DNA of 47,152 nt, from positions 1 to 47,152 of the forward strand of contig JAISTR010000022.1 of NCBI GenBank assembly GCA_031272515.1, given 5' to 3'. Made by a program: the position numbers and the translations under genes. The notes beneath the pieces are model-generated. The model was not told the DNA's origin. It did not search any database and saw only the letters and a list, made by a program, of their open reading frames with translations. The DNA is from Erysipelotrichaceae bacterium. GTDB lineage: Bacteria > Bacillota_I > Bacilli_A > Erysipelotrichales > Erysipelotrichaceae. Positions 1 through 47,152 of this stretch are shown here, one piece after another (within the stretch, counting starts at the first letter, position 1; each line of letters begins with the position of its first letter).

Positions 1-1640
1 CCAGAGCACAAGCACCTGCTTCCCCATACGACAATGTGGAAGTGGTCAAACCGGTCGCAAAGATCCCGGGCAGTGTGGCCGGCTTTGTGGCGACGCCTTA
101 TGTGGTATCCAACCAATATGTCGATCCGTATGCGAATATGCCGGATGAGTCCAATATGCCTAAACCGGCCAATTACCGTCCCAATGGCAGAGTCAGTGCG
201 ATTAAGATCGTAGAAGGGTACCTGCCGATTGTCGGTGAGTGGAAGGCGCCAGCACCAGCCCGCAACTCCTATGCGGCAGCGTTCAAGGCGACGGCTTTGC
301 CAAAGGTCAATGACAGCTTAATGCCGGTTATCGTAGTCAATGATGATATCAAGGTACAAACACCGCCAAGACAGGCTTCCGCTGCGCCAGCCAAAGCAGC
401 ACCAGCCAGAGCACAAGCACCGGCTTCCAACTTTGACAATGTGGAAGTAGTCAAACCGGTCGCAAAGATCCCGGGCAGTGTTGCCGGCTTTGTGGCGACA
501 CCCTATATAGTCTCCAATCAATATGTCGATCCGTATGCGAATATGCCGGATGAGTCCAATATGCCCAAGCCGGCCAACTACCGGCCCAATGGCAGGGTAG
601 CGGCGATTAAGATTGTGGAAGGGTATCTGCCGATTGTTGGTCAGTGGAAGGCACCGGCGCCAGCGCGCCAAACCTATGCGGTCGTCTTTAAAGAGACGCC
701 GGCACCCAAGATTAATGACAGTTTAATGCCGGTGATTGTACCCAACGAGGATGTCAAGGTACAGGCGAAGGCAGCCCATATGCCACCAGCCCAGACCAGG
801 GGTCTGAGCGGCGTCATCCCCGGCTATGTGGAAACCCCCTATGTGGTCTCCAATCAATATGTCGATCCGTATGCGAACATGCCGGATGAGTCCAACATGC
901 CCAAACCGGCCAGCTATCGCGAAAATCCGCGGGTGGCAGCAATCCGGGTACAGCCGCAGTTTACGCCGATTGTCGGTATGTGGCGGGCACCTGCTCCCCA
1001 ACGGGGGACCTATGCTTCCGCGTATCGGGAAACCCCGCTGCCGGCCGTTAATGACAGCCTGATGCCGATTATTGTAACCAATGATATGACCCGGGCCCGG
1101 ACCGGTACCGCTTCGCCACCGCCCGTGGCTGCAGTCAAACCAGCACCGCCCAAGGTGAGCATGCCCGGCTATGTGGAAACGCCCTATATCGTAACCAACG
1201 AATATGTGGATCCCTACAAGGATATGCCGGATGAGTCGAAACGGCCCAAGCCGGTCAGCTTCCGCAACAATCCGCGTGTCAGTGCCATCAAGATTGTACA
1301 GAAGGAGATACCGGTCGTCGGCAGCTACAAAGCGCCCAAGCCGGCCAAAGGCACCTATGCCTCCGCCTTCAAGATGACACCGGTTCCAGCCCAAAACGAC
1401 AGCCTGATGCCCGTCTACTTTGATTTAAGGACCGGCAAGCCAAAAGCGATGCCTATGGCAGGATTTGTCGAAACGCCTTATAATATATCCCATGAATACG
1501 TGGATCCCTACGCGGATATGCCGGATGAGTCAGATCGACCCAAACCGGCGAGCTTCAAAGCAAATCCCAAAGTCTCAGCGATTGAAATAAAGGAGCAACC
1601 AATTGTGATAAGCGGAACCTGGCAGGCACCTGCGCCCAAA
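1..1640 (+). repeat. Five in-frame protein-coding repeats
   Basis: Repeat units start at 81, 486, 822, 1167 and 1461. The first two are exactly 405 bp apart and nearly identical in DNA, including the linker before the unit, which indicates a recent tandem duplication. The later three are diverged (spacings 345 and 294 bp). More copies may lie upstream of the window. Confidence 0.85.
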
Positions 1641-3983
1641 CCGAGCACCTATGGTGCCAACTACAAAGAAACCAAAGAACATCCGTTCCTGATGACCAAT
1701 TGGGATGAGATTTTCAATGAGATTTCCAAGAATTACAACGATACTCCGGAAGTAGAAGAACAGCCGGAAGAACCGGAAGTTCAGCCGGATCAAAGCAGCT
1801 CCTTTGAAATGGGAGATCTGAGTCTGGAAGCTTTGATCGGCATGGAAAGCGACGAGGTCTCCGCCTCCATCCTCATCAGTGAAGAGGAAGCCAGAAACCT
1901 GATTGATCATCCGGATTTACTGAAACAGCCGCGTGACCAGTCGGTGCCCAGTGAAGAGAAACAGGATGATCCCTTCAAGAATTTCAAATTCAGTGAAGGG
2001 GAAGACAGTCCGGAGAAACTGGATGCCAAAGCCGCAAAGGTTGTGCAGGAAAGTGAAAAGACTGCAAAAGCAGTCAAAGCTGTAAAGAAGGAACCGGCAA
2101 AGGCGAAGGCCGGCAAGGCTGCCAAGGAAGAACCCAAGAGCAGCCGGAAAACGACTGCCAAAGCCAAAGCCGAAAAACCGGAACAGAATTTCCGGCAAAT
2201 TGATTTACGCAGAGAGAACATCAAGATTATCAAAGAAGAGGAAGAAGCCATGGACAAGCGTTATGACCCGTACAACCCATTTACGTCCGACACCCAGGAA
2301 GACGCGACCGATTCCATGCAGGAAGTCCTGCATGAAGCGGACAGCTATGCCTATGACGAAGATTCCTTCAATCAGTTCTTGGAGAAGACGGTCAATCTGA
2401 AGACGCCGGCGACGCCGATCAAACAGGCGGAACCGCAGGAGATTGTCACCCTTGATTTGGAGCCGGAAACGATTCCGGAATTCAAGAGTGTGAGTGATGA
2501 TACCCTCTCCAGCATTGCCTCGGTGAAGTCCTTTGTGAATCCGGAAAACCCGCCGGTGTATCAAACGCCGGTCAATGACACCAAGAAGAACTCAACACCG
2601 CCGACGATGCTGCGCCGCAGCAACCGGACCGCCGCCAACAATCTCAATGGCGTCAGTCAAAGCCCGGCAGCCAAGCCGCTGCCGCCGGTGACCCCGATTG
2701 CATCGACCCGGCAAATTGATTCCACACCGCTGAATTTCAATGATGATCCCAACCAGGAATTCCTGGTGACTGCGGATGAGATGGATTTGATCGCTGCCAA
2801 GGCGAAACAAATCCGGGAAGAGGCGGAACGGGAAGCGGAGCGCGAACGCGTGATTGGCAGCCCCCGGGAGAATCCCAACCGGCCGCAGGTACGCACCATG
2901 CCGCCAACCGATCCCATCCTTGCCTCCATTGCCTCAACGACGGTGATGGAGCCGCTCAAACCGGTGGAAAAACCCAAGAAACCGACCATTACCCAGGCTG
3001 AACCGGTCAGTGATTTGGTCAAGCAGTTCATCAAGGAACCGCAGCCCAAGAATGTCCGCATTACTGCCAAGGATGTACTGGCGGAAGAGCGCAAAGCGGA
3101 AACGGTGACGAAGGTCAAGAGCGTGGAGAATTTCCTGCACAGCGATACCGCCAGCAACAATCAAGTGGTGGTAACACCGATTCTGGATACACCAAAACCG
3201 AAGGTAACACCGGTCCATGGCACCGCTGCCAACGGCAGTGCCTCCTCCACCCTGGAAGCCATTTTGAAGGAAACCCCGGAACCGGCAGTCAGTGCGCCAA
3301 AGACGGTTACCAAACCGGCAGCGCAGCCGCTGCGTCCCTATAACGGACTGGAAGACACCAAGGAAATTCCGGTGATTAAAACCCCGGCTCCGCTGAAACA
3401 GACTCCAGTTGCCAGCAAGCCGGTCCAAAGTGTATCAGCGAAACCGATATTGCAGGAACCGGTAAAACCGGTGGTGAAAGCCCCGGTGGAACCCGCCCCG
3501 GTCATTAACACCGCACCGGTACAAAGTGCACCGGTACAAAGTGCTCCGGCACCCAAGCCGCAGGCCAAACCGGCTTCCCAGCCAAGACCCGCACCCAAAC
3601 CGGCTGCCAAGGCAAAAGAAGAACCCAAGCCGGCCAAGGCGCCAGTGCTCAAGGAAGTATCCAGCGGCAGCGGCACCTACGAGTTCTTGGATCAGGAATC
3701 CATTTCCTTCTTGCGCTCAGAGGTAGCCAAGGTCCTCAAGGGCTTCGCCCTGGGTGCCAAGCTGCGGGTCGCGCATACGGTGGAATACACCGATAACACC
3801 CTGTTAATGAAACTGGTGAAGGAACTCAAAGCCAAGGGCTACACCCTGCAGCAATCCGGTTCCACGGTGTTTGAGGTCATTTTGCCCAATGTGAATCTGA
3901 CGATTCCTGAAAACATTCTGTTTATGTCCAACCGCGTCCTGAAGGACTATGCGGTTTACCGCGGATTCCATATTTCGCAATAA
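1..3983 (+). CDS. Large tandem-repeat protein of unknown function, 5' end outside window
   Basis: The reading frame is open from base 3, so the true start lies upstream; the GTG at 36 sits inside a repeat and is not a start. About 1326 residues are visible. Five copies of a ~95-115 residue unit begin near residues 27, 162, 274, 389 and 487. Each opens with a G(F/Y)V(A/E)TPY motif, then YVDPY, MPDES, a KP block, an Ile/Val strand, W/Y-APxP and NDSLMP. An acidic then Lys/Ala-rich stretch follows (~570-730), then a long Pro/Lys/Thr-rich low-complexity region, and a compact C-terminal domain (~1226-1326) with alternating helices and strands. No membrane segment or sorting signal is visible at the C-terminus, so a cytoplasmic scaffold or an exported protein without anchor are both possible. 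I do not recognise a family. A terminator follows directly. Confidence 0.85.
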   Translation, partial: RAQAPASPYDNVEVVKPVAKIPGSVAGFVATPYVVSNQYVDPYANMPDESNMPKPANYRPNGRVSAIKIVEGYLPIVGEWKAPAPARNSYAAAFKATALPKVNDSLMPVIVVNDDIKVQTPPRQASAAPAKAAPARAQAPASNFDNVEVVKPVAKIPGSVAGFVATPYIVSNQYVDPYANMPDESNMPKPANYRPNGRVAAIKIVEGYLPIVGQWKAPAPARQTYAVVFKETPAPKINDSLMPVIVPNEDVKVQAKAAHMPPAQTRGLSGVIPGYVETPYVVSNQYVDPYANMPDESNMPKPASYRENPRVAAIRVQPQFTPIVGMWRAPAPQRGTYASAYRETPLPAVNDSLMPIIVTNDMTRARTGTASPPPVAAVKPAPPKVSMPGYVETPYIVTNEYVDPYKDMPDESKRPKPVSFRNNPRVSAIKIVQKEIPVVGSYKAPKPAKGTYASAFKMTPVPAQNDSLMPVYFDLRTGKPKAMPMAGFVETPYNISHEYVDPYADMPDESDRPKPASFKANPKVSAIEIKEQPIVISGTWQAPAPKPSTYGANYKETKEHPFLMTNWDEIFNEISKNYNDTPEVEEQPEEPEVQPDQSSSFEMGDLSLEALIGMESDEVSASILISEEEARNLIDHPDLLKQPRDQSVPSEEKQDDPFKNFKFSEGEDSPEKLDAKAAKVVQESEKTAKAVKAVKKEPAKAKAGKAAKEEPKSSRKTTAKAKAEKPEQNFRQIDLRRENIKIIKEEEEAMDKRYDPYNPFTSDTQEDATDSMQEVLHEADSYAYDEDSFNQFLEKTVNLKTPATPIKQAEPQEIVTLDLEPETIPEFKSVSDDTLSSIASVKSFVNPENPPVYQTPVNDTKKNSTPPTMLRRSNRTAANNLNGVSQSPAAKPLPPVTPIASTRQIDSTPLNFNDDPNQEFLVTADEMDLIAAKAKQIREEAEREAERERVIGSPRENPNRPQVRTMPPTDPILASIASTTVMEPLKPVEKPKKPTITQAEPVSDLVKQFIKEPQPKNVRITAKDVLAEERKAETVTKVKSVENFLHSDTASNNQVVVTPILDTPKPKVTPVHGTAANGSASSTLEAILKETPEPAVSAPKTVTKPAAQPLRPYNGLEDTKEIPVIKTPAPLKQTPVASKPVQSVSAKPILQEPVKPVVKAPVEPAPVINTAPVQSAPVQSAPAPKPQAKPASQPRPAPKPAAKAKEEPKPAKAPVLKEVSSGSGTYEFLDQESISFLRSEVAKVLKGFALGAKLRVAHTVEYTDNTLLMKLVKELKAKGYTLQQSGSTVFEVILPNVNLTIPENILFMSNRVLKDYAVYRGFHISQ

Positions 3984-4007
3984 AGCAGCCAAGTGCTGCT
4001 TTTTTTT
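3983..4007 (+). terminator. Intrinsic terminator after the repeat protein
   Basis: AGCAGC (3984-3989) pairs with GCTGCT (3995-4000) around a 5-nt loop and is followed by a run of eight T. It lies directly behind the stop codon. Confidence 0.85.
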
Positions 4008-4079
4008 GTACAATGATTCCAATTGTGAAGGATTGTGAACGTTTGAGCCGGAATCATGGCTTTTTCAGGCCCTTTGGCT

Positions 4080-4085
4080 TATAAT
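4080..4085 (+). promoter_or_regulatory. -10 box for PFOR
   Basis: A perfect TATAAT lies 27 bp before the PFOR start codon. No clear -35 is visible 17 bp upstream (TGGCTT), so strength cannot be judged. Confidence 0.5.
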
Positions 4086-4112
4086 GTTACCGTAATACAC
4101 AGGAGGATTTGT

Positions 4113-7100
4113 ATGGCAAAGACTTATCAGTCGATGGATGGAAATACGGCTGCTGCCCATGTCGCGTATGCGTTTACGGAAGTAGCGGGAATCTATCCGA
4201 TTACCCCGTCATCACCGATGGCGGAATTCGTGGATGCCTGGGCTTCCCAGGGCCGAAAGAATATTTTTGATTCCTTGGTACGCGTCGTGGAAATGCAATC
4301 GGAAGCGGGAGCTGCCGGCAGCGTTCACGGAGCCGCGCAAAGCGGGGCTCTGGCGACGACCTTCACCGCGTCCCAAGGCTTGTTATTGATGATTCCCAAC
4401 ATGTACAAGTGGGTCGGTGAGTACCTGCCGATCGTCATGCACGTCTCCGCCCGTTCACTGGCGGCGCATGCCCTGTCCATCTTTGGAGACCATCAGGATA
4501 TCTATGCGGTGCGCCAAACCGGTGTGACCATGATCGCTTCGCACTCTGTGCAGGAAGCGATGGATTTGGGCGGGGTTGCCCACCTGGCGGCAATCAAGGC
4601 TTCGACCCCGGTTTTGCACTTCTTTGACGGTTTTAGAACCTCCCATGAAATTCAAAAAGTGGAGGTCATGGACTATGCGGATCTGGAAAAACTGCTGGAC
4701 CGCAAAGCATTGGCCAAGTTCCGTGAAAACGCCCTCAACCCGCACACCAACCCGGTGACCCGCGGCGGTGCGGAAAACGACGACATTTACTTCCAGCACC
4801 GGGAAGCACAGAACCCGCACTTTGAAGCGATTCCGGATATCGTCGCGGACTACATGGCGAAGATTTCCAAGCTGACCGGCAGGAAATATGCCCCCTTTGT
4901 CTATTATGGGGATCCGGCAGCAGAGCGCATCATCATCGCCATGGGCTCGGTAACCGAGACCATCCTGGAAGTGGTGGACAGCCTCAATGCCGCTGGTGAA
5001 AAGGTCGGCTTGATCAAAGTACACCTCTACCGCCCGTTCTCGGCGAAGTACCTCAAGGAAGTACTGCCGGCAAGCGTGAAGAAGATTGCGGTGCTGGACC
5101 GCACCAAGGAACCGGGTGCCCATGAACCGCTGTATATGGATGTTGCCGCGGAGCTCAAAGGCTACGGGAAAATTGAAACCATCATCGGCGGCCGCTACGG
5201 CTTGTCTTCCAAGGATACCCAACCCAAGGACATCAAGGCGGTCTATGACCACCTGGCGAAAGACGATCCCTTTGACGGCTTCACGATTTCCATCGTCGAT
5301 GACGTTTCGAAGAAATCCCTGAAGGTCGATCACGACTTCCATATCAGCAATGACTATACGTCCTGCCTGTTTTATGGCTTGGGTTCTGACGGTACAGTTT
5401 CCGCCAACAAGAACTCCATCAAGATCATCGGCGACCACACTGACCTGTATTCGCAGGCTTACTTCGCCTACGATTCCAAGAAGGCTGGCGGTGCGACCCG
5501 CAGCCACCTGCGCTTTGGTCCTTCACCGATTCACTCGACCTACTATATTCAAAACGCGGACTTCATCTCCTGTTCGCTGGATGCCTATCTGCTCAAGTAT
5601 GACATGCTGAGCAACCTGAAGAAGGGCGGAACCTTCTTATTGAATACGACCTTCAAGGCCGATGAAATTGAAGCCCGCCTGCCCAACCGGGTGAAAGCCC
5701 AGCTGGCGAAAAAGAAGGCCAAATTCTACATCATTGATGCGACGGAAATTGCCATGAGCATCGGTATGGGACGGCGTACCAACACCATTCTGCAATCCTC
5801 CTTCTTCGCCCTCAATGAATCCATCATGCCCTATGACAAGGCTTTGGGGTACATGAAGGAAGCAGCGAAGAAATCCTATGGCAAGAAGGGGGACGACATC
5901 GTCGAGGCCAACTACAAGGCGATTGACTCCGGCAAGGACGGACTGGTGGAAATCCCGGTCAAGGCGGACTGGGCTTCCTTACCGGTCAACAATACCCGTG
6001 CTTTGAGCGGTGACAAGTACTTTGATGAGCACGTCTCACCAATCAATGCCCTGGAAGGCTATGACCTGCCGACTTCGGCATTTACCAAATACGGGCTGAT
6101 TGACGGCTCCTTCCGCAACAGTGTCTCCTACAAGGAGCACCGGACGATTGCGACCCAGGTTCCCCATTGGAACCCGGAGAACTGCATCCAATGCGGTTTC
6201 TGCTCCTTCGTCTGTCCGCATGCGACCATCCGTACTTTCTTATTGAATGACAAGGAAGTCAAGGGTGCACCGTCCAGCTTTGAGACCATCCCGGCCATGG
6301 GCAAGGGTGTGGAGGACCTGCAGTTTAGAGTCATGGTTTCCCCGGACAACTGCGTCGGCTGCGCCTTGTGTGCAGTGGAGTGCCCGGGCAAGGCCGGCAA
6401 CAAGGCTTTGACCATGGTCGATGTCAATGATGAGCTGCAATATGCGCCTCTGGCTGACTACCTCTATGAACAAACGGAATACAAGAGCAGCTACTTCCCG
6501 ACCAATACCATCAAGGGCAGTCAGTTCTTGAAACCTTACTTTGAAGTATCCGGTGCCTGCGCCGGCTGCGGGGAAACCCCGTACTACCGGCTGGCTTCCC
6601 AGCTCTTTGGCAAGGATATGCTGATTGCCAATGCGACCGGTTGCTCCTCCATCTACTGCGGTTCGATTCCGACGACGCCCTTTGTCAAGGATGAAAACGG
6701 GGAGGGGATTGCCTGGGCAAACTCGCTGTTTGAAGACAATGCGGAGTTTGGCTTCGGGATGAAGGTTGCCAATGAATACAAGAATGTGGAAATCTACAAC
6801 CAGGCTGTCAAGGCCAAGGAAGAAGATCCGGGCCTGGCAGCAATCATCGACAGCTATCTGAGCGTGCATGGCGACCGCGAGAAAGAGCGCGGGGTTGTGG
6901 ATGACCTGGTGAAAGCGCTGGAAGCTTCCAGTTCTGCATCAGCGAAGCTGTTGCTTCAAAACAAACGTGACTTGATTTCCAAGTCGGTCTGGATTATCGG
7001 CGGCGATGGCTGGGCTTATGATATCGGCTATGGCGGATTGGACCATGTACTGGCCAACAACCTGAATGTCAACATCCTGGTGCTGGATACGGAAGTGTAT

Positions 7101-7616
7101 TCCAACACCGGCGGACAATCCTCCAAGAGCTCGCAGGCTGCTTCGATTGCGAAGTTTGCGGCATCCGGGAAACTGACTGCGAAAAAGGACCTGGGACAGA
7201 TTGCCATGGCTTATGGGCATGTCTATGTCGCTTCCATCTCGATGGGTGCAGACCGGATGCAGACAATCAAGGCTTTGAAGGAAGCGGAGGCCTACAATGG
7301 ACCGTCGCTGATCCTGGCTTATGCCCCCTGTATTGAACACGGTATCAAGGGCGGCCTGTCCAATCACCAAAAGACCCAGAAGAAGGCGGTGGAAGCAGGC
7401 TATGTGACCCTGTACCGCTTTGATCCCGATAAGGAAAATCCCTTGACGATTGATTCCAAGGAACCGGATTTCTCGAAGTTCCGTGAATTCCTGATGGGGG
7501 AAACCCGCTTTGCGAATCTGCCCAATGTGAACCCCGCGCATGCGGAAGCACTCTTGGAAAAGACCCAAAGCGATGCCCAAAGCCGTTACAACCGTTTGAA
7601 GAAACTGGCTGGATAG
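4113..7616 (+). CDS. nifJ: Pyruvate:ferredoxin (flavodoxin) oxidoreductase, single chain
   Basis: Oxidatively decarboxylates pyruvate to acetyl-CoA and CO2 and passes electrons to ferredoxin or flavodoxin in the cytoplasm of anaerobes. The start at 4113 is preceded by AGGAGG at 4101; the open frame extends 19 codons further upstream without a ribosome site. The product is 1167 aa, the usual length for the fused homodimeric enzyme. Visible parts are the N-terminal thiamine-type domain (YPITPSSPMAE near residue 30), a two-cluster ferredoxin insert (Cys691, 694, 697, 701 and Cys747, 750, 753, 757), and the C-terminal TPP domain with Cys816, 819, 844 and 1073 for the proximal cluster and the GGDGWAYDIGYGG motif near 963. 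It appears monocistronic, with its own -10 box and a hairpin behind it. No key residue is missing. Confidence 0.97.
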   Translation: MAKTYQSMDGNTAAAHVAYAFTEVAGIYPITPSSPMAEFVDAWASQGRKNIFDSLVRVVEMQSEAGAAGSVHGAAQSGALATTFTASQGLLLMIPNMYKWVGEYLPIVMHVSARSLAAHALSIFGDHQDIYAVRQTGVTMIASHSVQEAMDLGGVAHLAAIKASTPVLHFFDGFRTSHEIQKVEVMDYADLEKLLDRKALAKFRENALNPHTNPVTRGGAENDDIYFQHREAQNPHFEAIPDIVADYMAKISKLTGRKYAPFVYYGDPAAERIIIAMGSVTETILEVVDSLNAAGEKVGLIKVHLYRPFSAKYLKEVLPASVKKIAVLDRTKEPGAHEPLYMDVAAELKGYGKIETIIGGRYGLSSKDTQPKDIKAVYDHLAKDDPFDGFTISIVDDVSKKSLKVDHDFHISNDYTSCLFYGLGSDGTVSANKNSIKIIGDHTDLYSQAYFAYDSKKAGGATRSHLRFGPSPIHSTYYIQNADFISCSLDAYLLKYDMLSNLKKGGTFLLNTTFKADEIEARLPNRVKAQLAKKKAKFYIIDATEIAMSIGMGRRTNTILQSSFFALNESIMPYDKALGYMKEAAKKSYGKKGDDIVEANYKAIDSGKDGLVEIPVKADWASLPVNNTRALSGDKYFDEHVSPINALEGYDLPTSAFTKYGLIDGSFRNSVSYKEHRTIATQVPHWNPENCIQCGFCSFVCPHATIRTFLLNDKEVKGAPSSFETIPAMGKGVEDLQFRVMVSPDNCVGCALCAVECPGKAGNKALTMVDVNDELQYAPLADYLYEQTEYKSSYFPTNTIKGSQFLKPYFEVSGACAGCGETPYYRLASQLFGKDMLIANATGCSSIYCGSIPTTPFVKDENGEGIAWANSLFEDNAEFGFGMKVANEYKNVEIYNQAVKAKEEDPGLAAIIDSYLSVHGDREKERGVVDDLVKALEASSSASAKLLLQNKRDLISKSVWIIGGDGWAYDIGYGGLDHVLANNLNVNILVLDTEVYSNTGGQSSKSSQAASIAKFAASGKLTAKKDLGQIAMAYGHVYVASISMGADRMQTIKALKEAEAYNGPSLILAYAPCIEHGIKGGLSNHQKTQKKAVEAGYVTLYRFDPDKENPLTIDSKEPDFSKFREFLMGETRFANLPNVNPAHAEALLEKTQSDAQSRYNRLKKLAG

Positions 7617-7624
7617 AATCATAC

Positions 7625-7653
7625 ACAAGCCGCAGGCATTGCCTGCGGCTTGT
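7625..7653 (+). terminator. Strong hairpin after PFOR
   Basis: A near-perfect 13-bp inverted repeat (ACAAGCCGCAGGC with GCCTGCGGCTTGT) begins 9 bp after the stop. The following T run is short (TTTG), so it may act as a terminator or an mRNA-stabilising hairpin. Confidence 0.65.
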
Positions 7654-7883
7654 TTGATGAAGGGGTGGAGCACATTAAAATGTGCATCCGGAGTGAGAAT
7701 ATTGATTAATGGGGGAGTTTTATTGAATCTTTTTAACTTGATTGCAGTCATTTGAAAAAGATATGATGCTAGCAGATAAAGAACAGCGGTGGGACCATAT
7801 ATGAATAAAATCATATTCCACCTGTAGATGATATTTTAACTATTTACTGCCTTGGCTTCTGCCCCTTTAGACAGGTGATAACT

Positions 7884-8417
7884 ATGAAAATCAAGTTATT
7901 TACGATGTTTATATTCCTTGGTATTGCAGTCTATGTAGGAGCATATTTACTTGGAATAATCTTTCTTTTTTTACTGTTTGGATTTCCTTCAATTGTCCAA
8001 CCATCTGTTCTAGGTTATGCAATAGTTATTGTGATATTTTTTAGTTATCATTTTATTCTTAGAAAAATGCTTAAGTACATTCCTTCGAACGAATTTTATC
8101 CTGAAGTTTTTTGGTGTGTAGTATTATTGATTCTTTTGTTTATTATTAGTCGTATTTTTGATTTTCTTAAAACTCCTATTATGCTTATAGGCGAATGGTT
8201 TGGTATGAGCCGACTTCTTATATTTATTATAAATATATTTTTATTAAATCAACTGTACTTTCCATTTTCTGAAGATGGGTGGATTGTAAATGATTTGTTG
8301 CTGGTGTTTTATTTGGTCCTGTATGAATATTATTTACGGAATTTCCGGGAGAACATTCTAAAACACATCAAAGCATTCTTAAAAAAAAAGAATAGTCCGG
8401 CAGATTTAAATCCATAA
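7884..8417 (+). CDS. Hypothetical polytopic membrane protein in an AT-rich patch
   Basis: The product is 177 aa from the ATG at 7884, which has AGGTG 7 bp upstream; a GTG at 7875 is the alternative start. Four to five strongly hydrophobic segments fill the first ~150 residues, and the tail is basic (a run of five Lys near the end). I recognise no family and no catalytic motif. Base composition is clearly more AT-rich than both neighbours, and the flanking intergenic regions are AT-rich too, so the segment from about 7700 to 8560 may have been acquired. It stands alone between the PFOR hairpin and the glycolipid promoter. It is probably a real gene because the frame is long for such AT-rich DNA and the product is coherent. 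Confidence 0.6.
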   Translation: MKIKLFTMFIFLGIAVYVGAYLLGIIFLFLLFGFPSIVQPSVLGYAIVIVIFFSYHFILRKMLKYIPSNEFYPEVFWCVVLLILLFIISRIFDFLKTPIMLIGEWFGMSRLLIFIINIFLLNQLYFPFSEDGWIVNDLLLVFYLVLYEYYLRNFRENILKHIKAFLKKKNSPADLNP

Positions 8418-8597
8418 AACCATGCACCCTGTACTTGCACCGTGTTGCTGTTATAGAATTGGTTAATCGTTTTGGTATAAAAAGGGCAGTACCATTGCAA
8501 GCACGAAGACACAAAAACACACATCTGAGATAATTAAGCCGTCTACCACTGGATTCAAGAGAATTGTTGACAAAATAAATTGACCTCTATATCTCCG

Positions 8598-8626
8598 TTG
8601 ATTCTACCCCAAAAACCCCGTATAAT
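8598..8626 (+). promoter_or_regulatory. Sigma-A type promoter of the glycolipid operon
   Basis: TTGATT (8598-8603), a 17-bp spacer and a perfect TATAAT (8621-8626) lie 28 bp before the first glycosyltransferase start. Confidence 0.75.
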
Positions 8627-8654
8627 GGGAACAGGTTTATTAGAAGGAGCATGG

Positions 8655-9659
8655 ATGAAGGTACTGCTATATTTCGAGGGGGAAAAGCTGATTGCAGGTT
8701 CCGGAATCGGCCGCGCGCAGAAACACCAAATGCGGGCACTGGAAAGTGCCGGTATCGCGTATACGATAGATCCCTGGGATGATTCTTTCGATTTGCTGCA
8801 CATCAACACCGTAGGCATGAATTCCAGCAGTATGGTGGCGAAAGCAAGACGGGAAGGGCGCCCGGTGGTTTACCATGGCCACTCCACGGAAGAGGACTTC
8901 CGCAACTCGTTTGTGTTCTCCAATCAGCTGGCACCAATGGTGAAAAAGCGCCTGATTGATTTATATTCTTCAGCGGATGTGATCATCACGCCGACCCCCT
9001 ATGCCAAATCGATTTTAGAGTCGTATGGCATCACTTTGCCGATTTATCCGATATCCAACGGCATTGACTTGAAACGCTTTAGTTATGATGAAGAAAAAGT
9101 ACGGGCGTTTCGCCGCTACTTCTCTTTAGAGAAAGGGCAGAAGGTCGTGCTGTCGGTGGGTTTATATTTTGAGCGGAAAGGACTGCTGGATTTTATGGAA
9201 GTTGCCAAGATGCTGCCGGAATACACCTTTATCTGGTTTGGCTATACCAATCCGCTTTTGTTGACGAAACAGGTCCGGGAATGCCTGGATGATGTTCCCG
9301 ACAATGTGATTCTGCCCGGCTATATCTCCGGTGCCATCATTGAAGGCGCCTACCTGGATGCCGATGTCTTCTTCTTTCCCTCCTATGAGGAAACGGAGGG
9401 GATTGTGGTGCTGGAAGCGCTGGCAGCCAGACAAAATGTCCTGGTGCGCGATATCGGTGTCTATAATGGCTGGCTGAAGGACAAAGAGAACTGCTATATG
9501 GCCAGTGACAATGAAGGCTTTGTGGCTGGAATCAAGGGCATTCTTACAAAGAGTCTGCCTTCATTGGTAGAGGCTGGCTATCAGGTGGCAGAAGCCCGTT
9601 CGATTGAGAAAATCGGTGAGCAGCTGGCAGCTGTATATCATACGCTGGTGGGCGGGTAA
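8655..9659 (+). CDS. GT4-family glycosyltransferase, LafA/BgsB-like glycolipid synthase
   Basis: Probable membrane-surface enzyme that transfers a hexose from a nucleotide sugar to diacylglycerol or to a glycosyl-diacylglycerol, making the glycolipid anchor for lipoteichoic-type polymers. The start at 8655 is chosen for AAGGAG at 8644 and because the protein then opens with MKVLLYFEG, typical for the family; ATG 8651 is out of frame. The product is 334 aa with a GT-B fold. The GSGIGR loop lies near residue 18, PISNGIDLKRF marks the interdomain region, and the E-x7-E type motif lies in EETEGIVVLEALAA. The flippase-like gene follows after 5 bp and a second GT4 after that, so the three form one transcription unit. 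The exact acceptor and linkage cannot be read from sequence. Confidence 0.85.
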   Translation: MKVLLYFEGEKLIAGSGIGRAQKHQMRALESAGIAYTIDPWDDSFDLLHINTVGMNSSSMVAKARREGRPVVYHGHSTEEDFRNSFVFSNQLAPMVKKRLIDLYSSADVIITPTPYAKSILESYGITLPIYPISNGIDLKRFSYDEEKVRAFRRYFSLEKGQKVVLSVGLYFERKGLLDFMEVAKMLPEYTFIWFGYTNPLLLTKQVRECLDDVPDNVILPGYISGAIIEGAYLDADVFFFPSYEETEGIVVLEALAARQNVLVRDIGVYNGWLKDKENCYMASDNEGFVAGIKGILTKSLPSLVEAGYQVAEARSIEKIGEQLAAVYHTLVGG

Positions 9660-9664
9660 AACGG

Positions 9665-10717
9665 ATGGCAACCCTGCGCAAATTACTGAAGAATACATTT
9701 TTTAACCTGTTTTTGATATTGGTCTTTACCGCTGCCGCCCTGTGGTTTATTTTGCACAAGGATTTCAATCAGGTCATGACCTCTTTGGCCAAGCTCAATA
9801 AGCTCTGGCTGTTGGTTCTGGCCTTGTATATGATGGGCTATCACTTTATCATCGGCATGATTATCACCGTTTTGACCCGGTTGTTCAAGAAGGACTACCG
9901 CAAGCGTCAGGGCTTTGTGAATGCCCTGATTGCCTCCTTCTTCCATGGCATCACCCCATCCTCTACCGGCGGTCAGTTCTTTCAGCTCTATGTCTTCCGT
10001 CACCAGGGCATTGGTCTGAGTGATGCCGCCAATGTGCTGTGGCTGGATTTCATCCTGTATCAAAGCACCAGGATTGGACTGGTGTTTGCCTTTTTACTGA
10101 TCCGTTATCCGGCGCTCAATGCCCGCTACCACTTCAATATCATGACCCTGATTGTTTTGGGCTTTCTGGTCAATGCCGGTGTTATCGTCGCGCTTTGGGT
10201 CTTGACCCGCTTCCGCAAACCCTATATCTGGCTGACCTCCACCGGGGTGGAGCTGGTCAAGCGCTTGCATCTGACCAAGGATGCCAATGCCTTGAAAGCC
10301 AAGATTGTGGAAGGGGTGGACCGCTTTCGGGCGGAGCTGACCAGAGTGCGCAGCTATCCGCATGTACTATTGCAGGCGATTTTACTCAATGCCTGCCGGC
10401 TTACGGTTGCCTATTTCTTCCCGGTGGTCTGTGCCTGGGCCCTGGGGATTGATTTGAGTTTTATCCAGGTCATCGATATGTTTACCCTGACGGCCTGTGT
10501 CTTCTTGATCAATGCCTTTATTCCAATACCCGGTTCCTCGGGAGGTACGGAAATGACCTTTTTGATGTTTATCGGGGCGATTTTAAGTCCGGTTGCCGTA
10601 AAAAGTGATTTATTGTTGTGGCGCTTCTTCTCCTATCATTTTATAATGGTAGCAGGCAGTTTGCTGTTTGCCTGGTTCAGGCATCAGGTCAATGTGAAGG
10701 AGAATTCTGCACCATGA
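9665..10717 (+). CDS. YbhN/UPF0104 family flippase-like membrane protein
   Basis: A 350-aa integral membrane protein with about eight hydrophobic segments, of the lysylphosphatidylglycerol-synthase transmembrane/AglD-like superfamily. The two hallmark motifs are present: PSSTGGQ near residue 99 and IPIPGSSGGTE near residue 285. Members without a catalytic domain are thought to move or stabilise lipid-linked molecules across the membrane. Its place between two glycolipid glycosyltransferases suggests it flips the glycolipid product, which is inference. The start at 9665 has only a weak ribosome site but lies 5 bp after the previous stop, which suggests coupled translation. The stop overlaps the next start in an ATGA. 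Confidence 0.87.
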   Translation: MATLRKLLKNTFFNLFLILVFTAAALWFILHKDFNQVMTSLAKLNKLWLLVLALYMMGYHFIIGMIITVLTRLFKKDYRKRQGFVNALIASFFHGITPSSTGGQFFQLYVFRHQGIGLSDAANVLWLDFILYQSTRIGLVFAFLLIRYPALNARYHFNIMTLIVLGFLVNAGVIVALWVLTRFRKPYIWLTSTGVELVKRLHLTKDANALKAKIVEGVDRFRAELTRVRSYPHVLLQAILLNACRLTVAYFFPVVCAWALGIDLSFIQVIDMFTLTACVFLINAFIPIPGSSGGTEMTFLMFIGAILSPVAVKSDLLLWRFFSYHFIMVAGSLLFAWFRHQVNVKENSAP

Positions 10718-12699
10718 AAATCGGACTTTTTGTGGATGCCTATCTTCCGGATATCAACGGGGTGGTCACCTCGGTGGCATCGCTGAAAGATGTGCTGGAA
10801 AAAAACGGACATGAAGTATTTGTGGTCTGCCCGCAGGGCAGTTTTTCGACTTCCTACAGCGACCATGTTCTGCGCTTGCCCGGTTTGGCTTTGAAGCAAT
10901 TGTATGGCTACAAGGCGACCACGCCCTTTCACAGCAAGGAAGCCCAGCTGATTCACAGCTGGAATCTGGACCTGATCCACGCCCATACGGAATTCGGGGT
11001 GGGAATCTTTGCCCGCCTGGTTGCCAATAAATATCATATTCCCCTGGTTTCCACCTATCACACCACCTATGAGGACTATACCCACTATGTGAATCTGATT
11101 CACGCGAAATTTGTGGATTCCTTAGCCAAGAAGGCAGTTGCCCATCTTTCCAAGATGTACGGAGAGACCTGTGTGGAGATTATTTCGCCTTCCCAGAAGA
11201 CCAAGGATATGTTAATCCGTTACGGGATCAAGAAACCGATTACGGTGGTCCCCACCGGCATTGATCTGACCCGTTTCAAAGAACCTTCGCCCAAAGAAAT
11301 GATTTTGGAAATAAGGGAGAAGGCAAGGGTCAAGGACAGCGATACCGCCATTGTCTTTGTCGGCAGGATTGCCCAGGAGAAAAGCATCGACCTGGTAATC
11401 GACGCCTTTGCGCTTTTGAAAAAACAGAACATCAGCGATATCAAGCTGGTGATTGTCGGGGATGGACCTTCCAAAGTGGAGCTGGAGAAGCAGGCAGAGA
11501 GCCTGGGGGTTTCGGAAACTGTCATCTTTCTGGGCAAAAAGCCCAGTGACCAGATCCACCACTATTACCACGCCTTTGATGCCTTTGTCTCGGCTTCCAC
11601 AACCGAGACCCAGGGTCTGACCTTTATCGAGGCTCTGGCTTCGGGTTTGCCGGTCTATGCGCGCCGTGATGAGGTGCTGTTTGATTTGGTGATACCGGCG
11701 CAGACTGGCAGTTACTTCGATACGCCCAAAGAGCTGGCAGAAGCCCTGATTGATTACCACAGCTTGGGCAAGGGCGCCCAGAAAAACATGAGTGAAGCCG
11801 CGATGCAGGCCGCAAAGCCCTACGACAGCGAGATCTTCTATCAAAAGATCATCGAAGTCTATCAAAGGGTCTATGCCAGCTATCACAGCGAATACATCGT
11901 GAGTGAGATCCACTATAAAAACGATGCGGTACTGTTGAAGGTGGAAAACCAGGCGGAAAGCCGCAAGGTATTAATTTCCATTGATGACTTTGCGAAAGAG
12001 GGGATTCGCAAGGACAAGGTCGTGACCAAAAAGCAGCTGGCGCGCCTGGAAAAGATGCAGACGGTATTGGAAGCCTATCAGAAGTGCGTGCGCAAGCTGA
12101 GCTTCAAGGACTATACCCGCAAGGAAATCTACGATACCCTGATGAAAAACCAGGAGCTGAACCTGACCCAGGTCAATCAGCTGGTGGAAGAGCTGGAAGC
12201 CAAGGGCTACATCAATGACCGGCGGATGCTGGAGGCGCAGTTAATGAACTTCTCCGCCCTGTTACAGGGCAAAAGCAAGATTCGCCACCAGCTGGTGAAG
12301 CGGGGAATCCCCGCCCATCTGGTGGATGAACAGCTGGCGAAATCCGATCCGGATGATGAACTGCTGGCTGCCATCAACTATGCCCAGAAGGTCAGCGGTT
12401 CAGTCAAGAAACGCTCCCTGCGCTATCAGATCAACTATCTCAAGCAGAAGCTGTATGCCCAGGGCTTTGACAAGAATACCAGTGAAGCGGCGATTGAATC
12501 TCTGCATTTGGACGCCGATGTCAAGCGGGAGATCATCTCCCTGCGCACCCAGGCGCTCAAGGCGAAAAACCGCTTTGCGAAGCGCTTTGGCGGCAGCGAG
12601 CTGCGCAACCGCCTCTACCGGTTTCTGGTCATGCAGGGCTACAACAACGATGATATCTACTACGTTTTAAATGAAATGGAGTATAACGACGATGAGTAA
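10714..12699 (+). CDS. GT4 glycosyltransferase fused to a full-length RecX-like domain
   Basis: One uninterrupted 661-aa frame. Residues 1-390 are a complete GT-B glycosyltransferase of the monoglucosyl-diacylglycerol synthase type: MKIGLFVDAYLPDINGVV at the N-terminus, VPTGIDLTRF, VGRIAQEKSIDLVIDAF and the E-x7-E motif in TETQGLTFIEALASG. Residues ~392-661 read like a whole RecX protein: an N-terminal beta-hairpin part, then the three-helix repeats with ELEAKGYINDRRMLEAQL, IRHQLVKRGIPAHLVDEQL and a third repeat ending in GYNNDDIYYVL. RecX normally binds and restrains RecA filaments. The start at 10714 has GAAGGAG upstream and overlaps the preceding stop by 4 bp; yhaM overlaps the end by 8 bp. 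The reading of each half is confident. What the fused RecX part does is unknown. Confidence 0.85.
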   Translation: MKIGLFVDAYLPDINGVVTSVASLKDVLEKNGHEVFVVCPQGSFSTSYSDHVLRLPGLALKQLYGYKATTPFHSKEAQLIHSWNLDLIHAHTEFGVGIFARLVANKYHIPLVSTYHTTYEDYTHYVNLIHAKFVDSLAKKAVAHLSKMYGETCVEIISPSQKTKDMLIRYGIKKPITVVPTGIDLTRFKEPSPKEMILEIREKARVKDSDTAIVFVGRIAQEKSIDLVIDAFALLKKQNISDIKLVIVGDGPSKVELEKQAESLGVSETVIFLGKKPSDQIHHYYHAFDAFVSASTTETQGLTFIEALASGLPVYARRDEVLFDLVIPAQTGSYFDTPKELAEALIDYHSLGKGAQKNMSEAAMQAAKPYDSEIFYQKIIEVYQRVYASYHSEYIVSEIHYKNDAVLLKVENQAESRKVLISIDDFAKEGIRKDKVVTKKQLARLEKMQTVLEAYQKCVRKLSFKDYTRKEIYDTLMKNQELNLTQVNQLVEELEAKGYINDRRMLEAQLMNFSALLQGKSKIRHQLVKRGIPAHLVDEQLAKSDPDDELLAAINYAQKVSGSVKKRSLRYQINYLKQKLYAQGFDKNTSEAAIESLHLDADVKREIISLRTQALKAKNRFAKRFGGSELRNRLYRFLVMQGYNNDDIYYVLNEMEYNDDE

Positions 12700-13636
12700 T
12701 ATGAAACTGGCACAATTAGCGGAAAGAATGCAGGTGGACATGCCCCTGTTGGTGACCAATGTCTCCAAAGGCATCACCACCTCCGGAGCCCCTTACCTCA
12801 ACCTGGTATTACAGGATAACAGCGGTACCATGGACGGGAAGGTCTGGGATGTCCCCGACGAATTGGACAAGAGCGTGAAAGCGGGCAAGATCTACCAGGT
12901 GCGGGGGGATGTCCTCAACTACCGCGGAACCCTGCAGATGAAGGTCACGGACATGGTGCTGAAACAGGAGCACCTGGTCAACCTCAACGACTTTCTGATT
13001 TCCTCCCATATCTCCTCAGCGGAGTTGCGGGAGCGGATTTATATCGCGATTGCGGGCATCAAAAACGAGGTGCTGCGCAAGCTGGTGGAAAAGCTGGTAA
13101 AGAAGGCGGATCCGGAGTATTTCAGCTTTCCGGCAGCGACCCGCAACCATCATGAATTTGTCGGTGGTTTGGCTACCCATGTCTGTGAGATGCTGGATCT
13201 GGGGGAGAGCCTTTGCGTATTGTTTCCGCAGTTGGACCGCGATTTAATCATTGCCGGCATCATCACCCATGACATTGGCAAGCTGGAAGAACTCTCCGGG
13301 GCCCTGGTTTCCGAGTATACGACCACCGGCAAGCTTTTGGGGCACATCTCCATCGCTGCCGGCAAGATACAGCAGGCAGCCATCGAGATGGGCGTGGCGG
13401 ATCGGGAAGAGGTGCTGTTATTAAGGCACATGGTGCTCTCGCACCATGGGGCCTATGAATTCGGCTCCCCGGTTTTGCCTATGACCAGGGAGGCGGAAGT
13501 CCTGGCTTTTGTGGACAACCTGGATGCCCGGCTCAACATGATAGACAAGGTTTTGGAAAACCTGGAGCCGGGAGAATTCAGTCAGCGGATATTCTCACTC
13601 GAGAACCGCAGCTTCTATAAGCCCAAGGGCGAATAA
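12692..13636 (+). CDS. yhaM: YhaM-type 3'-5' exoribonuclease (OB fold plus HD domain)
   Basis: Degrades RNA, and in some species single-stranded DNA, from the 3' end using Mn2+. The product is 314 aa, matching the family (~315). Residues ~15-95 form the OB-type nucleic-acid domain (LVTNVSKGITTSGAPYLNL near the start). The HD phosphohydrolase domain runs from ~145 and contains NHHEF, GLATHV, ITHDIGKLEEL and LSHHGAYEFGSP, which carry the metal-binding His/Asp residues. The start at 12692 has GGAG 10 bp upstream and overlaps the GT-RecX stop by 8 bp, so the two are translationally coupled. In Bacillus subtilis yhaM lies near prsA and hit; here the PrsA-like and HIT genes also lie within 5 kb. 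Confidence 0.93.
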   Translation: MSNMKLAQLAERMQVDMPLLVTNVSKGITTSGAPYLNLVLQDNSGTMDGKVWDVPDELDKSVKAGKIYQVRGDVLNYRGTLQMKVTDMVLKQEHLVNLNDFLISSHISSAELRERIYIAIAGIKNEVLRKLVEKLVKKADPEYFSFPAATRNHHEFVGGLATHVCEMLDLGESLCVLFPQLDRDLIIAGIITHDIGKLEELSGALVSEYTTTGKLLGHISIAAGKIQQAAIEMGVADREEVLLLRHMVLSHHGAYEFGSPVLPMTREAEVLAFVDNLDARLNMIDKVLENLEPGEFSQRIFSLENRSFYKPKGE

Positions 13637-13700
13637 AAAAGTTTCACTGCATTGAACCAGGGATTGATACGGGTTAGAACTTGAAGAAAGGAAGGGATTT

Positions 13701-14837
13701 ATGTTACTGATTCAAAATGGAACGGTGTATCTGGGCAAAGGTGAACACAAGGAAAATTGGGATGTGCTGTTAAACGGCGACCGCATTGAAGCGATCGGCC
13801 CGAAACTGGACGCCCCGAAAGCCAAGGTCATCGATGCAAGCGGCAAGCATGTTTATCCGGGCCTGGTCTTGGGCTTATGCTCGGTGGGGGCGGTAGCCTT
13901 CAGCGAGATGGGCTCCTGGGACAACAACGAAGCCGCCAAGCCGGTGGCCCCGGAAATGGACATCCGCTATGCCTTTGATTTGCGGGAATTGAAGCTGCAG
14001 CGCTTCGGCCGGGTTGGCATTACCTCCTATGGCTTATGCCCGGGCACCAAGGCTTTGGTGGCAGGTCAGATTTCGCTGATCCACGTCGATGGCAAGCGCA
14101 GCAGTGATGTCTTTATCAAAGAGAAGATTGCTTTGAAGGGCAACTTCACCAGCACTGTGAAGCAGACCTTCAAGGCCAAGGGCACACTGGAAACCCGGAT
14201 GGCAATGTATCAGATCCTGGATGATACCTTCCGCGGGGCAAAAGAGTATTTGGAGAAGGAAACCAAGGACTACGATGAAGGCAAGGAAGTACTCTGCCGG
14301 GTTTTAAGGAAAGAGATTCCCTTTATTGTAGCCGCGGATACGCAATCCGAGATTGAAGCAGTCAAGCGGATTGCGAAGAAGTACGGCTTTGTGCCGGTAA
14401 TCAGCGGTGCCTATGAAATCGGGGACTGTGCGGATGAGATCATCAAGGCCGGCTGGCCGGTGATGCTGGGGGATGCCAGCTTCATGTTGGCCGGATTAAA
14501 AGCGAAAATCGACCACAGCAAGCTGGTGAAACTCTACCGCAAGGGCTTGAAGCTCTCCATCTTCTGTTCTGGCGACCAGGGCTATCCGCCTGCCTATGAG
14601 CAGCTTTTATGGGTGGCTGCCGAGATGAGCGCAGCCGGGGCGAGCGGTGATGAAATCATGGACATGATGACCATCAATCCGGCCAAGGCGCTGGGTGTTG
14701 ACGATCTGGTCGGCTCCCTACAAGTCGGCAAGCTGGCAGACCTGTTTATCGCGTGTGGCAATCCGGCGGAGCGCTTTGACAACTTTGTCGAGACGACCAT
14801 CGTGAACGGCAAAGTGTTCTATACGAGGGAGAAATAA
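13701..14837 (+). CDS. Amidohydrolase-fold protein lacking metal ligands (probable pseudoenzyme)
   Basis: A 378-aa protein with the full amidohydrolase architecture: an N-terminal beta-sandwich (VLLNGDRIEAIGPKL, VIDASGKHVYPGLV), a barrel, and a C-terminal return to the sandwich (VGSLQVGKLADLFI, VNGKVFYT). The metal-binding HxH after PGL is replaced by LGLCSVG. The barrel histidines that the neighbour keeps in VHCEQF and LEHGW are here VAADTQ and VISGAYE, and the ITDGP aspartate segment reads CSGDQG. A catalytic metal centre is therefore unlikely. The next gene, one base after this stop, is an intact paralogue, so this protein may be a regulatory or structural partner. A good ribosome site (AAAGGAAGG) precedes the ATG. 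It is not a decayed gene, since the frame and fold are intact. Confidence 0.82.
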   Translation: MLLIQNGTVYLGKGEHKENWDVLLNGDRIEAIGPKLDAPKAKVIDASGKHVYPGLVLGLCSVGAVAFSEMGSWDNNEAAKPVAPEMDIRYAFDLRELKLQRFGRVGITSYGLCPGTKALVAGQISLIHVDGKRSSDVFIKEKIALKGNFTSTVKQTFKAKGTLETRMAMYQILDDTFRGAKEYLEKETKDYDEGKEVLCRVLRKEIPFIVAADTQSEIEAVKRIAKKYGFVPVISGAYEIGDCADEIIKAGWPVMLGDASFMLAGLKAKIDHSKLVKLYRKGLKLSIFCSGDQGYPPAYEQLLWVAAEMSAAGASGDEIMDMMTINPAKALGVDDLVGSLQVGKLADLFIACGNPAERFDNFVETTIVNGKVFYTREK

Positions 14838-14838
14838 T

Positions 14839-15984
14839 ATGTACTTAATCAAAAATGCGACCGTCTATACGATGGCTGACGACAAAGTCAGGGAACATAC
14901 GGATATCCTTTGTGACAAGGGCAAAATTGCGAAAATCGGAAAAGACCTGGAGGCGAAGGGCGCGAAGGTTTTGGATGCCAGCGGTTTGGTGGTAACCCCG
15001 GGACTGATTGATGCCCATGTGCACACCGGCGGCTTTGATTTGGCAAGTCCTGACCTCAATGAAGCCACCGACCCCAACACCGCCCAGCTCGATGCGCTGG
15101 CGGCAATCGATATTCACAGCAACGATTTCAAGGAACTCCACAAGCGCGGCGTGACCTCTGCCTGCTTTATCCCGGGCTCGGCCAATGTCGTCTGCGGTAC
15201 CGGCTTTGTGGCCAAGACCGCAGGCAAAAACAGTATTGAAGAGCTGGCGGTATTGCATCCGGCGGTAATGAAATGCGCGATGGGCTGGAACCCCAAGGGC
15301 TATGGCAAGCGCGGCCAGGCGCCGCAGTCGCGGATGGGGGTTGCTGACATATTCCGAAGCGCCCTGCGCACCGCACAACAGTATCGTGACAAGAAGATTG
15401 CAGCCGGGGATGACAAGGACAAGCTGCCGCCCTATGATGCCAAAAGCGAGGCTTTGATTCCGGTGCTGGAAAAGAAGCTGCCCTTGAAGGTACACTGCGA
15501 GCAGTTTGACATGTTGACGGTGATTGCCATCGCCAAGGAATTTGACTGTGACTATACCCTGGAACACGGCTGGGCCTGCAACCTCTATGTGGATGAGCTG
15601 GTCAAGGGCGGCGGTCCGGTAAACTTCGGGCCGATCGGCATTGCTGAAGGGTATGGCGAACTGACCGGTGGGGATGTCGCTTATGTGAAGGCCCTGGATG
15701 ATAAAGGGCTGACTGTGAGCTTAATTACCGACGGACCGATCTATGCGCCGCAGGTACTGTTGATTTCGGCTGGCGAGGCGGTGCGCTATGGCATTTCCCA
15801 TCACCGGGCTTTGCGCATGGTGACCATCAATCCGGCAACCGCTTTGCGGGTAGCGGATCGTCTGGGCTCGATTGAAGAGGGCAAGGACGCCGACCTGGTA
15901 GTCTGGAATGGCGTCCCGGCTTTGGAGACCAAGGCGAAGCCGCTTTATACGATTATTGACGGCGAAGTTGTATACAAGGCTTGA
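14839..15984 (+). CDS. Metal-dependent amidohydrolase (imidazolonepropionase/dihydroorotase-like superfamily)
   Basis: A 381-aa cytoplasmic hydrolase of the amidohydrolase superfamily, substrate unknown. Expected ligands are visible: DAHVHTGG near residue 57, VHCEQF near 221, TLEHGW near 240 and LITDGP near 298. The composite sandwich closes with LGSIEEGKDADLVVW. It begins one base after the preceding pseudo-amidohydrolase stop, and the two share about the same length and plan, so they arose by tandem duplication and are co-translated. The neighbours give no metabolic clue. A symmetrical terminator lies directly behind and separates it from the convergent HIT gene. Annotation as imidazolonepropionase would be over-specific because no other histidine-degradation gene is present. 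Confidence 0.87.
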   Translation: MYLIKNATVYTMADDKVREHTDILCDKGKIAKIGKDLEAKGAKVLDASGLVVTPGLIDAHVHTGGFDLASPDLNEATDPNTAQLDALAAIDIHSNDFKELHKRGVTSACFIPGSANVVCGTGFVAKTAGKNSIEELAVLHPAVMKCAMGWNPKGYGKRGQAPQSRMGVADIFRSALRTAQQYRDKKIAAGDDKDKLPPYDAKSEALIPVLEKKLPLKVHCEQFDMLTVIAIAKEFDCDYTLEHGWACNLYVDELVKGGGPVNFGPIGIAEGYGELTGGDVAYVKALDDKGLTVSLITDGPIYAPQVLLISAGEAVRYGISHHRALRMVTINPATALRVADRLGSIEEGKDADLVVWNGVPALETKAKPLYTIIDGEVVYKA

Positions 15985-15989
15985 TTATG

Positions 15990-16024
15990 AAAAAAGCGTC
16001 CGTTTGACGGGACGCTTTTTTTTA
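15990..16024. terminator. Bidirectional terminator between amidohydrolase and HIT genes
   Basis: AAAAAAGCGTCC pairs with GGACGCTTTTTT around an 8-nt loop. The A and T runs serve both strands, and the minus-strand HIT stop codon lies inside the T run. Confidence 0.88.
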
Positions 16025-16366
16025 CTTTGCGTGTTCTTTGAGCTGGTCATTGGCCCGGCGGGGCAGGATGTGGAAATGCAGATGGGGCACGGTCTGTCCG
16101 GCTGCTTCGCCGTTATTGACAAACAGGTGTGTGCCCAGGACATCCGGCTTTGAAGCAACCATCCCGGTTACTTTCTGCACCCGCACAATGAACTCCTTAA
16201 GATATTCGGGGTCGCAGTCCAGCAGGGTTTCAAAGTGCTGCTTGGGAATCACCAGGGTATGACCCGGGGTCATCGGCTGGATATCCAGGATAGCCAGCGC
16301 AATCTCATCCTCATAGACCACCGTGGAAGGAATTTCTTTGTTGATAATCTTGCAGAAGACACACAT
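16022..16366 (-). CDS. HIT-family nucleotide hydrolase/transferase
   Basis: A 114-aa histidine-triad protein that acts on nucleoside phosphoramidates or dinucleoside polyphosphates in the cytoplasm. The triad VPHLHFHIL lies at residues ~94-102; an N-terminal CVFC pair, PMTPGHTLVIPK and the FVNNGEAAGQ segment are typical of the Hit/HinT branch. The start is preceded by AAGGAGGATTCAAGT read on the minus strand. It is the last gene of a three-gene minus operon (PrsA-like, lipoprotein, HIT). Linkage of hit with prsA is also seen in Bacillus. Confidence 0.93.
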   Translation of the reverse strand: MCVFCKIINKEIPSTVVYEDEIALAILDIQPMTPGHTLVIPKQHFETLLDCDPEYLKEFIVRVQKVTGMVASKPDVLGTHLFVNNGEAAGQTVPHLHFHILPRRANDQLKEHAK

Positions 16367-16379
16367 ACTTGAATCCTCC

Positions 16380-17267
16380 TTATTCGCTTTCGGAAACGGG
16401 AATCAGATAGCCGGGATAGGACGAGTTGAAGGCATCGTAGACCGCCTTGTCATAAATCCCGAAGTTGTATTTGGACAAACCTTCATAGAAGCACTGGGCA
16501 GTCAGCTCAGTGAAGGTGGAGGACATCCAGCTGCGCACCTCATCCTTCATTTCTGAAGCATTGAGCACTTCGATTTTGACGATGTAATGCAGCCCGGCCT
16601 GGGAATCAAACAGGGCCTCGTCGGTCATCGTTGCACTGGCCTGGCTGTAGACCCAGTCCTTGACAATGGTCGGCACATCCGTTTCCGCGCTTTCCGTATA
16701 CATCATCTGCTCGGCTCCGTACTGGGTGATGACTGTGTACTGGGCCGCCACTTCCTCAAAGGAAGTGCCTTCCTTGATTGCCTGCAGCGCTTCGGCTGCG
16801 GTGGAATCGCTGGCGGTCGCAAACATGCGGATCTTCACCGGCTTGAAGGTGGTGACATATTCGTCAAACCTGGTATCCAGATAGCTGTAAATATAGACTT
16901 CATACTTCTTGTTTACCAAAAAGATATCGTTGAAGTAGTCCTCTTCATTTTCATAGCCCATGGCCGTCAGGTAGATGGAGAAGGAATCCCCATACGCTTC
17001 CTTGGTCTCTTCGAAGCTGGTTTGCGCTTCCGCAATCTGTTCTTCAGTCAAGACCACATCCTTATCCAGAAGCTGGATGATGACATCTTCGTAGATTACA
17101 TCGGAACCGCCGCTTAAGCGCAGCGATTGATAGAGCGTTTCGTGGGTAATTTCCGTGCCGCCAATCGCGATAATCGGGGCACTGGTATCCTTCAGCTTGG
17201 TGGCGCCGTTGGAAGAACAACCGGCAGCCAACATCAGGATACTCAGGATTACAGTCAGTTTTTTCAT
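16380..17267 (-). CDS. PrsA/SurA-like lipoprotein with degenerate parvulin domain
   Basis: A 295-aa predicted lipoprotein. The signal peptide ends in a lipobox with Cys17 (LAAGC), so the mature protein should be tethered to the outer face of the membrane. A helical N-terminal part (about 40-135) is followed by a parvulin-sized segment (~145-245) that keeps the spacing of a PpiC domain, including a final GLHYIVKIEV strand, but lacks the usual SHILI opening and the SGGSLG motif of its neighbour. It probably chaperones secreted proteins without efficient prolyl-isomerase activity, which is inference. It overlaps the upstream foldase gene by 4 bp, so it is translated in step with it. Confidence 0.8.
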   Translation of the reverse strand: MKKLTVILSILMLAAGCSSNGATKLKDTSAPIIAIGGTEITHETLYQSLRLSGGSDVIYEDVIIQLLDKDVVLTEEQIAEAQTSFEETKEAYGDSFSIYLTAMGYENEEDYFNDIFLVNKKYEVYIYSYLDTRFDEYVTTFKPVKIRMFATASDSTAAEALQAIKEGTSFEEVAAQYTVITQYGAEQMMYTESAETDVPTIVKDWVYSQASATMTDEALFDSQAGLHYIVKIEVLNASEMKDEVRSWMSSTFTELTAQCFYEGLSKYNFGIYDKAVYDAFNSSYPGYLIPVSESE

Positions 17268-18286
17268 TCGGCTTCACCTTCTTCCACAGTTTCCTCTGGT
17301 GTCTCTTCATCGTCTGCGACACCATAGTATTCCTTGATTTGCTGGTAGAGGTCCGCATCCTCATAGGTGTCAAGACCCTGCGCTTCAATCTGGGCCCAGG
17401 TGATTTCATTGGCCAGATTGGGGTAGTAGGTCTTGATGCTGTCATAGAGTTCATCATGGCCTTTGAGTTCCTCCATGGTGGAGGCATCAACCTTGATGAT
17501 GTGATAGCCGTACTCGGTCTTAAACCACTCGGTGGTCTCGCCGGTACCGACGGTGTAGACCTGATCCGCAAATTCGGTTACAAATTCGCTGATGGAATCG
17601 CGGGTGACCAAACCCAGGGAGCCACCGCTGGAAGCAGAGGTGTCATCCGAGTAGGTCTTCGCGACTTCTGCAAAATCCGCTCCTTCCACTGCCAGAGCAG
17701 CCTTGGCTTCTTCCATCTTGGCCAATTCCTCCTCTGTCGGATTGTCGGGATCCTCCATCTTGATTAAGATGTGGGAGATCAAGCGCGGTTCATTGGCCCC
17801 GAAATCCGGCCAGTATTCCGCCAGTCTTGCATCGATGTAGTCGTGCTCGACCTGGGTGCGCATCAGCGTGGACAGGTAGTAGTCGGTCAGACTGGAAAGT
17901 TTGCCCGGGTAACCCATCTGTTTGAGAATGTCGATCATGACGCTCTCATAGGATTCGCCATAGCTGGCCTTGAAGTTGCTGATGGTGGCATCCGCCTGCA
18001 GTTTTGCTTCCGCCTTCATGTCCGCATCCGGTTCAAAAGCCTGGCGGTAAACCGTCTGTTCCAGGGATGAAATCAGCAGGCTGAAGCCGCTGCTGTCATA
18101 GAGTTTTTCATAGAACTGGTCCGCCGTCACATTGTTGCCATCGAATGAGTAGATGACATCCTCGCCATCCACCCGCTTGGTTTTAAACAGGGAACTGGCA
18201 TATTGAACGGTCAGGACCACGACCATGGCCGTCAATATGACTGCCACCCCGGCCACAAAACCATATTTTTTAAGAAAATCTTGCAT
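17264..18286 (-). CDS. prsA: PrsA-type foldase, membrane-anchored parvulin peptidyl-prolyl isomerase
   Basis: A 340-aa extracytoplasmic foldase. A single hydrophobic segment at ~8-30 is a signal anchor; there is no lipobox Cys, unlike classical PrsA. A SurA/PrsA-like helical region follows, then a recognisable parvulin domain at ~165-265 (RLISHILIKMED, FAEVAKTYSDDTSASSGGSLG, EYGYHIIKVDAS). The C-terminus is strongly acidic. It should help secreted and cell-wall proteins fold outside the membrane. It leads the minus operon, has AAGGAGGAG ahead of the ATG and a canonical promoter. The pairing of one active-looking and one degenerate parvulin protein suggests a two-component foldase. Confidence 0.88.
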   Translation of the reverse strand: MQDFLKKYGFVAGVAVILTAMVVVLTVQYASSLFKTKRVDGEDVIYSFDGNNVTADQFYEKLYDSSGFSLLISSLEQTVYRQAFEPDADMKAEAKLQADATISNFKASYGESYESVMIDILKQMGYPGKLSSLTDYYLSTLMRTQVEHDYIDARLAEYWPDFGANEPRLISHILIKMEDPDNPTEEELAKMEEAKAALAVEGADFAEVAKTYSDDTSASSGGSLGLVTRDSISEFVTEFADQVYTVGTGETTEWFKTEYGYHIIKVDASTMEELKGHDELYDSIKTYYPNLANEITWAQIEAQGLDTYEDADLYQQIKEYYGVADDEETPEETVEEGEAE

Positions 18287-18312
18287 GTTACTCCTCCTTG
18301 CGTGACCAACTA

Positions 18313-18341
18313 ATTATAGGATAAGTACGGACGCTTTGCAA
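18313..18341 (-). promoter_or_regulatory. Promoter of the prsA-like operon
   Basis: On the minus strand TTGCAA (18341-18336), a 17-bp spacer and a perfect TATAAT (18318-18313) precede the foldase start by about 27 bp. Confidence 0.75.
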
Positions 18342-18352
18342 GGTATGCAAAG
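18334..18352. promoter_or_regulatory. Perfect inverted repeat over the prsA -35 box (operator candidate)
   Basis: CTTTGCA (18334-18340) and TGCAAAG (18346-18352) form a perfect 7-bp palindrome with a 5-bp centre. It covers the -35 box of the prsA-like promoter and lies 44 bp upstream of the suf -10 box, so one regulator could act on both operons. Confidence 0.5.
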
Positions 18353-18392
18353 TGGCAAACCAGGCATAATAGACAAGTACAAAGGGCGGGTG

Positions 18393-18401
18393 TGCTATAA
18401 T
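18393..18401 (+). promoter_or_regulatory. Extended -10 promoter of the suf operon
   Basis: TGCTATAAT is a perfect extended -10 element 27 bp before sufC. The best upstream hexamer (TAGACA at 18370) is badly spaced, so the promoter may rely on the TG motif or on an activator. Confidence 0.65.
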
Positions 18402-18428
18402 GACAACGATTCGAAGGAGACCTTGTGA

Positions 18429-19238
18429 ATGAGTCGTTTAACAATAACGGACCTGCATGTCCGGGTGGAAGATAAAGAAATCCTGAAAGGCGTATCGCTG
18501 ACGCTGAAAAGCGGGGAGATTCATGCCCTGATGGGCCCCAATGGCAATGGCAAAAGCACGCTGTTGGCCGCAATTATGGGACATCCCCGCTATACGGTGA
18601 CCCAGGGTGACATTTTTTTGGATGATGTGAGTATCAAAGACTGGAGTGTCGACCAGCGCAGCAAGGCCGGTCTGTTTTTGGGCATGCAGACACCGCAGGA
18701 GATCAGCGGTGTCACCAATGCAGATTTTCTAAAGGCCGCCATCAATGCCAGAAGAGAACAGCCGATTGCCTTGTTTCCTTTTATCAAAGCGATGGAGGCA
18801 GCGACCAAAAAGCTGGGCATGAAGGAAGATCTGGCCCACCGCTTTTTAAATGAAGGATTTTCTGGCGGGGAGAAGAAGCGCAATGAGATTTTGCAGATGG
18901 TGCTTTTAAAACCGAAGTTTGCGCTTTTGGATGAAATCGATTCGGGACTGGATGTCGATGCCCTCAAGGTGGTATCGTCGGCGATTCTCGATGTATATAA
19001 GGAAGAGAGTTGCGGATTATTGATTGTATCCCACTACGGACGCTTTTATGACCTGGTCACACCCACCCATGTACATGTACTGGCAGAGGGTGTCATCATT
19101 GCCGAAGGGGACAAATCGCTGGCGGATCAGATCGATGCCAAGGGCTATGATCTTCTATTGAAACAGCATGGTGTTGAGATAAAAAAAGAGCGGGAGAAGG
19201 CCCAGCTGCTGGGAACCTGTGCCCGGAGCAAAAAATGA
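18429..19238 (+). CDS. sufC: SufC, Fe-S cluster assembly ATPase
   Basis: ABC-type ATPase that drives the SufBCD scaffold complex during iron-sulfur cluster assembly in the cytoplasm. The product is 269 aa. Walker A GPNGNGKST spans residues 36-44, the Suf-specific signature FSGGEKKRNE lies near 143, and Walker B with the D-loop reads LLDEIDSGLD near 165. The start has GAAGGAG upstream. It opens the operon C-D-S-U-B and overlaps sufD by 4 bp. The extra tail after about residue 250 is short and basic. Confidence 0.97.
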   Translation: MSRLTITDLHVRVEDKEILKGVSLTLKSGEIHALMGPNGNGKSTLLAAIMGHPRYTVTQGDIFLDDVSIKDWSVDQRSKAGLFLGMQTPQEISGVTNADFLKAAINARREQPIALFPFIKAMEAATKKLGMKEDLAHRFLNEGFSGGEKKRNEILQMVLLKPKFALLDEIDSGLDVDALKVVSSAILDVYKEESCGLLIVSHYGRFYDLVTPTHVHVLAEGVIIAEGDKSLADQIDAKGYDLLLKQHGVEIKKEREKAQLLGTCARSKK

Positions 19239-20053
19239 GTGAGCTGTTAGACCGGGATACGCAGCTGGTAGTCTCCCGGGACGGTTTTTATCATTATGAG
19301 GTGCAAAGCCAGGATACTTTGACCCTGCATCTTTGCTTAGAGGAAGGCGTTAGTGTGAGCGGACTGTTGGACTTGGCAGGGGCAGCGGGTGAAGTGAACC
19401 TGCAGGTGGCACTGGCAAAAGAGGCGCAGTGCTCGCTCTTGGTGCTCAACCAAAGTCAAAAACCGCTGACGGTTTTTGAGGAAGTCTGTTTAAAGAAAAA
19501 GGCGGTCTATGAAATTTCCTATGGGGAATTTGCGGCTGCCAAAGGCAAGCGCGTGAGCGCTTATCACCTTAGCGAAGAGGGTGCGGCGCTGAATCTGCAC
19601 ACGGCTATATTGTGTGGACACGAGGCTGACATTACCCAGATTGCCTACCAGAACGCACCGGCGACAGAGGCACAGCTTTCGACCTATGGAATTGTCGTGG
19701 AAGAGGGAAAACTGTCCGCGGCCATCACCGGCAAGATTGTCAAGGGTGCCAGCGGCAGTCAGTGTCAGCAGAAAACCAAAATCCTGACCCTGGGGGATAG
19801 GGCTGGTGCGAAAGTTATACCCCAGCTATTGATTGATGAAAACGAAGTCCAGGCCTCGCATGGGCTGTCCATCGGTCAGCTGGAGGAGGCATCCCTGTAT
19901 TATCTGCAAAGCCGGGGTTTAAGCGAAAGCGAGGCATTGCGGCTGGTAGCCCTGGGCTACTTAAAACCGATTTTACATTCTCTCAAAGAGAGCAAACTGC
20001 AGGCCCATTTGGAGGCACTGCTACAGAAAAAGGTGAGTGAACTATGGACCTGA
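19235..20053 (+). CDS. sufD: SufD, Fe-S assembly scaffold subunit
   Basis: Partner of SufB in the SufBC2D scaffold. The product is 272 aa, short for SufD (commonly 400 or more): the N-terminal helical part is reduced and mostly the beta-helix core remains. The C-terminal region keeps the SufBD signature features: a DENEVQASHGLSIGQL segment with a His near residue 209, followed by YYLQSRGLSESEALRLVALGYLKPI. The N-terminal half is diverged. Position between sufC (4-bp overlap) and sufS (10-bp overlap) supports the call. Confidence 0.88.
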   Translation: MSELLDRDTQLVVSRDGFYHYEVQSQDTLTLHLCLEEGVSVSGLLDLAGAAGEVNLQVALAKEAQCSLLVLNQSQKPLTVFEEVCLKKKAVYEISYGEFAAAKGKRVSAYHLSEEGAALNLHTAILCGHEADITQIAYQNAPATEAQLSTYGIVVEEGKLSAAITGKIVKGASGSQCQQKTKILTLGDRAGAKVIPQLLIDENEVQASHGLSIGQLEEASLYYLQSRGLSESEALRLVALGYLKPILHSLKESKLQAHLEALLQKKVSELWT

Positions 20054-21261
20054 AGAAAATCCGTGCTGACTTTCCGATGTTTGAAAACAATCCGGAACTG
20101 ATTTATCTGGACAATGCGGCCACGACCTTCAAGCCCTGGCCGGTAATCCGTAAGCTGGAAGAGTTTTATACTCTTAAGAGTGTCAATATCCATCGCGGGG
20201 AATATGATTTGTCCTTTAAGGTCAGTGAGGAATATGACCAGACCAGAGAGAAGGTCGCAGACTTTCTTAACTGTCAAAGCAGGGAAGTTGTCTTTACCTA
20301 TGGTGCCAGTGCCTCCCTCAACCTGGTGGCCTTTGGCTATGGCCGCAAGATCCTCAAGCCCGGGGATGTGATTTTAACCACCGAAGCGGAGCATGCTTCC
20401 GGTATTCTGCCCTGGTTCAAGGTGGCGGAAATGACCGGGGCGACCATCCGTTACATCCCCCAAGGCAGTGACGGCCAAATTGATTTGAAAGACTATGAAG
20501 CATGCCTTGATAAAAAAGTGAAAGTGGTGGCGATTGCCCAGGTGTCCAATGTATTGGGCTATCATCTGCCCATACAAGAGATGGCGGCTTTGGCGCATCA
20601 GGTGGGAGCGGTGATATCGGTGGATGGTGCCCAGTCCGTGCCCCACATGAAGACCGACTTTTTGGGCTGGGACCTGGATTTTCTTTCCTTTTCCAGCCAC
20701 AAGATGTGCGGTCCGGGCGGGGTCGGGGTCTTGGCCGGGAAGTATGAACTGCTGCAAAAGACCGACCCCTACTTCTATGGCGGTGGGGCCAATGCCCGCT
20801 TCTATGTGGATGGCAGCATAGAGCTGCAGGAGGTGCCGCTGCGCTTTGAGACCGGAACCCCGCCGATTGGCGAGGTACTGGCTTTGGGTGCAGCCGTGGA
20901 TTACCTCAGTGATCTAGGCATGGACAACATTCAAAAAGCCGAATATGAGCTGCGCCAATACGCCGGTGCCAAGCTGGCGGCATTGGACAATGTAATCTTC
21001 TACAACCCCAATGCCCAAGCCGGTATTTTGACCTTCAATGTCAAGGGTGTCTTTTCCCAGGATGCCGCTTCCTATCTCAACACCAGACACATCGCGGTGC
21101 GCTCAGGCAACCACTGTGCCAAAATTCTTGATCAAATCATCGGGGTTGGCGACACCGTGCGCGCCAGCCTGTACTTTTATAACACCAAAGAGGAAATCGA
21201 CCGCTTCATCGAAGCGGTGGCGGACACCAGTTTGAAGAGTTCGCTGGATTTTCTGTTTTAA
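20044..21261 (+). CDS. sufS: SufS, group II cysteine desulfurase
   Basis: PLP enzyme that takes sulfur from L-cysteine as a persulfide and hands it to SufU. The product is 405 aa. The PLP lysine is Lys220 in FSSHKMCGPGG, the catalytic Cys is Cys358 in SGNHCAK, and the N-terminal YLDNAATTFKP motif is intact. The start lies 10 bp inside the sufD end. The next gene is the SufU acceptor, as expected for the SufS-SufU pair of Gram-positive bacteria. Confidence 0.97.
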   Translation: MDLKKIRADFPMFENNPELIYLDNAATTFKPWPVIRKLEEFYTLKSVNIHRGEYDLSFKVSEEYDQTREKVADFLNCQSREVVFTYGASASLNLVAFGYGRKILKPGDVILTTEAEHASGILPWFKVAEMTGATIRYIPQGSDGQIDLKDYEACLDKKVKVVAIAQVSNVLGYHLPIQEMAALAHQVGAVISVDGAQSVPHMKTDFLGWDLDFLSFSSHKMCGPGGVGVLAGKYELLQKTDPYFYGGGANARFYVDGSIELQEVPLRFETGTPPIGEVLALGAAVDYLSDLGMDNIQKAEYELRQYAGAKLAALDNVIFYNPNAQAGILTFNVKGVFSQDAASYLNTRHIAVRSGNHCAKILDQIIGVGDTVRASLYFYNTKEEIDRFIEAVADTSLKSSLDFLF

Positions 21262-21271
21262 GGAGAAACCT

Positions 21272-21721
21272 ATGTCAGATATCCTGAAAGACCCGGAAAT
21301 CATGCGCCAGATTATCATGGACCACTACCAGTATCCCCATCATCATCATTTGAAAGAAGGGGACGATGTGCTCTCAAAGCACATGTCCTCCGCTTCCTGC
21401 ATCGACGATATCACCGTACAGCTGGTACTTGCGGATGATGTGATTTCTGAAGTCCGCTTTGACGGGGTTGGCTGTGCCATCTCCACCGCCTCGACTTCAA
21501 TTATGACCGAACTCTTGACGGGCAAAACGGTTGACCAGGCCAAGGACATCATTGCCCAGTTTTTTGCGATGGTGGATGAGCGCGACTATGATGAGGAAAA
21601 ACTGGAGGAAGCGGTGGTCTTCTGCAATGTCTCCAAACAGGCGGCACGCATCAAGTGCGCGACCATCGGCTGGCAGGCGGTCACGGAAATGCTGGAGGAA
21701 GCGGATGAAAAAGGAAAATGA
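21272..21721 (+). CDS. sufU: SufU, zinc-dependent sulfurtransferase partner of SufS
   Basis: Accepts sulfur from SufS and passes it to the SufB scaffold. The product is 149 aa. The zinc and sulfur ligands are in place: Cys43 with an Asp at 45 (SASCIDD), Cys68 (GVGCAIS) and Cys129 (IKCATIGW). An unusual run of four His (residues 23-26, after YQYP) replaces the PxNxG region seen in relatives. AAGGAGAAACCT precedes the ATG, and sufB starts 17 bp before the stop. Confidence 0.95.
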
Positions 21722-23111
21722 CGTCCTGCAGTCGCAGGACTCTTACCAATATGGCTTTGCGGATGAGGATGTCTCGGTTGTAAGGCTGGATAAGGGCATC
21801 AGTGAAGAAGTTGTAAGGGAGATTTCACGGATTAAAGAGGAACCAAAGTGGATGCTGGAATTTCGCTTGAAAGCCTACAAGGCCTTTAAGGAAATGCCGA
21901 TGCCGGCCTTTGGTCCTGATTTGTCTTCTTTAAACTTTGACGATTACACCTACTACATCAAACCCTCCGACAAGGTAACCAATTCCTGGAGCGAAGTGCC
22001 TGAGTCCATCAAAAACACCTTCGACCGGCTGGGCATTCCCGAGAGCGAGAAGGATTTTCTGGCGGGCGTAGCCACCCAGTATGATTCGGAAGCGGTCTAC
22101 CACAACATGCTCAAGGAAGTCGAAGACAAGGGTGTGATCTTTCTGGATACCGACAGCGGCCTGCGCCAGTACCCGGAGTTATTCCAGCAGTATTTCAATA
22201 CCATCGTTCCCTATCAAGACAACAAGTTTGCGGCCCTAAACAGTGCCGTCTGGTCCGGCGGTTCCTTTATTTATGTACCGGACGGGGTGAAGCTGGAAAA
22301 ACCGCTGCAGTCGTATTTTCGCATCAATGCCCAAAGGATGGGGCAGTTTGAGCGTACCCTGATTATCGTTGGCAAGGGCGCGGATGTGCACTATGTGGAA
22401 GGCTGCACCGCACCGATTTATTCCAAGGATTCCCTGCATGCGGCGGTGGTGGAAATCCTGATTCAAGAAGGGGGGCGCTGCCGCTATTCGACCGTGCAGA
22501 ACTGGTCGGACAACATCCTCAACCTGGTGACCAAACGGGCTCGGGTACAGACAAAGGCGAGCATGGAATGGATTGACGGCAATGTCGGTTCCCTGACCAA
22601 TATGAAATATCCCTGCTGTGTGCTGGCTGGCGAATATGCCCGGGGCATGTGCATTTCGATTGCGGTGGCCGCCCGCAGACAGGTGCAGGATGCCGGGGCG
22701 AAGATGATCCACCTGGCTCCGCACACCTCCTCCAACATCATCTCCAAGAGCGTCAGCCGGGTTGGCGGCAAGGTCAACTACCGGGGCTTGGTCTACATGG
22801 ACCAAAAGGCGGTGGGAAGCCGGGCCAAGGTGGAGTGCGATACCTTGATTCTGGACCATCAGTCCACCAGCGATACGGTTCCCGTAAATTCGGTTATGGC
22901 AAAAGAGGCAACCCTGGAGCATGAAGCGACGGTTTCCAAAATCAGCGAAGAGGAACTGTTTTATCTGATGTCGCGGGGTTTGAGCAGGGCACAGGCAACG
23001 GAGATGATTGTAATGGGCTTTATTCAGCCCTTTACCCGGGAGCTGCCGATGGAATATGCGGTCGAGCTCAACCAGCTCTTGAAGCTGGATATGGAGGGCT
23101 CCATTGGCTGA
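21705..23111 (+). CDS. sufB: SufB, Fe-S scaffold subunit
   Basis: Main scaffold on which the cluster is built in the SufBC2D complex. The start at 21705 (GGAGGAA at 21694) gives 468 aa, the normal SufB length; the same frame stays open further upstream, but that part only overlaps sufU and reads as nonsense Arg/Trp-rich sequence. Visible hallmarks are [54 protein letters not shown] and the C-terminal [20 protein letters not shown]. It overlaps sufU by 17 bp and the following cyclo-ligase by 8 bp. Confidence 0.97.
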
Positions 23112-23646
23112 GAAAGAAGCGCTGCGCCAAGCCTGGAAACAAAAGCAGCGCATGGTTGATCCTTTTTATTACAAAGAACAGGATGTCTTGATTGGCGAGC
23201 GTCTGAAGCGGGTTCTATTACCCTTTGATACGGTTGGCATTTATATCAGTCAACCGGAAGAATGCGATACCAGGGTGGTGATTGACTGGCTTTGGGATAA
23301 GCGCAAACGGGTCTTTGTGCCCAGAATCAAAGGTGTTGATTTAGAGTTTGTTGAGATATGCAGCTGGGAGCAGGTACAAGCAGGTGCCTATGGCATTCTG
23401 GAGCCGGTGGCTGAAAGTAAAACCGGTGTCAAAATTGAGGTGCAGGTGGTGCCGCTGGTGGCTTTTGATAGAGCCGGACACCGTCTGGGTCATGGCAAGG
23501 GGTACTATGACCGTTATCTGCGGGATTATCCGGGTTTGATTATTGGCCTTGGTTATGATGAGCAGGAAGTGGCTGAGGTGCCTTTTGATCTTTGGGATGT
23601 AAAACTCAAACAGCTGATCACTGCCAGAGGTCAGCGGGTATTTTGA
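23104..23646 (+). CDS. 5-formyltetrahydrofolate cyclo-ligase
   Basis: Converts 5-formyl-THF to 5,10-methenyl-THF with ATP in the cytoplasm. The product is 180 aa. It shows the family's N-terminal basic helix ([13 protein letters not shown]) and the signature [20 protein letters not shown] near residues 120-139. The start is a TTG at 23104 with GGAGGG 5 bp upstream; no ATG gives the complete N-terminus. It overlaps sufB by 8 bp, so folate repair is co-expressed with Fe-S assembly here, though a functional link is not evident. Confidence 0.93.
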
Positions 23647-23662
23647 GGGAAAAGACACTGCT

Positions 23663-23681
23663 AAGACAAGGTCTTTTTTTT
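23663..23681 (+). terminator. Probable short terminator of the suf operon
   Basis: AAGAC (23663-23667), a 3-nt loop and GTCTT (23671-23675) run into a string of T. A longer alternative pairs AAAGAC at 23651 with the same right arm. The stem is weak but the T run is good. Confidence 0.55.
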
Positions 23682-23741
23682 ATGGACGACTTGTTTTAGT
23701 AAAATTGGCAAAAACTGACAGCATGCGTCCTGGTCAGAATC

Positions 23742-23750
23742 TGTTATGAT
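23742..23750 (+). promoter_or_regulatory. Extended -10 promoter of the WYL operon with upstream CTGAC/GTCAG repeat
   Basis: TGTTATGAT is an extended -10 element 37 bp before the first WYL gene. No -35 box is visible. CTGAC (23715-23719) and GTCAG (23733-23737) form an inverted repeat just upstream that could be an autoregulatory site. Confidence 0.5.
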
Positions 23751-23786
23751 GGAGATAGCTTTTTATTTCATCAAAAAGGAGCGGAA

Positions 23787-25028
23787 ATGGCTTACAGTGA
23801 ACTGATTAAATCGTTCAAGGCAATTCGCATGTACATGCGCCAGTTCTTTGTATATGGCTTCAAAAGCCGGGAAGAGCTGGCGGACAAGAGTCTGCGCAGC
23901 TATGACAATGAAAAGCGGCGGGTGGAGAGCTGGCTGGGGGATTACATGCGCTTTCGCCAGCAGCGAGGCGGCAAGTCCGTGTTTTTGTCGCTGGATTCCC
24001 GCGCGCTTTGTTATAATCCTTTCTATCACGCCTATAAGGCTGCCAGTTTCACCAAGAATGACATCAGCCTGTACTTTCTTTTGATGGATCTTCTGCAGGA
24101 CAAAAGGTCCTATACACTGCCGCAGCTTTTGACACGGCTGGACAGCGATTACCTGGCTTTTTTTCTAGATCCGCAGCCCTTCAATGAGGCAACCCTGCGG
24201 GGGAAACTCAAGGAATATACGGAACTGGGGATTTTGAAAAGCATAAAAGAGGGGAAAAGCTATCGCTACCAGCTCTTTGAGGATCACCTGGATCTCTCCA
24301 GCTGGAAAACCGCGATTGCCTATTTCAGTGAAGCCGCGCCTTTGGGGGTGGTCGGCAGCTATCTTTTGGAGCGCTATAAAAAAAAGGAAAAGCAAGTGTT
24401 TTCCTTCAAGCACCGCTACCTGCTCTTTGCCCTGGATGAGATTATCCTCTATGAATTATTGACGGCAATCCGCGATCAGGTTACGGTACAGCTTAGCATT
24501 TTAAGGGCGGATAATCGCCCCTATAAAAATGTGGTCGTTCCGCTTATGATTTATACCAGCACGCAATCCGGCCGCCAGTATCTGGCAGGCCGCAATGAGC
24601 ATGCCTTGCATGCAAGCTTTTTCAGGCTCGACAATATTGTAGAGGTCAAGCGCCTGGGCAAGAGCCGTCATTATCAGAAATACAGCGAAGAATTTGCACA
24701 ACAGAGAACCCGCATCTGGGGAGTCTCGATGGGGCAGGGAAGCCTTGAGAAGCTGAGTATGGAGCTGAAGGTCAAACCGTATGAATCCTACATTGTCGAG
24801 CGTCTTGAGAGGGAGAAGCGCTGCGGTACTTTAGAACAATTGACAAAAAGCAACTGGCTTTTTACCTGCGAGGTCTATGACACCATGGAACTGGTGCCCT
24901 GGTTAAGAACCTTCATCGGCCGAATCGTGTCTTTAAAATGCGATAATCCCCAGGTTTTAGAACGGTTCTATGCGGATTTGAAAGCGATGCAAGAAATGTA
25001 TGAGGTGGAAGCAGATGCTGTTCAATGA
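23787..25028 (+). CDS. WYL-domain transcriptional regulator (first of pair)
   Basis: A 413-aa protein. Residues ~1-190 look like a winged-helix region with an extended helical lead (LDSDYLAFF, ELGILKSIKEGKSYRYQL). A WYL domain spans ~205-295, with YLLFALDEIILYELL, RPYKNVVVPLMIY and GRQYLAGRNE followed by FRLDNIVEVK, and a WCX-like extension comes after it. WYL proteins sense nucleic acid or other ligands and often control defence, DNA-damage or RNA-repair genes. Start: AAAAGGAGCGGAA before ATG 23787. The second WYL gene begins 14 bp before this stop. What lies downstream (structured RNA and slipin) is the likely target, by position only. Confidence 0.8.
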   Translation: MAYSELIKSFKAIRMYMRQFFVYGFKSREELADKSLRSYDNEKRRVESWLGDYMRFRQQRGGKSVFLSLDSRALCYNPFYHAYKAASFTKNDISLYFLLMDLLQDKRSYTLPQLLTRLDSDYLAFFLDPQPFNEATLRGKLKEYTELGILKSIKEGKSYRYQLFEDHLDLSSWKTAIAYFSEAAPLGVVGSYLLERYKKKEKQVFSFKHRYLLFALDEIILYELLTAIRDQVTVQLSILRADNRPYKNVVVPLMIYTSTQSGRQYLAGRNEHALHASFFRLDNIVEVKRLGKSRHYQKYSEEFAQQRTRIWGVSMGQGSLEKLSMELKVKPYESYIVERLEREKRCGTLEQLTKSNWLFTCEVYDTMELVPWLRTFIGRIVSLKCDNPQVLERFYADLKAMQEMYEVEADAVQ

Positions 25029-25926
25029 GGTCTATTCCCGCTATTTCAAAACCGTAAGCCTGATTATCGAGAAGGCCCAGCAGGGCTTGTTGGATGACAA
25101 GAGCTTGTTTGAACTGGTCCAAAAGGAAGCGTTCAGCGAGAGCGTCCTTGAGCTTTTACCGGCAATAAAAAGCCAGGACTGGCTGATTCTTGATGAAGCG
25201 CTCAAGACCCCGCTGCGCCATCGTCCGCAGATGCCTTTGACGCTGTTGGAGAAGCGCTGGCTTAAAAGTATCTGCAATGATCCCAGGGTGGCCCTGTTTG
25301 ATTTGGATACAACGGACTTAAAGGACGTTGAACCGCTGTTTTCGCTGGAAGATCTCTATTACTATGACCGCTATGAAGATGGGGATGACTATCAGGATGC
25401 GACCTATCAGAAACACTTCCGGCTGCTACTTGCTGCCATTCAAGAAAAGCGCCTGGTGCATATTTCCCACTGTACCCGCCATCGGCGGGTGAACACCGGG
25501 GTGCATGGGGCGGCTTTACTGGAATACTCTGGCAAGGATGACAAATTCCGCTTGAAGACCAGCCGCAATATCTTTATCAATGTAGCCCGAATCATCGATT
25601 GTGAGCTCTTGGGGCCTAATCCTGAGGCTTTTACGGTTCATAAAGAATCGACAAAGACCGTGGAGTTCACGCTGGTTGACAAGCGCAAAGCCCTGCAGCG
25701 GGTGATGCTGCATTTCTCCGACCTCAGAAAACAGACCAAACGGCTGGGGGAGGACCGTTATCAGTGCAAACTGTGGTATTCCCCGCTGGATGAGATTGAG
25801 ATTGTGATCCGGATTTTGTCCTTTGGACCGATGATTCAAGTAATCGGCCCGCAGCACTTCATTGCACTGATTCAAGAGCGTTTGCGAAAACAAAGAGAGT
25901 GTCTAAAGGAAAGTTGCGAAATGTGA
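25015..25926 (+). CDS. WYL-domain protein (second of pair)
   Basis: A 303-aa partner of the preceding WYL protein. The WYL-type core lies around residues 130-215 (HFRLLLAAIQEKRLVHISH, then the LEYSGKDDKFRLKTSR and INVARIIDCEL strands). A C-terminal WCX-like domain ends with WYSPLDEIEIVIRILSFG and QHFIALIQERL. The N-terminal part is helical and I do not see a clear helix-turn-helix, so DNA binding may depend on the partner. The start at 25015 is chosen over GTG 25000 for its ribosome site (GAGGTGGAAG). The two overlap by 14 bp and are probably made in equal amounts as a heteromer. Confidence 0.78.
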   Translation: MLFNEVYSRYFKTVSLIIEKAQQGLLDDKSLFELVQKEAFSESVLELLPAIKSQDWLILDEALKTPLRHRPQMPLTLLEKRWLKSICNDPRVALFDLDTTDLKDVEPLFSLEDLYYYDRYEDGDDYQDATYQKHFRLLLAAIQEKRLVHISHCTRHRRVNTGVHGAALLEYSGKDDKFRLKTSRNIFINVARIIDCELLGPNPEAFTVHKESTKTVEFTLVDKRKALQRVMLHFSDLRKQTKRLGEDRYQCKLWYSPLDEIEIVIRILSFGPMIQVIGPQHFIALIQERLRKQRECLKESCEM

Positions 25927-25943
25927 GTTCGCAACTTTTTTTT
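25910..25943 (+). terminator. Terminator of the WYL operon
   Basis: AAGTTGCGAA (25911-25920) pairs perfectly with TTCGCAACTT (25928-25937) around a 7-nt loop, followed by eight T. The stop codon of the second WYL gene sits in the loop. Confidence 0.92.
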
Positions 25944-25967
25944 CGTGATGTTTTTAAACTGGTTTTC

Positions 25968-25973
25968 TATAAT
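25968..25973 (+). promoter_or_regulatory. -10 box for the non-coding RNA upstream of slipin
   Basis: A perfect TATAAT lies 25 bp behind the WYL terminator, so a new transcript should begin near 25980. The -35 position (GTGATG) is poor. Confidence 0.55.
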
Positions 25974-25979
25974 GACGCT

Positions 25980-26140
25980 GTAAGGTCACTGTAAGTCAGG
26001 AGTTCGGCAGGCGGATTCACTAAGAATAAATAGTCCGCACTACCTCCGGCGGTGCCCTCTGGCGATGCCAGCACTGGTATACCGGTGACATTACGTGTAC
26101 TTCGCGGGTTCGACTCCCGCCTGAGGTAAATACCTCAGTC
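25980..26140 (+). ncRNA. Structured RNA with tRNA-like T-arm (Y RNA / YrlA-like candidate)
   Basis: The segment lies between a strong terminator and the slipin gene and starts just after a TATAAT box. It contains a perfect T-arm: stem GCGGG (26104-26108) with CCCGC (26116-26120) and the canonical 7-nt loop TTCGACT. TACCTC at 26041-26046 can pair with GAGGTA at 26123-26128 as an acceptor-like closing stem that encloses CTGGC-GAT-GCCAG (26059-26071) and CTGG-TATA-CCGG hairpins. GAGGTA can instead pair with a second TACCTC at 26131-26136, giving a perfect 8-bp hairpin (26121-26138). There is no 7-nt anticodon loop and no normal D-loop, so it is not an ordinary tRNA. tRNA mimicry of this kind is known for bacterial Y RNAs; the assignment is inference. 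Confidence 0.45.
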
Positions 26141-26398
26141 AGTTGGCTGGTACTCTTTCTAAAATAAAAGAGACAATCTATGGAACTTTCAATTCTGTAC
26201 AAAAACCAACTGTGATACTCCGGCCAAGCTGTTTCCCGCTTTAAGGAAAACGGCAGGCAATACCGCCTTCGCCTTGCCGAGCGAAGGATACCGTAACTGC
26301 CGCTTTGTCGCCAGAGCCCCGCTTCCGCGATAAGGCAGGCACTACTGAATTTGTTTGCCGCGCTGGCGGTATGGAGCATCTCAAAGTCGAGAAAGGAG
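26139..26398 (+). other. Hairpin-rich non-coding stretch before slipin
   Basis: No convincing gene. Hairpins seen in order: CAGTTGG/CCAACTG enclosing CTCTTT/AAAGAG; TTTCC/GGAAA; CGGCAG (26251) with CTGCCG (26297) around a symmetric internal loop and an inner CCTTCGC/GCGAAGG stem; and TGCCGC/GCGGTA just before the slipin ribosome site. The density of stems suggests that the RNA starting near 25980 extends through here, either as a longer ncRNA or as a structured leader of the slipin mRNA. Confidence 0.45.
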
Positions 26399-26405
26399 AA
26401 AAACG

Positions 26406-27506
26406 ATGAACATGATGATCAAAGAGAATGAACGAGGCTTACTGTTTGAAAACGGAATCTTTCGGGAATATATGAAACCGGGAAAGCACTTCCGTTTTGG
26501 CATGAAGTTTGAGCTGATGAAGGTCAGCGTCAATGCGGAATTCAAACCGGAGGGTTACCCGCTGGAGGTATTTCTGAAAAATGCGAGCCTGATGGCGGAA
26601 TTGGAAGTTGTCGAAGTGGCAGACCAGATGCTGGCGATTCACTTTGTGGACGGCAACTTCGTCAATGTCCTGATGAATGGCAAGCATGCCTTCTTCAAGT
26701 TTGCCAAGAACCACACCTTCCTGGTAGTGGATCAAAAAAATGTTGAGGTCAGCGAGGACTTTCCCCGCTACCTGTTTGACCGGATGCCGCGGGCGCTGTT
26801 TACCAGAATTGAGGTGGCGTCCTTCCAGAAGGGCTTGCTGTACTTTGATGGCAAGCTGGAGCGGTTATTGGAGCCGGGAACCTACTACTTCTGGAACAAC
26901 GGGGTCAAGGTGACTGCCGAGTTTACCGATATCCGGGCTTTACAGATGGATATCAATGGGCAGGAGATTTTGACCTTGGATAAAATCGGGGTTCGCTTCA
27001 ACTTTGTGACCACCTACAAAATTACCGATGTGGTGAAAATCCATACGGAGGTGCAGGACTACGAGAAACAGATCTACATCCACCTGCAGCTGGCGCTGCG
27101 CGAGTATGTCGGCAAGTACCGCCTGGATGAGATTCTGGAAAACAAGGAAGACCTGTCCCAGGCGATGTTTGAAAAGCTGAAGCAGAAGGAGGAGCAACTC
27201 CATGTGACTTTCTTGGATGCTGGTGTAAAGGACATCATCCTGCCCGGAGAAATCCGTGACATCATGAATACTGTCCTCTTGGCAGAAAAGAAGGCGCAGG
27301 CGAATGTCATTACCCGCCGGGAGGAGATCGCCTCCACCCGCAGCCTCCTGAATACTGCCAGGCTGATGGAGGAAAACAAGACCCTCTACAAACTGAAGGA
27401 GCTGGAGGTATTGGAAAAAATCTGTGACAATGTCGGCACCATTTCCATCCATGGCGGGGGCGACCTGCTCTCCCAGCTGACAAATGTGTTGCAGGGAGAA
27501 AAGTGA
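26406..27506 (+). CDS. Slipin-type SPFH/band-7 domain protein
   Basis: A 366-aa protein with no visible transmembrane segment. An N-terminal module (GLLFENGIFREYMKPGKHF near residue 10) is echoed by a second module at ~133 (KGLLYFDGKLERLLEPGTYY), the plan of the long slipin subfamily. The SPFH core (~165-290: KVTAEFTDIRALQMDI, ILTLDKIGVRFNFVTTYKI, LREYVGKYRLDEIL, VTFLDAGVKDIILPGEI) is followed by an AEKKAQANVITRREE helical coil and a short tail. SPFH proteins form membrane-bound cages or rings; slipins of this type occur, as I recall, in RtcR-controlled RNA-repair operons with Ro60 and Y RNAs. Start: GAAAGGAG upstream of ATG 26406. It is preceded by structured RNA and a pair of WYL regulators, which fits such a role. 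Confidence 0.85.
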   Translation: MNMMIKENERGLLFENGIFREYMKPGKHFRFGMKFELMKVSVNAEFKPEGYPLEVFLKNASLMAELEVVEVADQMLAIHFVDGNFVNVLMNGKHAFFKFAKNHTFLVVDQKNVEVSEDFPRYLFDRMPRALFTRIEVASFQKGLLYFDGKLERLLEPGTYYFWNNGVKVTAEFTDIRALQMDINGQEILTLDKIGVRFNFVTTYKITDVVKIHTEVQDYEKQIYIHLQLALREYVGKYRLDEILENKEDLSQAMFEKLKQKEEQLHVTFLDAGVKDIILPGEIRDIMNTVLLAEKKAQANVITRREEIASTRSLLNTARLMEENKTLYKLKELEVLEKICDNVGTISIHGGGDLLSQLTNVLQGEK

Positions 27507-27519
27507 GATGATGGAAGTG

Positions 27520-27550
27520 AAAGGGCAGCTAAACACTGCCCTTTGTTTTG
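27520..27550 (+). terminator. Hairpin terminator after slipin
   Basis: AAAGGGCAG (27520-27528) pairs with CTGCCCTTT (27536-27544); GTTTTG follows. Strong stem, moderate T run. Confidence 0.75.
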
Positions 27551-27630
27551 CGAAAACCCTTAAGGAAAGCGCACAGAAGCAGATTGAGACGCTCTGTAAT
27601 CGCAAGGGTTTGCGGATGCGAAAATCCGCA
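27551..27630 (+). ncRNA. Second structured RNA candidate behind slipin
   Basis: Bases 27551-27561 pair with 27604-27614 (10 of 11). Inside lie a one-sided AAGGAAA bulge, GCG/CGC and ACAGA/TCTGT stems and a 15-nt apical loop, giving one long rod. A perfect TGCGGAT/ATCCGCA hairpin (27611-27630) follows and competes for its base. No gene fits here. It may be an independent small RNA or a 3' extension of the slipin transcript. Confidence 0.35.
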
Positions 27631-27936
27631 TTATGCCGCTGTACAACTTTAAGGCTACACAATAACGCAATCCCTAAAACAAGTTGAAATTACCAAAAAT
27701 TGGCAGAGGAAAAGTATGCTTTTCCTCTTCATTTATATATTGTGAAATGATATAATTGAACTGTAAATAAATATAAATAATTTGTGCAGTTAGTTATTTT
27801 CTTTGATTTGGGAAACCTGTTATGCAATGTATCAAAAGGTACTTGTCTTGATTGGGCAATTCAGTAAAGATTGCTTAAAAAGACCATAAGGTACTCATGG
27901 GCAAAGGGGGTGTTGATGTAGGAGGAGAACTTTGCG
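27631..27936. other. AT-rich intergenic region with one perfect hairpin
   Basis: No gene is visible. A perfect 10-bp stem (AGAGGAAAAG at 27705-27714 with CTTTTCCTCT at 27719-27728, 4-nt loop) could end transcription from the left. Composition turns strongly AT-rich from about 27680, the left edge of the patch that holds the next two genes. Confidence 0.5.
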
Positions 27937-28656
27937 ATGAAACTTGATGCAACAAATTGGATTGCAATCATTGGTTTGATTGTTTCGAATGTATGGGCTT
28001 CATTGAATTATCGGGCAGGCAGAAAAGCCAGTGCAAACTCATTATTTGTCCAGGAACGAAAGAAGGACCTTGATGACTTGATTCGGCTGATTTTAAAAAT
28101 GCAGGCATATTGTGATCATGTTTTTGAAAAGTGGATGGAAAGTTATTATTGTTTTAACTACAGTGAGTTTTGCCAGGCGGATTCCTTTTGTTACATGAGT
28201 CAGGCGCAAAAGGAACTATATTATAACCGCCATTTCAAACCAATCATCAGCAATATGTCATTTATCAACAGTAAAATAAAAGATCTTCAGGCAATGATTG
28301 AAATGGATATTTTGAAGAACGAATATCTCTTTTCAAAGGGCTTAGAAAGCAAGAAAGCAGTTATAAGTAAGCATATTGCAACTTTACGAAACAGTATGAA
28401 TAAAGTTAGACAGGTAAATGCGCTGGTGCAGGATTACTATATTAAGCTCGATGTTGTAAATTGTAATTCTGAAAAAGCCGTGTTCGCGCAGCTTAATAAG
28501 AACAAAAACATTGTTAAGGATTACATTGACCTCGTTTTGAAGACAAATAGTTGTGAAAGCTTGCAGTCATTAAAAAATAGAAGCCACAAATCATTCTTAG
28601 GCGAAATTGGAGTTATTGCAAATGCGATTGAAGAACTCTATCAAAACAAAATCTAA
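27937..28656 (+). CDS. Hypothetical membrane-anchored helical protein
   Basis: A 239-aa protein with one N-terminal hydrophobic segment (~8-24, IAIIGLIVSNVWASL) followed by a basic stretch and a long, mostly helical cytoplasmic part rich in Lys, Asn and Ile. It contains several Cys but no recognisable metal motif. GGAGGAG lies 9 bp before the ATG. Codon use and composition are much more AT-rich than in the flanking housekeeping genes, which suggests acquisition. The N-in single-anchor plan resembles small effectors or sensors of unknown systems; I do not recognise a family. The next small gene has the same composition. Confidence 0.6.
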   Translation: MKLDATNWIAIIGLIVSNVWASLNYRAGRKASANSLFVQERKKDLDDLIRLILKMQAYCDHVFEKWMESYYCFNYSEFCQADSFCYMSQAQKELYYNRHFKPIISNMSFINSKIKDLQAMIEMDILKNEYLFSKGLESKKAVISKHIATLRNSMNKVRQVNALVQDYYIKLDVVNCNSEKAVFAQLNKNKNIVKDYIDLVLKTNSCESLQSLKNRSHKSFLGEIGVIANAIEELYQNKI

Positions 28657-28715
28657 AATGACTGTAACAATAGATTATGCTATACTGAAGGAGTAAAAGA
28701 AATGGAGGAGAACAT

Positions 28716-29042
28716 ATGTTAAATAAGCTTGATCTTGCATTAGAATTTATTGAAAATGATTTTAACACAAATGAGTTAGCTTTTGACATTGTTGTGCCGG
28801 AAAGAATTCTTAATTCTGCTCCAAATGATAGTGACAAATTGGACAAGCTTGAACTTGCTGCCAAATTCATAAATAACGAGTTAAACCTGGATGAAATCAG
28901 AAGAATGCAAATTGTTCTACCAGAGGAACCATTTGCTAAAACCCCGAAAAAAACAACTACAAAGCGATCAACCCAGGAAAAATCAACCTTCCGGTCAACT
29001 GCAAAAATGAACTCGAAATCCATTGCCGCTACAATCAAATAG
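28716..29042 (+). CDS. Hypothetical 108-aa protein with internal duplication
   Basis: Two ~28-residue repeats fill the first two thirds: KLDLALEFIENDFNTNEL (from residue 4) and KLELAAKFINNELNLDEI (from residue ~43), each ending in a (I/V)VxPE(R/E) motif. A basic Thr/Lys/Ser-rich tail follows, suggesting nucleic-acid or surface contact. GGAGGAG precedes the ATG and a TATACT box lies near 28681. The terminator stem overlaps the stop codon. It shares the AT-rich composition of the gene before it. Function unknown. Confidence 0.6.
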   Translation: MLNKLDLALEFIENDFNTNELAFDIVVPERILNSAPNDSDKLDKLELAAKFINNELNLDEIRRMQIVLPEEPFAKTPKKTTTKRSTQEKSTFRSTAKMNSKSIAATIK

Positions 29043-29055
29043 ATTGTAGCTTTTT
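29028..29055 (+). terminator. Terminator overlapping the stop of the 108-aa gene
   Basis: GCTACAAT (29028-29035) pairs with ATTGTAGC (29043-29050) around the stop codon; TTTTT follows. Confidence 0.85.
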
Positions 29056-29065
29056 ATAATCACAC

Positions 29066-29095
29066 AAAAAAACAAAGGCCTTCAGTTCACCTTTG
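29066..29095 (-). terminator. Terminator of the glutamine amidotransferase gene
   Basis: Read on the minus strand, CAAAGG and CCTTTG (29095-29090 and 29078-29073) enclose an 11-nt loop and are followed by a T run. Confidence 0.7.
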
Positions 29096-29108
29096 TCTTT
29101 CATTAGCC

Positions 29109-29816
29109 TTAATGTGCCATTGCTTCGGTTGCTGCCTGAATCAGCCAGGCAAACAGTGCCCGCTGATCCGGATCCTTCTGCAAGCGTTCCGGGTGCCACT
29201 GCACCGCCAGGATATTGCCGCGCTCAATGGTTTCAATCAGTCCGTCTTCCGCAGTCGCGCTGACAATAAATTCCGGAGCCAGCTCATCGATGGCCTGGTG
29301 ATGGAAACTGTTGACCAGAGTGCCGCTTCCCAGCAATGAATGGGCCAGGGTTCCGGCTTCCACCGCAACGGTATGCGAGGGCAGCTTGCGCATGCCTTCT
29401 TCCATATAGGGAGCGTGGTGCAGGGTGGTGGGATACTCGGTGGGAATATCCTGAATCAGGGTTCCGCCAAAGGCGACATTGATAATTTGAATGCCCCGGC
29501 AAATACCCAGAATCGGTTTATTCACTTTCGCAAAATTCTGGATTAAAAGTAAATCCGTTTCATCGATGTCGGTATCAATGCCTTTGGAAGCCCGGTTTTC
29601 CTGATTGTAGTAAAAGGGATCCACATCGCCACCCCCGGCCACAACCAGACCGTCAAAGCGGGAGACGATATCCTTCATGTCATAGGCATTATAAAAACCG
29701 CTGAGGTAGGTGTTCGCCTGTTCCAAAAACGGAACCAGATAGTCATTCATGGTATGCATGAGATTGTAGCTGTCGAAGCGGTCACGGCGGCTGGTAATCA
29801 GTATATTGGGTTTCAT
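29109..29816 (-). CDS. Class I glutamine amidotransferase-like hydrolase (peptidase C26, PuuD-like)
   Basis: A 235-aa cytoplasmic hydrolase of the gamma-glutamyl-GABA hydrolase family, which cleaves gamma-glutamyl amide bonds. The nucleophile is Cys106 in GICRGIQI; the His-Glu pair is in VQWHPER near residue 203; the oxyanion loop VVAGGGDVDP lies near 58. AAGGAGGG precedes the start, and a TATAAT box lies upstream on the minus strand. It is transcribed away from the aldo/keto reductase from a shared 85-bp intergenic region. No polyamine genes are nearby, so the substrate is open. Confidence 0.88.
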   Translation of the reverse strand: MKPNILITSRRDRFDSYNLMHTMNDYLVPFLEQANTYLSGFYNAYDMKDIVSRFDGLVVAGGGDVDPFYYNQENRASKGIDTDIDETDLLLIQNFAKVNKPILGICRGIQIINVAFGGTLIQDIPTEYPTTLHHAPYMEEGMRKLPSHTVAVEAGTLAHSLLGSGTLVNSFHHQAIDELAPEFIVSATAEDGLIETIERGNILAVQWHPERLQKDPDQRALFAWLIQAATEAMAH

Positions 29817-29901
29817 AGTGCCCTCCTTGCAATGATTCTATTATACACAGGAAATAAAGGAAAATGATACAATGGACTTATAAAAAACCAGGGAGGAAGA
29901 C

Positions 29902-31077
29902 ATGAAATATCGTAAATTCCAAGAGTTGTCATTGAGCCGGCTGGGGCTGGGCTGCATGCGCTTGCCGACGGTGGGGGAAAACGGCCCCATCGACAAAGAA
30001 TTGGCCGAGGCGATGATTGACCGGGCAATTGCCGGGGGAATCAATTATTTTGATACAGCTTACCGTTATCAAAACGGGGAGAGCGAATTGGTAACAGGTG
30101 CCGCTTTAAAAAAGCATCCGCGGGATTCCTTCTATCTTGCCACCAAGTTTCCCGGACACCAGATGCAAAAGGAAGGGGACCGCATCCGCTTTGTCGGCTA
30201 TCTTGCCGGCTTGCCAGAGAAGACCCCGCAGGAGGTGTTTGAGGATCAGCTGCAGAAGTGCCAGGTTGACTACTTTGACTTTTATCTGCTGCATAATCTC
30301 AATGAGGTTTCCTATCCTTTGTATTCTGACCCAGAACTGGGTATCATCGATTACTTTTTAAGCGAAAAGAAAGCCGGCAGAATCAAGCACCTGGGCTTTT
30401 CCGCCCATGGCCCGGCCGATTTGATTGACCGTTTCTTAACGGAGTTTCCGGTCTTTGAATTTGTGCAGATTCAGCTCAACTATCTGGACTGGCAGCTGCA
30501 GGACGCGAAAGGACGATATGAAGTCATACGCTCTCATGGTATTCCGGTGTGGGTGATGGAGCCGGTGCGCGGTGGCAAGCTGATTGAGATCCCGCCGCAG
30601 GCGAAAAAGGCTTTGCAGGAAGTCAATCCCGATGATTCCTTTGCGAAGTGGTGCTTTCGCTGGCTAGAGGGCAAAGAGGATGCTGCCCTGATTCTCTCAG
30701 GCATGAGTACGATGGCTCAGCTGGAGGAAAACCTGGCGCTCTTTGATGATTTGAAAGTACTCAACCCACTGGAGGAGCAGGCGATTGATAGAGCAATCGC
30801 GGCGATGGTGAACCTGGTGCCCTGCACGGGCTGCCGCTATTGTGTGGAAGACTGTCCGGCACAGCTGGAGATTCCCCGCTTAATTACCCTGTATAACGAA
30901 TTCACCAATGATGACCACTTTGCGACCTTTGACTCAGTCAAGGCCCTGGGGGACAAGGGTCCATCGGCCTGCTTGAATTGCCACAGCTGTGAGCGGATTT
31001 GCCCGCAGGCAATCCATATTCCCGAAGTCCTGGCTGATTTTGTAAAACGGATCGAAAAGAGGGCAGAAAAACAGTAA
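29902..31077 (+). CDS. Aldo/keto reductase with C-terminal 4Fe-4S domain
   Basis: A 391-aa oxidoreductase. The AKR barrel holds the catalytic set: Asp and Tyr in FDTAYRYQNGESE near residue 50, Lys in LATKF near 82 and His in YLLHNLNE near 130. The C-terminus adds a ferredoxin-like part with CTGCRYCVEDCP near residue 312 and CLNCHSCERICP near 357. Such ferredoxin-linked AKRs are common in anaerobic Firmicutes; physiological substrates are mostly unknown. CAGGGAGGAAG lies before the ATG, and a TGATACAAT box lies about 28 bp upstream. It may receive electrons from the same ferredoxin pool as PFOR, which is inference. Confidence 0.93.
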   Translation: MKYRKFQELSLSRLGLGCMRLPTVGENGPIDKELAEAMIDRAIAGGINYFDTAYRYQNGESELVTGAALKKHPRDSFYLATKFPGHQMQKEGDRIRFVGYLAGLPEKTPQEVFEDQLQKCQVDYFDFYLLHNLNEVSYPLYSDPELGIIDYFLSEKKAGRIKHLGFSAHGPADLIDRFLTEFPVFEFVQIQLNYLDWQLQDAKGRYEVIRSHGIPVWVMEPVRGGKLIEIPPQAKKALQEVNPDDSFAKWCFRWLEGKEDAALILSGMSTMAQLEENLALFDDLKVLNPLEEQAIDRAIAAMVNLVPCTGCRYCVEDCPAQLEIPRLITLYNEFTNDDHFATFDSVKALGDKGPSACLNCHSCERICPQAIHIPEVLADFVKRIEKRAEKQ

Positions 31078-31094
31078 AATCCACTTGTCGCAAA

Positions 31095-31113
31095 TGTGAA
31101 AGAGATTTTCACA
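31095..31113. promoter_or_regulatory. Perfect inverted repeat TGTGAAA-N5-TTTCACA
   Basis: The palindrome lies 17 bp after the reductase stop and is embedded in a larger hairpin closed by CACTT/AAGTG. No T run follows, so it is not a normal terminator. The half-site resembles the TCACA motifs upstream of the two small RNAs. Confidence 0.35.
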
Positions 31114-31189
31114 AATAAGTGCAAAAAAAGCCAACAGATGCATAATTTTTACGTTATTGTTGAGTGATTGCGGCACAAAAATTGATTTA

Positions 31190-31218
31190 TCACACAAAAA
31201 TATCTAAAAATCACACAA
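31190..31218 (+). promoter_or_regulatory. Direct-repeat activator site of small RNA 1
   Basis: TCACACAA at 31190 and again at 31211, exactly 21 bp apart. The second copy begins 48 bp before the -10 box TATACT (31259-31264). The same spacing recurs at small RNA 2. There is no good -35 box, so activation by a protein bound here is likely. Confidence 0.55.
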
Positions 31219-31258
31219 TATCACATTTTCTGATGATAATATTGCCGGATTTGGACCC

Positions 31259-31264
31259 TATACT
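31259..31264 (+). promoter_or_regulatory. -10 box of small RNA 1
   Basis: TATACT ends 6 nt before the GTAAGC stem that should open the RNA. Confidence 0.6.
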
Positions 31265-31270
31265 GTACTT

Positions 31271-31388
31271 GTAAGCAGAACAACGCTTACCTGTGCGGAC
31301 CTCTTCTCCTACAACTTCCCATTACAAAGAAATCCGTACAGATTCTATCCCCTTAAAAAAGAGAAAAAAAGCCGGCGGCTTTTTTTCT
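31271..31388 (+). ncRNA. Small RNA 1 of a tandem homologous pair
   Basis: About 117 nt. Elements in order: hairpin GTAAGC-8 nt-GCTTAC (31271-31290); a 9-bp helix CTGTGCGGA with TCCGTACAG enclosing a long C/U-rich loop that contains CCTCTTCTCCTACAA and TTCCC; a single-stranded ATCCCCTT; and a terminator (AAAAAGCC-GGC-GGCTTTTT). The loop and the CCCC segment are complementary to Shine-Dalgarno sequences, the pattern of RsaE/RoxS- or csRNA-type regulators of translation. It lies in a 540-bp gap with no gene. I cannot match it to a named RNA family. Confidence 0.72.
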
Positions 31389-31408
31389 TTACATTTGTTT
31401 TGCCACTT

Positions 31409-31437
31409 TCACACAATCGGTTTTTGATTTCACATGA
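31409..31437 (+). promoter_or_regulatory. Direct-repeat activator site of small RNA 2
   Basis: TCACACAA at 31409 and TCACATGA at 31430, again 21 bp apart, with the second 48 bp before the -10 box (TATTAT at 31478, preceded by TGC as an extended -10). Confidence 0.55.
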
Positions 31438-31474
31438 GATAACATAAAGAGCAGATAATTCAATGATAATTCCT

Positions 31475-31483
31475 TGCTATTAT
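31475..31483 (+). promoter_or_regulatory. Extended -10 box of small RNA 2
   Basis: TGCTATTAT ends 6 nt before GTAAGC, the same distance as in copy 1. Confidence 0.6.
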
Positions 31484-31489
31484 TTCACT

Positions 31490-31604
31490 GTAAGCTAATC
31501 ATTGCTTACCAGTACGGACCTCTTCTCCTACAATTCCCAAAAACAAAATCCGTACTGAAGTTCTATCCCCTTAAACGGAAAAAAGGCTGTCCCGGCCTTT
31601 TTTC
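31490..31604 (+). ncRNA. Small RNA 2 of a tandem homologous pair
   Basis: About 115 nt with the same plan as copy 1: GTAAGC-8 nt-GCTTAC; a helix CAGTACGGA with TCCGTACTG around the same CCTCTTCTCCTACAA loop; then TTCTATCCCCTTAAA; then a terminator (AAAAAAGGC with GCCTTTTTT). Compared with copy 1 the second base pair of the long helix changes from U-A to A-U and a G-U becomes A-U, so both sides changed together and the fold is supported. The apical loop of the first hairpin and the 3' linker have diverged freely, while the anti-Shine-Dalgarno segments are nearly identical. Confidence 0.72.
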
Positions 31605-31613
31605 TGTTATAGT
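31605..31613 (+). promoter_or_regulatory. Extended -10 of the NUDIX gene, leaderless arrangement
   Basis: TGTTATAGT ends 6 nt before the ATG at 31620, so transcription should begin at or next to the start codon. No Shine-Dalgarno sequence is present between. Confidence 0.5.
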
Positions 31614-31619
31614 GTTTGC

Positions 31620-32183
31620 ATGGATGAAACTCTAGAGCTGTTAAAATACTTTCCCGACACGGTATTTCCCAAAGAACCGCTGGAAACCCTGCGGCTGACG
31701 GTAAGGGCCTTGGTCAAACGGGAAGACGGAAAATTCGGCTTTCTTAAAATCGAGGGTGAGGATGAGCTGGGCTATCACAATTACCTGGATTTGTGCGGCG
31801 GCGGTGTAGAAGAGGGGGAAAGCCTGGACCAAGCGATGATTCGGGAAACCGGGGAGGAGCTGGGCTTTGCGGTCAGACAGCTTAGTTGTCTGGGACCGGT
31901 GGCCTATGACTACCATCTGATCAGACGGCGGACCCTGGAATACCTTTATATTGTGGAAGTCGATACCGGCAGCCAGAAGACAGACCGGACCGAAGCAGAG
32001 CGACTTTTAATCAAGGAAATCGAATGGCTGAGCTTAGAGGAGGCGTTGAAGCGCTTAAAACAGGTATCCGGTTCCATCTGGGCCGGGATGATTCAGGCGC
32101 GTCACCTGTTTTTTGTCGAGTATTATTTAAAGACCTTGACTGCTTCCAACAGCAAAGGGGAAGCCAGAGAGTCATTGCGGTAG
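31620..32183 (+). CDS. NUDIX hydrolase
   Basis: A 187-aa Mg2+-dependent pyrophosphohydrolase acting on nucleoside diphosphate derivatives, substrate unknown. The Nudix box is intact at ~61-83 (GGGVEEGESLDQAMIRETGE followed by ELGF). The N-terminus (LRLTVRALVKREDGKFGFL) and the C-terminal helix WLSLEEALKRL fit the fold. The ATG has no ribosome site, and a -10 box lies 6 nt upstream, so the mRNA is probably leaderless. The 3' end overlaps the convergent YtqB gene by 61 bp. Confidence 0.9.
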   Translation: MDETLELLKYFPDTVFPKEPLETLRLTVRALVKREDGKFGFLKIEGEDELGYHNYLDLCGGGVEEGESLDQAMIRETGEELGFAVRQLSCLGPVAYDYHLIRRRTLEYLYIVEVDTGSQKTDRTEAERLLIKEIEWLSLEEALKRLKQVSGSIWAGMIQARHLFFVEYYLKTLTASNSKGEARESLR

Positions 32184-32656
32184 GAGCGGGTGATTGCAAG
32201 CTTGGGGATGCTTAAAAGCGTCTTTAATACGGCATCGCGCTCACTTCCTTGATCATGCAGATAACTGGTTATTAACAAAGCACCGCCTTGTTTGAGTAAA
32301 AGGGCGGCTTTTTGAATGGCGATGGCGGTGGTCTCCGGCTTGGTGGTGATTTGGTGATCCGACTTGGGCAGATAACCCAGGTTGAACATCACCAAATCGA
32401 GCGGCGGCAGCGCCAGGGTATCGACAAGGCTGTGATCTTTTTGATGGTAAAGGATATTGGAGCAGTCTATACAGCGTTTCTTGGCTGCCTCCAAGGCTTC
32501 GCTTTGAATGTCCAGGGCATAGACGGTTTTGGCATGTTTTGAAAGAAACAGGGTGTCATTGCCCTGGCCGCAGGTGGCATCCAGGGCGATTGTTTCGGGA
32601 TGAAGATAGGCCAGTGCCCAGGTATGGGCGAGGGTGGTGATGTGCACTTTAGCCAT
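32123..32656 (-). CDS. ytqB: YtqB-type class I SAM-dependent (rRNA) methyltransferase
   Basis: A 177-aa methyltransferase of the putative rRNA methylase family. The SAM-binding motif I is ALDATCGQGNDT near residue 24, motif II VYALDIQSEAL near 45, and the family motif LVMFNLGYLPKSDH lies near 88. The late ITSYLHDQGSERDAV segment is also typical. It overlaps YtqA by 8 bp upstream, the same pairing as ytqA-ytqB in Bacillus. The 3' end runs 61 bp into the opposite-strand NUDIX gene, so the last ~20 residues of both proteins are encoded antisense to one another. Confidence 0.9.
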   Translation of the reverse strand: MAKVHITTLAHTWALAYLHPETIALDATCGQGNDTLFLSKHAKTVYALDIQSEALEAAKKRCIDCSNILYHQKDHSLVDTLALPPLDLVMFNLGYLPKSDHQITTKPETTAIAIQKAALLLKQGGALLITSYLHDQGSERDAVLKTLLSIPKLAITRSYRNDSLASPLLLEAVKVFK

Positions 32657-33620
32657 AGAACTTGCCCTGAAAGGAATCGCGCCTTACCAGCTCTTTTTGA
32701 ATTTCGTTGAGCACAACAAATTTCTTGCGGGTCCATAGGGGAGCCAAAAGCTGCCCGGGCAAACCATCGCCGGTCAACCGCTCAATGATCAAACCGGGAG
32801 GAAGGACCTCCAGCTGATCACAGACAATTTGGGTATACTGCGGCAGGGTCAAAAGCGGAAACTGTTGTTGTTTTTGCTCTTCACTTAGCGACTGATACAC
32901 TTTGCCCCAGACACTATCAGCACAGATGTGCAGCATGTGGATCTTAATGGCATGGATGGGCAAAGCCGCCAGGGCTTTGGCTGTTTTCATCATCATTTCA
33001 CTTGTTTCCCCAGGCAGTCCATTGATGATATGCACACAGATTTTCAGCCTGGTGCTTTTCAGTTTTTCGATGCTTTGAAAGAACACTTCGGTGGGATAGC
33101 CGCGGCCAAAGGCATCGGCACTGCTTTGGTGGATACTCTGCAAGCCCAATTCCAGCCAGACATCCTTTTGATCACAAAGCGTATCCAGATACCGGATGAC
33201 TTCATCACGCAAACAATCCGGGCGCGTCGCAAAGGCCAGGCCAACCACTTCTTTTAAAGCTAAAAAAGGAAAGGCACAGGCCTGGATTTTTGAAAGTGGG
33301 CCATAGGTGTTGGTAAAGGCCTGGAAGTAGGGGATGGTCAACTGAAACTGCCATTTTGTTTCTAGGGATTGTTTCGATTGCCGGTATTGGGCCAAAAGAT
33401 CAGCACTGCTGAAAGGATGGGCACCGCTGCCATTGGCGCAGAAGAAACAGCCGTCACTTCCCAGGCTGCCATCGCGGTTGGGACAGGTAAAACCGGCATC
33501 CAGCACAATTTTGGCGACTTTTTCATGATAGGTATTTTTCAGGTAGGAATCGAAGCTGAAATACCGTAAATTGGATTTTTTCTCCGGTTTGAAAAACTTT
33601 TTCTCCTGAGAGGCTTCCAT
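32649..33620 (-). CDS. ytqA: YtqA-family radical SAM protein
   Basis: A 323-aa radical SAM enzyme of the YhcC/YtqA (TIGR01212-like) family; its substrate is not established. The cluster-binding Cys occur as FTCPNRDGSLGSDGCFFC (C-x14-C-x2-C, residues ~44-61), the family's unusual spacing. ELGLQS and HIINGLPGE mark the barrel strands. The start at 33620 fits the family N-terminus (FSFDSYLKNTYHEKVAKIVLDAG follows); the same frame stays open 29 codons upstream but would pass through the promoter. An extended -10 (TGCTATAAT on the minus strand) ends 6 nt before the ATG, suggesting a second leaderless mRNA. Confidence 0.9.
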   Translation of the reverse strand: MEASQEKKFFKPEKKSNLRYFSFDSYLKNTYHEKVAKIVLDAGFTCPNRDGSLGSDGCFFCANGSGAHPFSSADLLAQYRQSKQSLETKWQFQLTIPYFQAFTNTYGPLSKIQACAFPFLALKEVVGLAFATRPDCLRDEVIRYLDTLCDQKDVWLELGLQSIHQSSADAFGRGYPTEVFFQSIEKLKSTRLKICVHIINGLPGETSEMMMKTAKALAALPIHAIKIHMLHICADSVWGKVYQSLSEEQKQQQFPLLTLPQYTQIVCDQLEVLPPGLIIERLTGDGLPGQLLAPLWTRKKFVVLNEIQKELVRRDSFQGKFYG

Positions 33621-33626
33621 AACGCT

Positions 33627-33635
33627 ATTATAGCA
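33627..33635 (-). promoter_or_regulatory. Extended -10 of ytqA, leaderless arrangement
   Basis: On the minus strand TGCTATAAT (33635-33627) lies 6 nt before ATG 33620. No Shine-Dalgarno sequence fits in between. Confidence 0.55.
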
Positions 33636-33688
33636 TGTCGGCCTTTTTTTCCTTTGGCTGACAAAAAACACATAGGAGGTAGTGTGAA

Positions 33689-34162
33689 ATGCAACAAAAC
33701 ACAACACAAAATCAACAAGGCAAAGGACGCCTGCCGCTCTGGGCTACTTTTTTGGCTATCAGCCTGGTCAGCTGGCTGGGGGTCATCTATGTCTTTATAT
33801 TTGAAGATCACTTTCGCAAGGCCCAGCTGTTTCAGGTTCTGCCTTTACGCTGGCTCAATGTAATCGTAATGGCAGTGATCGTAAGCCTTCTGACCCCGTT
33901 ATGGTTATACAAGAAAAAGACGGATGGCATTGAGCTGGCATTAAGCTGGATTGCGGCAGCCATGGGGCAGCTTATGGTTGTGAATGTTTTGCCCAACATT
34001 CCCATCATCGGATGGGTATTCTGGTTGTTGAAGCTGGTGCCGTCAGAAGCCTTGCAGGTACCCCCAAACTATGGGGCGATTCTGGTGCCGAATCTTTTGA
34101 TGATTCCGGTGCTCTGGATTTGGTATGCCCAAAATAAGAAGAAGGAACTTCAAAAAGATTGA
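33689..34162 (+). CDS. Hypothetical four-helix membrane protein
   Basis: A 157-aa protein with about four hydrophobic segments (near residues 18-40, 52-73, 86-115 and 132-148), a hydrophilic Gln/Asn-rich N-terminus and a basic C-terminus, so both ends are probably cytoplasmic. I see no catalytic motif and do not recognise the family. AGGAGGT lies 8 bp before the ATG. It is divergent from ytqA and followed by a toxin-antitoxin pair. Confidence 0.7.
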   Translation: MQQNTTQNQQGKGRLPLWATFLAISLVSWLGVIYVFIFEDHFRKAQLFQVLPLRWLNVIVMAVIVSLLTPLWLYKKKTDGIELALSWIAAAMGQLMVVNVLPNIPIIGWVFWLLKLVPSEALQVPPNYGAILVPNLLMIPVLWIWYAQNKKKELQKD

Positions 34163-34212
34163 AAGCGACATGACTGAAACTTCGAAGACAAAAGAAGATG
34201 CATTACAATATA

Positions 34213-34240
34213 TTGACAATGTACGCCTAAGTCATATAAT
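34213..34240 (+). promoter_or_regulatory. Promoter of the toxin-antitoxin operon
   Basis: A consensus TTGACA (34213-34218) and a perfect TATAAT (34235-34240) with a 16-bp spacer. It is the best-scoring promoter by eye in the window, as expected for an autoregulated toxin-antitoxin module. Confidence 0.85.
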
Positions 34241-34273
34241 TCAACTGAGCATTCGCTAAAGGAGAAAGTCAAT

Positions 34274-34642
34274 ATGGCTGTGAAATCCGTGAATATCAGT
34301 ATTCGTGTCGATGAATCCGTGAAAACTGCTGCGGAGGAGGTGTTTCAGAATCTGGGAATCAATCTTACCGCTGGTCTGAATTTGTATCTTTACCAAGTTG
34401 CCAGACAAGGGCGGATTCCCTTTGAATTAACAACCGGTAAATATGAGCAGTCAAGGATACAGCCATTTCCGAAAAACCGGTACTTTGCACAAGGGACAGA
34501 CGAAATCTGGCAAAAAGCCAGAATCAAAAAAAGCGACTTGGCAGAGGGCCTGCCCTATGGTTTTGGCAGTATGAAAGATGAAATTTGGATTTCCGATGAC
34601 TTTGATGAACCTCTGGATGAAATGACGGAGTATATGGAATGA
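34274..34642 (+). CDS. Hybrid antitoxin: RelB/DinJ-like N-terminus with VapB/DUF2281-like C-terminus
   Basis: A 122-aa antitoxin. Residues 1-60 are a ribbon-helix-helix DNA-binding domain of RelB/DinJ type (VNISIRVDESVKTAAEEVF, NLGINLTAGLNLYLYQVARQ). The C-terminal tail (GFGSMKDEIWISDDFDEPLD) matches the toxin-wrapping tail of antitoxins that pair with PIN toxins, the DUF2281-like GxxKGxIxxSxDFDxPL pattern, rather than a RelE or YafQ partner. The DNA-binding part should repress the promoter upstream, and the tail should neutralise the next gene product. AAAGGAGA precedes the ATG. The stop overlaps the toxin start by 4 bp. Confidence 0.85.
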   Translation: MAVKSVNISIRVDESVKTAAEEVFQNLGINLTAGLNLYLYQVARQGRIPFELTTGKYEQSRIQPFPKNRYFAQGTDEIWQKARIKKSDLAEGLPYGFGSMKDEIWISDDFDEPLDEMTEYME

Positions 34643-35022
34643 AGATAATTCTGGACACCCGTACTGCTCTCTGGTTTCTTACAGGTTCCAACCGTCTTTC
34701 CCAAAGCGCCAAACTGGCAATCGAAGAAGTACAGGATGACATCGGGGTCAGCGTTGTGAGCTTGTGGGAGTTTACCATCAAGCACAGCTTGAAAAAGTTG
34801 GAGTACAGCGGAGGAGTGATGGATTTTTATCGGGCTCTCGCCGCAAATAAATGGGCGATTCTACCGATAACCGGTGCGCATCTTAAGGCGCTGGAGAAAT
34901 TGCCACTATTGCACAGGGATCCCTTTGACCGTATGTTAATAGCTACTGCAGTGGCAGAGCAGGCAGTACTGGTATCCGGGGATGAAAACATTCATCAATA
35001 TGAAATTGATTGTCTTTGGTAG
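34639..35022 (+). CDS. PIN-domain toxin (VapC-like ribonuclease)
   Basis: A 127-aa PIN-domain nuclease. The acidic active-site residues are visible: Asp6 (IILDTRTALW), Glu44 (SLWEFTIK), Asp97 with Asp94 (HRDPFDRMLIA) and Asp115 (VSGDENIHQY). In most relatives the opening is LLDTHALLW; here the His is Arg. VapC-type toxins cleave tRNA or rRNA and stop translation when the antitoxin is degraded. ATGA overlap with the antitoxin couples translation. A terminator follows. Confidence 0.9.
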   Translation: MKIILDTRTALWFLTGSNRLSQSAKLAIEEVQDDIGVSVVSLWEFTIKHSLKKLEYSGGVMDFYRALAANKWAILPITGAHLKALEKLPLLHRDPFDRMLIATAVAEQAVLVSGDENIHQYEIDCLW

Positions 35023-35042
35023 AAAACGCTGAAGCAGATATG

Positions 35043-35069
35043 ACCCGGATATTTTCCGGGTTTTCTTTT
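35043..35069 (+). terminator. Terminator of the toxin-antitoxin operon
   Basis: ACCCGGA (35043-35049) pairs with TCCGGGT (35055-35061); TTTTCTTTTA follows. Confidence 0.88.
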
Positions 35070-35125
35070 ATTTGAAGCAGTTATTTTGAATGCATGCACA
35101 AAGCGTTTCATTTGGATGCCCCTTG

Positions 35126-35134
35126 TGCTAAAAT
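35126..35134 (+). promoter_or_regulatory. Extended -10 of the leuS T-box transcript
   Basis: TGCTAAAAT lies about 10 bp before the first conserved T-box element; no clear -35. Confidence 0.5.
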
Positions 35135-35139
35135 ATCAC

Positions 35140-35330
35140 TGTAGCTTAGGAAAGAGCAGTAACAAATTCCAACCTGCTAAGAGAGCCGGTGATTGGTGTG
35201 AGCCGGTCAGGGTGGCTTGCGAACTCGCTTTCCATGCTGATGAAGTAAATTCATCCGTATGCCGCGTTAAGGCTTTGAGCAAGAAAAAAAGGTGGTACCA
35301 CGCACAAGCGTCCTTGGGGAACGCTTTTTG
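35140..35330 (+). promoter_or_regulatory. T-box riboswitch controlling leuS (Leu, CUC specifier)
   Basis: All parts of a T-box leader are visible. AAAGAGCAGTAAC opens Stem I; AGAGAGCCGGTGATTGGTGT is the Stem I distal part. GAACTC at 35221-35226 carries a CUC leucine specifier on the 3' side. The T-box core AAGGTGGTACCACG lies at 35289-35302, with UGGU able to pair with the ACCA end of tRNA-Leu. In the antiterminator AAGG (35289-35292) pairs with CCTT (35312-35315). The competing terminator pairs AAGCGT with ACGCTT (35306-35326) before TTTTT. Uncharged tRNA-Leu should therefore switch leuS on. Confidence 0.9.
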
Positions 35331-35346
35331 TTTGAAAGGAGCACGC

Positions 35347-37743
35347 ATGAATTACAATCACAAGACTGTGGAGAAAAAATGGCAGAAATTCTGGGAAGAA
35401 AACAGGACCTTTGAAACCGATATCCAGGACTTTTCAAAACCCAAGTTCTACTGCCTCGATATGTTTCCCTATCCCAGCGGTTCCGGCTTGCATGTCGGTC
35501 ACCCCGAAGGCTATACGGCAACCGATATCATCAGCCGCAAGCGGCGCATGCAGGGATACAATGTCCTGCACCCGATGGGCTGGGACTCCTTCGGCTTGCC
35601 AGCCGAGCAATACGCCATCAAGACCGGCAATCACCCGGCTGGTTTCACCCAGAAGAACATCGATCATTTCCGCATGCAGATGAAAGGGTTGGGGCTGTCC
35701 TATGACTGGTCCAGGGAAATCGCGACCTCGGATCCCTCCTACTACAAATGGACGCAATGGATCTTCTTACAAATCTATAACCGTGGCTTGGCATATATCG
35801 CGGAGATGCCGGTGAACTGGTGTCCGGAGCTGGGAGCGGTACTGGCCAATGAGGAAGTGGTCAATGGCAAAAGCGAAATCGGCGGTTACCCGGTCTACCG
35901 GGTCCCGATGCGCCAGTGGGTCTTGAAAATCACCGAATATGCTGAGCGCTTATTGGAGGATCTGGAGTTGGTCGATTGGCCGCAATCCACCAAGGAGATG
36001 CAAATCAACTGGATTGGCAAGTCCATCGGCGCGGAAGTCATCTTTGAAATCGCCGACCACGATTTGTCTTTCACGGTCTTTACGACCCGCTGCGACACCC
36101 TGTTTGGGGCGACCTATTGTGTCCTGGCTCCCGAGCATCCCTTTGTCGACAAAATCACCGTCGAATCGCAAAAAGAAGCAGTGAAAGAATATATCGAAAA
36201 AGCCGGGCAGAAGTCCGACTTGGAGCGCACCGAGCTGTCCAAGGAAAAGACCGGGGTCTTCACCGGTGCCTATGCGATTAACCCGGTCAATGGCGAGAGG
36301 ATTCCGATTTGGATTGCCGACTATGTATTGGCGTCTTATGGCTCCGGGGCAATCATGGCGGTTCCCGCCCATGATCAGCGCGACTATGAGTTCGCGAAGA
36401 AGTTTGATTTAAAAATCATCCCGGTATTACAAGGCGGAGACCTTTCAGTACAGGCTTTTGAAGAGGATGGGCTGCACATCAATTCCGGCTTTATGGACGG
36501 TTTAAACAAAGAGGACGCGATTGCGGCGATGGAAGCCTGGCTAAATGAGCACCATTGCGGCCAGCGCAAGATTACCTATAAGCTGCGGGACTGGCTGTTT
36601 TCCAGACAGCGCTACTGGGGCGAACCGATTCCCATCATCACCATGAGTGACGGTTCGCTGCGAACGGTCGCCCTGGAAGATTTGCCCTTGGAGTTACCGC
36701 AAACCGACAACTACCGGCCGACCCAGGACGGACAGTCGCCATTAGGAAATCTGAGTGACTGGCTGGAAGTGGAAATCGATGGCGTCAAGGGACGCCGGGA
36801 AACCAATACCATGCCCCAGTGGGCCGGATCCTGCTGGTACTACATGCGCTTTATTGACCCGCACAACGACAAGGAAATCGGAAATCCAGCCTTGTTGGAA
36901 CACTGGCTGCCGGTGGATTTGTATGTCGGGGGAGCCGAGCATGCGGTGCTGCACTTGCTGTATGCACGCTTCTGGCACAAGGTCCTCTATGATATCGGGA
37001 TTGTAAAGACCAAGGAACCCTTTGCGAAGCTGTTTCACCAGGGTATGATTCTGGGGGAAAACGGCGAGAAGATGTCCAAATCCCGGGGCAATGTCATCAA
37101 TCCGGACGAAATCGTGGAAAGCCATGGGGCGGATGCCCTGCGGATCTATGAGATGTTTATGGGACCGCTGGAGGCGAGCCTGCCCTGGTCTACAACCGGC
37201 CTGGATGGATCGCGCAAGTGGCTGGACCGGGTGTACCGGATCTTGACCCAGGACGGGGTTGTGGTAAAAGAGAACGATCTGGCGTTGGAGAAAATCTATC
37301 ACCAAACCGTCAAAAAGGTCACTGGTGACATCGAAGCCCTGAAATTCAATACCGCCATATCCCAGATGATGATCTTCATCAATGAATGCTATCGTGAAAA
37401 CAAAATTCCCAGAGAATATGCCCTGGGCTTTGTAAAGATGTTTGCCTGCTTTGCGCCCCACTTGGGCGAAGAGCTCTATGAACTGCTGGGTGAAAAGGGC
37501 GGCATCAGCTTTGCGGTTTGGCCGGACTATGATGAAGCCAAGACCCAAAGCGACACGATTGAAGTCGGGGTGCAGGTGAATGGCAAACTGCGGGGAACGA
37601 TTGTAACCACCCTGAATGAAAGCGAAGATGCCATCAAAGAGAAATCTCTGGCTTTGCGCAATGTCCAGGTACAGCTGGAAGGCAAGAGTATCCGCAAGTG
37701 GATTATCATCCCGGGCAAAATCATCAACATTGTCGCAAACTGA
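35347..37743 (+). CDS. leuS: Leucyl-tRNA synthetase
   Basis: Class I aminoacyl-tRNA synthetase that charges tRNA-Leu. The start at 35347 has GAAAGGAG upstream; the same frame is open back to 35086, but that part is the T-box leader. The product is 798 aa, in the bacterial range. The HIGH motif reads HVGH at residues 49-52 and the KMSKS loop is intact at 575-579. The editing domain (~220-410) contains [13 protein letters not shown] and [19 protein letters not shown]. The C-terminal domain ends in VQVNGKLRG and the tail expected for tRNA binding. It is monocistronic between the T-box and a strong terminator. Confidence 0.98.
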
Positions 37744-37752
37744 TAGAAAAAG

Positions 37753-37780
37753 AAAGAGACAGAACCATCTGTCTCTTTTG
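37753..37780 (+). terminator. Terminator of leuS
   Basis: AAAGAGACAG (37753-37762) pairs perfectly with CTGTCTCTTT (37769-37778) around a 6-nt loop. Confidence 0.88.
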
Positions 37781-37921
37781 TCTCACAATATCCCATATTA
37801 TTCCCAAAATTTACCAATTAATATGTAATTAATGTGTAAAATCATTAGAAATCATTGTTTTTTAACAATTCTCATGTTTTCATCACAGAAATTTGCGTTA
37901 TATTATAAGCAGAGGTAGAAG

Positions 37922-38197
37922 ATGAACGAAAACGAAAAGACCTATGGGGATCAATTATACCAACAGCTGCTTTACGCTTGTGAGAGTTTGCATGCTTCGC
38001 CGGAATACCTGAAGGAGTTTCTGCAGATGCTATTAGCGCTGTTTAGTGATACGCAAAAAGAAAAATCGGCTTTGATCACTGACGAAGTGATGTCAGAGCT
38101 CTTGGCCAGCCCAGAGCGTCTCTCGCAGCTGTTTGAAGATTACATCCGTTACACAAAGTCTCAACCGGCAGCCTCTGCTGGCCGCCTGCAGTCCTGA
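37922..38197 (+). CDS. Small hypothetical acidic helical protein
   Basis: A 91-aa, mostly alpha-helical acidic protein with no membrane segment or known motif (YQQLLYACESLHASPEYL, LLASPERLSQLFEDYI). GAGGTAGAAG precedes the ATG, and a TATATTATAAG stretch about 20 bp upstream could be its -10 box. It could be a small regulator or adaptor, but nothing in the sequence decides this. The next gene starts 97 bp downstream from its own -10 box. Confidence 0.55.
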   Translation: MNENEKTYGDQLYQQLLYACESLHASPEYLKEFLQMLLALFSDTQKEKSALITDEVMSELLASPERLSQLFEDYIRYTKSQPAASAGRLQS

Positions 38198-38293
38198 AAT
38201 GCACAAATTCGGCTTAACCAAAGGACTTTTGAGAGGGTATGATAAAATGAAACTGTATGCCTGTTGTATAATAAATACAGTCTGGGGATGATT

Positions 38294-39382
38294 ATGGAAA
38301 TCTTATTGCCCTTTGCCATGCAGTGTTATTCAATGCAAAAGCTGGCTTATATCAACTTTCAAAAAACACCCGATGACATTTACGACGCCTTCGAAATTCA
38401 GAGTTTCGATGATGACGCCAATGGCAAAGGGATTTTGGTAATTGGTTACCGCAAGGATTTTCAGCTGGATTTGTATGCCCAGCCTTCCCTGCATCTGTCC
38501 CGCTCTTTTTATGATGTCATCGAAAAAGGAATCCATTCCTTCAATGAACGCAAAATGGCTAATACCACCTTCACCATCGATGCCCAGGGCTTGCGCATGA
38601 ATATTACTTTCAAGGACTTAAATGGACGCGAAATCCATATCGAAGCTTGGGAGAACGTAGAGAAGCGCAAGCCTTTTTCCTTGTTGGCCCCCATGGGCTT
38701 TATCATCGACCGGCCGGAGAATCTGCTTTTGGTCTATCTGCACCACTATGATTATGTCCCCAAGAAGGGTTCGGTCATTAACCTTTCCATTGCCGGAAAG
38801 GAACTGCCCATTGACCCCTTACCGGTCCCGATGGATTTTGTGGCCAATTACTTTGCCCGCTACTCCAATCAGCCCAATATCGTCGGTTTCAATCCCACCC
38901 ACAAGGGGGCGATTGAAACCTTTACCATCAACCCTGGCGACCGCTCCCTGCATGAGCGGGGAATGCGTATCTCCTTGGTCTGGAATGGTTCGCAAGAGGT
39001 GGCAGTCAAGCGCATCCGCTCTTTGACCTCGCTTTATCCGGTTTCCGTGGATTTCAAACCAGCCTTTCCCAATCTGCTCACCTTGCCGGACGGCTCCAAC
39101 ATCAAGGGGCAGTTCACCATCAAGGAACTGCCGCAATGCGGTGTCATCGGCGGTACCTACACCATCGAGAAGAATCTCGGCCACATGCATGTGACCATGG
39201 TTCCCGATCGCGGCTGGGCGCCGCGCTATACCAAACTGTCCGTGCGCTTGCTCTACTTTCTGGCAAAGCTCTATACCCGCTGGCCTGCTGACTATCAATG
39301 GGATGCCTATATGGAACAGGATGCCCTGGGTCAATGGCTGATGACGTCGAGCTGGAAAAACAACTACGCGAAGTCGAAATGA
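38294..39382 (+). CDS. Conserved-looking hypothetical protein, co-translated with the PTS regulator
   Basis: A 362-aa soluble protein with no clear membrane segment. The pattern is mixed alpha/beta with several Pro-rich turns (LLAPMGFIIDRPENLLL, LPIDPLPVPMDFVANYF, GGTYTIEKNLGHMHVTMVP). I do not recognise a family. The start at 38294 is chosen for GGGG 6 bp upstream; TTG 38264 and ATG 38288 are alternatives, but TATAAT at 38267-38272 places the transcript start near 38279. The stop overlaps the start of the BglG-type regulator in an ATGA, so the protein is probably part of the same regulatory unit. Confidence 0.7.
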   Translation: MEILLPFAMQCYSMQKLAYINFQKTPDDIYDAFEIQSFDDDANGKGILVIGYRKDFQLDLYAQPSLHLSRSFYDVIEKGIHSFNERKMANTTFTIDAQGLRMNITFKDLNGREIHIEAWENVEKRKPFSLLAPMGFIIDRPENLLLVYLHHYDYVPKKGSVINLSIAGKELPIDPLPVPMDFVANYFARYSNQPNIVGFNPTHKGAIETFTINPGDRSLHERGMRISLVWNGSQEVAVKRIRSLTSLYPVSVDFKPAFPNLLTLPDGSNIKGQFTIKELPQCGVIGGTYTIEKNLGHMHVTMVPDRGWAPRYTKLSVRLLYFLAKLYTRWPADYQWDAYMEQDALGQWLMTSSWKNNYAKSK

Positions 39383-41370
39383 CCTTTCGCCAATCCCAGA
39401 AACTGCGCATCTTTCAGTTCTTCCATATTTTTACCATGACCTCGACCTATGTACAGGCGCAGGAGTTGGCAAGGATGGTGGGGGTGAGTGACCGTACCGT
39501 CAAAAGTGATATGCCGATGCTGCGGGATTTTGCCCTGGCTTCCGGCTGCAAGCTCTTGTCCAAAAAAAGCAAGGGATACTATCTGGAAGTGCTGGATGAA
39601 GAGCTGTATTTGCCCGTCAAACAGCAGCTGAACTACCGCTTTGCGACCGAACGCAAGGACAGGGTTTTTTCGCTGGCGCGCTCTTATGGGATTTTGCGGC
39701 GCTTGATTTGTTGTACCGACTACCTGAGCTATGAGCAGCTGGCGGAGGAAGTCTACCTGGCCAAAACCGTTTTGCAAAGCGAGATGGGGCAGGTTGTAAA
39801 GATCCTGGACAGCTATCATCTGCGCCTGCGTAAAAAAAGTGAAAGCGGCGAGATGGTGGTTGGTGCGGAGTTTGAAAAGCGGGTGCTGATGGTGCAGATC
39901 TATGAAATGCACTACCACGAAGGCATGACCTTCTTTCCTTACACCGCCTATACGGAATACATCGAGTGCGAGAAGCAGGTTCTCTATGATATCCGCCATC
40001 TGCTGTTGGAGTTGTTGCGGCAGTATGACATCAGCATCCCGGATGTGCATACCCAGATGCTTTCCCGCTATCTGGTTTTATGCAACAACCGCCGCAAAGC
40101 CGGATTTCAACTGCAGTTTTCAAAAGAACAAAAGGATTGGCTGCAGGCGTTTGGGCATTATCAGCTGGCTGCCGACTTCTTTATAAAGGCGAAAGCGGAA
40201 TTCGGGTTTGAAGCGGATGAAGAGGAGATCATGGGGCTGGCCATCCTCTTGATTATCTGGGAAGACCTCAAGGAAGATATCAATGTACCATCCGGCTGGC
40301 AGCAATTAACCGCCAAGGCCGAAGAATACCTGGGGAAAATTCAGGAACGGCTTTTAAGTCAGTGCGGTCTGGATTTTTCCACGCTGCCAAACTGGAAGGG
40401 GCATTTGTTGAATTTTTTACTGCCTTATTGTGCAGCCTTGCATCTGAATGCGCATACCTGGATGATCTCCCAGGAGATTAACGGCAACTATGAATATCTG
40501 ATTGATTCACCGCTTTGTCTGTGGCTGGCAAAGCAGGCGCTGGATGTCTTTGATGGCGAAGCTCCGCGCTTTAGCATTATGGCCCTGGCGCAGCGCTTCC
40601 ACAGCCTTTTGGAAAGCGTGCAGCTAAAGGGCAGACCGTTGCGGGCACTTTTGGTTTCACAAAACGGCTTCAGCTGGGGCAATACCATCAAGGCGCGGAT
40701 ACAAGCCCGCTTCCCCAAGGCTTTTTCCATAATTGATGTAAAACAGCTCTATGAGCTGCGGGGTCTTTTAAAAGAAGACTATGACATTGCCTTTTTGAAC
40801 CTTTCCTCGCATGTCTACAAATACGAGTGGCCTACCTTTTATCTGGACAGTATTCCCACTACCAAACAGTTCAACGATATCTACAACCAGGTATTGGTGG
40901 ACTCTTTGAACCTTTTGGCGATTGAAAAGAAACTGGGCTTGCACAAGCTTCGCATCTACGAAAACTTCAGCTGCGAAACGATTGAGACATTTTTTCAGCT
41001 TTTGGCCTTCAAGCTGGGGGTGAATTCGAAAGAGATTGAGCGGCTGGAGCAGTACTTCAGCGGTTGGGCGCAGCTGTTCTTTGTGAACCGGCACTGTTTG
41101 CTGTTTCTCTCTGCCCAAAATGAGGCGGGACTACTGGAGCTGTATCACTTTCAAAAAGCCAAGATGTACCATTCCCATCTGATTGAAGATGTGCTGCTTT
41201 TGAAGCTGGATTTTGCGGGGAATGCGAACTGTGCGCGGGTTTTGCAATTGATTCTGGAGCAGTACTGCAAGGACGATACGGCGGTATTGCGGCTTTTAAA
41301 GAAAGAGCCGGGGGTGCTGGATGGCTTATTGCGGCAGGCAATCAAGTCCCAGGTAATTTCCTTTACCTAA
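39379..41370 (+). CDS. BglG/ManR-like PRD transcriptional regulator of the downstream PTS operon
   Basis: A 663-aa multidomain regulator. Residues ~1-75 hold helix-turn-helix domains of the Mga/BglG DNA-binding type (ARMVGVSDRTVKSDMPML). A long helical middle (~80-400) corresponds to PRD modules, though the expected phospho-His positions are not obvious. At ~420-470 there is a PTS IIB-like fold (RALLVSQNGFSWGNTIKARI), but the phospho-acceptor Cys is missing. The rest may be a degenerate IIA-like part. The ATG at 39379 overlaps the preceding stop; ATG 39334 is an alternative. It should activate the mannose-family PTS operon behind it, with phosphorylation-based control apparently reduced. Confidence 0.8.
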   Translation: MTFRQSQKLRIFQFFHIFTMTSTYVQAQELARMVGVSDRTVKSDMPMLRDFALASGCKLLSKKSKGYYLEVLDEELYLPVKQQLNYRFATERKDRVFSLARSYGILRRLICCTDYLSYEQLAEEVYLAKTVLQSEMGQVVKILDSYHLRLRKKSESGEMVVGAEFEKRVLMVQIYEMHYHEGMTFFPYTAYTEYIECEKQVLYDIRHLLLELLRQYDISIPDVHTQMLSRYLVLCNNRRKAGFQLQFSKEQKDWLQAFGHYQLAADFFIKAKAEFGFEADEEEIMGLAILLIIWEDLKEDINVPSGWQQLTAKAEEYLGKIQERLLSQCGLDFSTLPNWKGHLLNFLLPYCAALHLNAHTWMISQEINGNYEYLIDSPLCLWLAKQALDVFDGEAPRFSIMALAQRFHSLLESVQLKGRPLRALLVSQNGFSWGNTIKARIQARFPKAFSIIDVKQLYELRGLLKEDYDIAFLNLSSHVYKYEWPTFYLDSIPTTKQFNDIYNQVLVDSLNLLAIEKKLGLHKLRIYENFSCETIETFFQLLAFKLGVNSKEIERLEQYFSGWAQLFFVNRHCLLFLSAQNEAGLLELYHFQKAKMYHSHLIEDVLLLKLDFAGNANCARVLQLILEQYCKDDTAVLRLLKKEPGVLDGLLRQAIKSQVISFT

Positions 41371-41395
41371 GGGAAATCAAGCTGGGTTTCCCTTA
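41368..41395. promoter_or_regulatory. Perfect 9-bp inverted repeat upstream of the PTS promoter
   Basis: TAAGGGAAA (41368-41376) and TTTCCCTTA (41387-41395) with a 10-bp centre. It starts at the regulator's stop codon and lies 21 bp upstream of the -35 box, a fitting activator site. No T run follows, so it is not a terminator. Confidence 0.55.
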
Positions 41396-41415
41396 ATACA
41401 AACGTACTTTTCAAC

Positions 41416-41445
41416 TTGCAGCCACCGGCTGCTTTTGATTATGAT
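41416..41445 (+). promoter_or_regulatory. PTS operon promoter overlapping the regulator's terminator
   Basis: TTGCAG (41416-41421), an 18-bp spacer and TATGAT (41440-41445). The spacer contains the hairpin GCAGCC-ACC-GGCTGC (41418-41432) with four T, which could terminate the regulator transcript. Promoter and terminator thus share the same bases. Confidence 0.55.
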
Positions 41446-41467
41446 GGTAAAAAAAGAGGGAGTACGC

Positions 41468-41872
41468 ATGAAGCTGTTTATCGCCTCACACGGTCATTTG
41501 GCCAGCGGTTTTGAATCGTCTTTGCGGATTCTTTGCGGACAAGCGGAAAATTTCACGGTATACGATGCCTATTTGGATGAAAGCACACTGCCGGATGCTT
41601 TGGATGCTTTTTTTGCGGATGTGCCTGAGTCCGAGGAAGTGCTTTTGTTAAGCGACTTATATGGCGGCAGTGTCAATACGGCGATGGTGCCCTGGCTAAA
41701 GCGCCCCCACACCCGCTTGGTTGCCGGCGTGAACCTGGCTTTGGTGCTGGAGCTGGCAGTCCGAAAGTCCCTGGATGATCGTGAGCTCAAAGATCTCATT
41801 GAGCAGGCGCGGGCAGCGATGGTATTGGTGGAAGTGGATGATTCTCCCGTAATACAAGAGGAGTTCTTTTAA
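41468..41872 (+). CDS. PTS IIA component, mannose family
   Basis: Cytoplasmic phosphocarrier that takes phosphate from HPr and passes it to IIB. The product is 134 aa from ATG 41468 (GAGGGAG upstream; the frame is open 11 codons earlier without a ribosome site). The phosphorylated His is His8 in IASHGHLASG, and the SDLYGGS loop typical of the ManX fold lies near residue 62. It is the first of four consecutive PTS genes, IIA-IIB-IIC-IID, the complete mannose-family set. Confidence 0.93.
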   Translation: MKLFIASHGHLASGFESSLRILCGQAENFTVYDAYLDESTLPDALDAFFADVPESEEVLLLSDLYGGSVNTAMVPWLKRPHTRLVAGVNLALVLELAVRKSLDDRELKDLIEQARAAMVLVEVDDSPVIQEEFF

Positions 41873-41885
41873 AGGAGGAGTAAAT

Positions 41886-42380
41886 ATGATTAAAATGCTG
41901 CGTTTGGATGAACGTCTGATTCACGGCCAGATTGCCATCAAGTGGTCCCGGCATTTGAGTGTCGATCGCATCATCGTTGCCAACGATGAGGCCGCTGGCA
42001 ATGCCCTGATTCAGAAATCGCTGATGATGGCGGCACCGCCGACCTGCAAGACCGCCATCAAGAGTGTGGATGAGGCGGTTGTGCTGTTGAATGACCCGCG
42101 CTGTGAACCGCTCAAGATTCTGATCATCGTCTCACAGATTGCGGATGTGCAGAAAATTATTGACCAGGTTAAAGGGATTCCGGTGATTCAGGTGGGCAAC
42201 TACGGCCGTTTGGTGCCAAAGCTTGTCGACCAGCAGCGGGAGACTTTTGCCCCCAACCTCTATGCGTATCCCTATGAAGTGGATGCGTTTATGAAGTTGA
42301 TTGCTTCAGGAATCGAATGCATTTATCAGACCACACCGGAAGACGCCCCGGTGAGCCTGAAAAATGCCTTGCATCGATAG
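41886..42380 (+). CDS. PTS IIB component, mannose family
   Basis: A 164-aa cytoplasmic domain that phosphorylates the incoming sugar. The active His is His13 in RLDERLIHGQ, the family signature. AAAGGAGGAG precedes the ATG and the IIA stop is 13 bp upstream. A CPYEVDAF-like end is present without Cys (YAYPYEVDAF). Members of this family often carry N-acetylated amino sugars, mannose or sorbose; specificity cannot be read from IIB alone. Confidence 0.95.
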   Translation: MIKMLRLDERLIHGQIAIKWSRHLSVDRIIVANDEAAGNALIQKSLMMAAPPTCKTAIKSVDEAVVLLNDPRCEPLKILIIVSQIADVQKIIDQVKGIPVIQVGNYGRLVPKLVDQQRETFAPNLYAYPYEVDAFMKLIASGIECIYQTTPEDAPVSLKNALHR

Positions 42381-42392
42381 AAAGGAGACTTT

Positions 42393-43187
42393 ATGTCTGT
42401 AACAACTGCATTGATTGTGGCTTTTGTGTATGTAGTTATTTACAATCTGGACAACCTGTGGCTGTCCTGGCAGTGCCTGAGCCGGCCGATTGTCATCGCT
42501 CCGGTTGCCGGCCTGTTTCTGGGTGACTTCCGCACCGGTATCATCATGGGGGCCGGATTGGAATCCATCTTCATGGGCATTTCCGCAATTGGCGGCAGTA
42601 TTCCTGCCGACCCGACCACCGCGTCGATCGTTGCGGTCGCCTATGCGATTACCTCGGGAGGGGATATGGAGACCGGCTTGGCCATCGCTTTGCCCATCGG
42701 TACCCTGATGACTTCCTTCTCCGGAATTTTAATGCCATTTTTCTCCTCGCTGGCCGCGTATTGGGAAAAGCTGGCAACTTCTGGCAACATCAAGAACTTT
42801 ACCTGGCAGGTCATCGTCGTTGGCAACTGCCAAACCCTGATCAGCGGGGCGATTCTGTTTGTTGGTCTGGCCTATGGCGTCTCAGGCCTCAGTTCGCTGC
42901 TGGGCAGTTTGCCAGCCTGGGTACTCACCGGTCTGGGTGCTGCCACCAGCATGATGCTGGCGGTCGGATTTGCCATTTTGACCTCGATGATCTGGTCGGG
43001 GGAAATCGGCATCTTCTTCTTTGTCGGCTATATCCTGGCCCGCTTTGTCGGTCTGGGTTCGCTGCAAATCGCCTTATTGGGTGCTGCGATTGCAATTACC
43101 ATGTTCTTTAGTGAAAAGCGGATTATCGATTTGAAGAACTCCCTGGATTCTTCCGCTTCCGCCTCGAAAGGAGATGACTTCTTCTAA
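42393..43187 (+). CDS. PTS IIC component, mannose family
   Basis: A 264-aa integral membrane subunit that with IID forms the sugar channel. Multiple hydrophobic helices and the signature GLESIFMGISAIGGSIPADP (residues ~55-74) are present, with the short hydrophilic tail after residue ~245. GAAAGGAG lies before the ATG. The stop shares one base with the IID start (TAATG). Confidence 0.95.
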   Translation: MSVTTALIVAFVYVVIYNLDNLWLSWQCLSRPIVIAPVAGLFLGDFRTGIIMGAGLESIFMGISAIGGSIPADPTTASIVAVAYAITSGGDMETGLAIALPIGTLMTSFSGILMPFFSSLAAYWEKLATSGNIKNFTWQVIVVGNCQTLISGAILFVGLAYGVSGLSSLLGSLPAWVLTGLGAATSMMLAVGFAILTSMIWSGEIGIFFFVGYILARFVGLGSLQIALLGAAIAITMFFSEKRIIDLKNSLDSSASASKGDDFF

Positions 43188-44005
43188 TGGCAAAAACTGT
43201 ACTGAGCGCGAAGGAAAAAAGTATTCTGCATTCCATGTTTCTGCGCTCCCACCTGGTCTTTACCGCCTTTACGATGGTGAAGATGGAAGCCAATGCCTTT
43301 ACCATCTCGATGGCACCGGCGATTGAGGATCTCTACAAGGATGATCCACAGGGCAAGATTGAAGCCTACCGCCGCCATCAAAACTTCTTCAACACCCACG
43401 CCGTACCGCTTTCCTTCATCGTCGGTTTGTCCTATGCGATGGAGAAGGAACATGTCGAGAATGGCAGTGTTGATGGCAAGACGATTGAAAGCATCAAGGC
43501 AGCCCTGATGGGACCGACCGCCGGGATGTTTGACTCGATTTTCTTCAACTGCCTGCGCGTCATCGCCGCCGGGATTGCCATCGGCTTGTGCTCAGAAGGC
43601 AACATCCTGGGAACCCTGATCTTCATTTTGCTCTATGGTGTAACCCAATCGATTACCAAGTACTACTTCGTCAACTGGGGCTATATCTACGGTACCTCCT
43701 TCATCGATACCGTCTTCTCCTCCGGTCTGATGAACGCCCTGATCAAATCAGCATCGGTATTGGGGCTGATGATGGTCGGTGCGATGAGCGCCAGCTTTGT
43801 CAATGTGCCGCTCAACTGGGTCATCAGTGTCGGTCAGACCAGTGTCAATGTCGGGGAGATCTTCGATTCGATTTTCCCGGGTTTGCTGGGGATCATGCTG
43901 CTGTTCTTCTTGATCTGGCTGATCAAGAAAGGAGCCCGTCCAACCCAATTGGTTTTGGGAATTCTGGCCTTCGGTCTGTTGGGCGCCCTCATTCATATCT
44001 TTTAG
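43187..44005 (+). CDS. PTS IID component, mannose family
   Basis: A 272-aa membrane subunit partnering IIC. Hallmarks are the N-terminal cytoplasmic helices (FNTHAVPLSFIVGLSYAMEKE), the GPTAGMFDSIFFN motif in place of the more usual GPLAGIGDSI, and the C-terminal membrane helices. It overlaps IIC by one base and ends just before a strong terminator. Confidence 0.95.
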   Translation: MAKTVLSAKEKSILHSMFLRSHLVFTAFTMVKMEANAFTISMAPAIEDLYKDDPQGKIEAYRRHQNFFNTHAVPLSFIVGLSYAMEKEHVENGSVDGKTIESIKAALMGPTAGMFDSIFFNCLRVIAAGIAIGLCSEGNILGTLIFILLYGVTQSITKYYFVNWGYIYGTSFIDTVFSSGLMNALIKSASVLGLMMVGAMSASFVNVPLNWVISVGQTSVNVGEIFDSIFPGLLGIMLLFFLIWLIKKGARPTQLVLGILAFGLLGALIHIF

Positions 44006-44013
44006 ACAGTGTA

Positions 44014-44039
44014 AGAGCACCCCTGCGGGTGCTCTTTTT
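44014..44039 (+). terminator. Terminator between IID and nagA
   Basis: AGAGCACCC (44014-44022) pairs perfectly with GGGTGCTCT (44027-44035) around 4 nt; TTTTT follows. Readthrough, or the weak TACAAT box at 44044, could serve nagA, so the hairpin probably sets a lower level for the downstream enzymes. Confidence 0.88.
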
Positions 44040-44072
44040 GGCGTACAATAAAAGCGAAAGGAGAACCAATCT

Positions 44073-45254
44073 ATGATCATTCGTTGTGACAGAATTGTTG
44101 TGCCCGGAAAGATTCTGGACGGCTTTTTGGAATTTGATGAAAGCGGGATTTTGGGCTTGTATGAAAAGGATGCGGATGTAAAAGCGGACCTGGACTATTG
44201 CGGTAAGCGCATCATCCCCGGGATTTTCGACACCCACAACCACGGCGGCTTCGGCTATGTGATTGACCCGGCAGGCGAGGATATCAAGGACCAGTACCGC
44301 GGTTATCTCAAGGCGCTGGGTTCAGTTGGCGTCACCTCGATTTTCCCGACGGTGACCCGGACCATCAAAGTGGCAGCCGAAGTTGCCAAAGAAAACCCAG
44401 AGGGAGCCCGGATTGTCGGCATCCACTCCGAAGGCCCCTATCTCAACCGCGTTGGCGAGAAGGGCATCGATACCGGGCATCCTGATATCAGCCTGGACAC
44501 TTTGAACCAGATGGTAAGCGATGGCGAGGGTTTATTGAAGCTGGTGGCGATTGCCCCGGAACTCCCAGGTGCCAAGGAAGCGATTGAATTTCTTGTCAGC
44601 AAGGGGATTCGGGTTGCCTATGCCCACTCCAACAATAATTACAAAGAGGCGCTGGAGTCCTTTTCGTGGGGGATTACCGTATCCACCCATACCGCCAATG
44701 TCATGAGCGGCATCCATCACCGCAATATGGGCGGTCTGGGCGCGTGTTTATTGGATGAGGACATCTGGTGTGAGGTAATCTGCGATGGCCTGCACGTTTC
44801 ACCCGAGATGCTGACGCTGATGTTTAAGGTCAAAAGCCCGCAGAAGTTTATGATGGTATCCGACAACGGCGCGATGGCAGGTGCCCCGGTGGGGCGCTAC
44901 CGCTCGTTTGGCTGGATGGATGTGACCATCGATGAGCAGGGCTTCTGCCTGAGCGATACCGGGCGTTTGTGCGGTTCCACCAAACCGGTGCTCTTTGGTA
45001 TCGGGGTGCTGGTCAACAAGGTCGGGCTGCCTTTGACGACGGTTTGTGAAATGGCCAGTGCCCATCCGGCACAGGTCTATGGACTGGATAAAAAAGGTGC
45101 ACTTTTAGCCGGGAAGGATGCGGATTTTGTCGTCATCGATGAAAACTACCAAGCCTTGGCCACCTGGCGCGAAGGCAAAAAGATTTATGACAGGGCTGTG
45201 GACACCGACCTGTTTGCGAAGGATTTCCTCAAAGAACACCTGGTTACTTTATGA
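44073..45254 (+). CDS. nagA: N-acetylglucosamine-6-phosphate deacetylase
   Basis: Removes the acetyl group from GlcNAc-6-phosphate, giving glucosamine-6-phosphate. The product is 393 aa with the amidohydrolase fold. Visible metal and catalytic sites: DTHNHGGFGY near residue 53, the Glu in HSEGPYLN near 117, His in YAHSNNNYKEA near 184, HTANVMSGIHHR near 209 and the catalytic Asp in VSDNGAMAG near 265. GAAAGGAG lies before the ATG. It overlaps the HAD gene by 4 bp. Together with the PTS it suggests uptake of an N-acetylated hexosamine; NagB is not in the window. Confidence 0.94.
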   Translation: MIIRCDRIVVPGKILDGFLEFDESGILGLYEKDADVKADLDYCGKRIIPGIFDTHNHGGFGYVIDPAGEDIKDQYRGYLKALGSVGVTSIFPTVTRTIKVAAEVAKENPEGARIVGIHSEGPYLNRVGEKGIDTGHPDISLDTLNQMVSDGEGLLKLVAIAPELPGAKEAIEFLVSKGIRVAYAHSNNNYKEALESFSWGITVSTHTANVMSGIHHRNMGGLGACLLDEDIWCEVICDGLHVSPEMLTLMFKVKSPQKFMMVSDNGAMAGAPVGRYRSFGWMDVTIDEQGFCLSDTGRLCGSTKPVLFGIGVLVNKVGLPLTTVCEMASAHPAQVYGLDKKGALLAGKDADFVVIDENYQALATWREGKKIYDRAVDTDLFAKDFLKEHLVTL

Positions 45255-46045
45255 GGTTATTTGGCTGTGATTATGACGGGACCCTGCGCATCGGGACCGT
45301 TGCCAAAGGGGATTTAGAGGCGCTTGCCCGCTTTCGTAAAGCGGGCAACCGCTTTGCGATTGTCAGCGGCCGGGGCAAGGGCATGATTTGGAAGGAACTC
45401 CAGTATTTCGGGGTCGAAGTGGATTTTTTGATTGCGGATAACGGGGCGATTATTTTTGATGAAAACGGCGATGAAATCTGGCGGTTGGACCCGGATCAAA
45501 GTGTTGTCAGACAAATCATTGACTTCGGTCTGACTTTGAAAAACACGCTGGTGGGCTTTGGTGACGGCCATGGGTTTGCGGGATTGGGTGTAAAAGAGGA
45601 AAAAATCGAGAAGCCCAATTTCAATGCGCTTTTGGACAGTGTAGAAGCCGACCCGCAGGAACTTTTGGCTCAGGGAAAAATCAATGCGATTTTACTGCGG
45701 GGAGTGCATCCTGAGGATAGCTTCAAACTCCAGCAAATGGTTCAGGAGCGCTGGGGAAAACAGGTTACAACCTGTTTGAATAACGGGACCCTGGACATCA
45801 TCGCTGCGGGTGCAAGCAAACAGGCTGCGCTAGAGTGGCTTAAGGAATACCTGCATGCCAGTGAGGTCTTAACCCTGGGCGATGGCTACAACGACATCGG
45901 CATGATTTCCGCCTTTGGCGGCTATGCCATGGAAAATGCCCCGCAAGAAGTGAAGGCCAAGGCTGCGGGAACTGTTGCCTCGGTTGCGGAATACCTTTTG
46001 AAATGGGAGAAAAACAATGAAGAAAAAACTGATTGTGGTCTGTGA
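45251..46045 (+). CDS. HAD-superfamily (Cof-type) phosphatase
   Basis: A 264-aa cytoplasmic hydrolase. Motif I is CDYDGTL (nucleophile Asp7, acid Asp9), motif II IVSGRGKG near residue 39, a type IIB cap lies in the middle, and motif IV LGDGYNDIGM lies near 212. Cof-type enzymes remove phosphate from sugar phosphates or cofactors. It overlaps nagA by 4 bp and the YdjC-type gene by 29 bp, so it acts with them, perhaps dephosphorylating an overflow sugar phosphate. Confidence 0.9.
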   Translation: MRLFGCDYDGTLRIGTVAKGDLEALARFRKAGNRFAIVSGRGKGMIWKELQYFGVEVDFLIADNGAIIFDENGDEIWRLDPDQSVVRQIIDFGLTLKNTLVGFGDGHGFAGLGVKEEKIEKPNFNALLDSVEADPQELLAQGKINAILLRGVHPEDSFKLQQMVQERWGKQVTTCLNNGTLDIIAAGASKQAALEWLKEYLHASEVLTLGDGYNDIGMISAFGGYAMENAPQEVKAKAAGTVASVAEYLLKWEKNNEEKTDCGL

Positions 46046-46817
46046 TGACTTCGGCTTCAGCATGGCGACATCCATCGGAGCCATCAAAGCTTACAACGAG
46101 GGGATTGTCACTGTACTGTCCTTGATGAGCAATATGGAGACTGCGGAATATGCTGTTAAGCTGGCGAAAGAGCACTGCCCCAAGGCCCAGATTACGCTCC
46201 ATGCGAATTTTGTGCAGGGCAAAAGCGTGGGTGATGGTTACAAAACCCTGACCAAAGAGGATGGCAGCTTTTATGGCTCCGCTTTTTGGAAAGGTGGCAA
46301 GAAGGGCTCAAAGCATTATGAAGACGGTGTGAACCCAAGTGCGGATGAGCTGGCCAAGGAGCTCAAGGCCCAGGTAATCCGCACAGAAGAGCTGACGGAC
46401 CAGCCGCTTATGCATATGGAAGGCCACTCGGTAGTCACCCGCAATATCCAAAAAGCCTTTGCGCAGGTCAATGCGTCCCTAAACATTCATTCCATGTTTT
46501 TAAGCGGGGAAACAGAGAAGTTTCACTACGCCCATGAGCTCGGCTTTGATAATGGAACCCGCTATTTTGAAATTCTGCACAGCGGCTTTACCCCGGAGCT
46601 CTTTGTACAGGATCCCTTTGGACTACTCAAATCCAAGCATGAGTACAATGTCCTGCACTTTCATCCCGGCTACCTTGATGCCTTCGTGTTTGATAACAGC
46701 TCCTTAAGGGAACCGCGGGTCCGGGATTTAGAGACCCTGACTTCCCCATTGGTGAAGGACTGGCTAGACAGCCAGGATATCGAGCTGGTGGATTTTACAG
46801 CTTTGTTGAAGAACTGA
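46017..46817 (+). CDS. YdjC/ChbG-family carbohydrate deacetylase
   Basis: A 266-aa metal-dependent deacetylase-fold enzyme. VCDDFGFS near residue 8 gives the catalytic/metal Asp pair; metal His are expected in TLHANF (~60) and MEGHSVVTRN (~130); HFHPGYLD lies near 210. ChbG removes one acetyl from chitobiose-type oligosaccharides. A second deacetylase beside NagA suggests that the imported sugar is an N-acetylated disaccharide or that two acetyl positions must be cleared. GGGAG lies before the ATG, and the start overlaps the HAD gene by 29 bp. A terminator closes the operon. Confidence 0.9.
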   Translation: MKKKLIVVCDDFGFSMATSIGAIKAYNEGIVTVLSLMSNMETAEYAVKLAKEHCPKAQITLHANFVQGKSVGDGYKTLTKEDGSFYGSAFWKGGKKGSKHYEDGVNPSADELAKELKAQVIRTEELTDQPLMHMEGHSVVTRNIQKAFAQVNASLNIHSMFLSGETEKFHYAHELGFDNGTRYFEILHSGFTPELFVQDPFGLLKSKHEYNVLHFHPGYLDAFVFDNSSLREPRVRDLETLTSPLVKDWLDSQDIELVDFTALLKN

Positions 46818-46828
46818 AATTCTAAGGC

Positions 46829-46852
46829 GGAACCGGAAGGTTCCTTTTTTTT
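46829..46852 (+). terminator. Terminator of the amino-sugar operon
   Basis: GGAACC (46829-46834) pairs with GGTTCC (46839-46844) around GGAA; eight T follow. Confidence 0.92.
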
Positions 46853-47152
46853 GATTAATCTTAATATTTCCTGTTCTTCCTACCTTCAATCCCGAAGGGC
46901 AACACCAATGCATCATGACAGCAGGATGCAGCCACCAAACCCTTCAAGATCTCCCTGCTCAGCTTCCTTCATATATTCACATACGACACAAGAGACCTGT
47001 CCAAAGAGATTTAATTGGCGTTGACAAGCCAAAAGGAACTTGATAAGGTAGCCTTAAGGGGGAACTCTACACCCATGAAAACGCAGAGGTGGAGAACCCA
47101 GGACGAGGTATTCTAAAAGCGTTTCGCAAAGTAACACTGTTGCACTTCGCAG
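46853..47152. other. Gene-free right end of the window
   Basis: No open frame with a ribosome site. One imperfect structure, TGCATC (46909) with GATGCA (46925), is seen. The last ~100 bases downstream of the promoter at 47021 are G-rich and could be a structured leader (GGGGGAACTC, GAGGTGGAGAACCC), but I cannot match it to a riboswitch class. Confidence 0.5.
47021..47049 (+). promoter_or_regulatory. Promoter reading out of the window
   Basis: Consensus TTGACA (47021-47026), a 17-bp spacer, then TAAGGT preceded by TGA (extended -10). It should drive a transcript whose gene lies beyond the right edge. Confidence 0.65.

Follow-up and report, generated by a model that had tools for sequence, protein, structure and literature searches.

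The closest described counterparts of the RNAs reported here come from Listeria and the streptococci. The LhrC1-5 RNAs of Listeria monocytogenes are multicopy RNAs of 111-114 nt whose CU-rich/UCCC sites are redundant, lying in a stem loop, in a single-stranded linker, and in the terminator loop (PMC4132741). Three redundant UCCC sites bind the ribosome site of lapB, LisRK is mandatory, Hfq is unneeded for target repression, and a regulator-responsive element lies upstream of -53 (PMC4132741). In streptococci, several related csRNAs per genome are under CiaR, which is bound to a direct repeat; they carry unpaired anti-Shine-Dalgarno stretches between stem-loops and comprise two-stem-loop and terminator-only types (PMC3091779). 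C-rich loop motifs also contact Shine-Dalgarno sequences in RsaE/RoxS and other UCCC sRNAs of the Firmicutes (cited in PMC4132741).

Here we analyze a stretch of 47,152 nucleotides, taken as a whole and called the window, from Erysipelotrichaceae bacterium GCA_031272515.1 (contig JAISTR010000022.1, positions 1 to 47,152, forward strand). Two tandem units in the window are members of a previously undescribed sRNA family that spans the Erysipelotrichaceae. The design is already known, and the novelty lies in the family together with its operator and clade. In titles and abstracts of the open-licence literature we found no sRNA described in Erysipelothrix, Holdemania, or the Erysipelotrichaceae, and one structured-RNA survey names the class only in passing, as host of some of its motifs.

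Anatomy of the Window Units and a Third Copy

The initial annotation had proposed two homologous units, each with a GTAAGC hairpin, a 9-bp helix around a C/U-rich loop, an exposed stretch, and a terminator. This anatomy, with its coordinates, holds in both copies (table 1), as does the claimed promoter spacing: both -10 boxes end exactly 6 bases ahead of the first stem. Transcription is predicted to start near 31271 for copy 1 and near 31490 for copy 2. The folding energies are -35.3 and -37.0 kcal/mol for copies 1 and 2, with z values of -6.71 and -7.61, and 0 of 200 shuffles were as good. Three terminator-like sites were found where 0.3 are expected, both sRNA terminators being recognized. 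A search of Rfam 15 at curated gathering scores returned 0 matches in the window, riboswitch families included, and only two tRNAs on 20 related loci; matches at permissive thresholds were chance matches only.

Table 1. Positions of the sRNA Units, Their Promoter Elements, and the Flanking Genes in the Window.
Feature	Position	Strand	Basis or composition
Peptidase C26 / class-I glutamine amidotransferase gene	29109..29816	-	Pfam PF07722
Operator of copy 1	31190..31229	+	TCACAC 31190, TCACAC 31211, TCACAT 31221; spacings 21 and 10 bp
-10 box TATACT, copy 1	31259..31264	+	Sequence
sRNA copy 1	31271..31390	+	Sequence, fold, model R2 64.3 bits, terminator call
Copy 1 hairpin 1	31271-31290	+	GTAAGC/GCTTAC stem, 8-nt loop
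Copy 1 helix 2	31291-31299 paired with 31333-31341	+	9 bp
Copy 1 C/U loop CCTCTTCTCCTACAA	31300-31314	+	
Copy 1 exposed TTCTATCCCCTTA	31343-31355	+	
Copy 1 terminator	31360-31390	+	
Operator of copy 2	31409..31448	+	TCACAC 31409, TCACAT 31430, TAACAT 31440; spacings 21 and 10 bp
-10 box TATTAT, copy 2	31478..31483	+	Sequence
sRNA copy 2	31490..31608	+	Sequence, fold, model R2 70.5 bits, terminator call
Copy 2 hairpin 1	31490-31509	+	GTAAGC hairpin
Copy 2 helix 2	31510-31518 paired with 31549-31557	+	
Copy 2 C/U loop CCTCTTCTCCTACAA	31519-31533	+	
Copy 2 exposed TTCTATCCCCTTA	31561-31573	+	
Copy 2 terminator	31574-31608	+	
NUDIX hydrolase gene	31620..32183	+	Pfam PF00293

A search of the genome for GGACCTCTTCTCCTACAA matched exactly at three sites: both window copies and a third copy, on contig C29, that the initial annotation lacked. 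Copy 3 folds like the window copies (z -7.6) and lies downstream of feoB and a small Cys-rich ORF, preceding two membrane proteins with LuxR-type DNA-binding ends. Copies 2 and 3 are more alike than copies 1 and 2. The source genome has at least three paralogous copies.

Distribution across the Erysipelotrichaceae

A first covariance model, built from the three copies of the source genome and one relative, matched 42 of 273 Erysipelotrichaceae genomes; it was rebuilt from 38 matches to give model R2. This model found relatives in 60 of the 272 other genomes (61 of 273 with the source genome, about one fifth of the sample), and 27 of 60 genera have matches when the source genus is counted; the weakest matches (E 0.003 to 0.02) were only partly inspected and some may be false, and with the stricter filters of the many-genome searches weak members can be lost. 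Those of the weak matches that were inspected have the family's overall layout; a good operator score is lacking for L136, L138, and one L123 copy of three. Named carriers include Holdemania filiformis, H. massiliensis, Erysipelothrix tonsillarum, and E. urinaevulpis. Tandem copies are common and occur in several genera, for example as a row of three in G220 and as pairs in G193, G198, G147, G029, and G014, and a genome has up to five matches. What had been annotated as an undescribed regulated sRNA pair is thus well supported and was understated: the pair belongs to a family that spans the clade, shares an operator, and has three or more copies in this genome.

Outside the family, R2 gave a single match in 43 other genomes of the order (G039), a false one inside an ORF that by eye resembles a tRNA synthetase, and a 395-genome Bacilli sample yielded nothing further outside the Erysipelotrichaceae. 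Most two-mismatch matches to an 18-base pattern in relatives lacked the anatomy (the one in G035 is real), and pattern matches in Aquificota, Lachnospiraceae, Bartonella, and others had flanks without hairpin, operator, or terminator and were rejected. A scan of viral contigs gave three matches, and the one whose flanks were read had no family surroundings.

A Covarying Helix and Conserved Unpaired Stretches

The covariation first claimed for helix 2 has little basis in the window pair itself. Between the two copies the U-A to A-U change is double-sided and the G-U to A-U change is one-sided. The claim is borne out by the homologs in other genomes. Among 30 distinct sequences, in an alignment fitted to the model, 98.3% of helix 2 cells are paired and seven of eight pairs have changes on both sides; sliding the partner strand as a control lowers pairing to 20-46%. 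RNAalifold recovers the same helix from a structure-free alignment, with double changes in four of six pairs.

Two unpaired sequences stay constant in the alignment: CTCTTCTCCT of the loop and TCT(A/T)TCCCCTT of the linker. A C-rich loop and linker are found in nearly all members, many of which add ATCCCCTT in the loop (shown on a small inner hairpin in Erysipelothrix); in members at a greater distance only CCCC-type loops are left. The terminator loop is C-rich in several members, for example TCCCCTTA, in some genera only. Most members have a hairpin of variable sequence before helix 2, built most often around GTAAG or GCAAG; the automatic stem finder used for this hairpin also takes chance stems. 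A covarying helix combined with unpaired motifs conserved across genera marks these RNAs as a new sRNA family.

A Shared Operator and a Second sRNA Type

Direct repeats that the initial annotation did not contain lie upstream of both window promoters. They are TYACAY repeats at 10-bp spacing, and copies 1, 2, and 3 have an extra repeat 21 bp upstream. A weight matrix from 60 members describes a 20-bp direct repeat with the consensus TTCACATAATTTAACATAAT, scoring 20.3 bits for copy 1 (31210-31229) and 12.8 bits for copy 2 (31429-31448). The operator reaches at least 12 bits in 57 of the 60 members, the top 1% of shuffled upstreams being at 9.5; these scores are optimistic, the matrix having been trained on the same 60 sequences. 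Its position, mostly starting 75-90 nt ahead of helix 2, is narrow without this having been imposed. An operator shared at a fixed distance is a further mark of a new sRNA family.

Of the four strict-repeat sites in the source genome, three precede the sRNAs and the fourth is on contig C27. The best-scoring operator of the genome is this fourth one (L101 1179-1196, G000:C27), with no recognizable sRNA behind it; opposite to it, the plus strand from about 1200 to 1450 looks structured by eye, ahead of a gene at 1454, and has no Rfam match. Across eight other genomes six sites of the strict repeat were found; family members, short C-rich sRNAs, and protein genes each follow two of them. Operator-like repeats before protein genes in Erysipelothrix-genus genomes, at L106 (G203:C1:283163) and L107 (G204:C11:87720), may be chance.

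The short C-rich sRNAs form a second type, which came to light because the operator alone was used as a guide. They consist of TTCTCCCTTTCTCT or CTCTCCCTTTCTT followed by a terminator behind the same operator, and one of the two located by the strict repeat lies directly upstream of the NUDIX gene. The operator matrix finds more of them in other loci. A CUCCCUUUCU-like stretch with a terminator was seen in L105 (G152:C22), L109 (G006:C38 near 67331), L031/L033, L130 near 3187, and L132 near 2963.

Since the same repeat also precedes this second type, a single regulator appears to control the C-rich sRNAs as a set. It is probably an OmpR/PhoB-type response regulator, to judge from direct repeats spaced 10 bp that precede a poor -35 region; such repeats, with 21-bp phasing, fit OmpR/PhoB-type activation better than palindrome binders. 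The data neither favor nor disfavor phosphate (PhoP) regulation, which we considered because the repeat resembles a PhoP box; two PstB-like genes in the source genome score below the curated cut-off. Somewhat unlikely, in our opinion, is a real sRNA family whose repeat is bound by a regulator of another type, or by a repressor instead of an activator. It would suit the fact that in most of the loci examined no OmpR-type gene adjoins the sRNAs, but the repeat geometry speaks against it, as do the seven OmpR-type regulators encoded in the source genome and, in G193, a response regulator/histidine kinase operon directly after the tandem sRNAs (L142 3433-5900). None of those seven genes has an obvious operator. 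In G194 (L121) the same regulator gene as in G193, the only one seen beside the sRNAs, is again directly downstream of them, and it has no clear ortholog in the source genome. For the OmpR/PhoB-type protein at the operator this adjoining response regulator is a candidate, a lead and not proof.

Proposed Action on Ribosome-Binding Sites

We put forward, with moderate confidence, that these are vertically inherited, trans-acting, multicopy sRNAs, switched together by one regulator, whose C-rich stretches block ribosome sites. Each copy of about 115-120 nt would be transcribed from an activator-dependent promoter, and a regulator on the 10-bp-spaced repeats, probably of the OmpR/PhoB family, would switch the copies on together, by activation rather than repression. 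The freely covarying stems would act as a scaffold on which C-rich stretches are exposed. In the helix-2 loop these are CUCUUCUCC or CCCCUU, sometimes both together; the linker shows UUCU(A/U)UCCCCUUA, and the terminator loop contributes in some species. The stretches most likely pair with a set of mRNAs at their G-rich ribosome-binding sites, which would block translation without Hfq, as LhrC and the csRNAs do. No Hfq match was found in the source genome, which is 97% complete. Silencing through Shine-Dalgarno pairing appears the best mechanism mainly by analogy with LhrC and the csRNAs.

AAGGGGA(A/T), complementary to the linker, lies 2-8 bases before ATG 61 times in the source genome against 10 in reversed controls, and is in excess in all six genomes tested, which shows that such ribosome sites exist and not that they are targets. 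Against 45 translation starts of the source genome, 17 of 200 of its own shuffles pair as well as the loop, a marginal excess, and 66 of 200 as well as the exposed TTCTATCCCCTTAA linker, no excess; the true anti-Shine-Dalgarno beats all its shuffles. Partial lists of AAGGGGA-type genes from the source genome and G196, which represent two genera, have no homologs in common. Complementarity of the C-rich parts to G-rich Shine-Dalgarno sequences is present but weak beyond composition, and the initial proposal that these RNAs silence translation is still an inference.

The main rival is a protein sponge, in which the repeated C-rich motif, displayed in loops and linkers, would titrate a protein that binds C-rich RNA, in the way that CsrA is titrated by CsrB/RsmY RNAs. 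Such a role would fit the presence in each RNA of several short motifs, almost identical while the stems that carry them change freely, the up to five matches per genome, and the weak target-pairing statistics. We nonetheless think it quite improbable: we know of no C-rich-binding protein partner in these bacteria, the motif differs from the GGA motif of CsrA, the conserved CUCUUCUCCU and UCUWUCCCCUU exceed in length what a minimal protein site requires, and the close analogs work by base pairing (PMC4132741). More speculatively, and doubtful as a whole, a dedicated Erysipelotrichaceae response regulator might have a regulon of almost only sRNAs, of both types, and run a whole stress response via RNA, possibly in part as a protein sponge.

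Gene Neighborhood

In the window, in Holdemania, and in several other genera the sRNA repeatedly has peptidase C26 and NUDIX genes in its vicinity, which argues for its vertical inheritance. A small ORF pair at 34274-35022 of the window resembles by eye a RelB/DinJ-type antitoxin followed by a PIN-domain-type toxin. That the RNA is a cis-acting leader or attenuator of NUDIX or another neighbor, ending in a conditional terminator, is very hard to credit: copy 2 does end some 12 bases ahead of the NUDIX start and NUDIX is a recurrent neighbor, but there is no consistent co-oriented downstream gene, the nearest downstream ORF being convergent in 25 of 60 members, so that the sRNA is not a leader; the other downstream genes vary (a membrane LuxR-type protein, a response regulator, and others), each tandem copy has its own operator and terminator, and no Rfam riboswitch matches.

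Comparison with Known sRNA Systems

The likeness first drawn to RsaE/RoxS and the csRNAs stands for the csRNAs, to which LhrC can be added, and not for RsaE/RoxS; it is one of design only, with no detectable homology. The likeness to LhrC may extend to multiple copies (here three) and redundant C-rich sites, with C-rich terminator loops in some genera only, and to an upstream regulator element. The family differs in its conserved sequences (CUCUUCUCC, UUCUWUCCCCUUA), its separate 5' hairpin, its clear operator consensus, and its clade, and neither Rfam gathering scores nor R2 in the Bacilli sample outside the Erysipelotrichaceae detected homology to LhrC. The csRNAs likewise comprise several sRNAs under one operator repeat, of longer and short types; their unpaired anti-Shine-Dalgarno stretches may have a counterpart in the C-rich parts here, which are complementary to Shine-Dalgarno-like sequence weakly beyond composition. 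The CiaR box is NTTAAG-N5-TTTAAG (11 bp), whereas the repeat in the Erysipelotrichaceae family is TTCACA-N4-TTAACA (10 bp); the loop of this family sits within a long covarying helix, and the anti-AUG (CAU) is not conserved in its alignment. RsaE/RoxS, usually single copy, also have C-rich loop motifs, but match the Erysipelotrichaceae RNAs neither in sequence nor by model.

This would be the first clade-wide multicopy sRNA system with its own operator in the Erysipelotrichaceae, to which gut bacteria (Holdemania) and the genus Erysipelothrix with its animal pathogen belong. Together with the csRNAs and LhrC it would make one more instance of low-GC Gram-positives that have several redundant C-rich sRNAs under one regulator, and with this additional case convergence becomes testable. 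Model R2 and the operator matrix offer a direct route to the regulator, its signal, and the targets.
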